Source: Aliigemmobacter aestuarii (GTDB taxonomy: Bacteria > Pseudomonadota > Alphaproteobacteria > Rhodobacterales > Rhodobacteraceae). From it: DNA of 64,000 nt. Positions 1 to 64,000 of this stretch are shown here, in pieces. The first letter of the stretch is position 1. Each line of letters begins with the position of its first letter. Both the position numbers and the translations under genes were made by a program. Below the pieces are notes generated by a model. The model was not told where the DNA came from and did no database searches. It saw nothing but the letters and a program-made list of their open reading frames with translations. The stretch lies in NCBI RefSeq assembly GCF_004799285.1, contig NZ_SSND01000004.1:248001-312000 (forward strand). Reading direction: 5' to 3'.

Positions 1-241
1 CCACGCAAGCCACCCTGCCATTGCGTCACGCCTGAAGCGCGCCGAGGGGCATCTGCGCCGCGTCATCGGCATGATCGAGGAGGGCCGACCTTGCGTCGAT
101 CTCGCCACGCAACTCCATGCCGTCGAACGGGCGGTGGCCGAGGCGAAACGGGCGCTGATCCATGACCATATCGACCATTGCCTGACCGGCGAAGGCACGC
201 ATGACCTGGCCGAGATCAAGGCCCTGACAAAGCTGCTGTGA
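1..241 (+). CDS. CsoR/RcnR/FrmR-family metal-sensing repressor, C-terminal part
   Basis: The gene enters from the left edge and is read in frame from base 2 to a TGA at 239-241, giving 79 visible residues. The protein is an all-helical DUF156-type DNA-binding repressor. Visible family hallmarks are the RLKRAEGHLRRVI helix, a Cys in GRPCVD, a His near the start (SHPAI) and a His/Cys pair in DHIDHC, which correspond to the metal or aldehyde sensing positions of the CsoR/RcnR/FrmR group. The stop overlaps the start of the following exporter, so the two are co-transcribed. Whether it senses nickel/cobalt, copper or formaldehyde cannot be decided; the His-rich partner favours nickel or cobalt (inference). 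Confidence 0.85.
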   Translation, partial: HASHPAIASRLKRAEGHLRRVIGMIEEGRPCVDLATQLHAVERAVAEAKRALIHDHIDHCLTGEGTHDLAEIKALTKLL

Positions 242-1548
242 TGCTCGGGACCCTGCGCAACCCCACGTTCCGCCATCTCTTCGCCGCGCAGGTCGTGGCG
301 CTGGTCGGCACGGGGCTGGCCACTGTCGCGCTTGGCCTTCTGGCCTGGCAGCTTGCAGGGGAAAATGCGGGTCTGGTCCTGGGCACCGCTCTGGCGATCA
401 AGATGGTGGCCTATGTGACGCTCGCGCCTGTGGCAGCGGCCATCGCCGAACGCCTGCCGCGGCGGGCGTTTCTAGTCGCTCTGGACCTGATCCGGGGGGG
501 TGTCATCGCCTTCCTGCCCTTCGTGACCGAGGTCTGGCAGGTCTATCTGTTGATATTCTTCCTTCAGGCCGCCTCGGCCGGGTTCACCCCGGCTTTTCAG
601 GCAGTCATCCCCGACGTGCTGAAGGACGAGGATGACTACACAAACGCCCTGTCGCTGTTGCGGCTGGCAGAAGACCTGGAACAACTTGCCTCGCCGATGC
701 TGGCGGCGGCCCTGCTGACAGTGGTCAGCTTCCCTGTGCTGTTCGCGGGCACGGTCGCGGGCTTCGTCACCTCGGCCCTTCTGGTGGTCACCGCCCGCCT
801 GCCTGCGCGGGTGGCGGCAGAGCCCGGTCGTTTCTGGGCCGACGTGACCAAGGGGATCCGCATCTATGCCCGCACCCCGCGCCTGCGCGGGTTGATGGTG
901 ATGGAGGCCGCCGTCGCCGCCGCGGGGGCAATGGTCTATGTGAACACTGTCGTGCTGGTGCAGGCCCGGCTGGGGCTCGGCGAGGAATCCGTGGCGTTGG
1001 CCTTCGCGGGCTTTGGGGCGGGGTCGATGCTGGCGGCCTTCCTTCTGCCCCGCATCCTTGATCGTTTCTCCGACCGTCCGGTGATGATCGGCGGCGCTGT
1101 CCTGATGGTTGCAGGCGTGGCGCTGGTGCCGCCAGTGCGCAGCCTGGCGGGGCTTGTCGTGCTTTGGGCCATGATTGGCTTCGGCTTCTCGCTGACACAG
1201 ACACCCATAGGGCGGATCATCAGCCGTTCCGCACGCGAGGCCGACCGGGGTGTCGTCTTCGCCGCGCAATTCGCCCTGAGCCATGCCTGCTGGCTGGTGA
1301 CCTATCCGCTTGCGGGCTGGATTGGGGCGGGTGCTGGGCTTTCGGCCGCGGCGCTGGTCCTTGCCGCCATCGGCGCTGCGGGCCTCGCCGCCGTGCTGCG
1401 ACTCTGGCCGGCCGATGACCGGGCCGTGATTGCCCACGCCCATCCGGACCTTCCGCCTGACCACCCGCATCTGGCCGAACATGGCCCCCATCATGCCCAT
1501 GTCGTGGTCATCGACGACCTTCACCCCCGCGGGCCGACCGTGGCGTGA
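241..1548 (+). CDS. MFS transporter with histidine-rich C-terminal tail (putative metal exporter)
   Basis: A major facilitator of about 435 residues, consistent with 12 membrane segments and the EntS/NreB-like branch. The last 35 residues form a cytoplasmic-looking tail rich in His (HAHPDLPPDHPHLAEHG and more), as in NreB-type nickel exporters. ATG at 241 overlaps the upstream TGA by one base; GTG at 238 would be an alternative start. Placement directly behind a CsoR/RcnR-type repressor suggests metal-inducible efflux. The metal itself is inference. No other gene of a nickel or cobalt system is visible. Confidence 0.8.
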   Translation: MLGTLRNPTFRHLFAAQVVALVGTGLATVALGLLAWQLAGENAGLVLGTALAIKMVAYVTLAPVAAAIAERLPRRAFLVALDLIRGGVIAFLPFVTEVWQVYLLIFFLQAASAGFTPAFQAVIPDVLKDEDDYTNALSLLRLAEDLEQLASPMLAAALLTVVSFPVLFAGTVAGFVTSALLVVTARLPARVAAEPGRFWADVTKGIRIYARTPRLRGLMVMEAAVAAAGAMVYVNTVVLVQARLGLGEESVALAFAGFGAGSMLAAFLLPRILDRFSDRPVMIGGAVLMVAGVALVPPVRSLAGLVVLWAMIGFGFSLTQTPIGRIISRSAREADRGVVFAAQFALSHACWLVTYPLAGWIGAGAGLSAAALVLAAIGAAGLAAVLRLWPADDRAVIAHAHPDLPPDHPHLAEHGPHHAHVVVIDDLHPRGPTVA

Positions 1549-1690
1549 TCCGCAGCCGCATCTGACGCGGGCAGGCCCGAAGCAGGGCAGGGGCAACCGA
1601 ACCCTGGCGGAACCTGCGGCGCGGCTTGACGCAGATCAGGGCGGACGCCTTCCGCCCATGCGCTGATGCGCATGAGTTGGAGCACACCGG

Positions 1691-1981
1691 ATGATCGTAA
1701 CCGCGCTTTCCGCCCTTGCCGAGCCAACCCGCCTTGAGGCAATGCGCCTTTTGGCCGACGGGTCGGAACATTGCGTCTGCGAGCTTGTGCGGAGGCTGGG
1801 CGCAACCCAAAGCCGGATGTCGCGGCACATGCAGGTGCTGAGGCAGGCGGGGCTGGTCGTGGACCGGCGCGATGCGCAATGGGTGCGCTACCGGATCAAC
1901 CCGGACCTGTCGCCGCCCCTGATCCGTCTCGTCGAAGCCGCGCTGGAGCGGCGGATCATGGTGACGGAGCAGGCGGCATGA
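1691..1981 (+). CDS. ArsR/SmtB-family repressor
   Basis: A 96-residue winged-helix repressor. The stretch EHCVCELVRRL holds Cys28 and Cys30 in the position of the arsenite/antimonite site of classical ArsR (ELCVCDL), followed by the recognition helix TQSRMSRHMQVLRQAGLV. Its TGA overlaps the ATG of the permease by four bases (ATGA), so it heads a three-gene operon with the permease and a thioredoxin-like protein. Predicted role is to repress this operon until a thiol-reactive metalloid or metal binds. The 142 bases upstream show no other gene. Confidence 0.9.
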   Translation: MIVTALSALAEPTRLEAMRLLADGSEHCVCELVRRLGATQSRMSRHMQVLRQAGLVVDRRDAQWVRYRINPDLSPPLIRLVEAALERRIMVTEQAA

Positions 1982-2976
1982 GCGTGTTCGGCTGGCTGAA
2001 CGACCAACTGCTGCGGATGACCTGGCTCAACGATCTGGTGGGCGCGGGCGTGGCGGCCATCGGGCTGGACCCGGCCTCGCGGCTTGGCGGGTCCGTCCAG
2101 TTCTTCGTCTATGACGTGATCAAGATCTTCATCCTGCTGTCGGTGCTGATCTTTGCCATCTCTTATGTCCAAAGCCATTTCCCGCCGGAACGGACGCGCG
2201 CCATGCTGGGCGGGCGGTCAGGTCTGGGCGCCAACACGCTGGCGGCGCTTCTGGGGACGCTGACGCCGTTCTGTTCCTGTTCGTCGATCCCCTTGTTCAT
2301 CGGGTTCACCGCCGCGGGCCTGCCGCTGGCGGTGACGTTTTCGTTCCTGATCTCTTCGCCTCTGGTCGATCTGGCCTCGGTGATCCTGCTGGCGTCGATC
2401 TTCAGCTGGCCGATTGCCCTTGCCTATGTGGGGGTCGGGCTGGTGGTGGCGATCCTTGGCGGGACGATCATCGGCCGCCTGGGGTTGGAGGATCAGGTGG
2501 CGGCGTTCGTCCGCACCGTCCCCGTTTGCGGCGAGGTCGCGGCCATGACGCGGGGTGAACGCGTGACCTATGCGCGCGACCAGGTGGTGGAAATCGTCCA
2601 CCGCGTCTGGCCCTTTGTTCTGGTCGGTGTCGGCATCGGGGCGGCGATCCACAACTGGGTGCCTGCCGATGTTCTTTCGGCCCTTCTGGGACAGGACAAG
2701 TGGTGGTCGGTCCCGGTGGCGGTGCTGGCGGGGATCCCCATGTATGCCGACATCTTCGGCACCCTGCCGATTGCCGAGGCGCTGGTGGGCAAGGGCGTTG
2801 GCCTGGGCACGGTGCTGGCCTTCATGATGGCGGTGACCGCCCTGTCGCTGCCCTCGCTCATCATGCTGAAGCGCGTGGTGAAGATGCCGCTTTTGGTCAC
2901 CTTTACCGGCGTCGTGACGCTTGGCATCCTGTCCATCGGGCTGATCTTCAACGCGATTTCCAACTGGTTCATCTGA
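1978..2976 (+). CDS. DUF318/ArsP-type permease
   Basis: An integral membrane protein of 332 residues with about eight to ten hydrophobic segments. The signature TPFCSCSSIPLFIGF near residue 100 and the motif PMYADIFGT are typical of the permease family that includes YraQ and the organoarsenical exporter ArsP. The start ATG at 1978 overlaps the ArsR stop; an in-frame extension to 1771 reads only through the ArsR gene in another frame and is rejected. Context (ArsR before, CxxC thioredoxin-like protein after) points to metalloid or metal efflux. The exact substrate is not visible. Confidence 0.85.
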   Translation: MSVFGWLNDQLLRMTWLNDLVGAGVAAIGLDPASRLGGSVQFFVYDVIKIFILLSVLIFAISYVQSHFPPERTRAMLGGRSGLGANTLAALLGTLTPFCSCSSIPLFIGFTAAGLPLAVTFSFLISSPLVDLASVILLASIFSWPIALAYVGVGLVVAILGGTIIGRLGLEDQVAAFVRTVPVCGEVAAMTRGERVTYARDQVVEIVHRVWPFVLVGVGIGAAIHNWVPADVLSALLGQDKWWSVPVAVLAGIPMYADIFGTLPIAEALVGKGVGLGTVLAFMMAVTALSLPSLIMLKRVVKMPLLVTFTGVVTLGILSIGLIFNAISNWFI

Positions 2977-2990
2977 GAGAGGACCGCATC

Positions 2991-3218
2991 ATGATCATCA
3001 AGATCCTTGGATCCGGCTGCAAGAAATGCGTGGCCCTGGGCGAAAACGCCAAGGCCGCCGTGGCCGCGGCTGGCAAGGATGCCGAGATCGTCAAGGTCAC
3101 CGACTTTGCCGATATTGCTGCCTATGGCGTGATGTCGACGCCGGGACTGGTGGTGGACGAAAAGGTCGTCTCGACCGGCAAGGTGCTGACGGCCGAAGAG
3201 ATTGGAAAACTGATCTGA
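2991..3218 (+). CDS. Small thioredoxin-fold protein (redox-active disulfide family)
   Basis: A 75-residue protein starting MIIKILGSGCKKC: a single minimal thioredoxin fold with the CxxC redox centre at residues 10-13 and a cis-Pro type STPGLV turn near residue 50. It matches the mini-thioredoxins often encoded next to DUF318 permeases. It begins 14 bases behind the permease with an AGAGAGGA ribosome site. It may deliver or reduce the permease substrate, or keep the permease CSC motif reduced; both are inference. Confidence 0.85.
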   Translation: MIIKILGSGCKKCVALGENAKAAVAAAGKDAEIVKVTDFADIAAYGVMSTPGLVVDEKVVSTGKVLTAEEIGKLI

Positions 3219-3327
3219 TGGACCATCGCGTCCACGCCCGCCGCATCGATGCGCAGCACCTTTTCCGGGGCCGAGACCGCGGCCAGCAGTGACGCGAACG
3301 ATCCGATCTTCGGCGACGCCCGGACAA

Positions 3328-3369
3328 GCGCCATTTGACGGGCGCCATTTGACGGGCGCTATTTGACGG
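3328..3369. repeat. 14-bp tandem repeat, three copies
   Basis: Three adjacent copies of GCGCCATTTGACGG (third copy has T for the second C of GCGCC) lie between the mini-thioredoxin gene and the end of glpR. They are outside any convincing gene and just beyond the 3' end of glpR. Confidence 0.85.
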
Positions 3370-3390
3370 GCGCGACAGGCGGAACGGGTT

Positions 3391-4200
3391 TCAGGGCGCA
3401 GGCGGGGTGCCGGGCTGCAGGGCAGGGCTGCGGGCATCGGGCGGGGACACCACCACCGTGGTGCCCCATTCCGCGCATTTCTGCGCAAGCCCCGGCGGCA
3501 GGGGGCGATCGGTGAACAGCGTCGTGATCTCGGCCAGCGAGGCCAGGCGGGCCGGGGCCGAGCGGTCCAGCTTGGAATGGTCGCAGACCAGAAACACCTT
3601 GCGCGCCTGACGGATGATCGCCTTCGACACCCGGACCTCGGCCAGGTCGAAATCGAGGATGTCGCCGTCGTGGTCCAGCGCCGAGGCGCCGATCACCGCG
3701 ATGTCGACCTTGAACTGCCCGAAGAACTGCGTCGTCAGGTCGCCGACCAGCCCGCCATCGGACCGGCGCAGCGCACCGCCCGCCACCATGATCTCGCATC
3801 CGGGATTGGCGGCCAGCGTGTTGGCCACGTTCATGTTGTTCGTCACCACCGTGATGTTGCGGTGGCCCAGAAGTTCACGCGCGACGGCCTCGGTCGTGGT
3901 GCCGAGGTTGAGGATGAGCGACGAATTTTCCGGGATCGCCGCCGCGCAGGCCCGCGCGATGGCGGCCTTCGCGGCCTCGTTCATCTGGCGGCGGTGGTCA
4001 TAGCCGAGGTTCGTCACCCCGGTCCGTGGCACGGCGCCGCCATGCACGCGGTCCAGATGCCCCATGTCCGACAGTTCCGACAGGTCGCGGCGGATCGTCT
4101 GAAGCGTCACGTCGAACCGCTGTGCCAGATCCTCGACCACCACGCGACCGTCCGCGCGGGCGATTTCAAGAATCTCGCTCTGCCGAAAACTCAGCGCCAT
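3391..4200 (-). CDS. glpR: DeoR-family glycerol-3-phosphate regulon repressor
   Basis: A 269-residue DeoR-type repressor. The N-terminal HTH covers residues 1-55 (RQSEILEIARADGRV ... TLQTIRRDLSELSDMG), followed by the DeoR sugar-phosphate binding domain with NLGTTTEAVARELL and the DHSK motif late in the chain. It is transcribed divergently from glpD and the glycerol ABC operon, with which such regulators are classically linked. The ATG at 4200 has a good GGAAGGGG site; an 11-codon upstream extension lacks one. Glycerol 3-phosphate as inducer is family knowledge. Confidence 0.92.
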   Translation of the reverse strand: MALSFRQSEILEIARADGRVVVEDLAQRFDVTLQTIRRDLSELSDMGHLDRVHGGAVPRTGVTNLGYDHRRQMNEAAKAAIARACAAAIPENSSLILNLGTTTEAVARELLGHRNITVVTNNMNVANTLAANPGCEIMVAGGALRRSDGGLVGDLTTQFFGQFKVDIAVIGASALDHDGDILDFDLAEVRVSKAIIRQARKVFLVCDHSKLDRSAPARLASLAEITTLFTDRPLPPGLAQKCAEWGTTVVVSPPDARSPALQPGTPPAP

Positions 4201-4381
4201 CGTTGGCCCCTTCCGCCGCCGTCGATCCCTCATCCATTTCGCAATCCGCCCAGCCGATCAAGGCAAAATCGCCGCTGCAACCGCACGGGAATCCGCGCCG
4301 CTACCCAGAAGCGCGACACGCGAAAATCCGCACTATTTCTATATTTCAAAGCGTTGCTGGGTTTCTGCATGTGCGAAGATG

Positions 4382-4411
4382 TTCGTTTTAATGATAAGCG
4401 CGCAAAAACGA
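4382..4411. promoter_or_regulatory. Candidate GlpR operator in the glpR-glpD intergenic region
   Basis: Inverted repeat TTCGTTTT (4382-4389) and AAAACGAA (4404-4411), separated by 14 bases, in an AT-rich island of an otherwise GC-rich region. TTCG-type half sites are characteristic of DeoR/GlpR operators. Position 67-96 bases before glpD suits control of glpD and possibly of glpR itself. Confidence 0.55.
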
Positions 4412-4477
4412 AAAAATACGGATTGACCCCGGCCGACGATTCGTTTCAACCTTGCCGCAACCAGGGAGGAAGCTGGC

Positions 4478-6073
4478 GTGACAGCGAAGACCAGGCCCGA
4501 CGTGGCCGACCTCTTCATCATCGGTGGCGGGATCAACGGCTGCGGAATCGCCCGCGACGCCGCAGGCCGGGGCCTGTCGGTCGTTCTTGCCGAACAGGGC
4601 GATCTTGCGCAGGCGACCTCGTCGGCCTCGACCAAGCTGTTTCACGGCGGTCTGCGGTATCTGGAGTATTTCGAGTTCCGCCTGGTGCGCGAGGCGCTGG
4701 AGGAACGCGAAACCCTGCTGGTCGCCATGCCGCACATCTCGTGGCCGATGCGCTTCGTGCTGCCCTATCACCCCGACATGCGGTTCGAGGGCGACACGCC
4801 CACCGGGCGGCTCTTGTCGCGGCTGATGCCTTGGATGAAGGGCCGCCGCCCTGCCTGGCTGATCCGGCTGGGGCTGTTTCTTTACGACACGCTTGGCGGG
4901 CGCAAGATCCTGCCCGCAACACGCACACTGGACCTGAGCCGCGATCCGGCGGGGCAGCCCCTGCAGCCGCGCTTTCGGCGGGCCTATGAATACTCCGACT
5001 GCTGGGTCGAGGACTCAAGGCTCGTCTCGCTCAACGCCCGCGACGCGGCGGAACGGGGCGCGCGGGTGATGACGCGCACGCGGGTCGTCTCGGCCACGCG
5101 GGCGGGCGATCTGTGGCAGGTCGTCACCGAAGGCCCCGACGGCCGGCGCACCCACAGCGCCCGCGCGCTGGTCAATGCCGGCGGTCCCTGGGTCGAGGAC
5201 GTGATCCGCAACGTGGCCCGCATCAATTCTTCCGAAGGGGTGCGGCTGGTGCGCGGGTCGCACGTCGTCACGCGGAAGCTATACGACCACGACCGCTGCT
5301 ATTTCTTCCAGGGAACGGATGGCCGGATCATCTTTGCCATTCCCTACGAACAGGATTTCACCCTGATCGGCACCACCGACAAGGATCACCAGGGCGCGCC
5401 CGGCGCTGCTGCCTGTTCGGACGAGGAACGCGACTATCTTCTGGCCTTCGCCAGCCAGTATTTCGCCCGGCCCGTCACCGTCGCCGATGTGGTCTGGACC
5501 TATTCGGGCGTGCGCCCGCTTTATAACGACGGGGCGAAATCTGCCACGGCGGCGACGCGCGATTATGTGCTGTCGCTGGACGGAAACGGGGCACCGCTGC
5601 TGAATGTCTTCGGCGGCAAGATCACCACCTACCGCCGCCTGGCCGAAAGCGCGCTGGAACGGCTGGCACCCTTCTTTCCGCAGGCCACGGGGCCCTGGAC
5701 GGCGCGGGTCGCGCTTCCGGGCGGGGATTTCCCGCATGACGGGGTCGCCACGCTGACCGAACGGCTGAAGGGCCGCTTTCCGTTTCTGGGCGATTACTGG
5801 GCGGCCCGCATGATCCGCGCCTACGGAACCGAGGCCGAGACCATACTGGGGTCGGCGCGGACGGCGGCGGACCTTGGCCGCGACTTCGGCGCGACCCTGA
5901 CCGAGGCCGAGGTGCGCTGGCTGATGGTGCATGAATTCGCCTCGGCCGCCGCCGATGTGGTCTGGCGACGCACCAAGCTTGGCCTGCGCATGACCGGGGA
6001 ACAGATCGCCGCGCTGGATGCGTTCATGTCGGGTGCGGCTGTCGGCGGGGCGTCCAGCCCTGCCGCGGAATGA
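4478..6073 (+). CDS. glpD: Aerobic glycerol-3-phosphate dehydrogenase
   Basis: A 531-residue FAD enzyme that oxidises sn-glycerol 3-phosphate to dihydroxyacetone phosphate and feeds electrons to ubiquinone at the inner membrane. The FAD-binding GGGINGCGIARDAAGRG motif lies near residues 16-33, followed by the family signature STKLFHGGLRYLE, and SGVRPLY appears near residue 345. The start is GTG at 4478 behind a GGGAGGA site. It is the first gene of the operon that continues through glpS-glpV, with only 9 bases to glpS. Length is normal for the family. Confidence 0.95.
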   Translation: MTAKTRPDVADLFIIGGGINGCGIARDAAGRGLSVVLAEQGDLAQATSSASTKLFHGGLRYLEYFEFRLVREALEERETLLVAMPHISWPMRFVLPYHPDMRFEGDTPTGRLLSRLMPWMKGRRPAWLIRLGLFLYDTLGGRKILPATRTLDLSRDPAGQPLQPRFRRAYEYSDCWVEDSRLVSLNARDAAERGARVMTRTRVVSATRAGDLWQVVTEGPDGRRTHSARALVNAGGPWVEDVIRNVARINSSEGVRLVRGSHVVTRKLYDHDRCYFFQGTDGRIIFAIPYEQDFTLIGTTDKDHQGAPGAAACSDEERDYLLAFASQYFARPVTVADVVWTYSGVRPLYNDGAKSATAATRDYVLSLDGNGAPLLNVFGGKITTYRRLAESALERLAPFFPQATGPWTARVALPGGDFPHDGVATLTERLKGRFPFLGDYWAARMIRAYGTEAETILGSARTAADLGRDFGATLTEAEVRWLMVHEFASAAADVVWRRTKLGLRMTGEQIAALDAFMSGAAVGGASSPAAE

Positions 6074-6082
6074 GGGGGAAGG

Positions 6083-7171
6083 ATGGCACTGGAACTGCAA
6101 GCCGTAAGCCGGGTCGTGAAGGGGCAGGTGCATATCCAGCCCACCACGCTGACGCTTGAGAAGGGCACGATGAATGTCCTTCTTGGCCCCACGCTGTCGG
6201 GCAAGACATCGCTGATGCGCCTGATGGCGGGGCTGGATGCCCCCAGCACGGGGCGTCTTGTCTGGGATGGCAGCGACGTGACCGGCGTGCGCGTGCAGGA
6301 CCGCAAGGTGGCGATGGTCTATCAGCAGTTCATCAACTATCCGGGCCTGACCGTCTATGAGAACATCGCCTCGCCCCTGCGCCTGATGGGCAAGGGCCGG
6401 GACGAGATCGACCGGGCGGTGCGCCAGACGGCCGAGATGCTGAAGCTGACCCCGATGCTGCAGCGCAAGCCGCTGGAGCTTTCGGGCGGCCAGCAGCAGC
6501 GTTGCGCGCTGGCGCGGGCGCTGGTGAAGGGTGCGGGGCTTGTCCTTCTGGATGAGCCGCTGGCCAACCTCGACTACAAGCTGCGCGAGGAACTGCGCGC
6601 CGAGATCCCCCGGATCTTCGAGGAGTCGGGGGCGATCTTCGTCTATGCCACGACCGAACCCGAAGAGGCGCTGCTTCTGGGCGGCAATACCGCGACCATG
6701 TGGGAGGGCCGCGTCACCCAGTTCGGCCCGACACCGACGGTCTATCGCCAGCCCGCCGACGCGGTCACGGCGCGGGTGTTCAGCGATCCGCCGATGAATT
6801 TCGTGCCCTGCGCGAAGGACGGGCAGCGCATGACCTTCGGCATCGATGCCGCAGCCCCGGCCAGCGGCGCCTTCGCCGCGCTGCCCGATGGCCGCTACAT
6901 GGCGGGCTTCCGCGCCAATCACCTGCATCTGGAAACCCATTCGGGGCAGGCGGTGAAATTCCGCTGCACGCTTGGCGTAAGCGAGATCACCGGATCGGAA
7001 ACCTTCCTTCACCTCGATCACGGCGCCGATCGCTGGGTCGGGCTGGTCCACGGGGTGCACGACCTGCCGCCGGGCGGCGAGGTCAGCGTCTGGCTTGATC
7101 CGGCGCATGTCTACATCTTCGATGCCGAGGGGCGGCTTGCCGCGCCCGCGGCCTATGCGGCGGCGGCCTGA
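6083..7171 (+). CDS. glpS: Glycerol ABC transporter ATPase 1
   Basis: A 362-residue ABC ATPase of the sugar (MalK-like) type with a C-terminal TOBE-like region. Walker A is GPTLSGKT (residues 35-42), signature LSGGQ (133-137), Walker B LVLLDEP (153-159). The switch (H-loop) position reads ATTEPEEA, with Thr191 where His is expected. The gene order D-S-T-P-Q-U-V matches the glycerol importer described in Rhizobium leguminosarum. It pairs with glpT, two bases downstream; each ATPase lacks the element the other retains (see findings). Confidence 0.9.
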   Translation: MALELQAVSRVVKGQVHIQPTTLTLEKGTMNVLLGPTLSGKTSLMRLMAGLDAPSTGRLVWDGSDVTGVRVQDRKVAMVYQQFINYPGLTVYENIASPLRLMGKGRDEIDRAVRQTAEMLKLTPMLQRKPLELSGGQQQRCALARALVKGAGLVLLDEPLANLDYKLREELRAEIPRIFEESGAIFVYATTEPEEALLLGGNTATMWEGRVTQFGPTPTVYRQPADAVTARVFSDPPMNFVPCAKDGQRMTFGIDAAAPASGAFAALPDGRYMAGFRANHLHLETHSGQAVKFRCTLGVSEITGSETFLHLDHGADRWVGLVHGVHDLPPGGEVSVWLDPAHVYIFDAEGRLAAPAAYAAAA

Positions 7172-7173
7172 CC

Positions 7174-8262
7174 ATGGCACAGATCACCCTGAAAAACCTT
7201 GCCCACAGCTACCACGCCAATCCGCGCGGCGAACAGGATTTCGCGCTGAAGGAAATGGACCACGTCTGGCAGGACGGCGGGGCCTATGCGCTTCTGGGCT
7301 CGTCCGGCTGCGGCAAGACCACGCTTCTGAACATCATCTCGGGCCTTCTGAAACCCAGCCAGGGCCGCGTGCTGTTCGGCGACCGCGACGTGACCGAGGC
7401 CGAAACCGCCGAACGCAACATCGCGCAGGTGTTCCAGTTCCCGGTCGTCTACGACACGATGACGGTGCGCGACAACCTCGCTTTTCCGCTGCGCAACCGC
7501 GGCAAGGACGCGGCCTACATCAAGGCCCGCGTGTCCCAGATCGCGGCGATGATCGGGATGGAGGCGATGCTGGACCGCAAGGCGCGCGGGCTGACCGCCG
7601 ATGCCAAGCAGAAGATCAGCCTTGGCCGCGGCATGGTCCGCGAGGACGTGAACGCGATCCTCTTCGACGAACCGCTGACCGTGATCGACCCGCACATGAA
7701 GTGGGAATTGCGCACGCAGCTGAAACAGCTTCACCGCGAATTCGGCCACACGATGATCTATGTCACCCATGACCAGACCGAGGCGCTGACCTTCGCCGAC
7801 AAGGTGGTGGTCATGTATGACGGGCGCGTGGTGCAGATGGGCACCCCGGAAGAGCTGTTCGAGACCCCGGCGCATACCTTCGTGGGCTATTTCATCGGCT
7901 CGCCGGGGATGAACCTGCTGGATGCCGAAATCAGCGGCGGCGCGGCGCGGGTCAACGGGGCGGTCGTCCCGCTGGCCGGGTCCTACGGGCCGGTTGCGGG
8001 CCGCACGCAGATCGGCATACGCCCGGAATACTGCCTGCTGACCGAGGGCGGCGGCCTGCCGATCGCCATCCGCCGGGTCGAGGACGTCGGCCGCCACCGC
8101 ATCATCCGCGGCGAGGTCGCGGGAACCCCGGTCAACGTGATCGCGCCCGAGGGGATGCCGGTGGGTGCGACCATGACCCATGTCCGCTTCGCGCCCGAAC
8201 GCATCAATGTCTATGCCGATGACTGGCGCATCGCCCCGACCGGCACGAGGGGGGCCGCCTGA
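7174..8262 (+). CDS. glpT: Glycerol ABC transporter ATPase 2
   Basis: A 362-residue ABC ATPase. Walker A GSSGCGKT (42-49), Q-loop QVFQFP, Walker B AILFDEP (161-167) and switch VTHDQTEA with His199 are intact. The ABC signature is replaced by LTADAKQKISLGRG (140-153) and the D-loop is unusual (TVIDPHMK). It ends in a TOBE-like domain. It is predicted to form a heterodimer with GlpS, energising import of glycerol through GlpP/GlpQ. The TGA overlaps the glpP ATG by one base. Not the MFS GlpT of E. coli; the symbol follows the rhizobial operon. Confidence 0.88.
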   Translation: MAQITLKNLAHSYHANPRGEQDFALKEMDHVWQDGGAYALLGSSGCGKTTLLNIISGLLKPSQGRVLFGDRDVTEAETAERNIAQVFQFPVVYDTMTVRDNLAFPLRNRGKDAAYIKARVSQIAAMIGMEAMLDRKARGLTADAKQKISLGRGMVREDVNAILFDEPLTVIDPHMKWELRTQLKQLHREFGHTMIYVTHDQTEALTFADKVVVMYDGRVVQMGTPEELFETPAHTFVGYFIGSPGMNLLDAEISGGAARVNGAVVPLAGSYGPVAGRTQIGIRPEYCLLTEGGGLPIAIRRVEDVGRHRIIRGEVAGTPVNVIAPEGMPVGATMTHVRFAPERINVYADDWRIAPTGTRGAA

Positions 8263-9134
8263 TGGAAAAGACACAGAACAACAAGGCCTGGTTCCTGGTC
8301 CTGCCGGTGCTGGTGATCGTGGCCTTCTCGGCGGTCATCCCGCTGATGACGGTGGTCAACTATTCGGTCAACGATACCTTCGGCAACAACCAGTTCTTCT
8401 GGGCCGGGCTGGAATGGTTCGAGGAAATGGTCACATCGAACCGCCTGCACGAGGCGCTTGGCCGGCAGATCCTGTTTTCGGCCATCATCCTGGCCATCGA
8501 GGTGCCGCTGGGGATCTATATCGCGCTCAACATGCCCAAGAGCGGCTTCTGGGCCTCTGTCTGCCTTGTCCTGATGGCCCTGCCGCTGCTCATTCCGTTC
8601 AACGTCGTCGGCACCATCTGGCAGATCTTCGGGCGGGTCGATATCGGGCTTCTGGGGCATTACCTGGCGGAACTCGGGATCGACTACAACTACACGAACG
8701 ACCCGCTTGACGCCTGGATCACGGTGATCGTGATGGATGTCTGGCACTGGACCTCGCTGGTGGCGCTGTTGTGCTATGCGGGCCTGCAATCCATCCCGAA
8801 CGCATATTATCAGGCGGCGCGCGTCGATCAGGCCAGCCGTTGGGCGGTGTTCCGCTACATCGAGCTGCCGAAGATGGCGGGTGTCCTGCTGATCGCGGTT
8901 CTTCTGCGGTTCATGGACAGCTTCATGATCTACACCGAACCTTTCGTCGTTACCGGCGGCGGACCGGGCAATTCCACCACGTTCCTGTCGATCGACCTGG
9001 TGAAGATGGCGGTCGGCCAGTTCGATCTCGGGCCCGCGGCCGCCTTCTCGATCATGTACTTCCTCGTGATCCTGCTGGTCAGCTGGGTCTTCTACACGGT
9101 GATGACCAATCTCGACAAAGAGGAGGGCAAGTAA
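8262..9134 (+). CDS. glpP: Glycerol ABC transporter permease 1
   Basis: A 290-residue binding-protein-dependent permease with six predicted membrane segments. The EAA-type loop is near residues 185-205 (YYQAARVDQASRWAVFRYIELP), where the coupling helix contacts the ATPases. It starts with ATG overlapping the glpT stop and is followed one base later by glpQ. A close paralog lies at 14935-15789. Role: inner-membrane half of the glycerol channel. Confidence 0.9.
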   Translation: MEKTQNNKAWFLVLPVLVIVAFSAVIPLMTVVNYSVNDTFGNNQFFWAGLEWFEEMVTSNRLHEALGRQILFSAIILAIEVPLGIYIALNMPKSGFWASVCLVLMALPLLIPFNVVGTIWQIFGRVDIGLLGHYLAELGIDYNYTNDPLDAWITVIVMDVWHWTSLVALLCYAGLQSIPNAYYQAARVDQASRWAVFRYIELPKMAGVLLIAVLLRFMDSFMIYTEPFVVTGGGPGNSTTFLSIDLVKMAVGQFDLGPAAAFSIMYFLVILLVSWVFYTVMTNLDKEEGK

Positions 9135-9135
9135 C

Positions 9136-9939
9136 ATGCGCCTGCGCGGCTCCGCCCTGGTAATGACGCTTTACCTGCTGTTCCTGCTGATCCCGATCTA
9201 TTGGCTCGTGAACATGAGCTTCAAGACCAATACCGAGATCACCTCGACCTTCACCCTGTTTCCCGCCGATTTCACGATCCGCAACTATGTCACGATCCTC
9301 ACCGATCCCAGCTGGTACATGGGGTATGTGAATTCCATCATCTATGTGGTGATGAACACGGTGATCTCGATCACCGTGGCCTTGCCGGCGGCCTATGCCT
9401 TTTCGCGCTACAGCTTCATGGGGGACAAGCACCTGTTCTTCTGGTTGTTGACGAACCGGATGGCCCCGCCCGCCGTCTTCGCGCTGCCCTTCTTCCAGCT
9501 TTATTCGTCGGTCGGCCTGTTTGACACGCATATCGCCGTGGCGCTGGCGCACTGCCTGTTCAACGTGCCGCTGGCGGTCTGGATCCTTGAGGGCTTCATG
9601 CGCGGCGTGCCGAAGGAAATCGACGAAACCGCCTATATCGACGGCTACAGCTTCGGCCGGTTCTTCGTGAAGATCTTCATGCCCCTGATCGCCAGCGGCA
9701 TCGGCGTGGCGGCCTTTTTCTGCTTCATGTTCTCGTGGGTCGAACTGCTGCTGTCGCGCACGCTGACCTCGGTCAACGCGAAACCGATCGCCGCCACCAT
9801 GACGCGCACGGTTTCCGCCTCGGGGATGGACTGGGGCGTGCTGGCCGCCGCGGGGGTGCTGACCATCATCCCCGGCGCGCTGGTGATCTACTTTGTCCGC
9901 AACTACATCGCCAAGGGCTTTGCCCTGGGGAGGGTGTGA
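9136..9939 (+). CDS. glpQ: Glycerol ABC transporter permease 2
   Basis: A 267-residue MalG-like permease with six membrane segments; the EAA loop reads VPKEIDETAYIDGYSFGRFF around residue 157. It starts one base after the glpP stop, and its TGA overlaps the ATG of the next small membrane gene. It forms the second half of the glycerol channel. A paralog is at 15786-16565, sharing motifs such as LAHCLFNVPLAVWI and AAFFCFMFSWVE. Confidence 0.9.
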   Translation: MRLRGSALVMTLYLLFLLIPIYWLVNMSFKTNTEITSTFTLFPADFTIRNYVTILTDPSWYMGYVNSIIYVVMNTVISITVALPAAYAFSRYSFMGDKHLFFWLLTNRMAPPAVFALPFFQLYSSVGLFDTHIAVALAHCLFNVPLAVWILEGFMRGVPKEIDETAYIDGYSFGRFFVKIFMPLIASGIGVAAFFCFMFSWVELLLSRTLTSVNAKPIAATMTRTVSASGMDWGVLAAAGVLTIIPGALVIYFVRNYIAKGFALGRV

Positions 9940-10340
9940 TGACCTCGACCCGCTGGACCACGGTCTATCTTGTCACCGCAGGGCTTCTTGCCGCCGTCCT
10001 TGCCGGCCTGATTGCGGCCGTTCCGCGCAAGGAAGACAGCTTCGACTGGTTCGCGCCGATGATCCCGGGCGGATGGATGGCATGGACCTTTCCGGTCGCG
10101 CTGTTCTTCTACTGCATCGCCTGCCTGCTGATCCTCTTCACGTTGCTGGCGATCCGCTACCCCGAAACCCCGCGCCGCGGCGTGCTTCGCATCGAGACGA
10201 CGCGCGGCGACCGGCTGTTCATTTCCCTTCTCGGGTCGGCCTTCCTTTGCGTCGGCTGGCTCTTTGCCTTCGGCCCGCCTCTCTGGGGCGCGCTGATCTG
10301 TTGCCTGATCTATGCCGCAGCGGTGTTCCGCTGGGTGTGA
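9939..10340 (+). CDS. glpU: Small membrane protein of the glycerol ABC operon (DUF2160)
   Basis: A 133-residue protein with three or four hydrophobic segments (residues about 8-28, 48-70, 92-130). It corresponds in position and size to the conserved small membrane component between the permeases and binding protein in glpSTPQUV operons. The ATG overlaps the glpQ stop (TGATG). Its biochemical role is not established to my knowledge; it may stabilise or modulate the permease complex. Confidence 0.85.
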   Translation: MTSTRWTTVYLVTAGLLAAVLAGLIAAVPRKEDSFDWFAPMIPGGWMAWTFPVALFFYCIACLLILFTLLAIRYPETPRRGVLRIETTRGDRLFISLLGSAFLCVGWLFAFGPPLWGALICCLIYAAAVFRWV

Positions 10341-10430
10341 CCCAAGGCAAGAAAGCGCCGGGGGAGGCGGAGGCGACCCGTCCCCCCCGGCAGGACAACG
10401 ACAGGAAAACTTCACTCTGGGAGGAACACG

Positions 10431-12161
10431 ATGAGACTGAGAAAGACAACAACCGCGATGGCGCTTGCGCTGATCGCCTTCGGCTCGGCCCCGGCCTGGG
10501 CCGACATGGAGGCGGCGAAAGCCTTCCTCGACGCCGAGATCGGCGATCTGTCCACGCTCAGCCGTGCGGATCAGGAAGCCGAGATGCAGTGGTTCATCGA
10601 CGCGGCCAAGCCCTACGCGGGGATGGAGATCAAGGTCGTTTCGGAAACCATCACCACGCATGAATACGAGGCCAAGGTTCTGGCCCCGGCCTTCACCGCC
10701 ATCACCGGCATCAAGGTCACCCATGACCTGATCGGCGAAGGCGACGTGGTGGAAAAGCTGCAGACGCAGATGCAGTCGGGCGAGAACATCTATGACGCCT
10801 ACATCAACGACAGCGACCTGATCGGCACCCACTGGCGCTATCAGCAGGCCCGCAACCTGACCGACTGGATGGCGGGTGAGGGCGCGGCGGTCACCAACCC
10901 GAACCTCGACATGGCCGACTTCATCGGCCTGAAGTTCACCACCGGCCCGGATGGCAAGGTCTATCAGCTGCCTGACCAGCAGTTCGCGAACCTCTACTGG
11001 TTCCGCTATGACTGGTTCAACGACGAAAAGACCAAGGCCGACTTCAAGGAGAAATACGGCTATGATCTGGGCGTGCCGCTGAACTGGTCCGCCTACGAGG
11101 ACATCGCCGAATTCTTCACCGGTCGCGACATGTCCTATGCCGGCGGGCCTGCCTCGGGCGTGTTTGGCAACATGGACTATGGCAAGAAGGACCCCTCTCT
11201 GGGCTGGCGCTATACCGATGCCTGGATGTCGATGGCCGGCATGGGGGATGTGGGCGAACCCAACGGCCTGCCGGTCGACGAATGGGGCATCCGCGTGAAC
11301 GAGAACTCGCAGCCCGTCGGCTCTTGCGTGGCGCGGGGCGGTGCGACGAACGACGCGGCGGCGGTCTATGCCGTGACCAAGGCGATCGAGTGGCTGCAGA
11401 AGTTCACGCCCCCGGAAGCCCAGGGCATGACCTTCGGCGAGGCCGGTCCGGTTCCGGCGCAGGGAAACATCGCCCAGCAGATGTTCTGGTACACCGCCTT
11501 CACCGCCGACATGGTCAAGGAAGGCCTGCCCGTGATGAACGACGACGGCACGCCGAAGTGGCGCATGGCCCCGTCGCCGCACGGCGCCTACTGGCAGGAC
11601 GGCATGAAGGTGGGCTATCAGGACGCCGGTTCCTGGACGCTGATGCAGTCCACCCCGGTGGACCGGGCACAGGCCGCATGGCTTTACGCCCAGTTCGTCA
11701 CTTCGAAGACCGTCGACGTGAAGAAGTCGCATGTCGGCCTGACCTTCATCCGTGAGTCGACCATCCAGCATGACAGCTTCACCGAACGTGCGCCGAAGCT
11801 GGGCGGCCTGGTGGAATTCTACCGCAGCCCGGCCCGCGTGCAGTGGTCGCCCACCGGCACCAACGTTCCGGACTATCCGAAGCTGGCACAGCTGTGGTGG
11901 CAGAACATCGGCGACGCCATGTCGGGGGCCAAGACCCCGCAGGAGGCGCTGGATGCGCTGTGCGAAGAGCAGGAGAAGGTGCTGGAGCGTCTGGAACGCG
12001 CCGGTGTCCAGGGCGACATCGGGCCGAAGCTGAACGAACCCCAGGACCCGCAGTACTGGATCGACCAGCCCGGCGCGCCCGTCGGCAAGCTCGACAACGA
12101 AAAGCCCGCCGGCGAGACCATCTCGTATGACGAGCTGATCAAGTCCTGGCAGCAGGGCTGA
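10431..12161 (+). CDS. glpV: Glycerol ABC transporter substrate-binding protein
   Basis: A 576-residue periplasmic binding protein. The N-terminus MRLRKTTTAMALALIAFG, ending in PAWA before DMEAA, is a clear Sec signal peptide. The mature chain is long for a sugar-type binding protein, as is usual for this glycerol family. A GGGAGGA site precedes the ATG. It is the last gene of the operon: a strong hairpin terminator follows 12 bases after the stop. Binds glycerol in the periplasm by homology. Confidence 0.9.
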   Translation: MRLRKTTTAMALALIAFGSAPAWADMEAAKAFLDAEIGDLSTLSRADQEAEMQWFIDAAKPYAGMEIKVVSETITTHEYEAKVLAPAFTAITGIKVTHDLIGEGDVVEKLQTQMQSGENIYDAYINDSDLIGTHWRYQQARNLTDWMAGEGAAVTNPNLDMADFIGLKFTTGPDGKVYQLPDQQFANLYWFRYDWFNDEKTKADFKEKYGYDLGVPLNWSAYEDIAEFFTGRDMSYAGGPASGVFGNMDYGKKDPSLGWRYTDAWMSMAGMGDVGEPNGLPVDEWGIRVNENSQPVGSCVARGGATNDAAAVYAVTKAIEWLQKFTPPEAQGMTFGEAGPVPAQGNIAQQMFWYTAFTADMVKEGLPVMNDDGTPKWRMAPSPHGAYWQDGMKVGYQDAGSWTLMQSTPVDRAQAAWLYAQFVTSKTVDVKKSHVGLTFIRESTIQHDSFTERAPKLGGLVEFYRSPARVQWSPTGTNVPDYPKLAQLWWQNIGDAMSGAKTPQEALDALCEEQEKVLERLERAGVQGDIGPKLNEPQDPQYWIDQPGAPVGKLDNEKPAGETISYDELIKSWQQG

Positions 12162-12173
12162 TCCGGTGACATT

Positions 12174-12201
12174 GGGGCGGGCGCGGATCGGCGCCCGCCC
12201 C
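12174..12201 (+). terminator. Rho-independent terminator after glpV
   Basis: Perfect 11-bp stem GGGGCGGGCGC/GCGCCCGCCCC with a six-base loop, followed by a T-rich run (ATTCCTTCTTTCCC). It separates the transport operon from glpK. Confidence 0.85.
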
Positions 12202-12327
12202 ATTCCTTCTTTCCCGTGAAGATGCCCGCGCGGCCGACCCGATCGCCGCTTGCGTCCCGGCCCCTGTCCGGGTGACTGTCTGCACCGGCAAGAAGAAACG
12301 ACCACGGACGGAAAGACCGGTGACAGC

Positions 12328-13812
12328 ATGACCCACATCCTCGCCATCGATCAGGGCACCACCTCGTCGCGCGCCATCCTGTTCGACGCCTCGCTGAAGG
12401 TGCGCGCCATCGCGCAAGAGGAATTCCCGCAGCATTACCCCGCCTCCGGCTGGGTGGAACACGACCCCGCCGACCTGTGGTCCACCGTGGCGGGCACCGC
12501 CCGCGCCGCGATCGAGAAGGCGGGCATCCGCGCCACCGACATCGCCGCGATCGGCATCACCAACCAGCGCGAGACCACCCTGATCTGGGACCGCACCACG
12601 GGCGAGCCGATCCACCGCGCCATCGTCTGGCAGGATCGCCGCACCGCCGACACCTGCGCCGCGCTGAAGGCCGCGGGGCACGAGCCGATGATCACAGCGC
12701 GCACCGGCCTTCTGCTGGATCCCTATTTCTCGGGCACCAAGATCAAGTGGCTGCTGGACAACGTGCCGGGCGCGCGCGACCGGGCGCGGAAGGGGGAACT
12801 GGCCTTCGGGACGGTCGATACCTTCCTGATCTGGAAGCTGACCGGCGGGCGGGTCCATGCCACCGATGCGACCAACGCCGCGCGGACACTGATCTACAAC
12901 ATCGCGACCGGCGACTGGGATGCCGAGATCTGCGCGCTTCTGGACATCCCGATGTCGCTCCTGCCCGAGGTGAAGGATTGCGCGGCCGATTTCGGCGCGA
13001 CGCGGCCCGATCTTTTCGGCCGCGAGATCCCCATCCTCGGCGTCGCGGGCGACCAGCAGGCGGCGACCGTGGGCCAGGCCTGCTTTGCGCCGGGGATGAT
13101 GAAATCGACCTACGGCACGGGCTGTTTCGCGCTTCTGAACACCGGGGCCGACATGGTGCCCTCGCAAAACCGGCTTCTGACGACCATCGCCTACCGGCTG
13201 GACGGAAAGACGACCTATGCGCTTGAGGGGTCTATATTCATCGCGGGGGCGGTCGTGCAGTGGCTGCGCGACGGGCTGAAGATCATCCGCGAGGCGCGCG
13301 AAACCCATCCGCTTGCCGATGCGGCCGACCCCGCGCAGGATGTGGTTCTGGTTCCGGCCTTCACCGGCCTTGGCGCGCCCTACTGGCGGCCCGATTGCCG
13401 GGGCGCGGTCTTTGGCCTGACCCGCAATTCCGGCCCTGCCGAACTGGCCCGCGCGGCGCTGGAAAGCGTGGGCTACCAGACCCGCGACCTGCTGGAGGCG
13501 ATGCGGTCGGACTGGGGGGCGGCGGCCGAAGGCATCCTGCGTGTCGATGGCGGGATGACGGCCAGCGACTGGGCGATGCAGTTCCTGTCGGACATCCTCG
13601 GCGCGCCGGTCGATCGTCCCGTCGTGACCGAGACAACCGCCCTTGGCGCGGCCTATCTGGCGGGCCTGAAGGCCGGGATCTGCCCCGCGCCGGACGAATT
13701 CCAGAAGACCTGGGCGCTGGAACGGCGATTCACCCCGACGATGGACGCGACGACGCGCGACGCGAAATACGCCCGCTGGGGTCGCGCCGTTGCCGCGACG
13801 ATGACGGTATGA
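12328..13812 (+). CDS. glpK: Glycerol kinase
   Basis: A 494-residue FGGY kinase that phosphorylates imported glycerol to the substrate of GlpD. It opens with [17 protein letters not shown], the phosphate-binding loop, and contains GWVEHD, TNQRETT and the C-terminal FGGY signature region ([11 protein letters not shown]). ATG at 12328 is chosen because the longer frame starting at 12250 runs back toward the terminator. The TGA overlaps the start of the alcohol dehydrogenase, so glpK begins a second operon of the glycerol regulon. Confidence 0.96.
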
Positions 13813-14948
13813 CCCCCTTTGCCGTCGCCATGCCCGCCCGCATCCTGTTCGGGCGGGGCGAGGCCGCCCGCGCCCCCGGCCTGATCCGCGGCTTCGGGAC
13901 GCGCGGGATCATCGTCCACGGGGCGACGCCCGCGCGCGCGGCCTGGCTGGTCGCGGCGCTGCGGGCGGAAGGGGCCGAAACGCTTGCGCTGTCCTGTCCG
14001 GGTGAACCGGACCTGCCCATGCTGGAGGCCGCCCTGGCCACCGCGCGGCCTTTCGGGGTGGAATGGGTGGTGGCCCTGGGGGGCGGCGCGGCGCTTGACC
14101 TTGGCAAGGCGCTGGCGGGCCTTCTGCCGGCCAGGGGCGGCCCGATGGACCATCTTGAAGTCGTCGGCCGTGCCTTGCCGCTGACCGACCCGCCGCTGCC
14201 CTTCATCGCGTTGCCCACGACCTCCGGAACCGGGGCCGAAGCCACGAAGAACGCCGTGATCGGCCTGCCGGAACATGGCCGCAAGGTTTCCCTGCGCGAT
14301 GACCGGATGGTGGCGCGGCTTGCCATCGTGGACCCGGCGCTGACCGACGGCACCCCGCGCGCCGTCACGCTGGCCTCGGGGCTGGATGCCGTCACGCAGG
14401 TGATCGAACCCTTCGTTTCGGCGAAGGCCACGCCCTTCACCGACGCGATCACCGCCCCCGCCATCCCGCGCGGGCTGCAGGCCCTGCACCGGCTGATGGC
14501 GGGCGAAGACCCGGCCGCGCGCGACGATCTCGCCTGGGTCAGCCTGTCGGGCGGGATTGCCCTTGCCAACGCGGGCCTTGGCGCGGTGCACGGCCTTGCG
14601 GGCGTGATCGGCGGGCTTTGTCCGGCGCCCCACGGGGCGATCTGCGGCGCGCTTCTGGGGCCGATCCTGCGCTGCAACCGGACGCGGGCCGGGGGCGAGA
14701 CCGCCGACCGGCTCGATGCGGTGTTCGGCCATATCGCGACGATCCTCGGAGGCGCGGCCGCCGATGCGCCCGAAACGCTGGCGGCATGGGCCCGCGCTGC
14801 CGGTCTGCCCGGCCTGCGCGACCTTGGCCTATCGCCCGGCCTGCATGACCGGGTGGCGCGCGATGCGCTGTCATCGTCGTCGATGAAGGGCAACCCCGTC
14901 GCGCTGCCGGTCGCAGACCTGATGGGCGCCCTTGATGCCGCCGCATGA
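13809..14948 (+). CDS. Iron-containing (class III) alcohol dehydrogenase family protein
   Basis: A 379-residue Fe-ADH fold enzyme: NAD(P) motif [13 protein letters not shown] near residues 91-103, [11 protein letters not shown] near 136-146. Of the four usual metal ligands Asp193, His261 and His275 are present, but the second position is Gln197 (DAVTQVIE instead of DAxTHxIE). It overlaps glpK by four bases and the next permease by 14. Oxidation of glycerol or a related polyol/aldehyde is plausible from context, yet the substrate is unknown; maleylacetate-reductase-like activity is another possibility of the fold. Confidence 0.8.
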
Positions 14949-15789
14949 CAACCGCGCATGGCTGCTGTTGCTGCCTGCGGTCATCCTGCTTCTGGTGGTC
15001 GGCGTCCTGCCGCTTCTGGCGGTGGTCAACTATGGCTTCCACGACATCTTCACGCTGAGCGACGTGCATTGGGTCGGGCTTGAATGGTTCGCCGACATCC
15101 TCGGTTCGGACCGCTTCCTTGCCTCGCTTGGCCGCAGCATGCTGTTTTCCGCGCTGGTGCTGTCAATCCAGGTTCCGCTGGGGATCGGGGTGGCGCTGCT
15201 GTTGCTGCACTACCGGCGGCGGGCGGTCTGGGGGCTGATGCTTTGCGCCCTGCCGCTGGTGGTGCCGTGGAACATGATCCCGATGCTCTGGCTTGGCCTG
15301 ATCGACAGCCGCGCCGGACTTCTGGGGCCGTGGCTTGCCGGCGTCGGGTTCGACCACAAGTTCACCGCGCTGCACACATGGGTATTGATCCTCGTGATGG
15401 ATACCTGGCACTGGCTGGGCCTTGTCGTCGTGCTGTCCTATGCCGCGTTGTCCTCGATCCCGCCCGCGTTCCGGCAGGCCGCGGCGATCGACGGCGCCTC
15501 CCGTTGGGCGCTGTTCCGCTTCATCGAACTGCCCCGCCTTGCGGGCGCGCTGTCGATCGTCTTCCTCTTGCGCTTTGTCGACAGCTTCATGATCTATACC
15601 GAGGCCTTCGCCATCAACGCGGGCGGGCCGCAGGATGCCACGCGCTTCCTGTCGATCGAACTGGGCGAAGAGATCAAGGGCTTTTCCTATGGCCAGGCCG
15701 CCGCGCGCGCCACGCTTTACCTGCTGATCGTGCTGGCGGTCGTCTGGGCCTTCGTCGTCGCCACGCGCCGGCAGGACGCGCGCCCATGA
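14935..15789 (+). CDS. ABC transporter permease, GlpP paralog
   Basis: A 284-residue six-helix permease aligning with GlpP along its length (GLEWFADIL, VPLGIGVAL, MDTWHWLGLVVVLSYA, DSFMIYTEAF). ATG at 14935 lies inside the end of the alcohol dehydrogenase gene; TTG at 14932 is a less likely start. The EAA loop (FRQAAAIDGASRWALFRFIELP) is intact, so it should couple to an ATPase. No ATPase or binding protein gene accompanies it; it may borrow GlpS/GlpT and GlpV, or serve a different substrate. Confidence 0.85.
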   Translation: MPPHDNRAWLLLLPAVILLLVVGVLPLLAVVNYGFHDIFTLSDVHWVGLEWFADILGSDRFLASLGRSMLFSALVLSIQVPLGIGVALLLLHYRRRAVWGLMLCALPLVVPWNMIPMLWLGLIDSRAGLLGPWLAGVGFDHKFTALHTWVLILVMDTWHWLGLVVVLSYAALSSIPPAFRQAAAIDGASRWALFRFIELPRLAGALSIVFLLRFVDSFMIYTEAFAINAGGPQDATRFLSIELGEEIKGFSYGQAAARATLYLLIVLAVVWAFVVATRRQDARP

Positions 15790-16565
15790 TCCGCGCCGCC
15801 GCCCTTGTCCTTCTCGCCGTCTTCATCCTGCTGCCGCTTGCGCAGGCCTTCATGCTGAGCCTGACGGCGACCCTGCCGAAGGAGGGCGTCGCCGAAGGCA
15901 GCATGGGCCTGATGAACTATGCCGCCGTCCTTGCCTCGGCCGACCTGCGGGCGGCGATGGCGAACTCGGCGGTCTATGTCATCCTGAACGTGATCCTCAG
16001 CATCGGCCTCGGCCTGCCCGCGGCCTATGCGCTGGCGCGCTGCAGCTTTGTCGGCGACCGGCATTTCATGCTGTTGATGCTGGTCTTCCGCCTGACGCCG
16101 CCGGTCGTGCTGTCCCTGCCGATCTTCATCCTGTTCTCGAAGCTCGGCCTGGTGAACTCGCCCGTGGGGATCGCGCTGGTCCATTGCCTGTTCAACCTGC
16201 CGGTGGCGATCTGGATCATGGAAAGCTTCATCCGGGCGGTGCCGCGCGAACTGGATGAAACCGCCTTTCTGGACGGACATTCGGGCCTGTCGTTCTTTTT
16301 CCGCCACCTGATCCCGGAAATTGCGCCGGGGATCGGGGTCGCGGCCTTCTTCTGTTTCATTTTCAGTTGGGTCGAGGTCGTCTTTGCCCGTATCCTGACG
16401 GTGACGGCGGGCAAGCCGATCACCATGGCGATCAACGCGATGTTCAGCTTCCAGACCGACATCGGCATGGTCATGGCCATGACGTGCCTGTCGCTGATGC
16501 CGGGGCTGGCGATGATCTGGCTGGTCCGAAACCATCTGGCGCGGGGGTTCACCCTGCGTGCCTGA
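15786..16565 (+). CDS. ABC transporter permease, GlpQ paralog
   Basis: A 259-residue MalG-like permease starting at ATG 15786, overlapping the previous gene by four bases. It shares VHCLFNLPVAIWIMESF, VPRELDETAFLDGHSG and AAFFCFIFSWVEVV with GlpQ. Together with the preceding gene it forms a complete permease pair. Longer in-frame readings upstream overlap the previous permease and are rejected. It ends the operon before a GlxA-type regulator. Confidence 0.85.
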   Translation: MIRAAALVLLAVFILLPLAQAFMLSLTATLPKEGVAEGSMGLMNYAAVLASADLRAAMANSAVYVILNVILSIGLGLPAAYALARCSFVGDRHFMLLMLVFRLTPPVVLSLPIFILFSKLGLVNSPVGIALVHCLFNLPVAIWIMESFIRAVPRELDETAFLDGHSGLSFFFRHLIPEIAPGIGVAAFFCFIFSWVEVVFARILTVTAGKPITMAINAMFSFQTDIGMVMAMTCLSLMPGLAMIWLVRNHLARGFTLRA

Positions 16566-16728
16566 GCCTTTTGCGGGCCCGAGCCGTTTGGGGGCCGCAT
16601 CGGTGCCGATTGCCGCCATGCCGGGCGGTCCTTTGCCCCGGCTTGCGGTTATGCTAGATTCGCGCGTCGGGCGGCATCCCGCGACCCTGTCGCGGCAACC
16701 GACCCTAAGGGAGTCGGACACCGGAAAG

Positions 16729-17739
16729 ATGCAGGTCGAAAAACAGCCCCTGATCCCGCATGGCGCGGCCTTCTTCCAGACCTCGAACCGCGAGGCCCGG
16801 ACGCGGCACTTTGCCTTTCTGCTGTGCCCCTCGTTCACGCTTCTGGCCTTCGCCTCGGCGCTGGAGCCGCTCCGGATCGCCAACCAGCTGTCGCAGCGGC
16901 CGCTTTACGACTGGACGACGCGTTCGGCGGATGGCGCGCCCGTGATCAGTTCCTGCGGCGTCAGCGTGGGCGTGGACGGGCCGCAGGCGGACCTTGACCG
17001 CGACGTGATCCTGATGGTCTGCGCGGGCAACCGGCCCGAGGCGGCGGGCGCGCGCGCCGTGGTGTCGGCCGTCACGCGGCATTTCCGCCACGGCGGGCGC
17101 ATCGGCGGGCTTTGCACCGGGCCGATCGCGCTGGCGCGGGCGGGGCTGCTGAAGGGTCGGCGCTTTACCCTGCACTGGGAAAACCAGCCCGCCTTCCGCG
17201 AGAATTTCCCCGACCTGGACCCCAGCGAGAACAAGTTCGAGATCGACGACCGCGTGCTGACCTGCGGCGGCGGGGCGGCGGCGACCGACATGATGCTTGA
17301 GGTGATCGCGCAGGAACATGGCGAGGCCTTCGCGGCGATGGTGTCTGACATGTGCCTGCGCCGCGTGTCGGTCGGGCGCGACCTGCCGCAGCGCTCGCCG
17401 ATTTCGGCCGTGGCGCAGACGCGCAATCCGGGCCTTGCGGCGATCGTGGAGCTGATGAAGCGGCACCGCGAGGACCCGCTGTCGATGGACGAACTGGCCG
17501 AACGGGTGGGATATTCCCGGCGGCATGTGGAACGGCTGTTCCTGTCGACCCTCGGCCAGCCGCCGGCGCGGTTTTATCTGAACCTGCGGCTGGATCATGC
17601 CCGCAACCTTCTGGCCAGCACCGACCTGAGCCTTGCCGAGGTCGCGGCGGCCTGCGGGTTTTCCTCGACCTCGCATTTCTCGAAATCCTTCGTGCGCCGC
17701 TTCGGCACGCCGCCAAGCCGGGTGCATTGCCGACTTTAG
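16729..17739 (+). CDS. GlxA-family AraC-type transcriptional regulator (DJ-1/PfpI-like sensor domain)
   Basis: A 336-residue regulator. The N-terminal DJ-1/PfpI-like domain (about residues 20-190; GGLCTGPIALARAGLL at its nucleophile region) precedes an AraC/XylS double HTH (about 230-330; MDELAERVGYSRRHVERLF and LSLAEVAAACGFSSTSHFSKSF). This architecture is that of quaternary-amine regulators such as GbdR/CdhR. ATG 16729 is preferred over the frame start 16558, which overlaps the permease end. It probably controls the adjacent alcohol dehydrogenase-permease operon; effector unknown. Confidence 0.82.
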   Translation: MQVEKQPLIPHGAAFFQTSNREARTRHFAFLLCPSFTLLAFASALEPLRIANQLSQRPLYDWTTRSADGAPVISSCGVSVGVDGPQADLDRDVILMVCAGNRPEAAGARAVVSAVTRHFRHGGRIGGLCTGPIALARAGLLKGRRFTLHWENQPAFRENFPDLDPSENKFEIDDRVLTCGGGAAATDMMLEVIAQEHGEAFAAMVSDMCLRRVSVGRDLPQRSPISAVAQTRNPGLAAIVELMKRHREDPLSMDELAERVGYSRRHVERLFLSTLGQPPARFYLNLRLDHARNLLASTDLSLAEVAAACGFSSTSHFSKSFVRRFGTPPSRVHCRL

Positions 17740-17770
17740 GCCACGGCGGGGCCGATTTCGCGGCCCGGCA

Positions 17771-17784
17771 TTGACGCAAGTCAA
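17771..17784. promoter_or_regulatory. FNR/Nnr-type box upstream of nnrS
   Basis: Perfect palindrome TTGAC-GCAA-GTCAA. Its centre is 61 bases before the NnrS start, and a weak -10-like CAAGAT falls at the spacing of a class II (-41.5) promoter. Confidence 0.75.
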
Positions 17785-17838
17785 GTCGCCCCGCCCCGAG
17801 CCTCGCAAGATGGGCGAAGGTAGGAACGGGAGCGCCGG

Positions 17839-18981
17839 ATGGCGGGGATCGGGCCGGGGCAGGACAGCACCCCTGACATCGCGGGCAAGGGCGCCGGACG
17901 GGCGCGCAGCCTTGCCCGGCATCCCGCCGGGCCGTTCTTCGCGATTTCGGCGGGGCTGGCCATGGCGCTTCCGTGGCTGTGGCTTCTGCCCTTCGACGAC
18001 CCCCGGCTGGTGCATCTGCGGCTCGGGCTGTTCGGCTTCGGTGGCGCAGCGATCCTGGGCTATGTGCTGACGGCCATGCCCGCCTGGACCCGGCGCGGGC
18101 CGGTCCTGCCGCTGGCCGCGCTCTGGATGCTGTTCCTGGCCGGACGGGTGGCGGCGCTGATCTGGCCCTGGGAAGCCTTGCCGGCGCTTCTGGCGCAGGT
18201 GGCCCTGGGGGGCGCGGTGCTGGCGCCGGTCGCGGCGGCGCGCCTTTGGGCGCGGCTGCCGCTGGCCGCGCTGCCGCTTCTGGCCGGGCTGGCCGAGGCG
18301 GGCGTGATCGCCGGTGCCGTTTCGCCAAGGAGCATCGTGCTGGCGATGGCCGTGCTTGTCCTGACCGTAGGAGGGCGGATTCTGCCCGCCTTTCTGGCCG
18401 CCGAGGCCGCGCGTCAGGGACGCGAACCAACTGCGCCGCGCCTGCCGCTCTGGCCCGCGCCGGTCGCCGCCGTCCTGGCAATGGCGTGGCCGCCCCTGGG
18501 CTGGCCCGCCCTCATGCTGGTCGCGGCGGTCATGGCGGACCGGCTGCGCCCTGTGCTGAGGCCGGGGGTAGGGGGCGCAAACCGGATGCTGGCGATTGGC
18601 TGGGCCTGGGTTCTGCCGGGGCTTGCCCTGTCGCTTCTCGCGGCCGAGGGGCCTGCGATGACGGCGGCTGAACACCTGATCACGACCGGTGCGATGGGGG
18701 GCACGATCATGGCCGTCGCGTCCCGCGCGGCGATGCGGCGGGCGGGCGGCGGCCTGCGGCCCGGCACCGGGCAGATGGCAGCCTTTGCCCTGATTGCCCT
18801 GGCCGCGGTCTTGCGCCCGATCGCAAGCCTGCCCGGGGCAGCGGCGGGATGGCTTGCCGCCTCGGGCCTTTTCTGGAGCCTTGGCTGGGCGCTGTTCCTG
18901 GTCGTCCACCTGTGCGCGATGGCGCGACCCGCGCCCTTTCCCGTTCTCAGCGCAAGGCGCGGCGCTCAGGCCGCTTCGTAG
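17839..18981 (+). CDS. nnrS: NnrS-family membrane protein
   Basis: A 380-residue polytopic membrane protein, about eleven to twelve hydrophobic segments. GYVLTAMPAWT near residue 75 is a hallmark of NnrS, a haem- and copper-containing membrane protein of the nitric-oxide response in Rhodobacter. It sits under an FNR/Nnr palindrome and beside the RIC repair gene, on the opposite strand with 16 bases of 3' overlap. The role in nitrosative stress tolerance follows family knowledge. Confidence 0.8.
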   Translation: MAGIGPGQDSTPDIAGKGAGRARSLARHPAGPFFAISAGLAMALPWLWLLPFDDPRLVHLRLGLFGFGGAAILGYVLTAMPAWTRRGPVLPLAALWMLFLAGRVAALIWPWEALPALLAQVALGGAVLAPVAAARLWARLPLAALPLLAGLAEAGVIAGAVSPRSIVLAMAVLVLTVGGRILPAFLAAEAARQGREPTAPRLPLWPAPVAAVLAMAWPPLGWPALMLVAAVMADRLRPVLRPGVGGANRMLAIGWAWVLPGLALSLLAAEGPAMTAAEHLITTGAMGGTIMAVASRAAMRRAGGGLRPGTGQMAAFALIALAAVLRPIASLPGAAAGWLAASGLFWSLGWALFLVVHLCAMARPAPFPVLSARRGAQAAS

Positions 18982-19643
18982 CGGGGAAACAGCACGTCGT
19001 TTTCAAGCCGCATGTGTTCCATCAGGTCGTCGCGGAACTTGGCCAGACCCGTGTAAAGCGCCGTCCAGCTGCGGCAGGCGCCTTCCGGCAGCGCCAGGTC
19101 GCGGGTGACCTTCAGCACGGCACGCAGCAGTCGGTCGGCTTCGTCATGTTCGTGGCGCATGCCGTTGATCGGGTGACGGATCATCGGGTTGCCGCCCGTC
19201 CTCATCATCGGGAACAGGATCTCTTCCTCTTTCATCATGTGGCTGTCCAGATCGTCGGCCAGCGCGATCAGCGCCTCGGTCAGGCCAAGCGGGGCCTCTT
19301 CGTGGTCGCCGTGCACGGTTTCCACCTTCTGCGCCAGCGGGATGAGCCATTCCAGCTCTTCGCGGTGCACGTCATGGAAGCGGGCAAGGATATGGTCGAT
19401 CAGCGCCATCGTCTCGTCAGGCGCGGTGTTCGCCTGCCGGGCCAGAAGCGTTTCCAGCTCGGTCATCAGCGCGGCGAGGTCGGCGCCGTTATGGGCTGCG
19501 GCATCGGCGATCGTCTCGCCCCCGCCGCAGCAGAACCCGATGCCCGCGCGGCGAAAGACCTCGGTCGCGCCGGGCAGGCTGTCGGTGATGTCGCCGACAC
19601 GGGAAGCGGGGGTGATCGCGGGGTGCAGGGTTTCGGTGGTCAT
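18966..19643 (-). CDS. Iron-sulfur cluster repair di-iron protein (RIC/ScdA/DnrN)
   Basis: A 225-residue protein with the ScdA_N domain (GFCCGGGETIADAA near residue 36) followed by a hemerythrin-like domain whose His/Glu ligands appear in ILARFHDVHREELEWL, DDLDSHMMKEEEILFP, MRHEHDEAD and LMEHMRLENDVLFPRY. RIC proteins donate iron to damaged Fe-S clusters after NO stress; in denitrifiers the equivalent is DnrN. The start overlaps the ubiX stop (ATGA), so it is the last gene of a ubiD-ubiX-ric operon. Reading further upstream leads into ubiX and is rejected. Confidence 0.92.
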   Translation of the reverse strand: MTTETLHPAITPASRVGDITDSLPGATEVFRRAGIGFCCGGGETIADAAAHNGADLAALMTELETLLARQANTAPDETMALIDHILARFHDVHREELEWLIPLAQKVETVHGDHEEAPLGLTEALIALADDLDSHMMKEEEILFPMMRTGGNPMIRHPINGMRHEHDEADRLLRAVLKVTRDLALPEGACRSWTALYTGLAKFRDDLMEHMRLENDVLFPRYEAA

Positions 19644-20224
19644 GGCGTGTTTCCTTTGGGTTCTGGGGTCCAGGCCTGCGCCTGCGGCAAGCCGAGGCGC
19701 AGCAGATCCACCGCGCGAGCGGCGATCTGGGCGGTGATCTGCGCCGTCGTCTCGGGACGCAGGTAGAAGGCGGGAACCGGCGGCATCACCACCGCCCCCA
19801 TTTCGGTGACGGCAGTCATGTTGCGCAGATGGGCCAGCGTCAGCGGCGCCTCGCGCGCCAGCAGGACCAGCGGGCGGCGTTCCTTCAGCTGCACGCTGGC
19901 GGTGCGCGTCAGCAGGTTGTCGTCCAGCCCATGGGCAATGGCGGCGAGGCTGCGCATCGAACAGGGCGCGACGATCATCCCCGCCACCGGGCACGAGCCC
20001 GAGGCGATGTCGGCCCCCAGGTCGATCACCGGATGCAGCCGGTGGGCAAGGCCTACCAGGGTCGATCGCGCCTCGGGGCCGATTTCCAGCGCCAGCGTAC
20101 GTTCGGCCATCGGCGACAGCACCAGATCGACCTTCGCCCCCAGCCGTGACAGCACCCGCGCGCAATCCAGCGCCAGTGCCGCGCCCGAAGCGCCCGAGAC
20201 CCCAAGGATGACCCGCCCCGTCAT
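19640..20224 (-). CDS. ubiX: Flavin prenyltransferase
   Basis: A 194-residue UbiX/Pad1-like enzyme that prenylates FMN to the cofactor of UbiD. The FMN-binding GVSGASGAALALDC is near residues 8-21 and the conserved APCSMRSLAAIAHG near 93-106. It follows ubiD with a four-base overlap (the start at 20224 lies in the end of ubiD), which fits its role as cofactor supplier. Confidence 0.95.
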   Translation of the reverse strand: MTGRVILGVSGASGAALALDCARVLSRLGAKVDLVLSPMAERTLALEIGPEARSTLVGLAHRLHPVIDLGADIASGSCPVAGMIVAPCSMRSLAAIAHGLDDNLLTRTASVQLKERRPLVLLAREAPLTLAHLRNMTAVTEMGAVVMPPVPAFYLRPETTAQITAQIAARAVDLLRLGLPQAQAWTPEPKGNTP

Positions 20225-21705
20225 CGGCCGATTCCCCGCAGGATATCGGCCGCGCGCGCCTCATGCGCCGGATCAAGCGCCATGACCTGCCCCCATTCGC
20301 GGCTGGTCTCGGCCCCGATCTTGGTCGTCGCGTCGATTCCCAGCTTTCCCGCCAGCCCTTCGCGCGGCGAGGCGAAATCGAGATAATCCATCGGCGTGCC
20401 GTCAAGGATCATCACGTCGCGCGCCGGGTCCATCCGCGTGGCCATCGCCCAGGCGATGTCGTCCCAGTCGCGCGGGTTGATGTCGCGATCGACCACGACG
20501 ATCGTCTTTGTATAGGAAAACTGCGCCAGCATCCCCCAGAGCGCCAGCATCACCCGCCGCGCCTGGCCGGGATAGCGCTTGTCGATCTGCACCACGGCCA
20601 TGCGGTAGGAACAGGCAGCGGGCGGCAGCCAGAGGTCCGTCACCTCGGGGATCTGCGCGCGGATCACCGGCAGGGCGAGCGTGTTGAACACTTCGCCGAT
20701 CACCGAGGGTTCATCGGGCGGCCTGCCGGTCACGGTGGTCAGGTACAGCGGATCGCGTCGGTGGGTGATCGCGCTGATCCGCATCACGGGGAAGGGCTCT
20801 ACCGCGTTGTAGTATCCGGTGTGGTCGCCGAAGGGGCCTTCGGGCGCGGTTTCAGCCGGATCGACCCAGCCTTCCAGCACGATCTCGGCCTGGGCGGGCA
20901 CCATCAGGGGGACGGTGCGGGCGGGCGCGACCTCGGTCCGGGCGCCGCGCAGCACACCCGAGAAGGTCAGTTCCGACACGGTTTCCGGCAGCGGCAGGGC
21001 GGCGGCCAGCAGCGTCGCGGGATCGGCGCCAAGGGCGATGGCCACGGGCATCGGCTGGCCCGAGCGCATCCAGCTTCGGTGATGGGCGGCCCCCCCGCGA
21101 TGCGCCAGCCAGCGCAGGATCAGCCGGTCCGCGTCCAGGACCTGCGCGCGGTAGACGCCCAGGTTGTAGCGCGCAAGCTGCGCCGGATCGCTGCCTTCGG
21201 GGCGGGTGATGACCACGGGCCAGGTGATCAGCGGCCCGGCATCGCCCGGCCAGGGCGTCTGCACCGGCAGAAGTGTCAGGTCGGGGGGCGCGTCGACCTC
21301 TTGCACCGGGGCGCGGCGCAGGACGCGGGCACGGGTGGCCAGCGCGGCCTTCAGCATCGGCCAGCGCGACAGCGCGTCGCGCATCCCCTCGACCGGGGCG
21401 GGGCTGCGCAGGGCGGCCAGGAACTCGCCGAAGGCTGGCACCTCGCCGGGTTCAAGCCCAAGGCCCGCCGCGACCCGCGCAGGGGTTCCGAACAGGTTGG
21501 CGATCACCGGCATCCGGGCCGCCTTGCCCTGCCGGTGTGCCGCGTCGAACCGCAGGATCGGACCCTTCCGGCGCAGTGCGGCCAGCTGCACCGCCGTCAT
21601 CTCGTGCCGCAGGTCCACGGGGGATTCCAGCCGCGCCAGATCGCCTTGCGCCTCGGCCCAGACAAGAAAGGCGCGCAGATCGGGAAAGACGGGAAGGGTT
21701 CGCAT
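20221..21705 (-). CDS. ubiD: 4-hydroxy-3-polyprenylbenzoate decarboxylase
   Basis: A 494-residue prenylated-FMN decarboxylase acting in ubiquinone biosynthesis. The prFMN/metal-binding RYNLGVYRAQ and the catalytic-loop EGPFGDHTGYY are present, as is DRDINPRDWDD near the C-terminus. Two adjacent ATG codons (21708, 21705) are available; the AGAGG site gives the better spacing for 21705. Transcription is divergent from ubiT, with a shared FNR-type box between them. First gene of ubiD-ubiX-ric. Confidence 0.94.
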   Translation of the reverse strand: MRTLPVFPDLRAFLVWAEAQGDLARLESPVDLRHEMTAVQLAALRRKGPILRFDAAHRQGKAARMPVIANLFGTPARVAAGLGLEPGEVPAFGEFLAALRSPAPVEGMRDALSRWPMLKAALATRARVLRRAPVQEVDAPPDLTLLPVQTPWPGDAGPLITWPVVITRPEGSDPAQLARYNLGVYRAQVLDADRLILRWLAHRGGAAHHRSWMRSGQPMPVAIALGADPATLLAAALPLPETVSELTFSGVLRGARTEVAPARTVPLMVPAQAEIVLEGWVDPAETAPEGPFGDHTGYYNAVEPFPVMRISAITHRRDPLYLTTVTGRPPDEPSVIGEVFNTLALPVIRAQIPEVTDLWLPPAACSYRMAVVQIDKRYPGQARRVMLALWGMLAQFSYTKTIVVVDRDINPRDWDDIAWAMATRMDPARDVMILDGTPMDYLDFASPREGLAGKLGIDATTKIGAETSREWGQVMALDPAHEARAADILRGIGR

Positions 21706-21757
21706 CATGGCCTCTTGATCGTCCCCAACCGGGTAACAGGCCGATCCGCGATGTGAC

Positions 21758-21771
21758 TTGACAATTATCAA
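21758..21771. promoter_or_regulatory. FNR/Nnr-type box between ubiD and ubiT
   Basis: TTGAC-AATT-ATCAA, one mismatch from a perfect dyad. The centre is 63 bases before ubiT and about 59 before ubiD. A CTAGAC -10-like element toward ubiT lies at the right distance for activation from -41.5; a TGTTAC element exists toward ubiD. Confidence 0.75.
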
Positions 21772-21827
21772 TCCATGCCGGGGCCGCAGTTGCTAGACCA
21801 TTCCCGACAAGCCAGAACGGAGCGCCG

Positions 21828-22364
21828 ATGCCCGCCGATCTTCCCGTGCTGCCGGGCCTTTTAGGCCTCGCGCTGCGGCCCCTGCCGCTGTTCCCGCTGA
21901 ACCGTGTCCTTGCCGCGCTGACCCGCCGGATGGTGGCCGAACACCCCGTGATCCTGCGCAGGCTTGGCGACCATGCCGACCGGCGTTTCCTGATCGACGT
22001 GACCGACCTGCCGCATGTCTTCCTGCTGCATCCGGCCTCGGCCGGGCTGACGGCACGCCGCCGGCATGACCTGCCGCCGCATGACGTGCGCCTGACCGGA
22101 ACGCTGGCCGCGTTCCTTGCGATGATGCACGGCGCCGAAGATGGTGATGCGCTGTTTTTCTCGCGCGATCTGGCGGTCGAGGGCGACACATCGGCGGTGC
22201 TGGCGCTGCGCAATGCGATGGATGACGCGGAACTGGACCTGAGCGAGGAACTGGCCGCCCTGGCCGGGCCTTTCGGTGCCCCGGTGCGCCGGGTCGTGGC
22301 GCGGGCGGAACGGATCAGCGGTCTGGCGCTGCACCGCATGGACGGGACGGAGGACTTGGCATGA
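21828..22364 (+). CDS. ubiT: Anaerobic ubiquinone biosynthesis accessory factor UbiT
   Basis: A 178-residue protein with an SCP2 lipid-binding domain in its second half (VRLTGTLAAFLAMMHG, DALFFSRDLAVEGDTSAVL). UbiT is required with UbiU and UbiV for oxygen-independent ubiquinone synthesis, probably binding hydrophobic intermediates. It overlaps ubiU by four bases (ATGA). Identification rests on the domain and on the unmistakable ubiU-ubiV neighbours. Confidence 0.92.
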   Translation: MPADLPVLPGLLGLALRPLPLFPLNRVLAALTRRMVAEHPVILRRLGDHADRRFLIDVTDLPHVFLLHPASAGLTARRRHDLPPHDVRLTGTLAAFLAMMHGAEDGDALFFSRDLAVEGDTSAVLALRNAMDDAELDLSEELAALAGPFGAPVRRVVARAERISGLALHRMDGTEDLA

Positions 22365-23356
22365 TGGAACTGGTCTGCCCGGCAGGGACACCCGCGGCCT
22401 TGCGCGCGGCGGTCGAGGCGGGAGCGCATGCCGTCTATTGCGGCTTTGCCGACGAAACCAACGCGCGGAACTTTCCGGGGCTCAACTTCACGCGCGAGGA
22501 CATGGCCGAGGCGGTCGCCTTCGCCCATCGGCGCGGCGCGAAGGTGCTGGTGGCCATCAACACCTTTCCGCGTGCCGGGGCCGAACCGCTGTGGCACCGC
22601 GCGCTGGCCGATGCCGAACAGGCGGGGGCCGATGCGGTGATCCTCGCCGATATCGGGCTTCTGGCCCATGCGGCCGAACATCACCCCGGCCTGCGCCGAC
22701 ACCTTTCGGTGCAGGCCGCTGCCGCCAACCCGGACGCGATCAACCTTTATGCCGAAGCCTTCGGTGTCAGGCGGGTCGTGTTGCCGCGCGTCCTGACCGT
22801 GGCCGAGATTGCCGCGATCAACCGCGAGATCGACGTCGAGACCGAGGTTTTCGTCTTTGGCGGGCTTTGCGTGATGGCCGAGGGGCGCTGTTCGCTGTCG
22901 TCCTACGCCACGGGGCAGTCGCCCAACATGAACGGGGTCTGTTCGCCCGCAAGCCATGTCGCCTATTCCGACGATGGCCGCGACCTGACGGCACGTCTGG
23001 GCGGGTTCACCATCCACCGCACGCCGAAGGGCGCGCCCGCACCCTATCCGACGCTGTGCAAGGGTTGCTTCACCTCGGCCGACGGGAAGGGGGCCGCGCA
23101 GACCGGCCACATCTTTGAAGACCCAGTCAGCCTCGATGCCACCGACCTGATCCCGCAGCTTGCCCGTGCGGGTGTCCGGGCGCTGAAGATCGAGGGGCGG
23201 CAGCGGTCGCGGGCCTATGTGGCGCAGGTGGTGCGCGCCTTCCGCGCCGCCGTCGAGGCGCAGGCCGCAGGCCAGCCCCTGCCGCGATCCGCCCTGGCCC
23301 GTCTGACCGAAGGCCAGGCCGCGACCACCGGCGCCTATGCCAAGACCTGGAGATAA
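22361..23356 (+). CDS. ubiU: Oxygen-independent ubiquinone hydroxylase subunit UbiU (peptidase U32 family)
   Basis: A 331-residue U32-family protein. Cys170, Cys177, Cys194 and Cys233 match in position the four 4Fe-4S ligands of E. coli UbiU (169, 176, 193, 232), in GGLC, GRC, NGVC and TLCKGC. With UbiV it hydroxylates the quinone ring without oxygen, using prephenate as hydroxyl donor in E. coli. ATG at 22361 follows a GGAGG site; ATG 22364 is an alternative. Its presence beside nirS agrees with a need for ubiquinone during denitrification. Confidence 0.96.
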   Translation: MMELVCPAGTPAALRAAVEAGAHAVYCGFADETNARNFPGLNFTREDMAEAVAFAHRRGAKVLVAINTFPRAGAEPLWHRALADAEQAGADAVILADIGLLAHAAEHHPGLRRHLSVQAAAANPDAINLYAEAFGVRRVVLPRVLTVAEIAAINREIDVETEVFVFGGLCVMAEGRCSLSSYATGQSPNMNGVCSPASHVAYSDDGRDLTARLGGFTIHRTPKGAPAPYPTLCKGCFTSADGKGAAQTGHIFEDPVSLDATDLIPQLARAGVRALKIEGRQRSRAYVAQVVRAFRAAVEAQAAGQPLPRSALARLTEGQAATTGAYAKTWR

Positions 23357-23359
23357 GTC

Positions 23360-24247
23360 ATGGACCTGACCGTTGGACCGAACCAGTTCTTCTGGACCGC
23401 CGAGGCTGTGTCGTCCTTCCATGCCGGATTGTGCGACAGTCCCGCCGCGCGCGTCGTTCTGGGCGAGCTTGTCTGTTCCAAGCGGCTGCCCTTCTGGCAG
23501 GACGCCATCCCCCCGGCGGTCGAGGCGCTTCTGGCCGCTGGCAAGGATGTCGCGCTGACCACGCTGGCGCTGATCACGCTGAAACGCGAACGCAAGCTGA
23601 CGTCGGACCTGTTCGACATGGGGTTGCCGGTCGAGATCAACGACCTTTCCGCGCTGAACCATCTGCCGGCGGGGCGGGAATTCTGGGTGGGGCCCCTGGT
23701 CAATGTCTACAACGAAGGCACCCTGCGCTGGCTGGCGCGGCGTGGCGCGCGCCGGGTCTGTCTGCCCCCGGAACTGCCGCTGGCGTCGATCGCCGTCCTT
23801 GCCGCCGCCGCGCGCGACGAGGGCGTCGCGGTCGAGGTCTGGGGCCACGGGCGCGTTCCGCTGGCGATTTCGGGGCGGTGCTATCACGCGCGCCTGCACG
23901 ACCGGGCGAAGGACAGTTGCCAGTTCGTCTGCGGCGATGACCCGGACGGGCGCGACGTCGATACGGTCGACGGCCAGAAATTCCTGACCGTCAACGGCGT
24001 GCAGACCCTGAGCCAAAGCATCGCCAGCATGGCCCGGCAGGTCGAGGCGCTACGCGAGGCGGGCGTGTCATCGCTGCGCATCTCGCCCCAGACAGGGGAT
24101 TTCGCGGCGATCCTCGCAGGTTACGCCGACTGCATCGCGAACCGGCTTTCGGGGGCGGATCTGGCGCGGGCGCTGGTTCCTCTGGTGCCGGGCGGCCGCC
24201 TCTCTGACGGCGCCGGGGCCACGGGGGCGGCCTGGTCGGGTGGCTAG
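23360..24247 (+). CDS. ubiV: Oxygen-independent ubiquinone hydroxylase subunit UbiV (peptidase U32 family)
   Basis: A 295-residue U32-family protein. Cys39 (ELVCSKR) and Cys174, Cys187, Cys191 reproduce the 4Fe-4S ligand spacing of E. coli UbiV (39, 180, 193, 197). It starts three bases after ubiU and forms a heterodimer with it. Its TAG overlaps by four bases the end of the converging Crp/Fnr regulator gene. Confidence 0.95.
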   Translation: MDLTVGPNQFFWTAEAVSSFHAGLCDSPAARVVLGELVCSKRLPFWQDAIPPAVEALLAAGKDVALTTLALITLKRERKLTSDLFDMGLPVEINDLSALNHLPAGREFWVGPLVNVYNEGTLRWLARRGARRVCLPPELPLASIAVLAAAARDEGVAVEVWGHGRVPLAISGRCYHARLHDRAKDSCQFVCGDDPDGRDVDTVDGQKFLTVNGVQTLSQSIASMARQVEALREAGVSSLRISPQTGDFAAILAGYADCIANRLSGADLARALVPLVPGGRLSDGAGATGAAWSGG

Positions 24248-24984
24248 GTCAGCGGGCCAGGCAGGCCCACGCCGGAACTGCCACCGGGGGCGTCCGGGCC
24301 GTCGATCAGGATGTCGGGCTGGACAAAGGCCAGAAGCCGCGCGCGGTCGGTGATCGTCACCGATTGCCCCGTCACGCTGACGCCTTCCTCCACCAGCGAC
24401 CGCAGTCCGCGCGACAGGTTCTCGGGCGTCATGCCCAGGAACGAGGCGACGTGGCGTTTTTCGACCTGCAACTGGTACTGGTCGGCGTTGTCGACAAGGC
24501 GCGACTGGTCCAGCAGATAGGCCGCGATCCGTTCGCGGGTGTTGCGCAGCTTCAACCCCTTGGCATGGCGCACCATGCGCCTGAAATCCCCGGCCAGTTC
24601 GTCGATGATGGTGACCGCGAAATCCGGGTCCCGGCGGAAGATCGCGCGCAGGTCGGGGGCGGGCAGCAGCACGACTCGCGCGGGTTGAAGCGCGCGCGCC
24701 GACATCAGAAAGGGCGCGTTCTTGATGCAGGCGGCCAGGATGAAGGTCTCGACCGGGCGGATCACGCCCATCGTGCATTCACGCCCCTTCCACTTGGCAT
24801 ACATCTCGATCGCGCCCTCGATCACCACGAACAGGTGATCGGCTGGCGCGCCCTGTTCGATCAGCACATCGCCCGCAGAAAACTGCGCGATCGTGGCGCC
24901 CTGCATCAGCTCTTCGAAATGACCCGAGGTCATGTTCCGGAAAAGCGGCAGGCGGCGGATGTAGATCAGTTGTTGCTGAAGCAT
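24244..24984 (-). CDS. Crp/Fnr-family regulator, Dnr/Nnr-like
   Basis: A 246-residue regulator: cyclic-nucleotide-type sensor domain (residues 15-140), long dimer helix, and Crp-type HTH (about 165-220). The recognition helix TPENLSRGLRSL keeps the E-x-x-S-R residues that let FNR/Dnr read TTGAT half sites. It lacks the N-terminal Cys cluster of FNR, so it is not an oxygen-labile Fe-S sensor; NO sensing via haem, as in Dnr/NnrR, is the likelier reading. It lies amid the boxes it would bind. Convergent with ubiV. Confidence 0.88.
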   Translation of the reverse strand: MLQQQLIYIRRLPLFRNMTSGHFEELMQGATIAQFSAGDVLIEQGAPADHLFVVIEGAIEMYAKWKGRECTMGVIRPVETFILAACIKNAPFLMSARALQPARVVLLPAPDLRAIFRRDPDFAVTIIDELAGDFRRMVRHAKGLKLRNTRERIAAYLLDQSRLVDNADQYQLQVEKRHVASFLGMTPENLSRGLRSLVEEGVSVTGQSVTITDRARLLAFVQPDILIDGPDAPGGSSGVGLPGPLT

Positions 24985-25130
24985 TTGAGACGGGAACTCG
25001 ACGGAAGAAGCCGCTGAATGACATGACAGAAACGGGGACCGTAATCCAGCGTGTCGCGGCGGATGCCCAGGTTTCGGAATGGCGGCCGCAAGGCCCGGCC
25101 GCGCCGGAGTGAATGAATGTTGCGAATGAA

Positions 25131-25144
25131 TTGATAAAAATCAA
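25131..25144. promoter_or_regulatory. FNR/Nnr-type box (perfect consensus)
   Basis: TTGAT-AAAA-ATCAA, a full match to the FNR consensus dyad. It lies 147 bases upstream of the Crp/Fnr gene on one side; on the other, a TAAGGT element at 25166-25171 puts it near -40 of a plus-strand promoter that precedes no protein gene. Confidence 0.75.
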
Positions 25145-25177
25145 TTCACTGCGGCGGTGGCCTGCTAAGGTCGACAG

Positions 25178-25464
25178 GTGCCGGGGGCACTGTCCTGCCG
25201 TCCACACAAGGGCCGCGTCCTGCATGGGGCGGCGGTGGCCGGGGTCCCGGGGGGAGGCGTCCCTGACCCGCCCGGCGCTTGTGGCGGATGGCAGGGCAGG
25301 CCGGCATCGGCGGGGAAGCGGCAAACTTCCCGCCAGCACTCACGGAAGCAGCCGCAGGTCATGCGGACAATCTCGGCCCTCTCTGGCGGAAGCTCAGGCA
25401 CAGGGGGCGAATTACAGGGGTCGGATGCGATCGGGTCGATGGCATTTGACCCTTTCTTTTTTCC
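25178..25464 (+). ncRNA. Candidate anaerobically induced small RNA
   Basis: Predicted only from signals: FNR box centred at 25137.5, -10-like TAAGGT at 25166-25171, no credible reading frame downstream, and GGGTC/GACCC (25433-25437, 25448-25452) followed by TTTCTTTTTTCC as a weak terminator. Ends are approximate. No homology is claimed. Confidence 0.25.
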
Positions 25465-25542
25465 TGTGCCCCGGATGCATGCCCAAGACGGCCCGTCGGC
25501 AGGCTTCGCGGAGCCGCAGGCGGCCCGGCGGACCTGCGCGGA

Positions 25543-25556
25543 TTGATGATTGTCAA
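25543..25556. promoter_or_regulatory. Second FNR/Nnr-type box in the nirS-downstream gap
   Basis: TTGAT-GATT-GTCAA. It lies about 80 bases beyond the nirS terminator, and I see no -10 element at the expected distance on either strand. It may act on an unrecognised transcript or be a relic of a lost gene. Confidence 0.5.
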
Positions 25557-25625
25557 CCGAATGTTCTGGCGATCCTGCCGGGCGGGCCGTGGCCGATGCG
25601 CCACGCAGGGACAGGGGCCAGGAAG

Positions 25626-25659
25626 AAAAAAGGACCGCGCCGCCCTTCGGGCGCGCGGT
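25626..25659 (-). terminator. Rho-independent terminator downstream of nirS
   Basis: On the minus strand ACCGCGC-GCCC-GAA-GGGC-(G)-GCGCGGT followed by CC and six T. A classical hairpin plus U-tract, 78 bases beyond the nirS stop, so nirS is likely monocistronic. Confidence 0.85.
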
Positions 25660-25702
25660 GATCCAAAGACGGCCCGGCGGTGGTGAGGCCGCAGGGGGAT
25701 GT

Positions 25703-25730
25703 GGCGGGCGCCCGTTTCCAGGCGCCCGCC
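25703..25730 (-). terminator. GC hairpin immediately after nirS
   Basis: Perfect 10-bp stem GGCGGGCGCC/GGCGCCCGCC with an eight-base loop, starting 7 bases after the nirS stop. No U-tract; probably protects the 3' end or slows polymerase ahead of the stronger terminator. Confidence 0.6.
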
Positions 25731-25736
25731 GGTCGA

Positions 25737-29785
<4,049 letters not shown>

Positions 29786-29789
<4 letters not shown>

Positions 29790-30685
29790 CCGACCGAACC
29801 CTTTCCACCCGCCGCCGCTTTCTTGCGATTTCCGCCGCCGCCGCGATGGCCCCGTCAGCGGCCCTTCCGGGCGATGCGTCGCGGGTCTGGACGGGCAGGG
29901 GGCTTGGCGGGGCGCTGTCCGTCCGGCTCGACGGGGTGACGCCGGGCCGGATGCAGCGCCTGGCCGCGCGGATCGAGGCGACGGTCGACCGCGTGGAACG
30001 CCAGTTTTCGCTGTATCGCGATTCGGACCTGACGCGATTGAACCGGGACGGCCGTCTGTCGCACCCGTCGGATGACGTGCTGTCCCTGTTCGATCTGGCC
30101 GACCGCGTGCATCGGGCGACCGGGGGCGCTTTCGATCCCACGGTGCAACCGGTCTGGGCCGCGCTGGCCCGGTCGGGCGATGTGGCGGGTGCGCGCCGTC
30201 TGGTGGGCTGGGACCGGGTCCGGTTCGACCCTGACGAGATCCGCCTTGAACCGGGGATGGCGCTGACATTCAACGGCATCGCGCAAGGCTGGGCGGCGGA
30301 CCGCGTGGCCGATGCGCTGCGGGCCGAGGGGTTGGAAAACATCCTGATCGACATGGGCGAGATCCTTGGGCTGGGCACCGCTTCGACCGGTGCGCCCTGG
30401 CGTGCGTCGATCCTGTCGCCGCATGGGGCAAGTGTCGGACAGGCCCGGTTGCATGACCTTGCGCTTGCCACATCCTCGCCCCTTGGCACGACGATCGCCG
30501 GCGGTGCGGGCCACATCCTGCATCCGCTGGGCCTTGCAGCGGTCTGGTCGACGGTGTCCGTCTCGGCCCCGCAAGCGGCTGTTGCCGATGCCCTGTCGAC
30601 GGCCTGCTGCCTGCTGCCCGAAGACGGGATCGACCGGGCGATGCAGGCCTTTCCCGGTGCGCGCTGCGAGGTCGCGGTGGCCTGA
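29786..30685 (+). CDS. nirX: ApbE-family FAD:protein FMN transferase
   Basis: A 299-residue protein with a twin-arginine style signal (STRRRFLAISAAAAMAPS). It has the ApbE domain: DSDLTRLNRDG near residue 80, TGGAFDPTV near 113, TFNGIAQGWAADRVAD near 158 and an Asp-containing ILIDMGE. It would transfer FMN to the NirI periplasmic domain, as NosX/NirX do for NosR/NirI. Overlap of start and nirI stop supports coupled translation. Confidence 0.92.
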
Positions 30686-30703
30686 GACATCGGGCGGCCT
30701 GTT

Positions 30704-30723
30704 CCCGTTTCCCCGGAAACGGG
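30704..30723 (+). terminator. Hairpin after nirX
   Basis: CCCGTTTCC-CC-GGAAACGGG, a perfect 9-bp stem 19 bases beyond the nirX stop. No U-run follows, so termination is only suggested. Confidence 0.5.
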
Positions 30724-30764
30724 CGGCCGCAGTCGCCGGACGGGCATGATTCGCCCGATCCGGC

Positions 30765-30778
30765 ATGACCTGTATCAA
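30765..30778. promoter_or_regulatory. Imperfect FNR/Nnr-like box before the acyl-CoA ligase operon
   Basis: ATGAC-CTGT-ATCAA, one half site perfect and the other with two changes from TTGAT. Centre 140 bases before the ligase ATG. I do not see a convincing -10 at standard spacing. Confidence 0.4.
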
Positions 30779-30911
30779 AGTCAGGGCGGCGCGAGTGGTC
30801 GAAACTGGAACATGTTTCCGGTGAGGCCCCGCCGCGCCGTGCCCTTGGCACCCGCGCAGGCGGCCTGAGCGTAACCGTTCCTCTGACCAGCGATCATCGG
30901 AAAGGGCCAGG

Positions 30912-32633
30912 ATGACCCATGCGATCATTCCCAGGGCTGCATCGCGGCGCGATGCCACTTCGCTGCCCACCGGTTGGGTGGCGGCGCGCGCGCGTCTGGA
31001 TGGCCTGCCGGGCGGCGGGCTGAATATCGCGCACGAGGCGGTGGATCGCCATGTCGCGGCGGGCCACGGTGCGCAGGCCGCGCTGATCTGGCTCGGGCGC
31101 GAGGGCGAACGGCAGGAACTGAGCTATGCCGACCTTGCCGCCGATGCCGCGCGCTTTGCCCATGTGCTGCGCGCGCATTCCATCGCGCCGGGCGAGCGGA
31201 TGTTTCTTCTGGCCGGGCGCGTCCCCGCGCTTTACGCCGCGACGCTTGGCGCGATGAAGGCCGGGGTGGTCGTCAGCCCGCTGTTTGCCGCCTTCGGCCC
31301 CGAACCGGTCCGCGCGCGGATGGAAATCGGCGAGGCCAGTGTTCTGGTCACGACGGCGAGCCACTACGCGCGCAAGGTGGCCCCGTGGCGCGACAGCATG
31401 CCGGGGCTTCGTCTGGTGCTGATCATCGGGGACGAGGCGCCCGAGGGCTGCGTTGCCCTTGGTCCGGCGATGGCCGCCGCCCCGGACCGTTTCGACACCC
31501 ATCCGACCCGGCCCGAGGACATGGCGCTCTTGCATTTCACGTCCGGAACAACGGGCCTGCCAAAGGGCGTGGTCCATGTGCATGAGGCCGTCGTCGCCCA
31601 TGCCGAGACGGGGCGGCTCGCGCTCGATCTCGGGCCGGGCGACATCTACTGGTGCACGGCCGATCCCGGCTGGGTCACGGGGATGAGCTATGGCATCGTC
31701 TCGCCCCTCTGCAACCGCGTCACCATGATCGTGGACGAGGCGGAATTCGACCTGGACCGCTGGTATGCGATCCTGGAACGCGAAAGGGTGCAGGTCTGGT
31801 ACACCGCGCCGACCGCGATCCGCATGATGATGCGGGCAGGTGCCGAGGCGGCGGCGGGGCGCGATTTTTCGGCCCTGCGGTTCCTCGCCTCGGTCGGCGA
31901 GCCGCTGAACGCGGAATGTGTGATCTGGGGGCAGCAGACCTTCGGGCTGCCGTTCCATGACAACTGGTGGCAATCCGAAACCGGCGGCATCATGATCGCC
32001 AACACCCCTGACATGGACATCAAGCCCGGTGCGATGGGAAAGCCGCTGCCGGGGATCGCGGCGGGGATCGTCGGACGCGAGGGCGACGGCATCGCCGAAC
32101 TGCCCGACGGCGCGATCGGCGAACTGGCCTTGCGGCCGGGCTGGCCGTCGATGATGCGCGCCTATCTGGGCCAGCCCGAACGTTATGCGAAATGCTTCGT
32201 CGGCGGCTGGTATCTGACAGGCGATCTGGCGATGCGGGACGGCGACGGATATTTCTGGTTCGTCGGCCGGGCCGATGACCTGATCAAGTCCTCGGGCCAC
32301 CTGATCGGCCCGTTCGAGGTGGAAAGCGCCTTGATCGAACATCCCGCCGTGGCCGAAGCCGCCGTGATCGGTATCCCCGATGAAACCGCGGGCGAGGTGG
32401 TCAAGGCCTTCGTCACGCTGAAGGCGGGGTTCACCCCCGACGAGGCGCTGGAACGCGAATTGCGCGGCCATGCCCGCAAGCGGCTGGGTCCGGCGGTTGC
32501 GCCCCGAGAAATCGTGTTCCGCGAAAGCCTGCCGCGCACACGGTCGGGCAAGATCATGCGCCGCCTCTTGCGGGCCCGCGAACTGGGCCTGCCCGAGGGC
32601 GATCTGTCGACGCTGGAGGGGGATTCCAGATGA
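30912..32633 (+). CDS. Acetate-CoA ligase-like AMP-binding enzyme
   Basis: A 573-residue adenylate-forming enzyme, shorter than canonical Acs (about 650). Motifs: [10 protein letters not shown] near residue 211, [22 protein letters not shown] near 352, YLTGDLA, and the C-terminal catalytic Lys in [10 protein letters not shown]. The WWQSETG core is that of acetyl-CoA synthetases, so short acyl substrates such as acetate are likely; propionate or another short acid is possible. Its stop overlaps the next gene by four bases. It is first in an operon with PDH-like E1/E2, ACP, FtsH and PhaC. Confidence 0.88.
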
Positions 32634-34621
32634 GCAAGGTGAAACTCGGCCATGACCATGCGCGCGACCTGTTGCGCGGCATGATCCGCATCCGCCGGTT
32701 CGAAGAGAAATGCTTTGAACTCTACACCCAGGAAAAGATCCGCGGGTTCCTGCATCTTTACGATGGCGAAGAGGCCGTCGCGGTCGGAGTTTCGGCCGCG
32801 CTTGCGCCGCGTGACCGGGTGGTTTCGACCTATCGCGAACATGGCCATGCGCTGGCCCGCGGGATGAGCATGGAATCCGCGCTGGCCGAGATGTACGGCA
32901 AGGCCACCGGATGCGCGGGCGGGCGCGGCGGGTCGATGCACCTGTTCGACGCGGAAACCAACCTTTACGGTGGCAATGCGATCGTCGGCGGCGGGCTGCC
33001 GCTGGCGGTGGGTCTGGGCCTGGGCGACCGGATGCAGGGGCAGGACGCGGTGACGGTCTGTTTCTTCGGCGATGGCGCCCTGGCCGAGGGCGAGTTTCAC
33101 GAAGCGATGAACCTGGCCGCGCTCTGGCGGCTGCCGGTGCTGTTCGTCCTTGAAAACAACCTTTACGCCATGGGGTCGGCTGTGGCGCGGGTTCAGGCGA
33201 ACACCGATTTCACGACCCGCGCGGCGGGCTACGGGATGCCCGCGGAAAGCGTCGACGGCAATGACGTGGTCGCGGTCGAGGCCGCGGCGCGCCGGCTGGT
33301 CGAGGCGATCCGGGCGGGCGAGGGGCCGCGGTTTCTGGAATGTCGCACCTATCGCACGCGCCCCCATTCGATGTTCGACGCCGAGAAATACCGCGGCAAG
33401 GCCGAGGTGGCGGAATGGCGGGCGCGGTCGCCGATCACGCGCTTCCAGGGCTGGCTTGTGGAAAACGGCCTGATCCATCAGGACGAGGTCGCCGCCATCG
33501 AGGCCGAGGTCGAGGCGCAGCTCGCCAATGCCGTGGCCGCCTGTGAACAGGCCCCTTGGGAGGCGGTCGAGGATCTGGAGCGCCACGTCATGGCCGAAAC
33601 CCGGCCCGCGCCGCCGGTTCCGCCCGCGCCCGGCGCGGCCGTCGACAGCACCTATCGCGACTGCTGCCGCGCCGCCATCACCGAGGCGCTTGAGAAGGAC
33701 CCGCGCGTTTTCATGATGGGCGAGGACATCGGCGCCTATGGCGGGTGCTATGCGGTGTCGATGGGGCTGCTCGCCCGGTTCGGGCCGGACCGCATCCGCG
33801 ACACGCCGCTTTCGGAATCGGGCTTTACCGGGGCGGGGATAGGCGCGGCGCTGGCGGGCATGCGCCCGATCGTCGAGATCATGACGGTCAACTTCTCGCT
33901 TCTGGCGCTGGACCAGATCCTGAACACCGCCGCCACCATCCGCCACATGTCGGGCGGCCAGTTCGGGGTTCCCCTTGTGATAAGGATGGCGACGGGGGCG
34001 GGGCGGCAGCTTGCGGCGCAGCATTCCCATTCGCTGGAAAGCTTCTTTGCCCATATCCCAGGCTTGCGGGTCGTGGCGCCGGCGACGCTGGAGGACGCGC
34101 GCGGGATGCTGTGGACAGCACTTCAGGACCCGGATCCGGTAATCATCCTCGAACATGTCATGCTCTACAACATGGCCGGGAAGATCGCCGAAAATGCAGG
34201 TCCCGTGGACATCGACCGCGCGGTCGTGCGGCGAAAGGGGCGCGATGTCACGCTGCTGGCCTGGTCGAACTCGCTTTGGAAGGCGCTGGAGGCCGCGGGC
34301 GAACTGGCGGGCGAGGGGATCGAGGCCGAGGTGATCGACCTTCGGTCGCTTCGGCCGCTGGACGACGAGACGATCATGGCGTCGGTCGCGCGCACGCGTC
34401 GCGCGGTGGTGATCGACGAAGGCTGGCGCACCGGTTCGCTTTCGGCCGAGATCGCGGCGCGGGTGCAGGAAACCTGTTTCTGGCATCTGGATGCCCCGGT
34501 CGCGCGGGTCTGTTCGGCCGAGGTGCCGGTGCCCTATCCCCGGCACCTTGAAACCGCCGCGCTGCCGCAGGTGGCCGATATCGTGGCCACGGCCCGCGCC
34601 TTGCCGGGGGTGCGGGGATGA
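32630..34621 (+). CDS. Fused alpha-beta E1 component of a 2-oxo acid (pyruvate-like) dehydrogenase
   Basis: A 663-residue fusion. Residues 1-330 form the E1 alpha part with the thiamine diphosphate motif from [10 protein letters not shown] (147 on) to ENN (175-177) and the HS loop ([14 protein letters not shown]). A Pro/Ala linker (about 330-345) leads to E1 beta with [19 protein letters not shown] and [14 protein letters not shown]. The beta part resembles pyruvate dehydrogenase more than branched-chain enzymes. In most alphaproteobacteria alpha and beta are separate genes. It overlaps its neighbours by four bases on both sides. Confidence 0.88.
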
Positions 34622-35859
34622 GCGTCTTTGCCATGCCATCGCTTGGCGCCGACATGGAGGCGGGCACGCTTGTCCAGTGGCTGGTGAATCCGGGCGACCG
34701 GGTGACGCGCGGCGATGTCGTGGCGGTGGTCGAGACCCAGAAGGGCGCGATCGAGATCGAGATCTTCGAGACCGGCGAGATCGCGGAACTGCTGGCCGAC
34801 CTTGGCCAGACCCTGCCGGTGGGCGCGCCTTTGGCACGGCTGGCCACTGGCGAGGACGAAGCACCCTTGGCTGTGGCGAAACCTGCGGCAGGACCAACTG
34901 CAGCACCGGCGGCCGCGTCGGCTGCGCCGCCCTCTGCCACCGAACCGCCTGCGCCGGTTGAAGTGGCGGTTTTGCCCCTATCCGCCGTGCCACCGGCCCC
35001 GGTTGGGGGTGTTGTGGCGGCCTCGCCCGCCGCGCGGACACGGGCGGCGGAGGCGGGGCTGGCCCTTGCCGCGGTGTCAGGCACCGGCCCGCAAGGCGCG
35101 GTGTTGCTGGGTGATGTGGAACGCCATCTGGCGGCTGGTCCCGCCCCGGTGGCGGATACGGTCGCGGCCCCGCCGAAAGGCAAGCCGAGGTTGGACATGG
35201 CCGAAATGCGCCGCGCGATCGCCGCCGCCATGACCCGCGCCAAGCGCGAGATCCCGCATTACTACCTCACGCACGAGATCGACCTTCAGGCCGCGCAAGA
35301 CTGGCTGGCGGCCACCAACGCCAGCCGGACGCCGGACCGGCGGCTGCTGATGGGGGCGCTTCTGGTGCGCGCCACGGTCAGGGCCCTTGCCAAGGCGCCA
35401 GAGCTGAACGGGCGGTTCGAGGCCGAACCCTATGCGCCCTCTGGCCCCGTCCATTGCGGGCTGGCGGTGGCCCTGCGCGGGGGCGGGCTGATCGCCCCGG
35501 CGATCCTCGATGCCGCAGAGAAAGGTGTGGAGGCGATCATGGAGGCGATGCGCGACCTTGTCACGCGCACCCGCGCGGGCCGTCTGCGCAACAGCGAACT
35601 GACCCAGGGCACGATCACCATTTCAAGCCTGGGCGAAACCGGGGTCGATGCGCTGACCGGGGTGATCTATCCGCCGCAGGTGGCGCTGGTGGGCTTCGGC
35701 GCGCCGCGCGTCCGCCCGATGGTCCGCGACGGCCGGATCGAACCGCGCCTTGCCATCACCGTCAGCCTTGCCGCCGATCACCGCGTCAGCGACGGCCGAC
35801 GGGGCGCGGCCTTCCTTGCCGCCATCGACCAGATCTTGCAGGAGCCCGAAACCCTATGA
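34618..35859 (+). CDS. Dihydrolipoamide acyltransferase (E2) component
   Basis: A 413-residue E2: one lipoyl domain (residues 1-78) with the lipoylated Lys42 in ETQKGAIEI, an Ala/Pro-rich linker, a peripheral-subunit-binding motif ([19 protein letters not shown], about 140-175), and the catalytic acyltransferase domain ending in [14 protein letters not shown]. The ETQKG around the lipoyl Lys differs from the common ETDKA. No E3 dihydrolipoamide dehydrogenase gene is nearby. Its stop overlaps the ACP gene start. Confidence 0.88.
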
Positions 35860-36104
35860 CACCAGCAGACATCCGCACGGCCTTTGTCGATGACCTCGTC
35901 ATGGTCGCGCCCGACCTTGACCCGGGGGCGATCGGCGACCACGATCATCTGCAAGAGGACCTCGGCCTTGATTCCATGGATTTCCTGAACCTCGTGGCGG
36001 CGCTGCACAAACGGTTCGGGCTGCCGATCCCCGAGGCCGATTATCCAAGGCTTGCCACACCGTCCAAGGCGGTGGCCTACCTGACCGAAATGCTGGCGGC
36101 CTGA
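35856..36104 (+). CDS. Acyl carrier protein
   Basis: An 82-residue acidic four-helix carrier with the phosphopantetheine attachment Ser40 in LGLDSMDFLNL. The ATG overlaps the E2 stop (ATGA). This is not the housekeeping AcpP: it diverges in sequence and sits in an energy-metabolism operon. It may carry an acetyl or other acyl group made by the ligase or the E1/E2 pair, or an acyl group destined for PhaC. The partner is inference. Confidence 0.88.
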   Translation: MTPADIRTAFVDDLVMVAPDLDPGAIGDHDHLQEDLGLDSMDFLNLVAALHKRFGLPIPEADYPRLATPSKAVAYLTEMLAA

Positions 36105-36126
36105 CCGCCCCGCGATGAAGGCGACG

Positions 36127-37944
36127 ATGGACCGCAAGCAGCAACTGCACCTCTGGTATTTCCTCGCGGCCTTCATGGGCCTTCTGGTTGTGCAGTCGTG
36201 GCTGTCGCAGGCGTCCGTCACGCAACGCATCCCCTACAGCACCTTCCTCGAACATCTGGAGGCCGGGCGCATCGCCTCGGTCACGGTCAGGCCCGAACAG
36301 ATCGACGGGCGCTATGCCGATCCGATCGACGGCAACACCCATTTCATCACCAACATCGTGCCGCCGGACCTGACCGACCGGCTGGAACGGTCGGGGGTGG
36401 AATTCGACGGGACGGTGCAGAACACCTTCCTTGCCACGCTTCTGTCCTGGATCGTGCCGGTACTTCTGATCTTCGCGCTGTGGAGCTTCTTCTTGCGCCG
36501 GGTGATCGAACGGCAGGGCATGGGCGGGATGATGAGCGTGGGCAAGTCCCGCGCCAAGGTCTATGTCGAACGCGACACGGGCGTGACCTTCGATGATGTC
36601 GCGGGCGTGGACGAGGCCAAGGCCGAACTGAAGGAGATCGTCGATTTCCTGAAGGAACCGAAGAAATTCGGCCGCCTTGGCGCACGCATCCCCAAGGGCA
36701 TCCTGCTGACCGGGCCGCCGGGCACGGGCAAGACGCTGTTCGCCCGCGCCATTGCCGGCGAGGCGGGGGTGCCGTTCTTTTCGATCTCGGGCAGCGAGTT
36801 CGTCGAGATGTTCGTGGGCGTGGGGGCCGCACGGGTCCGCGACCTGTTCGAACAGGCCCGCAAGGCCGCGCCCTGCATCATCTTCATCGACGAGCTGGAC
36901 GCCCTGGGCCGGCGTCGCGGCATCGGCGGCTTTGGTAGCGGCCATGACGAGAAGGAACAGACGCTGAACCAGCTTCTGGCCGAACTGGACGGGTTCGACC
37001 CGCGCGACGGCATCGTGCTTCTGGCGGCCACGAACCGGCCCGAGATCCTCGATCCGGCGCTGATGCGGGCGGGCCGGTTCGACCGGCAGGTGGTGGTGGG
37101 CCGTCCCGACAAATCCGGCCGCGCGGCCATCCTTCGGGTGCATCTGCGCAAGATCGCGGTCGATCCCGCGCTTGATCCTGATGCGGTGGCCGCGCTGACG
37201 CCCGGCTTTACCGGGGCGGAACTGGCAAATCTGGTGAACGAGGCGGCGATCCATGCCACAAGGCGCGGTGCCCGCAAGGTCGGTTTGGATGACATGACCT
37301 CGGCGCTGGAGCGGGTGGTCGCGGGGATGGAACGCAAGGGCCGCCTGCTGACGCCGCGCGAACGCGAAACCGTGGCCTGGCACGAGATGGGCCATGCGCT
37401 GGCCGCCGCGCGCCTGCCGGGGGCGGACCCGGTGCACAAGGTGTCGATCATCCCGCGCACGATCGGCGCGCTTGGCTACACGATGACCCGGCCGACCGAG
37501 GACCGGTTCCTGATCACGCGGAGCGAGCTGGAAAACCGCATGGTGATGCTGCTGGCCGGGCGCGCCGCCGAACAGATCCGCTTTGCCGAAGTGTCCACCG
37601 GGGCCGCCGACGATCTGGTGCGTGCAACCGACATCGCCCGCCAGATCGTGACCCGCTTCGGCATGCACGAAACGGTGGGCCAGGCGGTTCTGGAACAGGA
37701 CCGTGGCGGATACCTGGGCGAGGACCGGCTGGCCTTCACCCCCCGCGATCATTCCGAGGCGACGGCGCGCGAGGTGGACCTTGCCGTGCGCGACCTGCTG
37801 GACAGCGCCTACCGGCGCGCGCTGGCGCTGCTGGAAGGCTGCCACGCCGACCTTGAAGCCGGGGCGCGGCTTCTTCTGGAACGCGAGACGATCACACCCG
37901 CCGAATTCCCGGCTCTCAGGCAAAGGGAGGCCGCCGCCGCATGA
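36127..37944 (+). CDS. FtsH-type membrane AAA protease
   Basis: About 605 residues: two N-terminal membrane helices flanking a periplasmic domain (residues 10-125), AAA module with GPPGTGKT near residue 197, FIDELDALG Walker B and second-region homology [21 protein letters not shown], then the zinc protease HEMGH at about 419-423. ATG 36127 has an AAGG site at five bases; ATG 36115 has none. It is shorter and more diverged than housekeeping FtsH, so probably an accessory copy dedicated to this operon. Overlaps phaC by four bases. Confidence 0.9.
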
Positions 37945-39812
37945 CCCGCAAGCCCACCCGATCCCGCGTCAAGGGGGCCAGCCGCCCCAATCCGGAAACG
38001 CCGCCGGTGGCGCAGACCCTGCCCGCCGTCCTGCCGCAGCCCAAGGCGCCCGACAACGGCGGCACCGTCACGGTGCGCGAGACGGCCGATCCCCACCCCC
38101 ATGCCGCCCTTGACCGCAGCGCGATGGCCAGCATCGCGCGCCTGACCGGGGGCATCTCGCCGCATGCGATCGTCGATGCCTGGAACGACTGGGCCATGCA
38201 TCTGGCCCGCGCGCCGGGGCGGCAGCTTGAACTGATCGAGCGGGCGCAGTCGAACTGGATGAAGATCGCGCAATACACGGTGGATGCCCTGACCGGGCAG
38301 AAACCGGCAAAGCCCTTCCAGCCCGGCCCGAACGACACGCGCTGGTCGCACGGCGGGTGGGATCGCGCGCCGTTTTCGATCTGGCAGCAGGGGTTTCTGG
38401 CGACGCATGACTGGTGGGATGCGGCCACCTCGAACCTGCGCGGGTTGCGCCGCCAGAACGCCGAACGCACCGGGTTCATGATGCGGCAGCTTCTGGATAC
38501 CGTGTCGCCATCGAATTTCCCGCCGGGCAATCCGGAAATCCTGGAAAGCACGGTCCGGACGGGCGGGCGCAACCTGTTCGAGGGCGCGGTGCATTACGCC
38601 GACGACCTGCGCCATGTGCTGACCCAGGAACGCCGCCCGGTGCCCGAAAGCCATGCCCTGGGCAAGGTGCTGGCGGCCACCCCCGGCGAGGTCGTCCATC
38701 GCAACGACCTGATGGAGCTGATCCAGTATGCGCCCACCACGGGCGAGGTCCGGCCCGAACCGGTGCTGATCGTGCCTGCATGGATCATGAAATATTACAT
38801 CCTCGACCTGTCGCAGCACAACTCGTTCATCCGGTGGCTGGTCGGCCAGGGCTACACGGTGTTCTGCATCTCGTGGCGCAATCCGGGGGCGGAACGCGCC
38901 GAACTGTCGCTTGAGGATTACCGGAAGCAGGGCGTCATGGAGGCGCTTGAAGTGATCAACGCCATCGTGCCGGGCGAAAAGGTCCATGCGAATGGCTATT
39001 GTCTGGGCGGCACGCTTCTGGCCATCGCTGCGGCGACGATGGCGCGCGATGACGACGACCGGCTGGCTTCGGTCACGCTGATGGCGGCGCAGGTCGATTT
39101 CGCCGAGGCGGGCGAGCTTTTGCTGTTCCTCGACGAAAGCCAGGTCGCCTTCCTGGAAGACATGATGTGGGCGCAGGGCTATCTGGACCGGCCGCAGATG
39201 TCGGGCGCCTTTGCCGCGATCCGGTCCGAGGACCTGATCTGGTCGCGCGCCGTGCGGCGCTACTACCTGGGCGAACCCGACCTTCCCACCGATATCGGCG
39301 TCTGGGTCAATGACACCACGCGGATGCCCGCGCGGATGCATTCCGAATACCTGCGCGGGGTCTTTCTGGAAAACCGCCTGTCGGCCGGGCGGTTCGCTGT
39401 CGAGGGCCGGGTGATCGCGCTGAAGGATATCGCCTCGCCGATGTTCGTGGTCGCGACCGAGGCCGACCACATCGCGCCGTGGCGGTCGGTCTACAAGACC
39501 GCGCTGTTCACCGATTGCGATCTGACCTTCCTTCTGACGAAGGGCGGGCATAACGGCGGCATCTTGTCAGAGCCGGGTCACCCGGGGCGGCATTACCGCA
39601 TCGGCCACCGCCCGGCGGGGGGGCACTACCGCGGCCCGGACGGCTGGCTGGCCGACCATGAACCGCAACCGGGATCATGGTGGCCGGAATGGGCGCGCTG
39701 GCTGGACGCGCACAGTGGCGTCGTCGTTCCCGCGCGCGATCCTAAGGCGGGGGCTGCGCGGGGCTATCCGTCGCTGGGGTCCGCGCCGGGCCATTACATC
39801 CACCAGATGTGA
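37941..39812 (+). CDS. phaC: Class I polyhydroxyalkanoate synthase
   Basis: A 623-residue PHA polymerase. The lipase-like box GYCLGG carries the catalytic Cys354; the Asp lies in ATEADHIAPW and the His in TKGGHNGG. A family-typical N-terminal region (residues 50-200, FLATHDWWD) is present. It polymerises 3-hydroxyacyl-CoA into storage granules. It is the last gene of the operon; no phaA, phaB or phasin gene is adjacent, suggesting a second synthase serving this operon rather than the main PHB locus. Confidence 0.93.
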   Translation: MTRKPTRSRVKGASRPNPETPPVAQTLPAVLPQPKAPDNGGTVTVRETADPHPHAALDRSAMASIARLTGGISPHAIVDAWNDWAMHLARAPGRQLELIERAQSNWMKIAQYTVDALTGQKPAKPFQPGPNDTRWSHGGWDRAPFSIWQQGFLATHDWWDAATSNLRGLRRQNAERTGFMMRQLLDTVSPSNFPPGNPEILESTVRTGGRNLFEGAVHYADDLRHVLTQERRPVPESHALGKVLAATPGEVVHRNDLMELIQYAPTTGEVRPEPVLIVPAWIMKYYILDLSQHNSFIRWLVGQGYTVFCISWRNPGAERAELSLEDYRKQGVMEALEVINAIVPGEKVHANGYCLGGTLLAIAAATMARDDDDRLASVTLMAAQVDFAEAGELLLFLDESQVAFLEDMMWAQGYLDRPQMSGAFAAIRSEDLIWSRAVRRYYLGEPDLPTDIGVWVNDTTRMPARMHSEYLRGVFLENRLSAGRFAVEGRVIALKDIASPMFVVATEADHIAPWRSVYKTALFTDCDLTFLLTKGGHNGGILSEPGHPGRHYRIGHRPAGGHYRGPDGWLADHEPQPGSWWPEWARWLDAHSGVVVPARDPKAGAARGYPSLGSAPGHYIHQM

Positions 39813-39822
39813 CCGGGTGCCA

Positions 39823-39861
39823 GGGCACGCGGCCTTCGGGGCGCGCCTTCAGGGCGTGCCC
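39823..39861. terminator. Possible bidirectional hairpin between phaC and the LysR gene
   Basis: GGGCACGC (39823-39830) pairs with GCGTGCCC (39854-39861) across a GC-rich loop that can fold itself. It lies at the convergent 3' ends of phaC and the LysR gene, overlapping the LysR stop. Confidence 0.4.
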
Positions 39862-40772
39862 GATGTCCCAGGGCGCTGATCCAGAAGCCAGTCGCGCACG
39901 TCCTGCGCCGCGCGCGACAGCGCAGCATCCCTTGGCCAGACCACGTGAAAGCCTTTCCCCGTGGTCAGCATGTGATCGGTCAGGCGCACCAGCACCCCCT
40001 TGGCCACCAGCCCCTCGACCAGGTGCCGCCAGCCAAGCGCCACGCCCTGGCCCTCGATCACAGACTGGACGACCAGAACATAGTCGTTGATCGACAGCCC
40101 GCGCGGGACGCGCTTGCCCTCGATCCCGACGGAGGCGAACCAGTCCTTCCAGGTCGCGGCGGAACGGAACGGTTCTTCCAGATGGATCAGCTGATGGGCC
40201 AGAAGATCGGCGGCGACCTCGGGCCGGTCGCGCCCGGCCAGGTATCCCGCCCCGCAGACCGGAAAGATCTCTTCGGGCGCAAGCGGTTCGGATTGGTACT
40301 GCGGCCAGTCGCCGGGATCGCCGCCCCGGATGCCCAGGGGGATGCCTTCGCCCACGAGGTCCAGATTGCGGTCGGCCGTCTGGATGCGCAGGTCCACGCG
40401 CGGCAGGTCTGCCCGGAACCGGGCCATGCGGGGCACCATCCAGAAGGCCGCGAAGGCCGTCGAACAGGACAGCGTCACATGGCTTCCGGTCGCGACCGCA
40501 CGCAGGTTCTGCGCCGAACGCTGGATGTGCGACAGGCCGATCGACACGTCGGCGTGAAACCTTTCGCCGGCCTCGGTCAGGCGCACGCGCCGGTGTTCGC
40601 GCAGGAACAGCGGGCTGCCCAGATGATCCTCAAGACTGCGGATCGCGTAGGAGACGGCCGCCTGCGTCATCCCCATTTCGCGCGCGGCGGCGGTAAAGCT
40701 GGAAAGTCGCCCCGCCGCTTCGAACACGACAAGGCTATTGATCGAGGGCAGGAGGCTGCGCAGGGTTTCCAT
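39849..40772 (-). CDS. LysR-family transcriptional regulator
   Basis: A 307-residue LysR-type regulator in the GcvA/DsdC-like subgroup: HTH at residues 10-65 (FTAAAREMGMTQAAVSYAI RSLE), followed by the periplasmic-binding-like effector domain. It is divergent from the MttB-family gene with a 93-base gap holding an ATCAA-T-TTGAT dyad. Likely activates the methyltransferase gene in response to its substrate; the ligand is unknown. Confidence 0.9.
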   Translation of the reverse strand: METLRSLLPSINSLVVFEAAGRLSSFTAAAREMGMTQAAVSYAIRSLEDHLGSPLFLREHRRVRLTEAGERFHADVSIGLSHIQRSAQNLRAVATGSHVTLSCSTAFAAFWMVPRMARFRADLPRVDLRIQTADRNLDLVGEGIPLGIRGGDPGDWPQYQSEPLAPEEIFPVCGAGYLAGRDRPEVAADLLAHQLIHLEEPFRSAATWKDWFASVGIEGKRVPRGLSINDYVLVVQSVIEGQGVALGWRHLVEGLVAKGVLVRLTDHMLTTGKGFHVVWPRDAALSRAAQDVRDWLLDQRPGTSGTP

Positions 40773-40783
40773 AAGTGCAGTCT

Positions 40784-40794
40784 ATCAATTTGAT
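40784..40794. promoter_or_regulatory. Candidate LysR operator
   Basis: Dyad ATCAA-T-TTGAT (with flanking T...A giving a T-N11-A style site) 12 bases before the LysR start and about 75 before the MttB start. Placement fits autoregulation plus divergent activation. Confidence 0.5.
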
Positions 40795-40865
40795 GAAAGT
40801 TTTCCAGCGTTACGAGATATTCGGAAAAGCCTAGCTTGTTCGTGATTTTTTGGGCGGGGGATGCA

Positions 40866-42437
40866 ATGCCGGATGGGGATATCGCAGCACGGGATGGAAA
40901 GCGCCAGCGTGGCGGGCGGACGCAGCGCCGCGAAACCCGGTCGGGCGGCGGGCAAGCGGCACAGCGGCCCTACATCGTCCGGAACATCCCGACCTACGAC
41001 ATCCTGTCAGAGGAAAGCCTGTCGCGGATCGAGGCGACGGCCGACCGCATCCTTGCCGAGATCGGGATCGAGTTGCGCGACGACGCCGAGGCGATGCAGC
41101 TTTACCGCAAGGCAGGTGCCAGCGTGACGGACATCGGCCCCGATGTCTGGAGGCTGAAGTTCGAACCCGGGATGCTGCGCGAGATCCTGAAAACCGCGCC
41201 CGCCGAATTCACCCAGCACGCCCGCAACCCCGACAGATCGGTGCGGATCGGTGGCCGCAACGTCGTCTTTGCGCCGTCCTACGGGTCGCCCTTCGTGATG
41301 GATCTGGACCGCGGCCGCCGCTACGGCACGATCGAGGATTTCCGCAACTTCGTGAAGCTCAGCCAGTCGTCACCCTGGCTGCACCATTCCGGCGGCACGG
41401 TGTGCGAGCCGACCGATGTGCCGGTGAACAAGCGGCATCTGGACATGGTTTATGCCCATATCCGCTATTCCGACCGGGCGTTCCTGGGGTCGATCACCGC
41501 GCCGGAACGGGCCGCGGACAGTGTCGAGATGTGCCGCATCCTGTTCGGCGCGGATTTCGTCGACAGCCATTGCGTGATCATGGGCAACTTCAACACGACC
41601 TCGCCCCTGGTGCTGGACGGCGTGACGACCGCGGGTATCCGCACCTATGCCGCGGCAGGGCAGGGGTCCATTCACCTGCCTTTCCTGCTGGGCGGCGCGG
41701 TGGCGCCCCTGACCACGGCGGGCATGGTGGCGCAGGGTCTGGCGGAGTCGCTGGCCTCCTGCGCACTGACGCAGCTTGTGCGCCCCGGTGCCCCGGCGAT
41801 CCTCGCCAGCTTCTTTTCGTCGATGTCGCTCCGGTCCGGTTCGCCCACCTTCGGCACGCCGGAACCCGCGATCGGGTCGCTTGTCATGGGGCAGTTGGCG
41901 CGTCGGCTGAACCTGCCCTTGCGCTGCGCGGGGAATTTCAGCACCTCGAAACTGCCCGACGGGCAGGCGATGCAGCAAAGCATGATGTCGATGATGTCGG
42001 CTGTGCAGGGGGGCGCGAACTATGTGCTTCACTCGGCGGGTTTCCTCGATGGCCTCTTGTCGATGTCCTACGAAAAGCTGGTGATGGACACCGACATGTG
42101 CGGCGCGCTTCATGCCTATCTGGACGGGGTCGAGGTGAACGAGGATACGCTGGCTTTCGACGCGCTGGCGGAACTTGGCCCGGGACAGCACCTGTTCAGC
42201 ACCCAGCACACGCTGCGCCATTACGAGACCGCCTATTGGGACAGCGCGCTGGATGACAACCAGCCCTTCGAGACCTGGAGCGAACAGGGCGGCCTCGATT
42301 CCGCCGTGCGGGCCAATGCCCGCTGGAAAAAGCTGCTGCGCGAATACGAGGCGCCGCCGCTGGACGAGGCTGTCGACGAGGCGCTGCTGGATTTCATGGC
42401 ACGCCGGAAGGAAGCCGTGCCCGACATGTGGTACTGA
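40866..42437 (+). CDS. MttB-superfamily methyltransferase (non-pyrrolysine)
   Basis: A 523-residue member of the trimethylamine methyltransferase MttB superfamily. No in-frame TAG interrupts it, so it is a glycine-betaine/proline-betaine type homolog rather than a pyrrolysine enzyme. N-terminal RGGRTQRRETR is typical of alphaproteobacterial members; the TIM barrel follows (GTVCEPTDVP, GNFNTTSPL, NYVLHSAGFLDGLL). These enzymes pass a methyl group from a quaternary amine to a corrinoid protein. No corrinoid protein gene is in the window. ATG 40866 has a GGGGGA site; TTG 40836 would add 10 codons. Confidence 0.85.
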   Translation: MPDGDIAARDGKRQRGGRTQRRETRSGGGQAAQRPYIVRNIPTYDILSEESLSRIEATADRILAEIGIELRDDAEAMQLYRKAGASVTDIGPDVWRLKFEPGMLREILKTAPAEFTQHARNPDRSVRIGGRNVVFAPSYGSPFVMDLDRGRRYGTIEDFRNFVKLSQSSPWLHHSGGTVCEPTDVPVNKRHLDMVYAHIRYSDRAFLGSITAPERAADSVEMCRILFGADFVDSHCVIMGNFNTTSPLVLDGVTTAGIRTYAAAGQGSIHLPFLLGGAVAPLTTAGMVAQGLAESLASCALTQLVRPGAPAILASFFSSMSLRSGSPTFGTPEPAIGSLVMGQLARRLNLPLRCAGNFSTSKLPDGQAMQQSMMSMMSAVQGGANYVLHSAGFLDGLLSMSYEKLVMDTDMCGALHAYLDGVEVNEDTLAFDALAELGPGQHLFSTQHTLRHYETAYWDSALDDNQPFETWSEQGGLDSAVRANARWKKLLREYEAPPLDEAVDEALLDFMARRKEAVPDMWY

Positions 42438-42511
42438 CCGGCCGAAGACGGTTCTCGGGGCGGTCGGTGGGCCACTCGGTGGGCTTGTCCGTGACGCGAT
42501 CCGGGCGGGGG

Positions 42512-43285
42512 TCAGAACCCTTCGCCCATTTCGGCGGCGCGGTCGGTCGCGGCGCGCAATCCTGCCTTCAGCGCGGTTTCGAACCCTGCGCTGATCGCCG
42601 TTTGAAGGCCCGCCGCCGTGGTGCCGCGATAGTCCACGAAGACCTGCACCATCTGTCCGGCCTGATCCATCCGGCCCGCCAGAAGCGGCGCCGCCCCGCA
42701 GATCATGCCCTCGGCGGCGTTTTCGGCCACGGACCGGCGCACCCCGTTCTGCACCAGAAAATCGATCACCGCCCGCGCCATCAGCGCCGAATAGGCCGGG
42801 CCCGCCCCGGCCGTCGCGGTCATCAGGTCAAGCTGGGATTCGCTGTCGAGTTCTTCGCAGCGCCCGATCGCCGAAAGGATGCGCACCGCCGCCTGCCGGT
42901 CGGTTTCGGTCATGTCGGGGCCTGCCAGCCAGGGCGTGTAGGATTGCCTGAGTTCCGCCGCCGCATTGGGCAGCGCCCGCAGGCTGCGCGGGGGCAGGGC
43001 GCGCAGCGGCACGCCCGCCATGACCGAAATCACCGGCTTTCCCCGTGCATCCAGCGCCAGCGCCGGCCAGTCCTGCGGGCGGACCGACACCACGATGAGA
43101 TCGGATCGGTCGACAAGGTCGGCCACATCCCGCGCCCATGCGACCGGATGGCCGAAATAGTCTTGGGCAACGCCGCCGCGCGTCAGGATGACGATGTCGC
43201 CCGCCGGGCATTGGCCGGTCTCGATCAGCGCCCGTCCGAGGGACGAGCCGATCCAGCCCTTGCCACCGATGATCCCGATCCTCAT
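42512..43285 (-). CDS. Pyrroline-5-carboxylate reductase-like protein
   Basis: A 257-residue ProC-like oxidoreductase: Rossmann GIIGGKGWIGSSL at the N-terminus, helical dimer domain with TATAGAGPAYSALMARAVID. The usual MPNTPA motif is replaced by LPNAAAELRQ and SGSGPAY by AGAGPAY, so it may act on a different imine or methylated proline derivative. It overlaps the upstream TetR gene (ATGA). Location between a quaternary-amine methyltransferase and a StcD-like demethylase suggests a part in proline-betaine-like catabolism (inference). Confidence 0.75.
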   Translation of the reverse strand: MRIGIIGGKGWIGSSLGRALIETGQCPAGDIVILTRGGVAQDYFGHPVAWARDVADLVDRSDLIVVSVRPQDWPALALDARGKPVISVMAGVPLRALPPRSLRALPNAAAELRQSYTPWLAGPDMTETDRQAAVRILSAIGRCEELDSESQLDLMTATAGAGPAYSALMARAVIDFLVQNGVRRSVAENAAEGMICGAAPLLAGRMDQAGQMVQVFVDYRGTTAAGLQTAISAGFETALKAGLRAATDRAAEMGEGF

Positions 43286-43911
43286 CCCAGAGCCTCCAGC
43301 CGCGCGCGCGCGCGCGCCATTTCGTTTTCGGTGGGCGCGCGGCCCGTGTAGATCTCGACATAGTTCGGCACGCGCTGCAGACGGGTTTCCAGCGTCTCGC
43401 GCGTCTGCATCGAGATATAGCCGATCTGCACCAGATAGATGGTGCGCGCCCTGACGTCGGCATCCTGCGGCGGATGCCCCCAGCGTTCCAGCATCTGGCC
43501 AAGCGCCTCAAGCCGCGCCGCATCGACAACACGCAGCCGGTCGAGGATTGCGGCATCCTGCAAGGCCCAACCCCTGACCGCGAATTCCAGCCGCGAATCG
43601 AAGGTCCGGTCCGAAAGGAAGCAGCCGATCAGGTTCAGCATCGCCTCGGTCTCGGTTTCGGCATAGGCGCGGCAGGCCTCCACCATGGGGACGGTGGTGC
43701 GCTGTTCCCACATGTCGGCCAACGCGGCCAGCAGCGCGGCGCGGTCCTTGAAGAACCAGTAGAAGCTGGTCCGCGACAGTTTCAGCCGCGCCCCCAGCGT
43801 CTGGATCCTGACCGCGTCGATGCCCTGGTCGATCAACGCCTCATAGGCCGCCTGAATCCAGAGTTCGGGCGAACCGCGCCAGCCGCTGTCCTGTTCGTCT
43901 GCTGCCTGCAT
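43282..43911 (-). CDS. TetR-family transcriptional regulator
   Basis: A 209-residue TetR-type regulator; HTH at residues 15-60 (AYEALIDQGIDAVRIQTLGA, LKLSRTSFYWFFKDRAALLAAL) and an all-helical effector domain. The last codons lie in a run of GCGC dinucleotides (about 43300-43318). It is transcribed divergently from the StcD-like gene (148 bases apart) and co-transcribed with the ProC-like gene, so it likely represses both. Confidence 0.88.
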   Translation of the reverse strand: MQAADEQDSGWRGSPELWIQAAYEALIDQGIDAVRIQTLGARLKLSRTSFYWFFKDRAALLAALADMWEQRTTVPMVEACRAYAETETEAMLNLIGCFLSDRTFDSRLEFAVRGWALQDAAILDRLRVVDAARLEALGQMLERWGHPPQDADVRARTIYLVQIGYISMQTRETLETRLQRVPNYVEIYTGRAPTENEMARARARLEALG

Positions 43912-44058
43912 GGGTGCAGATTAGGCGCTTGGGTCGCGTGGCACAAGGAAATGTTCACTCGTGACCTCAAACTTGACGCATGTGAACATTTTTGCCATCA
44001 ATGGGCCGTCCTTCTGACCTCATCCTTCTGACCCCACTTCTCTGACCGGAGTCGCCCG

Positions 44059-46095
44059 ATGTCCAACGATCCCCTTCTGCAACCCTACAAGCTCAAGCAC
44101 CTGACGCTCCGCAACCGGATCATGATCACCAGCCATGAACCGGCCTACCCCGAGGACGGGATGCCCAAGGAACGCTACCGCGCCTATCACGTCGAACGGG
44201 CGAAGGCGGGGGTCGCGCTGACGATGACGGCGGGATCGGCCTCGGTCGCGCGGGACAGCCCGCCGGTGTTCAACAACATCCTCGCCTGGAAGGACGAGGT
44301 CGTGGGCTGGATGAAGCAGATGGTCGACGAATGTCACGACCACGGCGCGGCGGTGATGATCCAGCTGACACATCTTGGCCGCCGCACCCGGTGGGACAAG
44401 GCCGACTGGCTGCCGGTGCTGGCCCCCAGCCACGAACGCGAGGCCGCGCACCGCGCCTTCCCCAAGCGGATCGAGGATTGGGACATCACCCGCGTGATCG
44501 GCGATTTCGCCGATGCCGCCGAACGGATGAAGGCCGCCGGCGTCGACGGGATCGAGCTTGAGGCCTATGGCCACCTGCTGGAACAGTTCTGGTCGCCGCT
44601 GACGAACGACCTGCCGGAACCCTATGGCGGCAGTCTGGACAACCGTCTGCGATTCACCTTCGACGTGCTGCGCGCGATCCGGGCGCGCTGCGGCGAGGAT
44701 TTCATCGTGGGCCTGCGCTATACCGGCGATCAGTGCCTGCCGGGCGGCATGACCGCGGCCGAGGGGATGGAGGTTTCCCACAAGCTGAAATCCAGCGGGC
44801 TGGTCGATTTCCTGAACGTCGTGCGCGGCGCGATCGACACCGACCCCGCGCTGACCGACCTGATCCCGATCCAGGGCATGAAATCCGCCCCGCATCTGGA
44901 TTTCGCGGGCGAGATCCGGGCCGCGACGGGCTTTCCCACCTTCCACGCCGCGCGCATCCCCGATGTGGCCACCGCGCGCCATGCCATCGCCAGCGGCAAG
45001 CTCGACATGGTGGGGATGACCCGCGCGCACATGGCCGACCCGCATCTGGTGCGCAAGGTGATCGAGGGCCGCGAGGATGACATCCGCCCCTGCGTCGGCG
45101 CGAACTACTGCCTTGACCGGATCTATCAGGGCGGCATGGCGCTTTGCCTGCACAACCCCGCCACCGGGCGCGAGCTGGAACAGCCGCAGACCATCACGCC
45201 CGCGCCCGCGAAAAAGCGGGTGACGATCGTCGGCGCCGGTCCCGCCGGGATGGAGGCCGCCCGCGTCGCCGCCGAACGCGGCCATGCCGTGACCGTGTTC
45301 GAGGCCGCCGACCAGCCCGGCGGACAGCTCCGCCTGACCGCGCTGCAGGAACGGCGGCGCGAGATGATCTCGGTCATCCGCTGGCGGTTCGAACAGTGCG
45401 AAAAGCGCGGCGTCGATTTCCGGTTCAACACCTTCGCCGATACCGACACGGTGCTGGCCACCAACCCCGACGAGGTGGTGATCGCAACCGGCGGCCTGCC
45501 GCACACTGCCGTTCTGGCCGAAGGCAACGACCTGGTCTGTTCCGCCTGGGATATCCTTTCCGGCGACGTGAAGCCGGGGACGAACGTCCTTGTCTTCGAC
45601 GATGCGGGGGACCATGCGGGGCTTCAGGCGGCCGACATGATCGCGGCGACCGGGGCGAAGGTGGAAATCGTCACCCCCGACCGCGCCTTCGCGCCCGAGG
45701 TCATGGCGATGAACCTTGTGCCCTACATGCGCAGCCTGCAACGGCGCGACACGACCTTCACGGTGACCTGGCGGCTGATGAAGGTGCTGCGCGACGGCAA
45801 TCTTTTGCGCGCGGTCCTCGGCAGCGATTACGGCGACATGACGCGGGAACGCGTGGTCGATCAGGTGGTCGTCAATCACGGCACAAGGCCGCTGGACGAT
45901 CTGTATTTCGACCTCAAGCCGCTGTCGCGAAACCTGGGCGAGGTGGATTACTCCGCGCTGTCAACCGGCAGGCCGCAGGCCGTGTCGCGCAATGCCGATG
46001 GCGCGTTCCGCCTGTTCCGCATCGGCGATGCGGTTTCGGCGCGCAACACCCATGCAGCGATCTATGACGCGCTGCGGCTGGTCAAGGATTTCTGA
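44059..46095 (+). CDS. StcD/TMADH-like NADH:flavin oxidoreductase (N-methyl demethylase)
   Basis: A 678-residue flavoenzyme: N-terminal old-yellow-enzyme TIM barrel (1-370), then dinucleotide-binding domains (VTIVGAGPAGMEAARVAA near residue 390). Length and motifs match N-methylproline demethylases such as StcD and the HpbX group. Of the four 4Fe-4S Cys of trimethylamine dehydrogenase (345, 348, 351, 364) the protein has Cys345, Cys351 and Cys363, but Ala348. Its neighbours (MttB-family methyltransferase, ProC-like reductase) support proline-betaine or related N-methyl amine catabolism. Terminated by a hairpin at 46133. Confidence 0.82.
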   Translation: MSNDPLLQPYKLKHLTLRNRIMITSHEPAYPEDGMPKERYRAYHVERAKAGVALTMTAGSASVARDSPPVFNNILAWKDEVVGWMKQMVDECHDHGAAVMIQLTHLGRRTRWDKADWLPVLAPSHEREAAHRAFPKRIEDWDITRVIGDFADAAERMKAAGVDGIELEAYGHLLEQFWSPLTNDLPEPYGGSLDNRLRFTFDVLRAIRARCGEDFIVGLRYTGDQCLPGGMTAAEGMEVSHKLKSSGLVDFLNVVRGAIDTDPALTDLIPIQGMKSAPHLDFAGEIRAATGFPTFHAARIPDVATARHAIASGKLDMVGMTRAHMADPHLVRKVIEGREDDIRPCVGANYCLDRIYQGGMALCLHNPATGRELEQPQTITPAPAKKRVTIVGAGPAGMEAARVAAERGHAVTVFEAADQPGGQLRLTALQERRREMISVIRWRFEQCEKRGVDFRFNTFADTDTVLATNPDEVVIATGGLPHTAVLAEGNDLVCSAWDILSGDVKPGTNVLVFDDAGDHAGLQAADMIAATGAKVEIVTPDRAFAPEVMAMNLVPYMRSLQRRDTTFTVTWRLMKVLRDGNLLRAVLGSDYGDMTRERVVDQVVVNHGTRPLDDLYFDLKPLSRNLGEVDYSALSTGRPQAVSRNADGAFRLFRIGDAVSARNTHAAIYDALRLVKDF

Positions 46096-46132
46096 CCGCC
46101 CCGCCACGGCGTGACGCCCCATTCGTCAAAAG

Positions 46133-46158
46133 GCCCCCCGTCCCCTCGGGGGGCTTTT
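46133..46158 (+). terminator. Rho-independent terminator after the StcD-like gene
   Basis: GCCCCCCG-TCCCCT-CGGGGGGC followed by TTTTCCTTTT; a run of A precedes the stem. Strong terminator isolating the downstream pst genes. Confidence 0.85.
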
Positions 46159-46190
46159 CCTTTTCGCCTTTTCGCACCGCGCCGCCGGGG

Positions 46191-46208
46191 TGTCGCAAAA
46201 GTTTTACA
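46191..46208 (+). promoter_or_regulatory. Weak Pho-box-like direct repeat before pstS
   Basis: TGTCGCA and TTTTACA start 11 bases apart, the spacing of PhoB half sites, about 100 bases before pstS. The match to CTGTCAT-type half sites is poor. Confidence 0.3.
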
Positions 46209-46292
46209 ATTCCAAAATATTCCCGTTACCGAACCGAAATACCCCCGGCGTCAGGTCCAGACGATTGGCCGAACGACAGTCAGGAGAGTCTC

Positions 46293-47333
46293 ATGAAAAG
46301 CTTGCACATCACCGCCTCGGCGCTTGCCATTGCCGCCCTCTCGGCGGGCGCGGCATCCGCCCGCGACCAGATCCAGATCACCGGGTCGTCGACGGTGCTG
46401 CCCTATGCCACCATCGTCGCCGAAGCCTTCGGCGAGAATTTCGACTTCCCGACCCCTGTCGTCGAAGGCGGCGGTTCGGGCGCCGGGCGCAAGAAGATGT
46501 GCGAAGGCGTGGGTGAAAACACCGTCGACATCGCCAATTCGTCCTCGCGCATCAGCCAGTCGGACATCGACCTCTGCACCCAGAATGGCGTGGCCGAGGT
46601 CATGGAAGTTCGCATCGGCTATGACGGGATCGTCTTTGCCTCGGATGTGAACGGCCAGGAATTCGCCTTCACCCCCGCCGACATCTACACCGCGCTTGGC
46701 AAGCAGGTCCTGAAGGACGGCGCGCTGGTCGACAACCCCAACACCTCGTGGGATCAGGTCAACGCCGCGTTCCAGCCGCAGGATATCCTGGTCTTCGTTC
46801 CGGGCACCAAGCACGGCACGCGTGAAGTGTTCGACACCAAGGTGATCATCGCCGGCTGCGAGGCCACCGGCGCGATGGCCGCCTTCGCCGCCGCCAACAA
46901 CGGCGACGAGGACAAGGCCGAGGAACTGTGCATGGACCTGCGCACCGACGGCCGGTCGGTCGACATCGACGGCGACTACACCGAAACGCTGGCCCGCGTG
47001 GATGCCGACAAGAACGGCATCGGCGTGTTCGGCCTGTCGTTCTACCAGAACAACACCGACAAGCTGCGCGTGGCGACCATGGGCGGCGTGGTGCCTTCGG
47101 TCGACTCGATCGCCAAGGGCGAATACCCGGTGTCGCGCCCGCTCTACTTCTACGTCAAGAAGGCGCATCTGGGCGTGATCCCCGGCCTGAAGGAATATGT
47201 GGAGTTCTTCGTGTCCGACGACATGGCCGGTCCGGACGGCCCGCTGGCGGCCTATGGCCTGGTGTCCGACCCGGAACTGGCCGCGACCCAGGCGGCGGTG
47301 GCTGCGGAAACCCCGATGGGCCCGCTGAACTGA
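46293..47333 (+). CDS. pstS: Phosphate ABC transporter substrate-binding protein
   Basis: A 346-residue periplasmic phosphate-binding protein: signal peptide MKSLHITASALAIAALSAG ending ASA, then ITGSSTVLPYA with the Ser/Thr phosphate-binding loop, EGGGSGAGRKKMCEG and the NSSSRISQSD segment. A CAGGAGAG site precedes the ATG. It is followed by a hairpin that may raise its expression above that of the permeases. In this setting (next to ars genes) it could also matter for phosphate/arsenate discrimination. Confidence 0.93.
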   Translation: MKSLHITASALAIAALSAGAASARDQIQITGSSTVLPYATIVAEAFGENFDFPTPVVEGGGSGAGRKKMCEGVGENTVDIANSSSRISQSDIDLCTQNGVAEVMEVRIGYDGIVFASDVNGQEFAFTPADIYTALGKQVLKDGALVDNPNTSWDQVNAAFQPQDILVFVPGTKHGTREVFDTKVIIAGCEATGAMAAFAAANNGDEDKAEELCMDLRTDGRSVDIDGDYTETLARVDADKNGIGVFGLSFYQNNTDKLRVATMGGVVPSVDSIAKGEYPVSRPLYFYVKKAHLGVIPGLKEYVEFFVSDDMAGPDGPLAAYGLVSDPELAATQAAVAAETPMGPLN

Positions 47334-47346
47334 TCCAGACGATCGC

Positions 47347-47368
47347 GCGGGGGCCTACGGGCCCCCGC
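47347..47368 (+). terminator. Attenuator-like hairpin between pstS and pstC
   Basis: 9-bp stem GCGGGGGCC/GGCCCCCGC with loop TACG, no U-tract. It would allow partial read-through and stabilise pstS mRNA. Confidence 0.6.
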
Positions 47369-47396
47369 AACTTCCATCCAGCGGCGAGTTGACCGA

Positions 47397-48857
47397 ATGA
47401 CCGTCTTTCTTCTGACCCTCGTGATCATCGCGATCGCCCTGGCCGGCTTTTTCCTTGGGCGCGGCAGGGCGATTTCGTCGGTCACGGGGGATGTGCGGCG
47501 CCTGCATTCGCTGCCCGGCTATCATGGCTGGCACGCGGCGCTGATGGTGCTCATGCCGGCCTTCGGGCTGCTTCTGGTCTGGCTGGTCGCCCAGCCGGTC
47601 GTGCTGGAACGCCAGGTTCTGCCCTACCTGCCCGCCGAGGTCGTCGCCGACGACACCGCGCGCACGCTTGCGATGGCCGATGTGCGCCGGGTGGCCACGG
47701 GCCTTGATGCGGCCGTCCTGGCAGGCACCATGACCGAAGACGCGGCCGGCACGATCCGCGCCGAACTGACCGACCTCCGCGCCCGCCTGGCCGAGGTCGG
47801 CGTCGCGCTCGGGTCCGATGTGAAACCCGAGACGCTTCAGGCCGCGCAGGCCTATCGCACGGGTTTCGCCACGGCCATCTTCTGGCGCGGCATCATCACC
47901 ATCGCCGCGGCGCTGGCGGGGCTTGGCTATGCGCTGTCGGTGACGCGGGCCGATTTCCGCGCGCGCAACCGGGTCGAGGCGGTGACCCTGGGCATCCTGA
48001 TCACCGCCTCCTCGATCGCGATCCTGACCACGGTGGGCATCATCTGGTCGATGCTGTCGGAAAGCGTGAACTTCTTCCGCCAGTATCCCGCGGCGGATTT
48101 CTTCTTTGGCCTGACGTGGAGCCCGAATTTCCGGGGAGGGTCGGAACTGGGCTTCATCCCGCTTCTGTGGGGCACGCTTTACATCTCGTTCGTGGCGATG
48201 GTCGTCGCGGTCCCGCTTGGCCTGTTCACGGCGATTTATCTGGCCGAATACGCCTCGGCGCGGACCCGGTCCATCATCAAGCCGCTGATCGAGGTGATCG
48301 CGGGCATCCCGACGGTGGTCTTCGGCCTGTTTGCGCTTGTCACCGTGGGACCGTTCCTGCGCGACTATTTCGCCGAACCCTTCGGGCTGGGGAATTCCGG
48401 TTCGTCGGTGATGACGGCGGGGATCGTGATCGGGATACTCAACATCCCCTTCATCTCGTCCCTGGCCGATGACATCATCAATTCCGTCCCGCAGGCGATG
48501 CGTGACGGCAGCTATGGCCTGGGCGCCACGAAATCCGAAACGGTCCGGCAGGTGATCCTGCCCGCCGCGCTGCCGGGGATCGTGGGCGCCGTCCTGCTGG
48601 CCGCCAGCCGCGCCATCGGCGAGACGATGATCGTGACGATGGGGGCAGGGGCCGCGGCCAAGCTGTCACTCAACCCGTTCGACGCGATGACGACCATGAC
48701 GGTCAAGATCGTCGGCCAGCTGACCGGCGATACCGATTTCGCCAGCCCCGAAACGCTCGTGGCCTTCGCCCTTGGGATCACGCTGTTCGTGATCACGCTG
48801 GGTCTGAATGTCCTGGCCCTCTTCATCGTGCGCAAATACCGCGAGCAATACGAATGA
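47397..48857 (+). CDS. pstC: Phosphate ABC transporter permease PstC, long form
   Basis: A 486-residue permease, about 160 residues longer than E. coli PstC. The extra N-terminal part has two or three membrane helices and a periplasmic-looking segment (residues 75-155). The conserved transporter core begins near residue 200, with VIAGIPTVVFGLFAL and the EAA-type SLADDIINSVPQAMRDGSYG. Its stop overlaps the pstA start. Long PstC/PstA pairs are known in alphaproteobacteria. Confidence 0.92.
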   Translation: MTVFLLTLVIIAIALAGFFLGRGRAISSVTGDVRRLHSLPGYHGWHAALMVLMPAFGLLLVWLVAQPVVLERQVLPYLPAEVVADDTARTLAMADVRRVATGLDAAVLAGTMTEDAAGTIRAELTDLRARLAEVGVALGSDVKPETLQAAQAYRTGFATAIFWRGIITIAAALAGLGYALSVTRADFRARNRVEAVTLGILITASSIAILTTVGIIWSMLSESVNFFRQYPAADFFFGLTWSPNFRGGSELGFIPLLWGTLYISFVAMVVAVPLGLFTAIYLAEYASARTRSIIKPLIEVIAGIPTVVFGLFALVTVGPFLRDYFAEPFGLGNSGSSVMTAGIVIGILNIPFISSLADDIINSVPQAMRDGSYGLGATKSETVRQVILPAALPGIVGAVLLAASRAIGETMIVTMGAGAAAKLSLNPFDAMTTMTVKIVGQLTGDTDFASPETLVAFALGITLFVITLGLNVLALFIVRKYREQYE

Positions 48858-50206
48858 CCGATATCCCCGCCACCCCCGTGAACCCCACGCGCCCGGTGAA
48901 ATCCATCTATTCGGGCGGGGCCGAGATGCGCCGCCGCAACGCCGCCGAGGCGCGGTTCCGCTTCTACGGGCTGTTTGCGATCACGCTCAGCCTCGGCGTG
49001 CTGGCGATCATGCTCTGGACGATCTTCAGCGACGGTGTCAGCGCGTTCAAGCAGGCCAAGCTGACCTTTCCGGTCACGCTTGCCCCCGAGGTGCTGGACC
49101 CGGCCGGAAACCGCGACCGCGCCGAGATGACCAAGGTCACGACGATCGGCTATGGTCGCGTCCTGGCCGGGGCCTTCCGCGCCGAACTCGAGGCGCGGCA
49201 GATTTCCACCGAAGGCGTCTCGGACAAGGAGATTGCAGAACTGATCTCGAAGGACGCGCCGGGCGTGCTGCGCGCCGAGGTGCTGGCCGATACCGCGCTT
49301 GTCGGAACGACACAGGTGATGACCGTGCTCGCCTCGGGGCGGATCGACGGCTATCTGAAGGGGCGGGTGACGCGGGCAACCGCCGAACGTGACGCGCAGA
49401 TCAGTCCCGCCATGCTGGACCTGGCCGACCGCCTGCAGGACGCGGGCATCCTGAAGACCGGCTTCAACCTTGGTTTCCTGACCTCGCCCGACGCCTCCGA
49501 CCAGCGGCCCGAGGCCGCAGGCCTTGGCGTGGCGATCATCGGATCGGCGTACATGATGCTGCTGGTGATCGTGATCTGCGTTCCCGTGGGCGTCGCGGCC
49601 AGCATCTATCTCGAGGAATTCGCGCCGAAGAACCGGCTTACCGACATCATCGAGGTGAACATCTCGAACCTCGCCGCGGTGCCCTCTATCGTCTTCGGCA
49701 TCCTTGGCCTCGCGGTCTTCATCAACTTTGCGAAGTTCCCGCAATCCTCGCCCGTCGTGGGCGCGCTGGTCCTGAGCCTGATGACGCTGCCCACGATCAT
49801 CATCGCCTCGCGCGCGGCGATCCGGGCGGTGCCGCCGTCGATCCGGGATGCGGCGCTCGGTGTCGGGGCCTCGAAGATGCAGACGGTGTTCCATCACGTC
49901 CTGCCGCTGGCCGCGCCGGGCATCCTGACCGGCACCATCCTGGGCCTCGCCTCGGCGCTTGGCGAAACCGCGCCGCTTCTGCTGATCGGGATGGTGGCCT
50001 TCGTCGACAACTACCCCGCGCCCCCGGTCGAGGGCTTCTTCGATCCCGCGACCGCCCTGCCGGTGCAGGTTTATTCCTGGGCCAGCCGGTCCGACCCGGC
50101 CTTCATCGAACGGTCAAGCGGCGCGATCATCGTGCTTCTGGTCTTCCTCGTGATCATGAACGTGACCGCGATCATCCTGCGCCGGAAGTTCGAACGCCGC
50201 TGGTAG
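48854..50206 (+). CDS. pstA: Phosphate ABC transporter permease PstA, long form
   Basis: A 450-residue permease with an enlarged N-terminal half (residues 40-230 mostly periplasmic) and the usual core near NLAAVPSIVFGILGLAVF and VPPSIRDAALGVGASKMQTV. It overlaps pstC by four bases. The expected next gene pstB (ATPase), phoU and phoB are absent: a hairpin terminator and then the ars operon follow. An ATPase must be supplied from elsewhere. Confidence 0.92.
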   Translation: MTDIPATPVNPTRPVKSIYSGGAEMRRRNAAEARFRFYGLFAITLSLGVLAIMLWTIFSDGVSAFKQAKLTFPVTLAPEVLDPAGNRDRAEMTKVTTIGYGRVLAGAFRAELEARQISTEGVSDKEIAELISKDAPGVLRAEVLADTALVGTTQVMTVLASGRIDGYLKGRVTRATAERDAQISPAMLDLADRLQDAGILKTGFNLGFLTSPDASDQRPEAAGLGVAIIGSAYMMLLVIVICVPVGVAASIYLEEFAPKNRLTDIIEVNISNLAAVPSIVFGILGLAVFINFAKFPQSSPVVGALVLSLMTLPTIIIASRAAIRAVPPSIRDAALGVGASKMQTVFHHVLPLAAPGILTGTILGLASALGETAPLLLIGMVAFVDNYPAPPVEGFFDPATALPVQVYSWASRSDPAFIERSSGAIIVLLVFLVIMNVTAIILRRKFERRW

Positions 50207-50240
50207 GGCGCGCGCGCCGGTCCCCCGTTTCACCGCAACA

Positions 50241-50269
50241 GGCCCACCCCGACCGCCGGGGCGGGCCTT
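50241..50269 (+). terminator. Terminator after pstA
   Basis: GGCCC-A-CCCC stem with GGGG-C-GGGCC, seven-base loop, one internal mismatch, then TTAAA. Ends the pst operon directly before the ars operon. Confidence 0.65.
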
Positions 50270-50399
50270 AAACCATCCGGCCGCCGCTGCCCCGCCGGGC
50301 GACCGGGGGAGGTTGCCGTGGGCCTTTGCCGTGGCGGCCGTTTGCAGGGGGGCGTTTCAAGGGGGGGGCTGTCATCAAACCTTCACTGGACCGGCGTTT

Positions 50400-50423
50400 A
50401 TATTTCCGTAGTACTGGAAATAT
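50400..50423. promoter_or_regulatory. ArsR operator overlapping the arsRC start codon
   Basis: Perfect inverted repeat ATATTTCC-N8-GGAAATAT. The right arm ends on the first two bases of the ATG at 50422. A TTTATAT -10-like element overlaps the left arm, so transcription would begin within a few bases of the start codon and bound repressor would cover the promoter. Confidence 0.7.
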
Positions 50424-51282
50424 GGAACAGAATCGCGCCGCCCATGCCTTTGCCACGCTCGGCCATCCCGGCCGGCTGGCCGTGTTTCGCCTCTTGATGC
50501 GCTTCGCCCCGCAAGGCGTGCGCCCGACCGAGATCGCCGAGGCGCTTGGCCTGAAGCAGAACACCCTGTCGCATCATCTGGCCGACCTGACCGCTTCGGG
50601 CCTTGTCGGCGTCCGGCGGCAGGGGCGGTCGCTGTTCTACGCCGTTGATCTTGACGCGACCGAGGGCCTGATCGGCTATCTCGCGCTCGACGTGGGCCGC
50701 GCCCGGCCCGATCTTCTTGCCCCCTTGCTATCGGCCCCGAAGGACAGCGCCCAAATGGACCCGACCCCCCCCGATACCGATTTCGCCGTGCTCTTCATCT
50801 GTTCGGGCAATTCCGCCCGCTCGATCTTTGCCGAGGCGCTTCTGCGCGATCTGGGCAAGTGCCGGTTTCAGGCGTTTTCGGCGGGCACCCGCCCCAACAC
50901 GGCGTTGAACCCCTTCGCGCTGGACGTGCTGCGGCGCAACGGGCACGACACCTCCGGCCTGCGGTCCAAGCATATTTCCGAATTCCAGCAGCCGGGCGGC
51001 ATCGTCATGGATTTCGTCTTCACCGTCTGCGACACGGCCGCGGCCGAGGAATGCCCGCCCTGGCCCGGCCAGCCGATCACCGGCCACTGGGGTCTGCCCG
51101 ACCCAGTCAAGGCCACCTGCACGGATGCCGAAAGGGCGCTGGTCTTCGCCCAGACCTATGCCGCGCTCCGCCGCCGGATCGCGGCCTTCGTCGAGCTTCC
51201 CTTCGCAAGCCTCAGCCGGATGTCGCTCCAGTCCCGCGTCGATGCCATTGGCCTTGACGCATTCACGGTCGAGAAAGGTTGA
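50422..51282 (+). CDS. Fusion of ArsR-family repressor and low-molecular-weight arsenate reductase
   Basis: A 286-residue two-domain protein. Residues 1-95 are an ArsR-type winged helix ([21 protein letters not shown]); residues 121-260 are a thioredoxin/phosphatase-type ArsC with the CSGNSAR P-loop (Cys127, Arg133) and the later Cys203 and Cys211 of the disulfide relay. The repressor part contains no Cys at all, so it cannot use the classical three-Cys arsenite site. ATG 50422 lies in its own operator; the longer frame from 50326 has no ribosome site. Followed four bases later by GAPDH. Confidence 0.88.
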
Positions 51283-51286
51283 TCCC

Positions 51287-52294
51287 ATGCCACGCATTGC
51301 CCTGAACGGCCTTGGCCGCATCGGAAAACTCGTCCTGCGCGACCTGATCGACGCAGGCAGCGGCGGCGAGATCGTCCTTCTGAACGACCCCGCTGGCGAC
51401 GCCGAACAGCACGCGCTCTTGATGGAGTTCGACTCTGTCCACGGCCGCTGGCGCACGCCTGTCGCCGCAGGCGAAGGCGCGTTGGTGCTGGATGACCGCG
51501 CCATCCGGCTTTGCCATGAGAAGACCATCGAGGCGCTGCCACTCGCGGACCTGGGCGTCGATCTGGTCATCGACTGCACGGGCGTCTTCAAGACCGCCGC
51601 CAAGGTCGCGCCCTATTACGCCGCCGGGGTGAAGAAGGTGGTCGTCAGCGCCCCGGTCAAGGATGGCGGCGCGCTGAACCTCGTCTACGGGGTGAACCAT
51701 CACCTCTACGACGGGTCTCAGGCGCTGGTCACGGCGGCCTCCTGCACGACGAACTGCCTCGCCCCGGTGGTCAAGGTGATCCACGAGGCGCTTGGCATCC
51801 GGCACGGGTCGATCACCACGATCCATGACGTGACGAACACCCAGACCATCGTGGACCGCCCCGCCAAGGACATGCGCCGCGCGCGCTCGGCCCTGATGAA
51901 CCTGATCCCGACGACAACGGGATCGGCCACCGCGATCACGCTGATCTATCCCGAACTCAAGGGCCGGCTGAACGGCCATGCGGTGCGCGTGCCGCTCTTG
52001 AACGCCTCCCTCACCGATTGCGTCTTCGAGGTGGAACGGGCGACCACGGCCCAGGAGGTCAACGCGCTTTTCGCCGCCGCCGCCGAAGGCCCGTTGAAGG
52101 GCATCCTCGGCTATGAGACGCGGCCGCTGGTGTCCTGCGACTTCACCAACGATCCGCGCTCCTCGATCGTCGATGGCCCCTCCACCATGGTCATCAACGG
52201 CACGCAGGTGAAGATCTACGCCTGGTATGACAACGAATGGGGCTATGCCTGTCGCCTCGCCGATATCGCGCGGATGGTCGCACAAGGTCTCTGA
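51287..52294 (+). CDS. Glyceraldehyde-3-phosphate dehydrogenase of the arsenic operon
   Basis: A 335-residue type [17 protein letters not shown] loop at the N-terminus, catalytic Cys153 in [10 protein letters not shown], and the C-terminal [11 protein letters not shown]. In ars operons such a GAPDH uses arsenate in place of phosphate to form 1-arseno-3-phosphoglycerate, which ArsJ exports. The position between an ArsC fusion and ArsJ makes this role far more likely than a housekeeping glycolytic one. A GC-perfect hairpin lies between it and arsJ. Confidence 0.93.
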
Positions 52295-52329
52295 TCCGCT
52301 TCAACCTGATCGAAATACCCTCGGGGGGT

Positions 52330-52352
52330 GCGGGGGGCAGACAGCCCCCCGC
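52330..52352 (+). other. Intra-operon GC hairpin between GAPDH and arsJ
   Basis: Perfect 9-bp stem GCGGGGGGC/GCCCCCCGC with loop AGACA. No U-tract; possibly an attenuator or an mRNA processing/stability element setting the GAPDH:ArsJ ratio. Confidence 0.6.
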
Positions 52353-52378
52353 CTCTTCGCCGGCCAAAGGACCGCCCG

Positions 52379-53635
52379 ATGACCGCCTTGAACCCGTTCC
52401 GCGCCTATGCCGCCGTCACGGCGGCCTACTGGGCCTTCATGCTGTCGGACGGCGCGCTCAGGATGCTGGTGCTCTTGCACTTCAACAGCCTCGGCTTTTC
52501 GCCGGTCCAACTGGCCTGGCTGTTCCTTCTGTATGAAGTCGCCGGCATCGTCACGAACCTTGCGGCGGGGTGGCTGGCCGCCCGGTTCGGCCTTGCCGCC
52601 ACGCTTTACGGCGGGCTGGCCCTGCAGATCGGCGCGTTGGCCGCGCTGGCAGCGCTTGACCCCTCCTGGGGTATCGCCGCCTCGGTCACCTTCGTGATGG
52701 CGGTGCAAGGGGTGTCGGGCGTGGCCAAGGACCTGGCCAAGATGTCGTCGAAATCCGCCGTGAAGCTGCTGGCGCCAGCAGAGGACGGCGGCCTGTTCCG
52801 CTGGGTCGCGCTGCTGACCGGATCGAAGAACGCGGTGAAGGGCGCGGGCTTTTTCCTTGGTGCAGCACTTCTGGCGCTGGCGGGGTTCCAGGCGGCCGTC
52901 TGGGGCATGGCGGCGGTGCTGGCGGCGATCCTTGCCACCGTCGTCCTGTTCCTGCCCGCAGGCCTTCCGGGCCGCATGAAGGCCGACGAGGCATGGCGGG
53001 GCTGGAGGTCGAAGGATGCGCGGGTGAACCGGCTCTCCCTCGCCCGGATGTTCCTTTTCGGCGCGCGCGACGTCTGGTTCGTGGTGGGCATCCCGGTCTA
53101 TTTCCAGGCGATCCTGTCCGACGGCACCGCCGAAGGGCGGCGCGAGGCCTTCTTCCTGATCGGCGGTTTCCTCGCGCTCTGGATCATCGCCTATGGCGCG
53201 GTGCAGGCCGTCGCCCCACGCCTTCTGGGCGCGAAGGGCCAGCCCTTGGCCGAAACGACGCGAAAGGCCGTCCTCTGGGCGGGGCTTCTGGTGCCGATCC
53301 CCTTCCTTCTGGCCGGGGCGGCATGGCTGGCGGGTGGCCCCGCCCCCTGGCTGACCGCCACGCTGATTGCGGGCCTGCTGCTGTTCGGCTTCGTCTTCGC
53401 GGTCAATTCCTCGGTCCATTCCTACCTGATCCTCGCCTTCGGATCGGCCGAACGGATCACGCGGGATGTGGGGTTCTACTACATGGCCAATGCGGCGGGG
53501 AGGCTGACCGGCACGCTTCTGTCCGGCCTCAGCTATCAGATCGGGGGGCTTCCCCTTTGCCTGTCGACGGCGGGGGCGATGGCGCTGGCCAGCTGGCTGG
53601 CCATCCGGCGCATGCAGCTGTCTGGTCAGGAATGA
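52379..53635 (+). CDS. arsJ: Organoarsenical efflux MFS permease
   Basis: A 418-residue MFS protein with twelve predicted helices. The conserved loop GVAKDLAKMSSKSAVKLLAP (about residues 118-137) is characteristic of ArsJ, which extrudes 1-arseno-3-phosphoglycerate. The export product breaks down to arsenate outside, so GAPDH plus ArsJ forms an arsenate efflux route. ATG 52379 is preferred; the 17-codon longer reading would include the hairpin. Third gene of the ars operon. Confidence 0.92.
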   Translation: MTALNPFRAYAAVTAAYWAFMLSDGALRMLVLLHFNSLGFSPVQLAWLFLLYEVAGIVTNLAAGWLAARFGLAATLYGGLALQIGALAALAALDPSWGIAASVTFVMAVQGVSGVAKDLAKMSSKSAVKLLAPAEDGGLFRWVALLTGSKNAVKGAGFFLGAALLALAGFQAAVWGMAAVLAAILATVVLFLPAGLPGRMKADEAWRGWRSKDARVNRLSLARMFLFGARDVWFVVGIPVYFQAILSDGTAEGRREAFFLIGGFLALWIIAYGAVQAVAPRLLGAKGQPLAETTRKAVLWAGLLVPIPFLLAGAAWLAGGPAPWLTATLIAGLLLFGFVFAVNSSVHSYLILAFGSAERITRDVGFYYMANAAGRLTGTLLSGLSYQIGGLPLCLSTAGAMALASWLAIRRMQLSGQE

Positions 53636-53758
53636 TTGGCCATCTTGCCGCGCCATCCCGGCGGCGACAGGCCCGGACGACGCAGAAATCGCGCGCCCGG
53701 AATTGCCTTGGCCCGCGCAACAGGGCAAAAGGCAAGTCGAAGGAACGAGGTTGCCATC

Positions 53759-54043
53759 ATGGTCCGAACTGTCGTCGCACTCCTGTGCCTCACGCTTTCT
53801 GCCGGTTGCGTTGGTGCGCCGGGCAACCGCACGGTGGTGGAACGTGCCGGGCCCGATGACCTTCTGAAGCTGCGGGCGGGGCCGGGCCTCGGGTTCAGGG
53901 TGCTGCTTGGCCTGCCCGACGGCACCGAAGTGATCCGGCGCGATTGCGTGACGGAATCGGGCCAGCTCTGGTGCCGCGTGTCGCTTGCCGATGCGCCCGG
54001 CATGACGGGCTATGTCTCGGCCGACTATCTGGCGGATCGCTGA
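53759..54043 (+). CDS. Small lipoprotein with bacterial SH3 domain
   Basis: A 94-residue protein. Type II signal sequence with lipobox LSAGC (Cys about residue 16), then one SH3b domain (LKLRAGPGLGFRVLLGLPDG ... GYVSADYL) filling the rest. SH3b domains usually bind cell-wall peptides or proteins in the periplasm. ATG 53759 gives the correct signal peptide; the frame from 53636 is too long. It is 123 bases beyond arsJ; a functional link to arsenic is not evident. Confidence 0.82.
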   Translation: MVRTVVALLCLTLSAGCVGAPGNRTVVERAGPDDLLKLRAGPGLGFRVLLGLPDGTEVIRRDCVTESGQLWCRVSLADAPGMTGYVSADYLADR

Positions 54044-54143
54044 AGGCGCGGGCCAGACCGGGCGCCCGGTCCGGCCGCGACGGCCGCTGACCGCGACGCA
54101 CGGCCGCAAGTCACGCGGCCTACGGCCAACCGTCCGACCGAGG

Positions 54144-56204
54144 TCACAGAAGTTCCGCGATCTCGCGCCGGAAGGGAAGCGCGTCGCCGATGTCCTCGGC
54201 GTCCATCTCTTCGGCATAGCGGCGCCCGGAATAGGTGGCCCAGGCGATGGGACCAGGGGCGGCGGCGTCGCCGATCACCTTCAGGCTGCGGATGCCGGCA
54301 CCCCGCCAGTCGCGCGCCTTCAGGTCCAGGTAAAGGCCGTCGTCCGGCGTGCGGCTGGTGACCATCAGCACCGCATCGGCGGGCAGGTCGGCTTCGCGTC
54401 CGGTCCAGGTGCAGGCCAGGGTGACGGCCCGCGCGCCGATGGCGACGGGCGCCCGGGACAGGTGCAGGTGCACGCCGGCCTCCATCAGGCGGGCCTGGAT
54501 GATGCCCTGTTCCAGCGTGTTTTCCGTCCATTCCGCGACCTTGGTGGCGGGGGTGACGACATGCACCTCGCAGCCGCGCGCGATCAGCAGTTCGGCCAGA
54601 ACCGACCCCATGTAGAAATGATCGTCGTCATAGATCACCACACACCCACCCGAGGGGCCGCCATCCGCCATCAGGTCGTCGGGGGTAAGGACGGGCATCG
54701 CGGGATCGGTCGGGATCGGGAACAGGTGATGGCGCGCCACCGCATCGCGCCGCCATGTGGCGCCCGTGGCGATCGCAACATGGTCAAACCCCATGCCGAG
54801 GATGTCCTCTGCCGTCAGGCGGCTGTCGAAATAGACCTCGACATTGGGCATCGGCGCGATCTGTCCCGTCCGGTAGTCGGCGACCCGGCCCCAGGCCGCA
54901 AGGCCCGGCAGCGCGCGTTCCCGCGTGACCCGTCCACCCAGTGACGTGCCCGCCTCGGCCAGGGCCACGCGATAGCCGCGCTGACCCAGGACACGGGCGG
55001 CTTCCAGCCCCGCGGGGCCTGCGCCCACGATCAGCACGCTGTCCGACGCGCCCTTGGGCCGGGCGCGTTCGGGGTGCCAGCCCTTGCGCCATTCCTCCAT
55101 GAAGGCGGGGTTCTGCGTGCAGCGGCTGATGCCCTGCGTCATGTCGCCCGAGACGCAGATGTTGCAGCCGATGCATTCGCGGATGTCCTCGAAGCGGCCT
55201 TCCTCGATCTTTTTCGGCAGGAACGGATCGGCGATGGAGGGCCGCGCCGCGCCAATGAAATCGAGGATGCCGGATTTCACCTGGCGCACCATCGCATCGG
55301 CCGAGGTAAATCGCCCGACCCCCACCACCGGGCGCGGCGTCAGATCCTTGATCCCCTTGACCAGATCTTCCTGCGCGCCCTCGGGCTTGAACCGCGAGGT
55401 GCCGGAACACTGTTCCCATGTGCCATGGGCCAGATCCCACAGATCGGGCAAGTCGCCGTGCATTTCGATGAAATCGCGCACCTCGGCGTTGGAAAAGCCC
55501 ATCTTGCCCGCCTCGTGCAGCGACAGGCGCAGCGATATGGCCATTTCGCCCTTCGTCGCCTCGCGGCCCTCCTCGATCACCTCGCGGACGAACCGCGCGC
55601 GGTTTTCCAGGCTGCCGCCGTATTCGTCGGTCCGGTGGTTGGTGGCGCGCGACAGGAAATGCTGAAGGATGCCAAAGCCATGCGCGCCGTAAAGGCAGAC
55701 GATGTCGAAGCCCGCGCGCTGGCTGCGGACAAAGGCGTTGCGGAACCAGCGGCGCAGGTCGCGGATGTCTTCGCGGTCCATCGTGCGGGCCTGCACCGGG
55801 TCTGATGTGAAGGTCAGGATCGGTCCGCCGCTGACGGCCAATGGCACCTCGCGGCTGTAAAGGTTGGGGCCGTTGATCCCGGAATAGGCCAGTTCGATGC
55901 CGGCCAGGGCGCCGTGGCTTTTCATCGCCTCCGACATGCGGGCCAGCGCGGGGATGTCGCGGTCGTCCCAGAGGTGCAGTTCGATGAAGGGGGTGATTTC
56001 GGAGGTGTGATGGATCTCTACCTGTTCGGTGAAGATCACGCCCCAGCCGCCTTCGGCCTTCACGCGCCGCATCTCGGCCACGGCGGACGGGTCGCGATAG
56101 CCGCCGCCGTTGCAATGGGGCACCTGGAAGAAGCGGTTCTTCGCCACCTTGGGGCCGATGCGGACAGGCTCGAACAGGATATCGTAACGCGGATCACGGG
56201 GCAT
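54144..56204 (-). CDS. DgcA/TMADH-like NADH:flavin oxidoreductase
   Basis: A 686-residue iron-sulfur flavoprotein. It starts RDPRYDILFEPVRIGPKVAKNR, cut here, as trimethylamine dehydrogenase does, and has IARPSIADPFLP-like barrel end (GAARPSIADPFLP), the complete 4Fe-4S set Cys344, Cys347, Cys350, Cys362, and an ADP-binding VLIVGAGPAGLEAARVLG near residue 394. Length equals that of dimethylglycine demethylase DgcA. Predicted to demethylate a secondary or tertiary amine, giving formaldehyde and reduced electron carrier. It overlaps the nitrilase-family gene by 11 bases. Confidence 0.85.
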   Translation of the reverse strand: MPRDPRYDILFEPVRIGPKVAKNRFFQVPHCNGGGYRDPSAVAEMRRVKAEGGWGVIFTEQVEIHHTSEITPFIELHLWDDRDIPALARMSEAMKSHGALAGIELAYSGINGPNLYSREVPLAVSGGPILTFTSDPVQARTMDREDIRDLRRWFRNAFVRSQRAGFDIVCLYGAHGFGILQHFLSRATNHRTDEYGGSLENRARFVREVIEEGREATKGEMAISLRLSLHEAGKMGFSNAEVRDFIEMHGDLPDLWDLAHGTWEQCSGTSRFKPEGAQEDLVKGIKDLTPRPVVGVGRFTSADAMVRQVKSGILDFIGAARPSIADPFLPKKIEEGRFEDIRECIGCNICVSGDMTQGISRCTQNPAFMEEWRKGWHPERARPKGASDSVLIVGAGPAGLEAARVLGQRGYRVALAEAGTSLGGRVTRERALPGLAAWGRVADYRTGQIAPMPNVEVYFDSRLTAEDILGMGFDHVAIATGATWRRDAVARHHLFPIPTDPAMPVLTPDDLMADGGPSGGCVVIYDDDHFYMGSVLAELLIARGCEVHVVTPATKVAEWTENTLEQGIIQARLMEAGVHLHLSRAPVAIGARAVTLACTWTGREADLPADAVLMVTSRTPDDGLYLDLKARDWRGAGIRSLKVIGDAAAPGPIAWATYSGRRYAEEMDAEDIGDALPFRREIAELL

Positions 56205-56961
56205 CTTGCACCTTGCGGAAGTCTTGCAGCTGGGTGGACAGGCGCGCGGGATCGCGCGGCGGAAGGTCGGCGACCAGAAGGGCGGGATGATCCCCCGCCT
56301 GGGCCAGCACCTCTCCGTGCGGGCCGGCGATCAGGCTGCCGCCGACATAGGTCAGGTCGCCCTCGGACCCGCAGTAATTGGCATAGGCGATGGACAGGCC
56401 GTAATTCGCGGCCATGGCGGGGACAGTGGCGCGCACCACATGGGTGAAGGGGGCCATGTTGGCGGTGGGAACAAGGATCAGATCCACGCCCTGCGCGGCC
56501 AATGCTGCCACATGGGGTGCGAATTCGATGTCGTAACAGATCAGAAGCGCGGCCCGCCGACCGTCCAGGTCGAAGGTCACATAAGCATCACCGGCGCGAT
56601 AGAGAGCGCGTTCACGCGGGCCGTAGAGCTGGATCTTGCGGTAGTTGGCAACGCGCGCCCCGGCGGCGTCCAGAAAGACCGCCGAATTCCAGACGGCACC
56701 GTCGGCCGCTTCGGCATAGCCCAGAACAAGGCCGCAGCCCGCTGCGCGGCAGGCCGCCGCCAGTTCATCCAGTGCGGGGGCGGTGGCGGCAAGGGCCTTT
56801 TGCGCGACCTGGCCATGGTTGTAGCCGGGCAGCCAGACTTCGGGGGCGACCAGCACGCTGGCCCCCGCGGCCCCGGCCGCGCGGATCATCGGGACGAGCG
56901 CCGCGACGCCCGCTGCCACGTTCCCCGCGGGCGAAGGCCCCTGCCAGAGCGCGATCCTCAC
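56194..56961 (-). CDS. Carbon-nitrogen hydrolase (nitrilase/amidase superfamily)
   Basis: A 255-residue C-N hydrolase with the Glu-Lys-Cys triad: Glu in APEVWLPGYN, Lys in NYRKIQLYG, Cys in LLICYDIEFAP. These cleave amides or carbamoyl groups of small amines. I choose GTG at 56961 because homologous sequence (RIALWQG) begins there; the frame to 57105 runs through low-complexity sequence. It lies between a binding protein gene and a demethylase, overlapping the latter, so probably acts on the same imported amine. Confidence 0.85.
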   Translation of the reverse strand: MRIALWQGPSPAGNVAAGVAALVPMIRAAGAAGASVLVAPEVWLPGYNHGQVAQKALAATAPALDELAAACRAAGCGLVLGYAEAADGAVWNSAVFLDAAGARVANYRKIQLYGPRERALYRAGDAYVTFDLDGRRAALLICYDIEFAPHVAALAAQGVDLILVPTANMAPFTHVVRATVPAMAANYGLSIAYANYCGSEGDLTYVGGSLIAGPHGEVLAQAGDHPALLVADLPPRDPARLSTQLQDFRKVQDAP

Positions 56962-57101
56962 GGCAAGCGCCGGGGGTTTTGCAGCCCCGGACCCCCGCAG
57001 GATATTTGTGCCAGAATGAAAGGCATGCGTCCTCCTTCGCCCGGCGGGCGTCAGAACCGAGGGGAAGGGGGGGCGGGCACGCCGCCCCCCCGCTGATCGG
57101 C

Positions 57102-58130
57102 TCACTTCTTCAGGTTGGTCCAGATCGCGTCGTAAAGTTTCTGGGTTTCCTCGTCGCAGACAGCGATGAACGATCCCGCGGGCGCATCGGCGGGCGGGTT
57201 GTTTTCGGGGCTGTTCTTGATCGCGTCATCCAGGAACGGTTCCACCCCGGTCACGCCCGCGGTATAGGCGGCATAGTTCGTGACGGCGGCGGCGTTTTCC
57301 GGGTCAAGAAGGAAGTTCATGAATTTCAGGGCGTTGTCACGGTTGGGCGCGTCTTTCAGCAGAACGACATTGTCCATCCAGACGACGAAACCTTCCTTGG
57401 GATAGGCGTACTCGACATTCGCCCCCTCGGCGCGGGCCTTGGCGGAAAAGCCGTTGTAGATCATGCCTGCCGCCGCATCTCCCGAGACAAGCACGTCCTT
57501 GGCCGTGTCAGAGCCGAACGAGGCCCAGTGCTGTTTGGCGTTGATCAGCATGTCGTTCAACGCCTTGAGCTGTTCGCGATCCGTGTTGCATTGCGGGATG
57601 CCCATGTAGATCGAGGCCAGTGCCAGCACCTCGCCCTGGCTGTCGAGCACGTTGATCTTGCCGCGCAGTTCCTCGGGCGGGTCGAAGATCATCGCCAGGG
57701 TGTTGATGTCGCCCTGATAGACGTCGCGGTTCACCGAAAACGCGGTCGAGCCCCACTGATAGGGGATCGAGGATTTGCGGCCCGGATCGAAGGGCACGTC
57801 CAGCCATTGCGGGGCGATGTTGCCGAAGTTCGGCAGATCCGCCGGGGCGAAGCTGTCAAGCAGCCCTTCGCCGGCCATGATTTCCACCATATAGTCGCCC
57901 GGCACGGCCACGTCATACTGGCCCATCTTGCCGGCCTTCAGGCTGGCCAGCATCGCCTCGTTCGAATCGTAGGTGTCGATTGTCACCTCGATGCCCGTCT
58001 CGGCGGTGAACTTGTCCACCAGTTCCTGCGGGATGTACTCGAACCAGTGATAGACCGAAAGCTTTCCCTCGGCATGGGCCGCGCCGGCCAGGAGGGCCAG
58101 GGCGGTGGAGGACAGGATCAGTTTCTTCAT
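57102..58130 (-). CDS. Spermidine/putrescine-type ABC substrate-binding protein
   Basis: A 342-residue PotD/PotF-like periplasmic protein. Signal peptide MKKLILSSTALALLAGAAHA precedes EGKLSVYHWFEYIP, the polyamine-binding family start. YDSNEAMLASLKAG and YQWGSTAF are also conserved in the family. First of four transport genes by function, though third in transcription after potA-potB-potC-like genes (all minus strand). Specificity may have shifted to a methylated amine, given its neighbours. Confidence 0.9.
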   Translation of the reverse strand: MKKLILSSTALALLAGAAHAEGKLSVYHWFEYIPQELVDKFTAETGIEVTIDTYDSNEAMLASLKAGKMGQYDVAVPGDYMVEIMAGEGLLDSFAPADLPNFGNIAPQWLDVPFDPGRKSSIPYQWGSTAFSVNRDVYQGDINTLAMIFDPPEELRGKINVLDSQGEVLALASIYMGIPQCNTDREQLKALNDMLINAKQHWASFGSDTAKDVLVSGDAAAGMIYNGFSAKARAEGANVEYAYPKEGFVVWMDNVVLLKDAPNRDNALKFMNFLLDPENAAAVTNYAAYTAGVTGVEPFLDDAIKNSPENNPPADAPAGSFIAVCDEETQKLYDAIWTNLKK

Positions 58131-58153
58131 GGGTCTCTCCTTGTTGGGGGTGG

Positions 58154-58954
58154 TCAGGCGCGGGCCTTCTGCCCGCTTCGGTTGATGAAATACGACAGCG
58201 TGACGATCAGGGCCGAAAGCGCCAGCATAATCGTGGAAATGGCCATGATGTTGGGCTTGATTCCCTGTTTCACCGATCCGAAGATCGCGGTGGGCAGGGT
58301 TTCCATGCCCGCGCCCTTCACGAAATTCGTGATGATGAAATCATCCAGCGAGATGATGAAGGCCAACAGGTAGCCCGAGATGATCCCCGGCACCATCAAG
58401 GGCAGCAGGATCAGCCGGAACGCCTGCCAGCGGGTCGCGTAAAGGTCGCGGGCTGCCTGTTCGTAATGCGCCTCGATCCCCTGCATGCGCGCCGCGATCG
58501 GCAGATAGGCGAAGGGGATGCAAAAGGTGATGTGGGCGATGACGATGGTCAGATAGCCGGTGGTCAGCCCGATCGTGGCAAAAAAGATCAGCGTGGCCAC
58601 GGCGATGACGATCTCGGGCACCATCAGCGGCAGGTTGATCAGCGCGAAGGTCGCCTGCTTGCCGCGAAAGCGCCCGCCCCGCACCATGGCCAGCGCCGCC
58701 GCCGTGGCGATCGCCGTGGCGGTCGTGGCCGCGATCAGCGCGATGGTCAGCGAGTTCCAGGCGGCGGCCTTGAAGCGTGGCGCCTCGGGCCCGGTGAACA
58801 CATCGGCATACCAGCGCCACGAGAACCCGCCCCAGGTGGTGATCGAGGTGGACCCGTTGAAGCTGTAGATCGTGACCACGATCAATGGCGCGTAAAGGAT
58901 CACCAGGCAGGCGATGGTGACGGCCAGGAACCCGGGATAGCGGCGCAGGTCCAT
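58154..58954 (-). CDS. PotC-type ABC permease
   Basis: A 266-residue permease, six membrane helices, EAA loop around [22 protein letters not shown], and the family end [18 protein letters not shown]. It overlaps the PotB-type gene by one base and lies 23 bases before the binding protein gene, consistent with a single transcript. Confidence 0.9.
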
Positions 58955-59877
58955 CAGCGTGCCTCCGACCGGGCCGCGGCGCGGGCGTAAAGGATCAGGA
59001 CCAGCATCACCAGCGTCATCAGGATCATCGCTGCCGCCGCGCCGAAGGGCCAGTTGCCCTGGCTGCCCTTGAACTGTTCGTCGATCAGACTGCCGATCAT
59101 GAAGGTCTTGGCCCCGCCCAGAAGGTCGGGTGCCAAAAACGCGCCGAGCGAGGGCACGAAGACCAGGATGCAGCCTGCCACGATGCCGGGTTTGACGGCC
59201 GGGATGACGATCTCGCGCAGGGTGACCCAGCGGCTGGCGTACAGGTCATGCGCGGCCTCGGTCAGGGCAAAGTTGTAGCGTTCGACCGCGGCATAGATCG
59301 GCAGCACCATGAAGGGCAGGTAGCTGTAGAACAACCCCAGTTGCACCGCGAGGTTGGTGTTGACCAGGGGCAGCGGCGTGTCGATCAGGCCGATGCCCAT
59401 CAGCGCCTCGTTCAGGGGGCCGTTTTCGCGGATCAGGAATTTCAGGCTGACGGTGCGGATCAGAAGGTTGACCCAATAGGGGATGGTGATCAGGAACAGC
59501 CAGATCGGTCGCGTCCGTTCGGGGCGCGTGGCGATGAACCAGGCGGTGGGAAATCCCACGATCAGGCAGATCAGCGTGGCCACCCCGGCCTGCCAGATCG
59601 ACCGCCAGAAGATGCCGAGATAGGTCCATTCGATCGAAGGCGGCTCGTCCCCGAACAGCCCTCGGTTCAGGAAGAACTGGTCATAGGCGGCCAGCGTGAA
59701 ATCCCAGATCACCCCGCCGCGGAATTCCTTTGTCAGAAAGGAATAGGTCGCCATCAACCCGACGGGGATGACAAGGAAGATGCCGATCACCACCCATGTG
59801 GGCAGCAACAGCGGGCCGACGATGCCGCGATAATCCGCGCCCGCCGCGCTGCCCTTGCCCGCCACCGGCCCCGCCAT
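58954..59877 (-). CDS. PotB-type ABC permease
   Basis: A 307-residue permease with six membrane helices; EAA loop [20 protein letters not shown] and the [16 protein letters not shown] segment typical of PotB. Start and stop overlap its neighbours by one base each. Confidence 0.9.
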
Positions 59878-60941
59878 CAGTCCACCAGAAGGCGCGCGGC
59901 GCCTTCCTCTATCGTCAGGCCGACGCGGGCGCCGGGGGCGGGGATGTCGGTTCGGGCGGAATTGGGCAGCCGCACGTTCAGCTCTTCGCCGCTTGCGCTG
60001 CGCGCGACCAGTTGCAGGTCATTGCCCTTGTAGATCACGCGTTCGACCGTGGCGGCCAGATCGGCCCCTTCGGCCGGGGCCAGATGCAGCCGTTCCGGCC
60101 GGATCGAGACGTGATGTGCGCCGGGCCGGATGCCCTCGGGGGCGGTGCAGGAAATCTGGTGCCCGTCGGCCAGCGCGGCCATGGCCCGGCCTGCCGCGAT
60201 CTGGCCCACGGTGACGGGCAACAGGTTCGTCTCGCCAATGAAATCGGCCACGAAACGGTTGATCGGCGCCTCGTAGATGTCCTGCGCGGCCCCAACCTGC
60301 TGCACCCGGCCCGCGCTCATCACGGCGATGCGGTCGCTCATGGTCAGGGCTTCCTCCTGATCGTGGGTGACGAAGATGAAGGTGATGCCCGTCTGTTCCT
60401 GAAGCGATTTCAGTTCCACCCGCATCGCCTGCCGAAGCTTCAGATCCAGCGCCGAAAGCGGCTCGTCCAGAAGCAGGACGCGGGGCGCGGGGGCCAGCGC
60501 GCGGGCCAGCGCCACGCGCTGTTGCTGGCCGCCCGAAAGCTGCGCGGGCAGCCGGTCGGCGAAGGCGGACAGATGCACCATCTCCAGCATCCGGCCCGCC
60601 CGGTCGCGCCGTTCGGCCGGAGGCACGCCTTTCATCTTCAGCCCGAAGGCCACGTTGTCGATCACCGACATATGCGGGAACAGGGCGTATTGCTGGAACA
60701 CCGTGTTCACCGGTCGGTGGTTCGGCGCGAGGCGGGCGATGTCCTTGCCGAAAAGCCGGATCTCGCCTTCGGTCAGGTCCTCGAACCCGGCGATCAGCCG
60801 CAACAGCGTGGTCTTGCCGCAGCCGGACGGACCAAGCAGCGTGAAAAAGGCGTTGTCCGCGATCTCGAGCGAAACGCCATGCAGCGCGGTCACGTCGCCA
60901 TAGCGCTTCACCGCGTGCCGGATGTCGACGGCTGTGGTCAT
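59877..60941 (-). CDS. PotA-type ABC ATPase
   Basis: A 354-residue ATPase: Walker [10 protein letters not shown]-loop [10 protein letters not shown], signature LSGGQQQR, Walker [12 protein letters not shown], switch VTHDQEEA, then a TOBE domain. All catalytic motifs are intact. ATG 60941 is used; the frame to 60980 has no ribosome site. First gene of the minus-strand operon potABCD-type, nitrilase-family, demethylase. Confidence 0.93.
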
Positions 60942-61023
60942 GTATTCCCTGTCGGCTTCGGGGGCGGCCTCCCAACCCATACCCCCCGTTTTCCTGAAAT
61001 CAGGCTAGGACAGCGCCAACCAA

Positions 61024-61037
61024 GGGGTATATACCCC
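61024..61037. promoter_or_regulatory. Palindromic operator candidate between the Pot-type operon and luxR-type gene
   Basis: Perfect 14-base palindrome GGGGTATATACCCC, with extra half sites ATACCCCCC near 60979 and GGTATAGCCCCC near 61045. Repeated half sites at regular spacing suggest a regulator array, most simply for the adjacent LuxR-type protein. Confidence 0.6.
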
Positions 61038-61063
61038 CAGAGAGGTATAGCCCCCGAGGCCAG

Positions 61064-61861
61064 ATGGACGCCCTGCCGAACACCGCCGAAGCCAGCCTGG
61101 GCGATTGCATCCGCGCTGTCGGGCTGAAAGGGTTCGAAAGCGCCTTGCACCGCTGGCTGCATCGCTGCGTGCCCTTCGACAACCTCATCATCCTGGCCTA
61201 TCGCGACGGCGGCCCGCCGATCGTGTTCTATCGCCATTGCGACAGCCCGCAGGTCTTTGCCGAGCTGGACACGATCTATCTGTCCGGTGCCTATCTGCTG
61301 GATCCCTATCACGACCTTCACCTGCAGCGGGTGCCTGCGGGTGCGTACCGGTTGCGCGACGTCGCGCCGGATGCCTTTCACCGCAGCCGGTATTTTCGCG
61401 GCTACTACCAGCAGACCACCCTGCTGGACGAACTGACCTTCGTCGCCTATCCGCAGGCCGACCTGTCCTTCAACATCTGCCTTGGCCGCGACGCGACCTC
61501 GGGCCAGCCTTTCACCACGCGCGAGGTGGAAACCGTCATGCGGATCGCGCCTGTCGTCACCTCCCTGGCCGAGGCGCACTGGAAGGGGCTTTCGGCGCAA
61601 AGCGGCCCCGCGCAGGACACCGGGGCGCGGCTGGTCGCGGCGGTGCGGGACCGGCACGGGATCCACCTTTCCCCCCGGCAGGCAGAGGTCGCCCTTCTGA
61701 TCCTGCGCGGACATTCGACAGTGTCGATCGGCCTGCGGATGGGGGTCAGCGCGCAGACGGTCAAGGTGTTCCGCAAACAGCTTTATGCCCGATGCGGGAT
61801 CACTTCGCAGGCAGAGCTGTTCGCGTTGCTGGTGCCGCTCCTGTCGCCGCGCCCGGATTAG
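61064..61861 (+). CDS. LuxR-type HTH transcriptional regulator
   Basis: A 265-residue protein: N-terminal sensor of about 185 residues without a domain I can name (possibly GAF/PAS-like), and a C-terminal LuxR HTH (residues 200-255; HLSPRQAEVALLILRGHSTV, VSAQTVKVFRKQLYARCG). Not an autoinducer-type LuxR by visible motifs. Divergent from the Pot-type operon and 84 bases before the aldehyde dehydrogenase, so a local regulator of amine uptake and oxidation. Confidence 0.88.
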   Translation: MDALPNTAEASLGDCIRAVGLKGFESALHRWLHRCVPFDNLIILAYRDGGPPIVFYRHCDSPQVFAELDTIYLSGAYLLDPYHDLHLQRVPAGAYRLRDVAPDAFHRSRYFRGYYQQTTLLDELTFVAYPQADLSFNICLGRDATSGQPFTTREVETVMRIAPVVTSLAEAHWKGLSAQSGPAQDTGARLVAAVRDRHGIHLSPRQAEVALLILRGHSTVSIGLRMGVSAQTVKVFRKQLYARCGITSQAELFALLVPLLSPRPD

Positions 61862-61945
61862 GCTAAGGCTAAGCCGCGCGGCGGAAGAACCGAATCTGCC
61901 CTTGCCATGACGGCCCCTATCCTGCCCCCGAACAGGAGGAACGTC

Positions 61946-63436
61946 ATGACCGACACGCTGGTAGAATGGCAGGGGCGGGCTGCGGCCCTGACGCTGCGCA
62001 ACCGCATCTGGATCGACGGGGCATATCACGACGCGGCCGAGGGCGGCAGGTTCGCCACCGTGAACCCTGCCACCGGCCAGACCCTGACCGAGGTCGCGCG
62101 CGGTACCGCCGCCGATGTGGACCGTGCCGTGGCCAGCGCGCGCGCCGCGTTCGACGATGGCCGCTGGTCGCGCAAGTCGCCGTCGGAACGCAAGGAAGTG
62201 CTGTTGCGCCTTGCCGCGCTGATCCGGGAAAACGTGCCGGAACTTGCGCTTCTCGACACGCTCGACATGGGCAAGCCGATCGCCGAAAGCAGCACCATCG
62301 ACGCCCCCGGATCGGCGCATTTCTTCCAGTGGCATGCCGAAGCCGTCGACAAGCTTTATGACGAGATCGCCCCCACCGGCCCCGGTGATCTGGCGCTGAT
62401 CCGGCGCGAGCCTCTGGGTGTGGTGGGCGCGGTCGTGCCCTGGAACTTCCCGCTGGACATGGCAACGTGGAAACTGGCGCCCGCGCTGGCCACCGGCAAT
62501 TCCGTGGTGCTGAAGCCGGCCGAACAATCGCCGCTGTCGGCGCTTCGCCTTGCGGAACTGGCGGCCGAGGCCGGGTTGCCCGATGGGGTGCTGAACGTGG
62601 TGCCGGGATACGGGCACGAGGCGGGAATGGCGCTTGGCCTTCACCCGGATGTGGACGTGATCGCCTTCACCGGATCGACCGAGGTGGGCAAGCTGTTTCA
62701 AACCTATGCCGGCCGGTCGAACATGAAGCAGGTCTGGCTGGAAACCGGCGGCAAGTCGCCCAACCTGATCTTTCCCGACGCGGATCTGGATCGGGCCGCC
62801 GACATGGCCGCCTTTGGCATCTTCTTCAACGCGGGCGAGGTCTGTTCGGCCAATTCGCGCCTGCTGGTCCATCGCGAGGTGCATGACGCGATGGTCGAAC
62901 GGCTGGCCGCGCGGGCGGCGGCGGTGCGGCAGGGCAACCCGCTTGATCCGGGCACGAACATGGGGCCGATGGTGGACCGGGGCCATGCCGAACGCGTGGC
63001 GGGGTTCATCGAACGCGCCCACGCTGCGGCCCGCCTTGTCTGCGGCGGCGAACGGGTGACGCGCGACGGATCGGACGCCTGGATCACGCCCACGATCTTT
63101 GACCGGGTGGATCCGGCCAGCGAACTGGCCCGGGACGAGGTGTTCGGCCCCGTGCTGGCCGTCATCCCCTTCGACGACGAGGCCGAGGCGCTGCGGCTGG
63201 CCAATGACTCCGCCTACGGCCTCGCGGCTTCGGTCTGGACGCGTGACATTGACCGTGCCCTGCGGCTGTCGCGCAATCTGCAGGTGGGCACCGTTTCGGT
63301 GAACACGGTCGATGCGCTGTCCGCGATGACGCCCTTCGGCGGGGTCAAGCAATCCGGCCACGGGCGCGACCTGTCGATCCACAGTTTCGACAAGTACACC
63401 GCGCTCAAGACGGTGTGGATCAAGGCCGGTTCGTAA
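61946..63436 (+). CDS. NAD-dependent aldehyde dehydrogenase (PuuC-like)
   Basis: A 496-residue aldehyde dehydrogenase: PWNFPLDMATWKLAPALATG, FTGSTEVGKLF, catalytic Glu in LETGGKSPNL and Cys in NAGEVCSANSRL. It resembles gamma-glutamyl-aminobutyraldehyde dehydrogenases, which suits a polyamine or amine pathway. ATG 61946 follows an AGGAGGA site. Likely co-transcribed with the LuxR-type gene; probable substrate is the aldehyde produced from the amine taken up by the divergent transporter. Confidence 0.93.
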   Translation: MTDTLVEWQGRAAALTLRNRIWIDGAYHDAAEGGRFATVNPATGQTLTEVARGTAADVDRAVASARAAFDDGRWSRKSPSERKEVLLRLAALIRENVPELALLDTLDMGKPIAESSTIDAPGSAHFFQWHAEAVDKLYDEIAPTGPGDLALIRREPLGVVGAVVPWNFPLDMATWKLAPALATGNSVVLKPAEQSPLSALRLAELAAEAGLPDGVLNVVPGYGHEAGMALGLHPDVDVIAFTGSTEVGKLFQTYAGRSNMKQVWLETGGKSPNLIFPDADLDRAADMAAFGIFFNAGEVCSANSRLLVHREVHDAMVERLAARAAAVRQGNPLDPGTNMGPMVDRGHAERVAGFIERAHAAARLVCGGERVTRDGSDAWITPTIFDRVDPASELARDEVFGPVLAVIPFDDEAEALRLANDSAYGLAASVWTRDIDRALRLSRNLQVGTVSVNTVDALSAMTPFGGVKQSGHGRDLSIHSFDKYTALKTVWIKAGS

Positions 63437-63930
63437 GCGGTGCGGTCGGCGTGCGGGGCAGGGGGGATGCGCCGCCGGCACCCCGGCGATGGTGCGAGCA
63501 AAGACCGTGGCGCACCCGCCCTTCCCGTTTCCGGGCCGTGGCCCCCTCCCGGCCCGGGCGTGACGGGATATGGACGACGCCTGGCCAGTGGCCTGCAGGT
63601 CGTCGGGGAAATGTTTAGGCGGAAACGGGTTGTTTCTGCGGGTTGAACCGAACGGATCGCGCTTCGGGGCAAGCGCCGGGGCATCGTCCCCGGCAATCCT
63701 GTCCTTCTGCCGATGGGCAGAGGCGCGCCCGACCTGCGCCGCGCCAGCATTTGACGCGACTGCCACAGAGATCGTGCGAGGCGTCCGAAGCGTTCTTCGC
63801 GCTTTGCGCCTGCCGGGGTATCGAAGGGATTGCCCAAGCCAAGGGCTTTGCGCGACGTGCCTGGCGCGCCCCTTCGCAACAGCCCCCGCCGGCGTTCACG
63901 GCCTGTCCGCAAGGCAAGCAGACAAGCCTG
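63437..63930. other. 494-base gap, nothing recognised
   Basis: Between the aldehyde dehydrogenase and the converging permease end. Reading frames here lack ribosome sites and family motifs; no tRNA cloverleaf or clear terminator with a U-tract was seen. Confidence 0.6.
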
Positions 63931-64000
63931 TCAAAGCTTGACCAGCGTCTTGCGCGCCAGAAGGCCCTGAGGGCGAAACAACAGGACCGCGATGACCACA
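63931..64000 (-). CDS. Branched-chain amino acid ABC permease (LivH/LivM-type), C-terminal end
   Basis: Only 22 codons and a TGA are in the window. The residues VVIAVLLFRPQGLLARK are the typical end of LivH/LivM permeases (hydrophobic helix then RPQGL). The rest lies beyond the right edge. Confidence 0.7.
   Translation of the reverse strand, partial: VVIAVLLFRPQGLLARKTLVKL

Follow-up and report, generated by a model that had tools for sequence, protein, structure and literature searches.

How does a cell detect arsenate at an operon whose repressor belongs to a family that answers mostly to arsenite? ArsR repressors are mostly arsenite-responsive while ArsJ operons act on arsenate, and the question of detection has been stated, in excerpts of their report, by authors working on Vibrio cholerae (PMC9601151). 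A locus in a 64,000-nucleotide stretch of Aliigemmobacter aestuarii DNA (hereafter the window) narrows this question to the DNA binding of a single protein, in which a conserved repressor minus its arsenite site is fused to an arsenate-handling enzyme. Arsenate sensing in this cell may be of an unusual kind.

Family profile searches place the cassette arsRC-gapdh-arsJ in the window with pstSCA upstream, and all genes named in the original prediction were confirmed by family models. The N-terminal part of ArsRC matches HTH_metalloreg (NF033788) with 60 bits against a cut-off of 55, and its C-terminal part matches LMWPc (PF01451) with 50.5 bits against 23.2. The ArsJ-associated GAPDH, whose Cys153 in the SCTTN motif is presumably the active site, and ArsJ both score above their NCBIfam cut-offs, and their genes adjoin. 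That such a pair constitutes an arsenate export route is borne out by these models and by passages in three publications (PMC9601151, PMC6205960, PMC5930303), and the pair encoded here probably exports arsenate as 1-arseno-3-phosphoglycerate. The order arsRC-gapdh-arsJ is conserved in 143 of the 150 fusion loci examined, which is more than chance, although the gene set itself is ordinary, being the common arsenate-export set of Rhodobacteraceae. Among 11 ArsJ loci without the fusion, five have no ArsR-domain match, and the ArsR of one more (L241), read in a wrong frame, was left out. A consensus scan found no sigma-70 promoters, and terminators appeared only at chance level.

Features of the pst and ars genes in the window, with the observations that define them
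Feature	Coordinates	Strand	Basis
Pho box of pstS	46191..46208	+	TGTCGCAAAAGTTTTACA; best match in the window, both strands, to the pstS matrix (20.9), itself one of the 19 sites building that matrix
pstS, phosphate-binding protein	46293..47333	+	only match in the genome to this PstS at E<=1e-40
pstC, permease with DUF3708 domain	47397..48857	+	family models
pstA, permease with DUF3333 domain	48854..50206	+	family models
Pho box of ars operon	50370..50387	+	TGTCATCAAACCTTCACT; second-best match in the window to the pstS matrix (16.6)
-10-like element	50398..50403	+	TTATAT, 10 bases past the Pho box, read by eye
Candidate ArsRC operator	50400..50423	+	palindrome ATATTTCC-GTAGTACT-GGAAATAT, abutting the start codon
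arsRC	50422..51282	+	ArsR domain ~residues 1-104, linker, ArsC/LMWP domain ~121-258, C-terminal helix
ArsJ-associated GAPDH	51287..52294	+	NF033735, 542.6 bits (cut-off 450); SCTTN motif, Cys153
arsJ, MFS organoarsenical efflux permease	52379..53635	+	NF033734, 518.1 bits (cut-off 400)

The fusion had been regarded simply as a repressor joined to a detoxifying reductase, a description that does not fit a repressor part devoid of any arsenite-binding cysteine, and this is one of three new points about the locus, beside the invariant ArsC residues and the Pho box. Its ArsR domain contains no cysteines, and the triad positions 91, 92 and 99 are occupied by V, G and L. The nearest solved ArsR-family repressor, both by sequence and by the fold of the predicted model, is 6j05, which we take to be AfArsR, a protein that carries a three-cysteine As(III) site after its last helix. 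The CC of a triad-bearing relative falls on that of 6j05 in the alignment, where a gap of one residue adjoins the third cysteine. Of the features of AfArsR, the winged-helix ArsR fold is present and the three-cysteine As(III) site is absent from the window protein, while a palindromic candidate operator at its own promoter is found in the window and in relatives.

All three cysteines of the AfArsR-type triad are retained by 111 of 150 fusions; the other 39 have lost them (33 wholly and 6 partly), and 30 of these 39 fall in one well-supported clade that includes the window. No cysteine precedes residue 120 in 24 of the 33 complete-loss fusions. Nevertheless, the ArsR domain of the window's clade is under purifying selection and not decaying (pN/pS of 0.30 versus 0.73 for the linker, both uncorrected and with synonymous sites near saturation). 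Triad loss shows no tie to the absence of a nearby acr3 gene, which lies near 8 of 39 triad-deficient and 28 of 111 triad-bearing fusions (p = 0.67, with one Acr3 query at E<=1e-10).

Catalysis by LMWP-type ArsC enzymes depends on a P-loop, CX5R, and two relay cysteines. The corresponding residues of the fused ArsC domain, C127, R133, C203 and C211, have aligned counterparts in Bacillus subtilis ArsC (1jl3), are the same in all 150 fusions, and recur in the window and in 80 of 80 named-genome loci. A fold search with the predicted model returned arsenate reductases as the best matches, with Deinococcus indicus ArsC2 bound to arsenate first and tyrosine phosphatases behind. The domain scores below the arsenate-reductase equivalog cut-offs (63 of 174.3 bits for TIGR02691 and 39.3 of 157.6 bits for TIGR02689).

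We tentatively propose, as a reading with close to an even chance of being right, that arsenate export from this locus is activated by PhoB and repressed by ArsRC, with the ArsC domain supplying the arsenate signal. The anatomy of the switch is read from the sequence, and from it we infer the sensing. The operon would export arsenate that enters with phosphate, and on phosphate starvation PhoB would switch on Pst and the ars operon together, a joint control proposed because arsenate uptake rises in starved cells. Repression would come from the ArsR domain, bound to the operator until the P-loop of the fused ArsC binds or reduces arsenate; release of the repressor would follow from this enzyme step instead of from free arsenite reaching the ArsR domain. 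GAPDH would then make 1-arseno-3-phosphoglycerate for export by ArsJ. On this view, sensing rather than bulk detoxification would be the main task of the fused ArsC, and this would explain how the cell copes without Acr3 or ArsB. It is possible, and we say so with somewhat more reserve, that ArsRC throughout the window's clade is a one-component arsenate sensor in which catalysis, gated with PhoB, drives the ArsR repressor off DNA. If true, an enzyme would have taken over ligand sensing in an ArsR-family switch.

The same three cysteines of the ArsC domain (C127, C203 and C211) could alternatively let the repressor go on sensing arsenite, for example as its own product kept bound. Three conserved thiols in a single domain would suit such a role, as would a structure of pI258 ArsC with bound arsenite (1lju, by its title). 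However, the occurrence of arsenite in these cells apart from reduction would be an assumption, and the fusion is known from sequence and predicted fold; we regard this explanation as improbable.

If ArsRC reduced arsenate in bulk, arsenite would need a way out. The earlier observation that no ArsB or Acr3 accompanies the cassette extends to the whole genome (99.98% complete, in 12 contigs), in which Acr3 (TIGR00832) and ArsB (PF02040) each gave 0 matches; the exporter search consisted of these two families, and arsenite may have other routes, such as ArsK, ArsM, E. coli-type ArsC (PF03960) or unknown pumps. The one MIP channel found in the genome bears NPARSFGPA and is presumably AqpZ-like. 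Elsewhere, of 37 genomes with a fusion short of the full triad, 23 encode an Acr3 above its cut-off at some locus, and therefore many of these could handle arsenite.

A DUF318 permease in the window had been suggested as the arsenite exit. Acr3 is present in 38 of 62 DUF318-positive genomes, counting all homologues, versus 172 of 328 others (p = 0.21), and in 6 of 18 genomes with a close homologue versus 204 of 372 (p = 0.09), where the totals are 390 genomes, ten of them outside the DUF318 search, and the 18 close homologues were hand-picked and include 2 partial matches. The suggestion thus finds no overall support, with a weak trend in its direction among close homologues. Among the 14 genomes that lack both the full triad and Acr3 above cut-off, four have a close DUF318 homologue and six have any homologue. 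Moreover, the DUF318 module looks separately regulated because it has its own ArsR (1691-1981) with a CVC motif, which we take to be the E. coli-type site. According to part of a review, the ArsP that has been characterised is not an exporter of inorganic arsenite (PMC6205960).

These results bear on the explanation that ArsRC is a repressor plus a working bulk reductase, and that arsenite leaves by an unrecognised exit, the DUF318 permease or another, alongside GAPDH-ArsJ. Its catalytic residues are all intact, its fold is closest to true arsenate reductases, and the residues are equally invariant in triad-bearing fusions, so that a plain reductase fits them equally well. Also, 36 of 150 loci have acr3 close to arsRC, such that reduction and arsenite export could cooperate in some relatives, and the 12 of 18 genomes with a close DUF318 homologue that lack Acr3 (p = 0.09) lean the same way. 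We nevertheless consider bulk reduction unlikely, given a genome without an Acr3 or ArsB match, the lack of overall DUF318 enrichment where Acr3 is missing, and the loss of the arsenite site alongside a conserved repressor domain, which it leaves unexplained.

The phosphate side of the sensor proposal depends on the Pho box before arsRC. Our matrix was built solely from pstS sites, with 19 of 30 pstS loci taken by score from fixed 420-base upstreams, and two sites that look poor by position and sequence (L138 and L153) were retained. The ars Pho box scores 16.6 on this matrix, compared with 15.4 at the 99.9% point of shuffled upstreams, and occupies the same position in relatives at a fixed distance before the operator, although its second half (CTTCACT) fits more poorly than its first. 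In 75 of 81 loci the first base of the candidate operator lies 20 bases ahead of the start codon, and on average 6.3 of 10 pairs are palindromic versus 3.0 with letters shuffled, a palindromicity that is partly by choice since the search was seeded with palindromes. A 23-base pattern of the ars Pho box finds that single site genome-wide and is too strict for the pstS box, while a looser canonical Pho pattern occurs 0 times in the window because both boxes deviate from it. By the pstS-derived matrix, the arsRC promoter thus has the Pho box characteristic of the Pho regulon, and the operon is predicted to be a PhoB-activated member.

Anchored on the operator and scored above a 1% shuffle threshold, a Pho box precedes 35 of the 39 fusions with an incomplete triad versus 39 of the 111 with a complete one. 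Named genomes, whose organisms partly overlap the 150, give 30 of 34 versus 15 of 46, with two loci on a doubtful operator anchor (L274 and L296) kept. When corrected for relatedness, triad loss and the Pho box keep a consistent direction, but too few independent tree pairs differ in both, and their association is not significant (any loss: 5 pairs, 1.1 the same way and 0 opposite; for complete loss, 2.0 of 3 pairs the same way and 0 opposite). The two features are not tightly coupled, because the box also occurs in those 39 triad-bearing fusions and in only 3 of 6 partial-loss fusions.

The box is present in 32 of 33 complete-loss fusions, as might be expected if PhoB alone were in control and the triad-less ArsR domain were ligand-blind, serving only as a fixed brake or autoregulator. 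Such an arrangement would not need the ArsC catalytic residues, yet they are invariant in all 150 fusions, and the ArsR domain and operator are still conserved; we judge control by PhoB alone to be quite unlikely.

The original prediction also pointed to the pst genes beside the ars operon, and as a meaningful pair the two do not generalize: matching pst genes are near arsRC in only 3 of 150 loci within the fetched flanks (~6 kb around 80 of the loci, 4.5 kb around 69, with contig ends cutting some short). Adjacency as the key link is rejected as a general rule on this count and looks mostly incidental, and the Pho box is the more general phosphate link. The pst genes have a Pho box of their own, and the sole PstB above cut-off is encoded away from pstSCA, at G000:C3, beside phoR, phoU and phoB genes identified by eye. 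It is very improbable that pstSCA and the ars operon work as one unit, with the Pst dedicated to an arsenic island, even though arsenic islands bearing extra pst operons appear in parts of published accounts (PMC3834237, PMC5930303) and Phycocomes zhengii has pstA-pstB-phoU-phoB immediately before arsRC. In addition to the low count and the separate Pho box of each operon, the window Pst is probably the main one and not an extra, because its pstS is the only match in the genome at the threshold used.

Rhodobacter capsulatus (L269), which is used in the laboratory, has this triad-less fusion too, together with the Pho box, gapdh and arsJ. The Pho box would suggest that much of the family mounts its arsenate defence in advance, within the phosphate-starvation programme.

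Among known systems, GAPDH-ArsJ efflux in Pseudomonas aeruginosa DK2 and Halomonas GFAJ-1 (mfs1-mfs2-gapdh) resembles the window in that both genes adjoin, but the regulator in the window is an ArsR-ArsC fusion with a candidate operator and a Pho box. Excerpts on GFAJ-1 place a pst operon inside the arsenic island, as beside the window cassette, and describe the strain as being without arsenate-reducing genes, unlike the window (PMC5930303). The var operon of V. cholerae (arsR-varG-varH-arsJ) is likewise an ArsJ operon without an arsenite pump; however, its ArsR is described as a separate gene, it includes the phosphatase gene varH, and PhoB has 0 occurrences in the main text of the report, in parts of which the authors note changed arsenite-motif residues and consider that ArsR probably senses As(V), a matter deferred to further work (PMC9601151).

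Links between PhoB and arsenic genes have precedents. In Halomonas HAL1, PhoB binds a Pho box before aioBA, as stated in part of that study (PMC4563254). In Nodularia under phosphorus limitation, a table among the excerpts lists log2 values of 1.57 and 2.41 for the change in the ArsJ-associated GAPDH, and 0.29 and 1.20 for that in ArsJ, with most arsenate-related genes giving no clear response (PMC9846622). Both cases differ from the window in genes or phyla, and the ArsR-ArsC fusion is absent from those portions of the accounts (PMC4563254, PMC9846622). Fusions built on the same two-domain idea are described, in passages of two publications, from Leptospirillum, Microbacterium, Sinorhizobium and actinobacteria (PMC6205960, PMC6514093). 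Set against those descriptions, the window's clade stands apart by its loss of the arsenite triad and by having gapdh and arsJ as partner genes.

The ArsR-ArsC fusion, GAPDH and ArsJ genes of the original prediction, with pstS, pstC and pstA upstream, are present in the window, with 4 bases between the first and second ars genes and 84 bases before the third. The same prediction held that no ArsB or Acr3 was encoded nearby, and a search of the whole genome (assembly 99.98% complete) agreed, matching neither Acr3 nor ArsB. Apart from the fusion, the genome has two LMWP matches, judged by eye to be one of the tyrosine-phosphatase type and one of a divergent type, and by eye both lack the ArsC relay cysteines. 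There is one MIP channel, which we take to be AqpZ-like.

Features of the arsenic-related loci, in window coordinates
Feature	Position	Description
arsRC	50422-51282	286 residues; N-terminal ArsR domain and C-terminal low-molecular-weight-phosphatase/ArsC domain
ArsJ-associated GAPDH gene (gapdh)	51287-52294	
arsJ	52379-53635	
Candidate operator palindrome	50400-50423	touches the arsRC start codon
Separate module	238-3218	MFS transporter with His-rich tail, ArsR with CVC motif, DUF318/ArsP_1 permease, small thioredoxin-like protein

The distant gene set probably forms an arsenic or metal module in its own right; its thioredoxin-like protein was named by eye and has no family match, and its permease scores under the SO_0444 and SaoE model cut-offs. 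This permease had been proposed as an exit for arsenite. Homologues occur in 62 of 380 genomes, but because 38 of the 62 also have Acr3, DUF318 homologues as a whole do not stand in for Acr3. What survives of the proposal is a trend among close homologues, of which 12 of 18 occur without Acr3 (p = 0.09, below significance). The ArsP covered in a review is reported not to extrude inorganic arsenite (PMC6205960), but the window's permease need not be an ArsP.

Among 390 genomes of the order, with all rows shown coming from one family, the fusion protein is matched in 303 (E<=1e-20, partial matches counted), while ArsJ exceeds its cut-off in 284 and Acr3 in 210; Acr3 is also present in 172 of the 284 ArsJ genomes. 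We compared 150 fusion loci, namely the window and 149 taken from the 303-genome match list. Since gapdh and arsJ lie downstream of the fusion in 143 of these, arsRC-gapdh-arsJ is an ordinary, widespread cassette; acr3 is nearby in 36. Two loci (L099 and L112) carry near-identical divergent fusions that keep the arsenite cysteines and have no gapdh or arsJ nearby. A fusion lacking these cysteines is found with gapdh and arsJ on plasmid pTM1 of Tistrella mobilis (L270), presumably outside Rhodobacteraceae, and its presence there would point to transfer of the operon as a unit.

By sequence and predicted fold, the ArsR domain is nearest to 6j05, which we take to be AfArsR, among solved ArsR-family repressors. 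The segment DCCRGRPEIC of one relative (L090) aligns onto CC..C of 6j05, presumably the arsenite-binding cysteines, although a gap of one residue falls at the third. The window has V, G and L at these three positions. Across the 150 fusions the full triad is kept in 111, one or two cysteines remain in 6 and none of the three in 33. No cysteine at all precedes residue 120 in 24 of these 33, and the remainder have scattered ones, most commonly at position 59 (8 proteins). We also made a careful tree of 81 fusions from an alignment that omitted the trait columns, and in it 30 rows without the full triad, including the window, form one clade (support 100/97), one member of which (L067) retains a single triad cysteine. 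The triad label requires five changes on this tree, four of them forced by supported branches, and seven, five forced, on a quick tree of all 150. Among 11 loci that have ArsJ but no fusion, six read arsR-acr3-gapdh-arsJ with an unfused ArsR, and all five of these ArsR proteins that were correctly translated have DCCGG.PELC close to their C terminus. The ancestral state is therefore probably a complete triad, with loss derived.

The fusion protein of the window's clade is not decaying, judging by its pattern of substitution. Values of pN/pS, as uncorrected proportions with pS of 0.5 to 0.7 and near saturation, are 0.30 for the ArsR domain, 0.33 for the joint, 0.73 for the linker and 0.23 for the ArsC domain, and the residues on either side of the lost cysteines (D90, R93 and R95) are nearly invariant. 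In the ArsC domain C127, R133, C203 and C211, which we take to be catalytic, are present in 150 of 150 fusions, as well as in the window and 80 of 80 named-genome loci, and align with matching residues of Bacillus subtilis ArsC. A predicted structure of the fusion (mean pLDDT 84.6, pTM 0.57) retrieves arsenate reductases as its top fold matches, with Deinococcus indicus ArsC2 at TM 0.89-0.93 (target length). These features would suit a rival reading, a true bulk reductase paired with some further arsenite exit, and in another rival reading the invariant cysteines of the ArsC domain would themselves hold arsenite. The domain scores under the NCBIfam arsenate-reductase cut-offs, so annotation alone does not give reductase activity.

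A 20-base operator begins 20 bases ahead of the start codon at 75 of the 81 loci, with a mean of 6.3 of 10 palindromic pairs versus 3.0 when letters are shuffled. Palindromes were used to seed the search, which accounts for part of this contrast but not for the fixed position. Half-sites, read by eye, and the recognition helix (residues 51-55) seem to covary: fusions without the full triad mostly have TTCC..GGAA with NTLSHHL, and triad-bearing ones TTCa..tGAA with Tyr at position 52 (97 of 111).

Upstream of the operator lies a candidate Pho box, TGTCATCAAACCTTCACT. Our matrix drew solely on sites upstream of pstS genes, taken from the 19 loci that passed out of 30, with two poor-looking sites retained. 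Its top two sites on both strands of the 64-kb window precede pstS (20.9, a site that is among the 19 in the matrix) and arsRC (16.6), and the best site at the genome's pstB locus precedes pstB (23.9). A scan of the 100 upstream bases, at a 1% false-positive rate, finds sites in 25 of 37 fusions lacking the full triad versus 16 of 44 with it. Anchored on the operator, the counts are 35 of 39 versus 39 of 111, all 74 sites falling at offsets -31 to -34 although 12 offsets were allowed, and in 80 loci from named genomes, which overlap in part with the organisms above, 30 of 34 versus 15 of 46. Fisher p values for triad loss against Pho box are 1.6e-9 and 8e-7 with relatedness ignored. Corrected for relatedness, the association is not significant, either for any loss (5 independent pairs, 1.1 the same way, 0 opposite) or for complete loss (3 pairs, 2.0 the same way, 0 opposite). 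Pho-box-like sites (raw scores 11.4 to 20.8, with no null for that span) also start 73-85 bases upstream of arsR in five arsR-acr3-gapdh-arsJ loci of other genera with unfused, triad-bearing ArsR (L233, L234, L236, L237 and L239).

The pst neighbours look mostly incidental, because genes resembling the window's lie near the fusion in only 3 of 150 loci, the window counted. In Phycocomes zhengii, pstA-pstB-phoU-phoB runs directly into arsRC-gapdh-arsJ; in the third (L091), distant pst genes (40-43% identity) lie downstream of the fusion. The P. zhengii fusion keeps the triad, and no Pho box of its own exceeds the threshold. The pst genes of the present genome are split, with pstSCA in the window (46293-50206), whereas pstB, phoU and phoB are next to phoR on a different contig; a strong Pho box precedes each part separately.

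Cells are most at risk from arsenate uptake when phosphate is scarce. The Pho box suggests that low phosphate would switch on the ars operon together with Pst. With a Pho box at 32 of 33 complete-loss fusions, the switch might have been handed over to PhoB alone; the presence of an operator and the conservation of the ArsR domain suggest instead that ArsRC, the product of the first gene, continues to repress the operon and would bind at the operator. Because the protein has no arsenite site and the cell no Acr3 or ArsB, the most economical inducing signal would be arsenate at the ArsC part of the fusion, and this sensing idea is the part of the finding that deserves a bench test. In the open-access literature searched we found no report of a Pho box upstream of an arsRC-gapdh-arsJ operon, nor any of arsenite-triad loss in ArsR-ArsC fusions.

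Passages of earlier papers already describe ArsR-ArsC fusions (PMC6205960, PMC6514093) and pst genes within arsenic islands (PMC5930303, PMC3834237), and from such passages we take GAPDH-ArsJ arsenate export as established (PMC9601151, PMC6205960, PMC5930303). Likewise in excerpt, aioBA is placed under PhoB control (PMC4563254), transcripts of the ArsJ-associated GAPDH, and less so of ArsJ, rise in phosphorus-limited Nodularia (PMC9846622), and an As(V)-sensing ArsR is suggested for Vibrio cholerae (PMC9601151).
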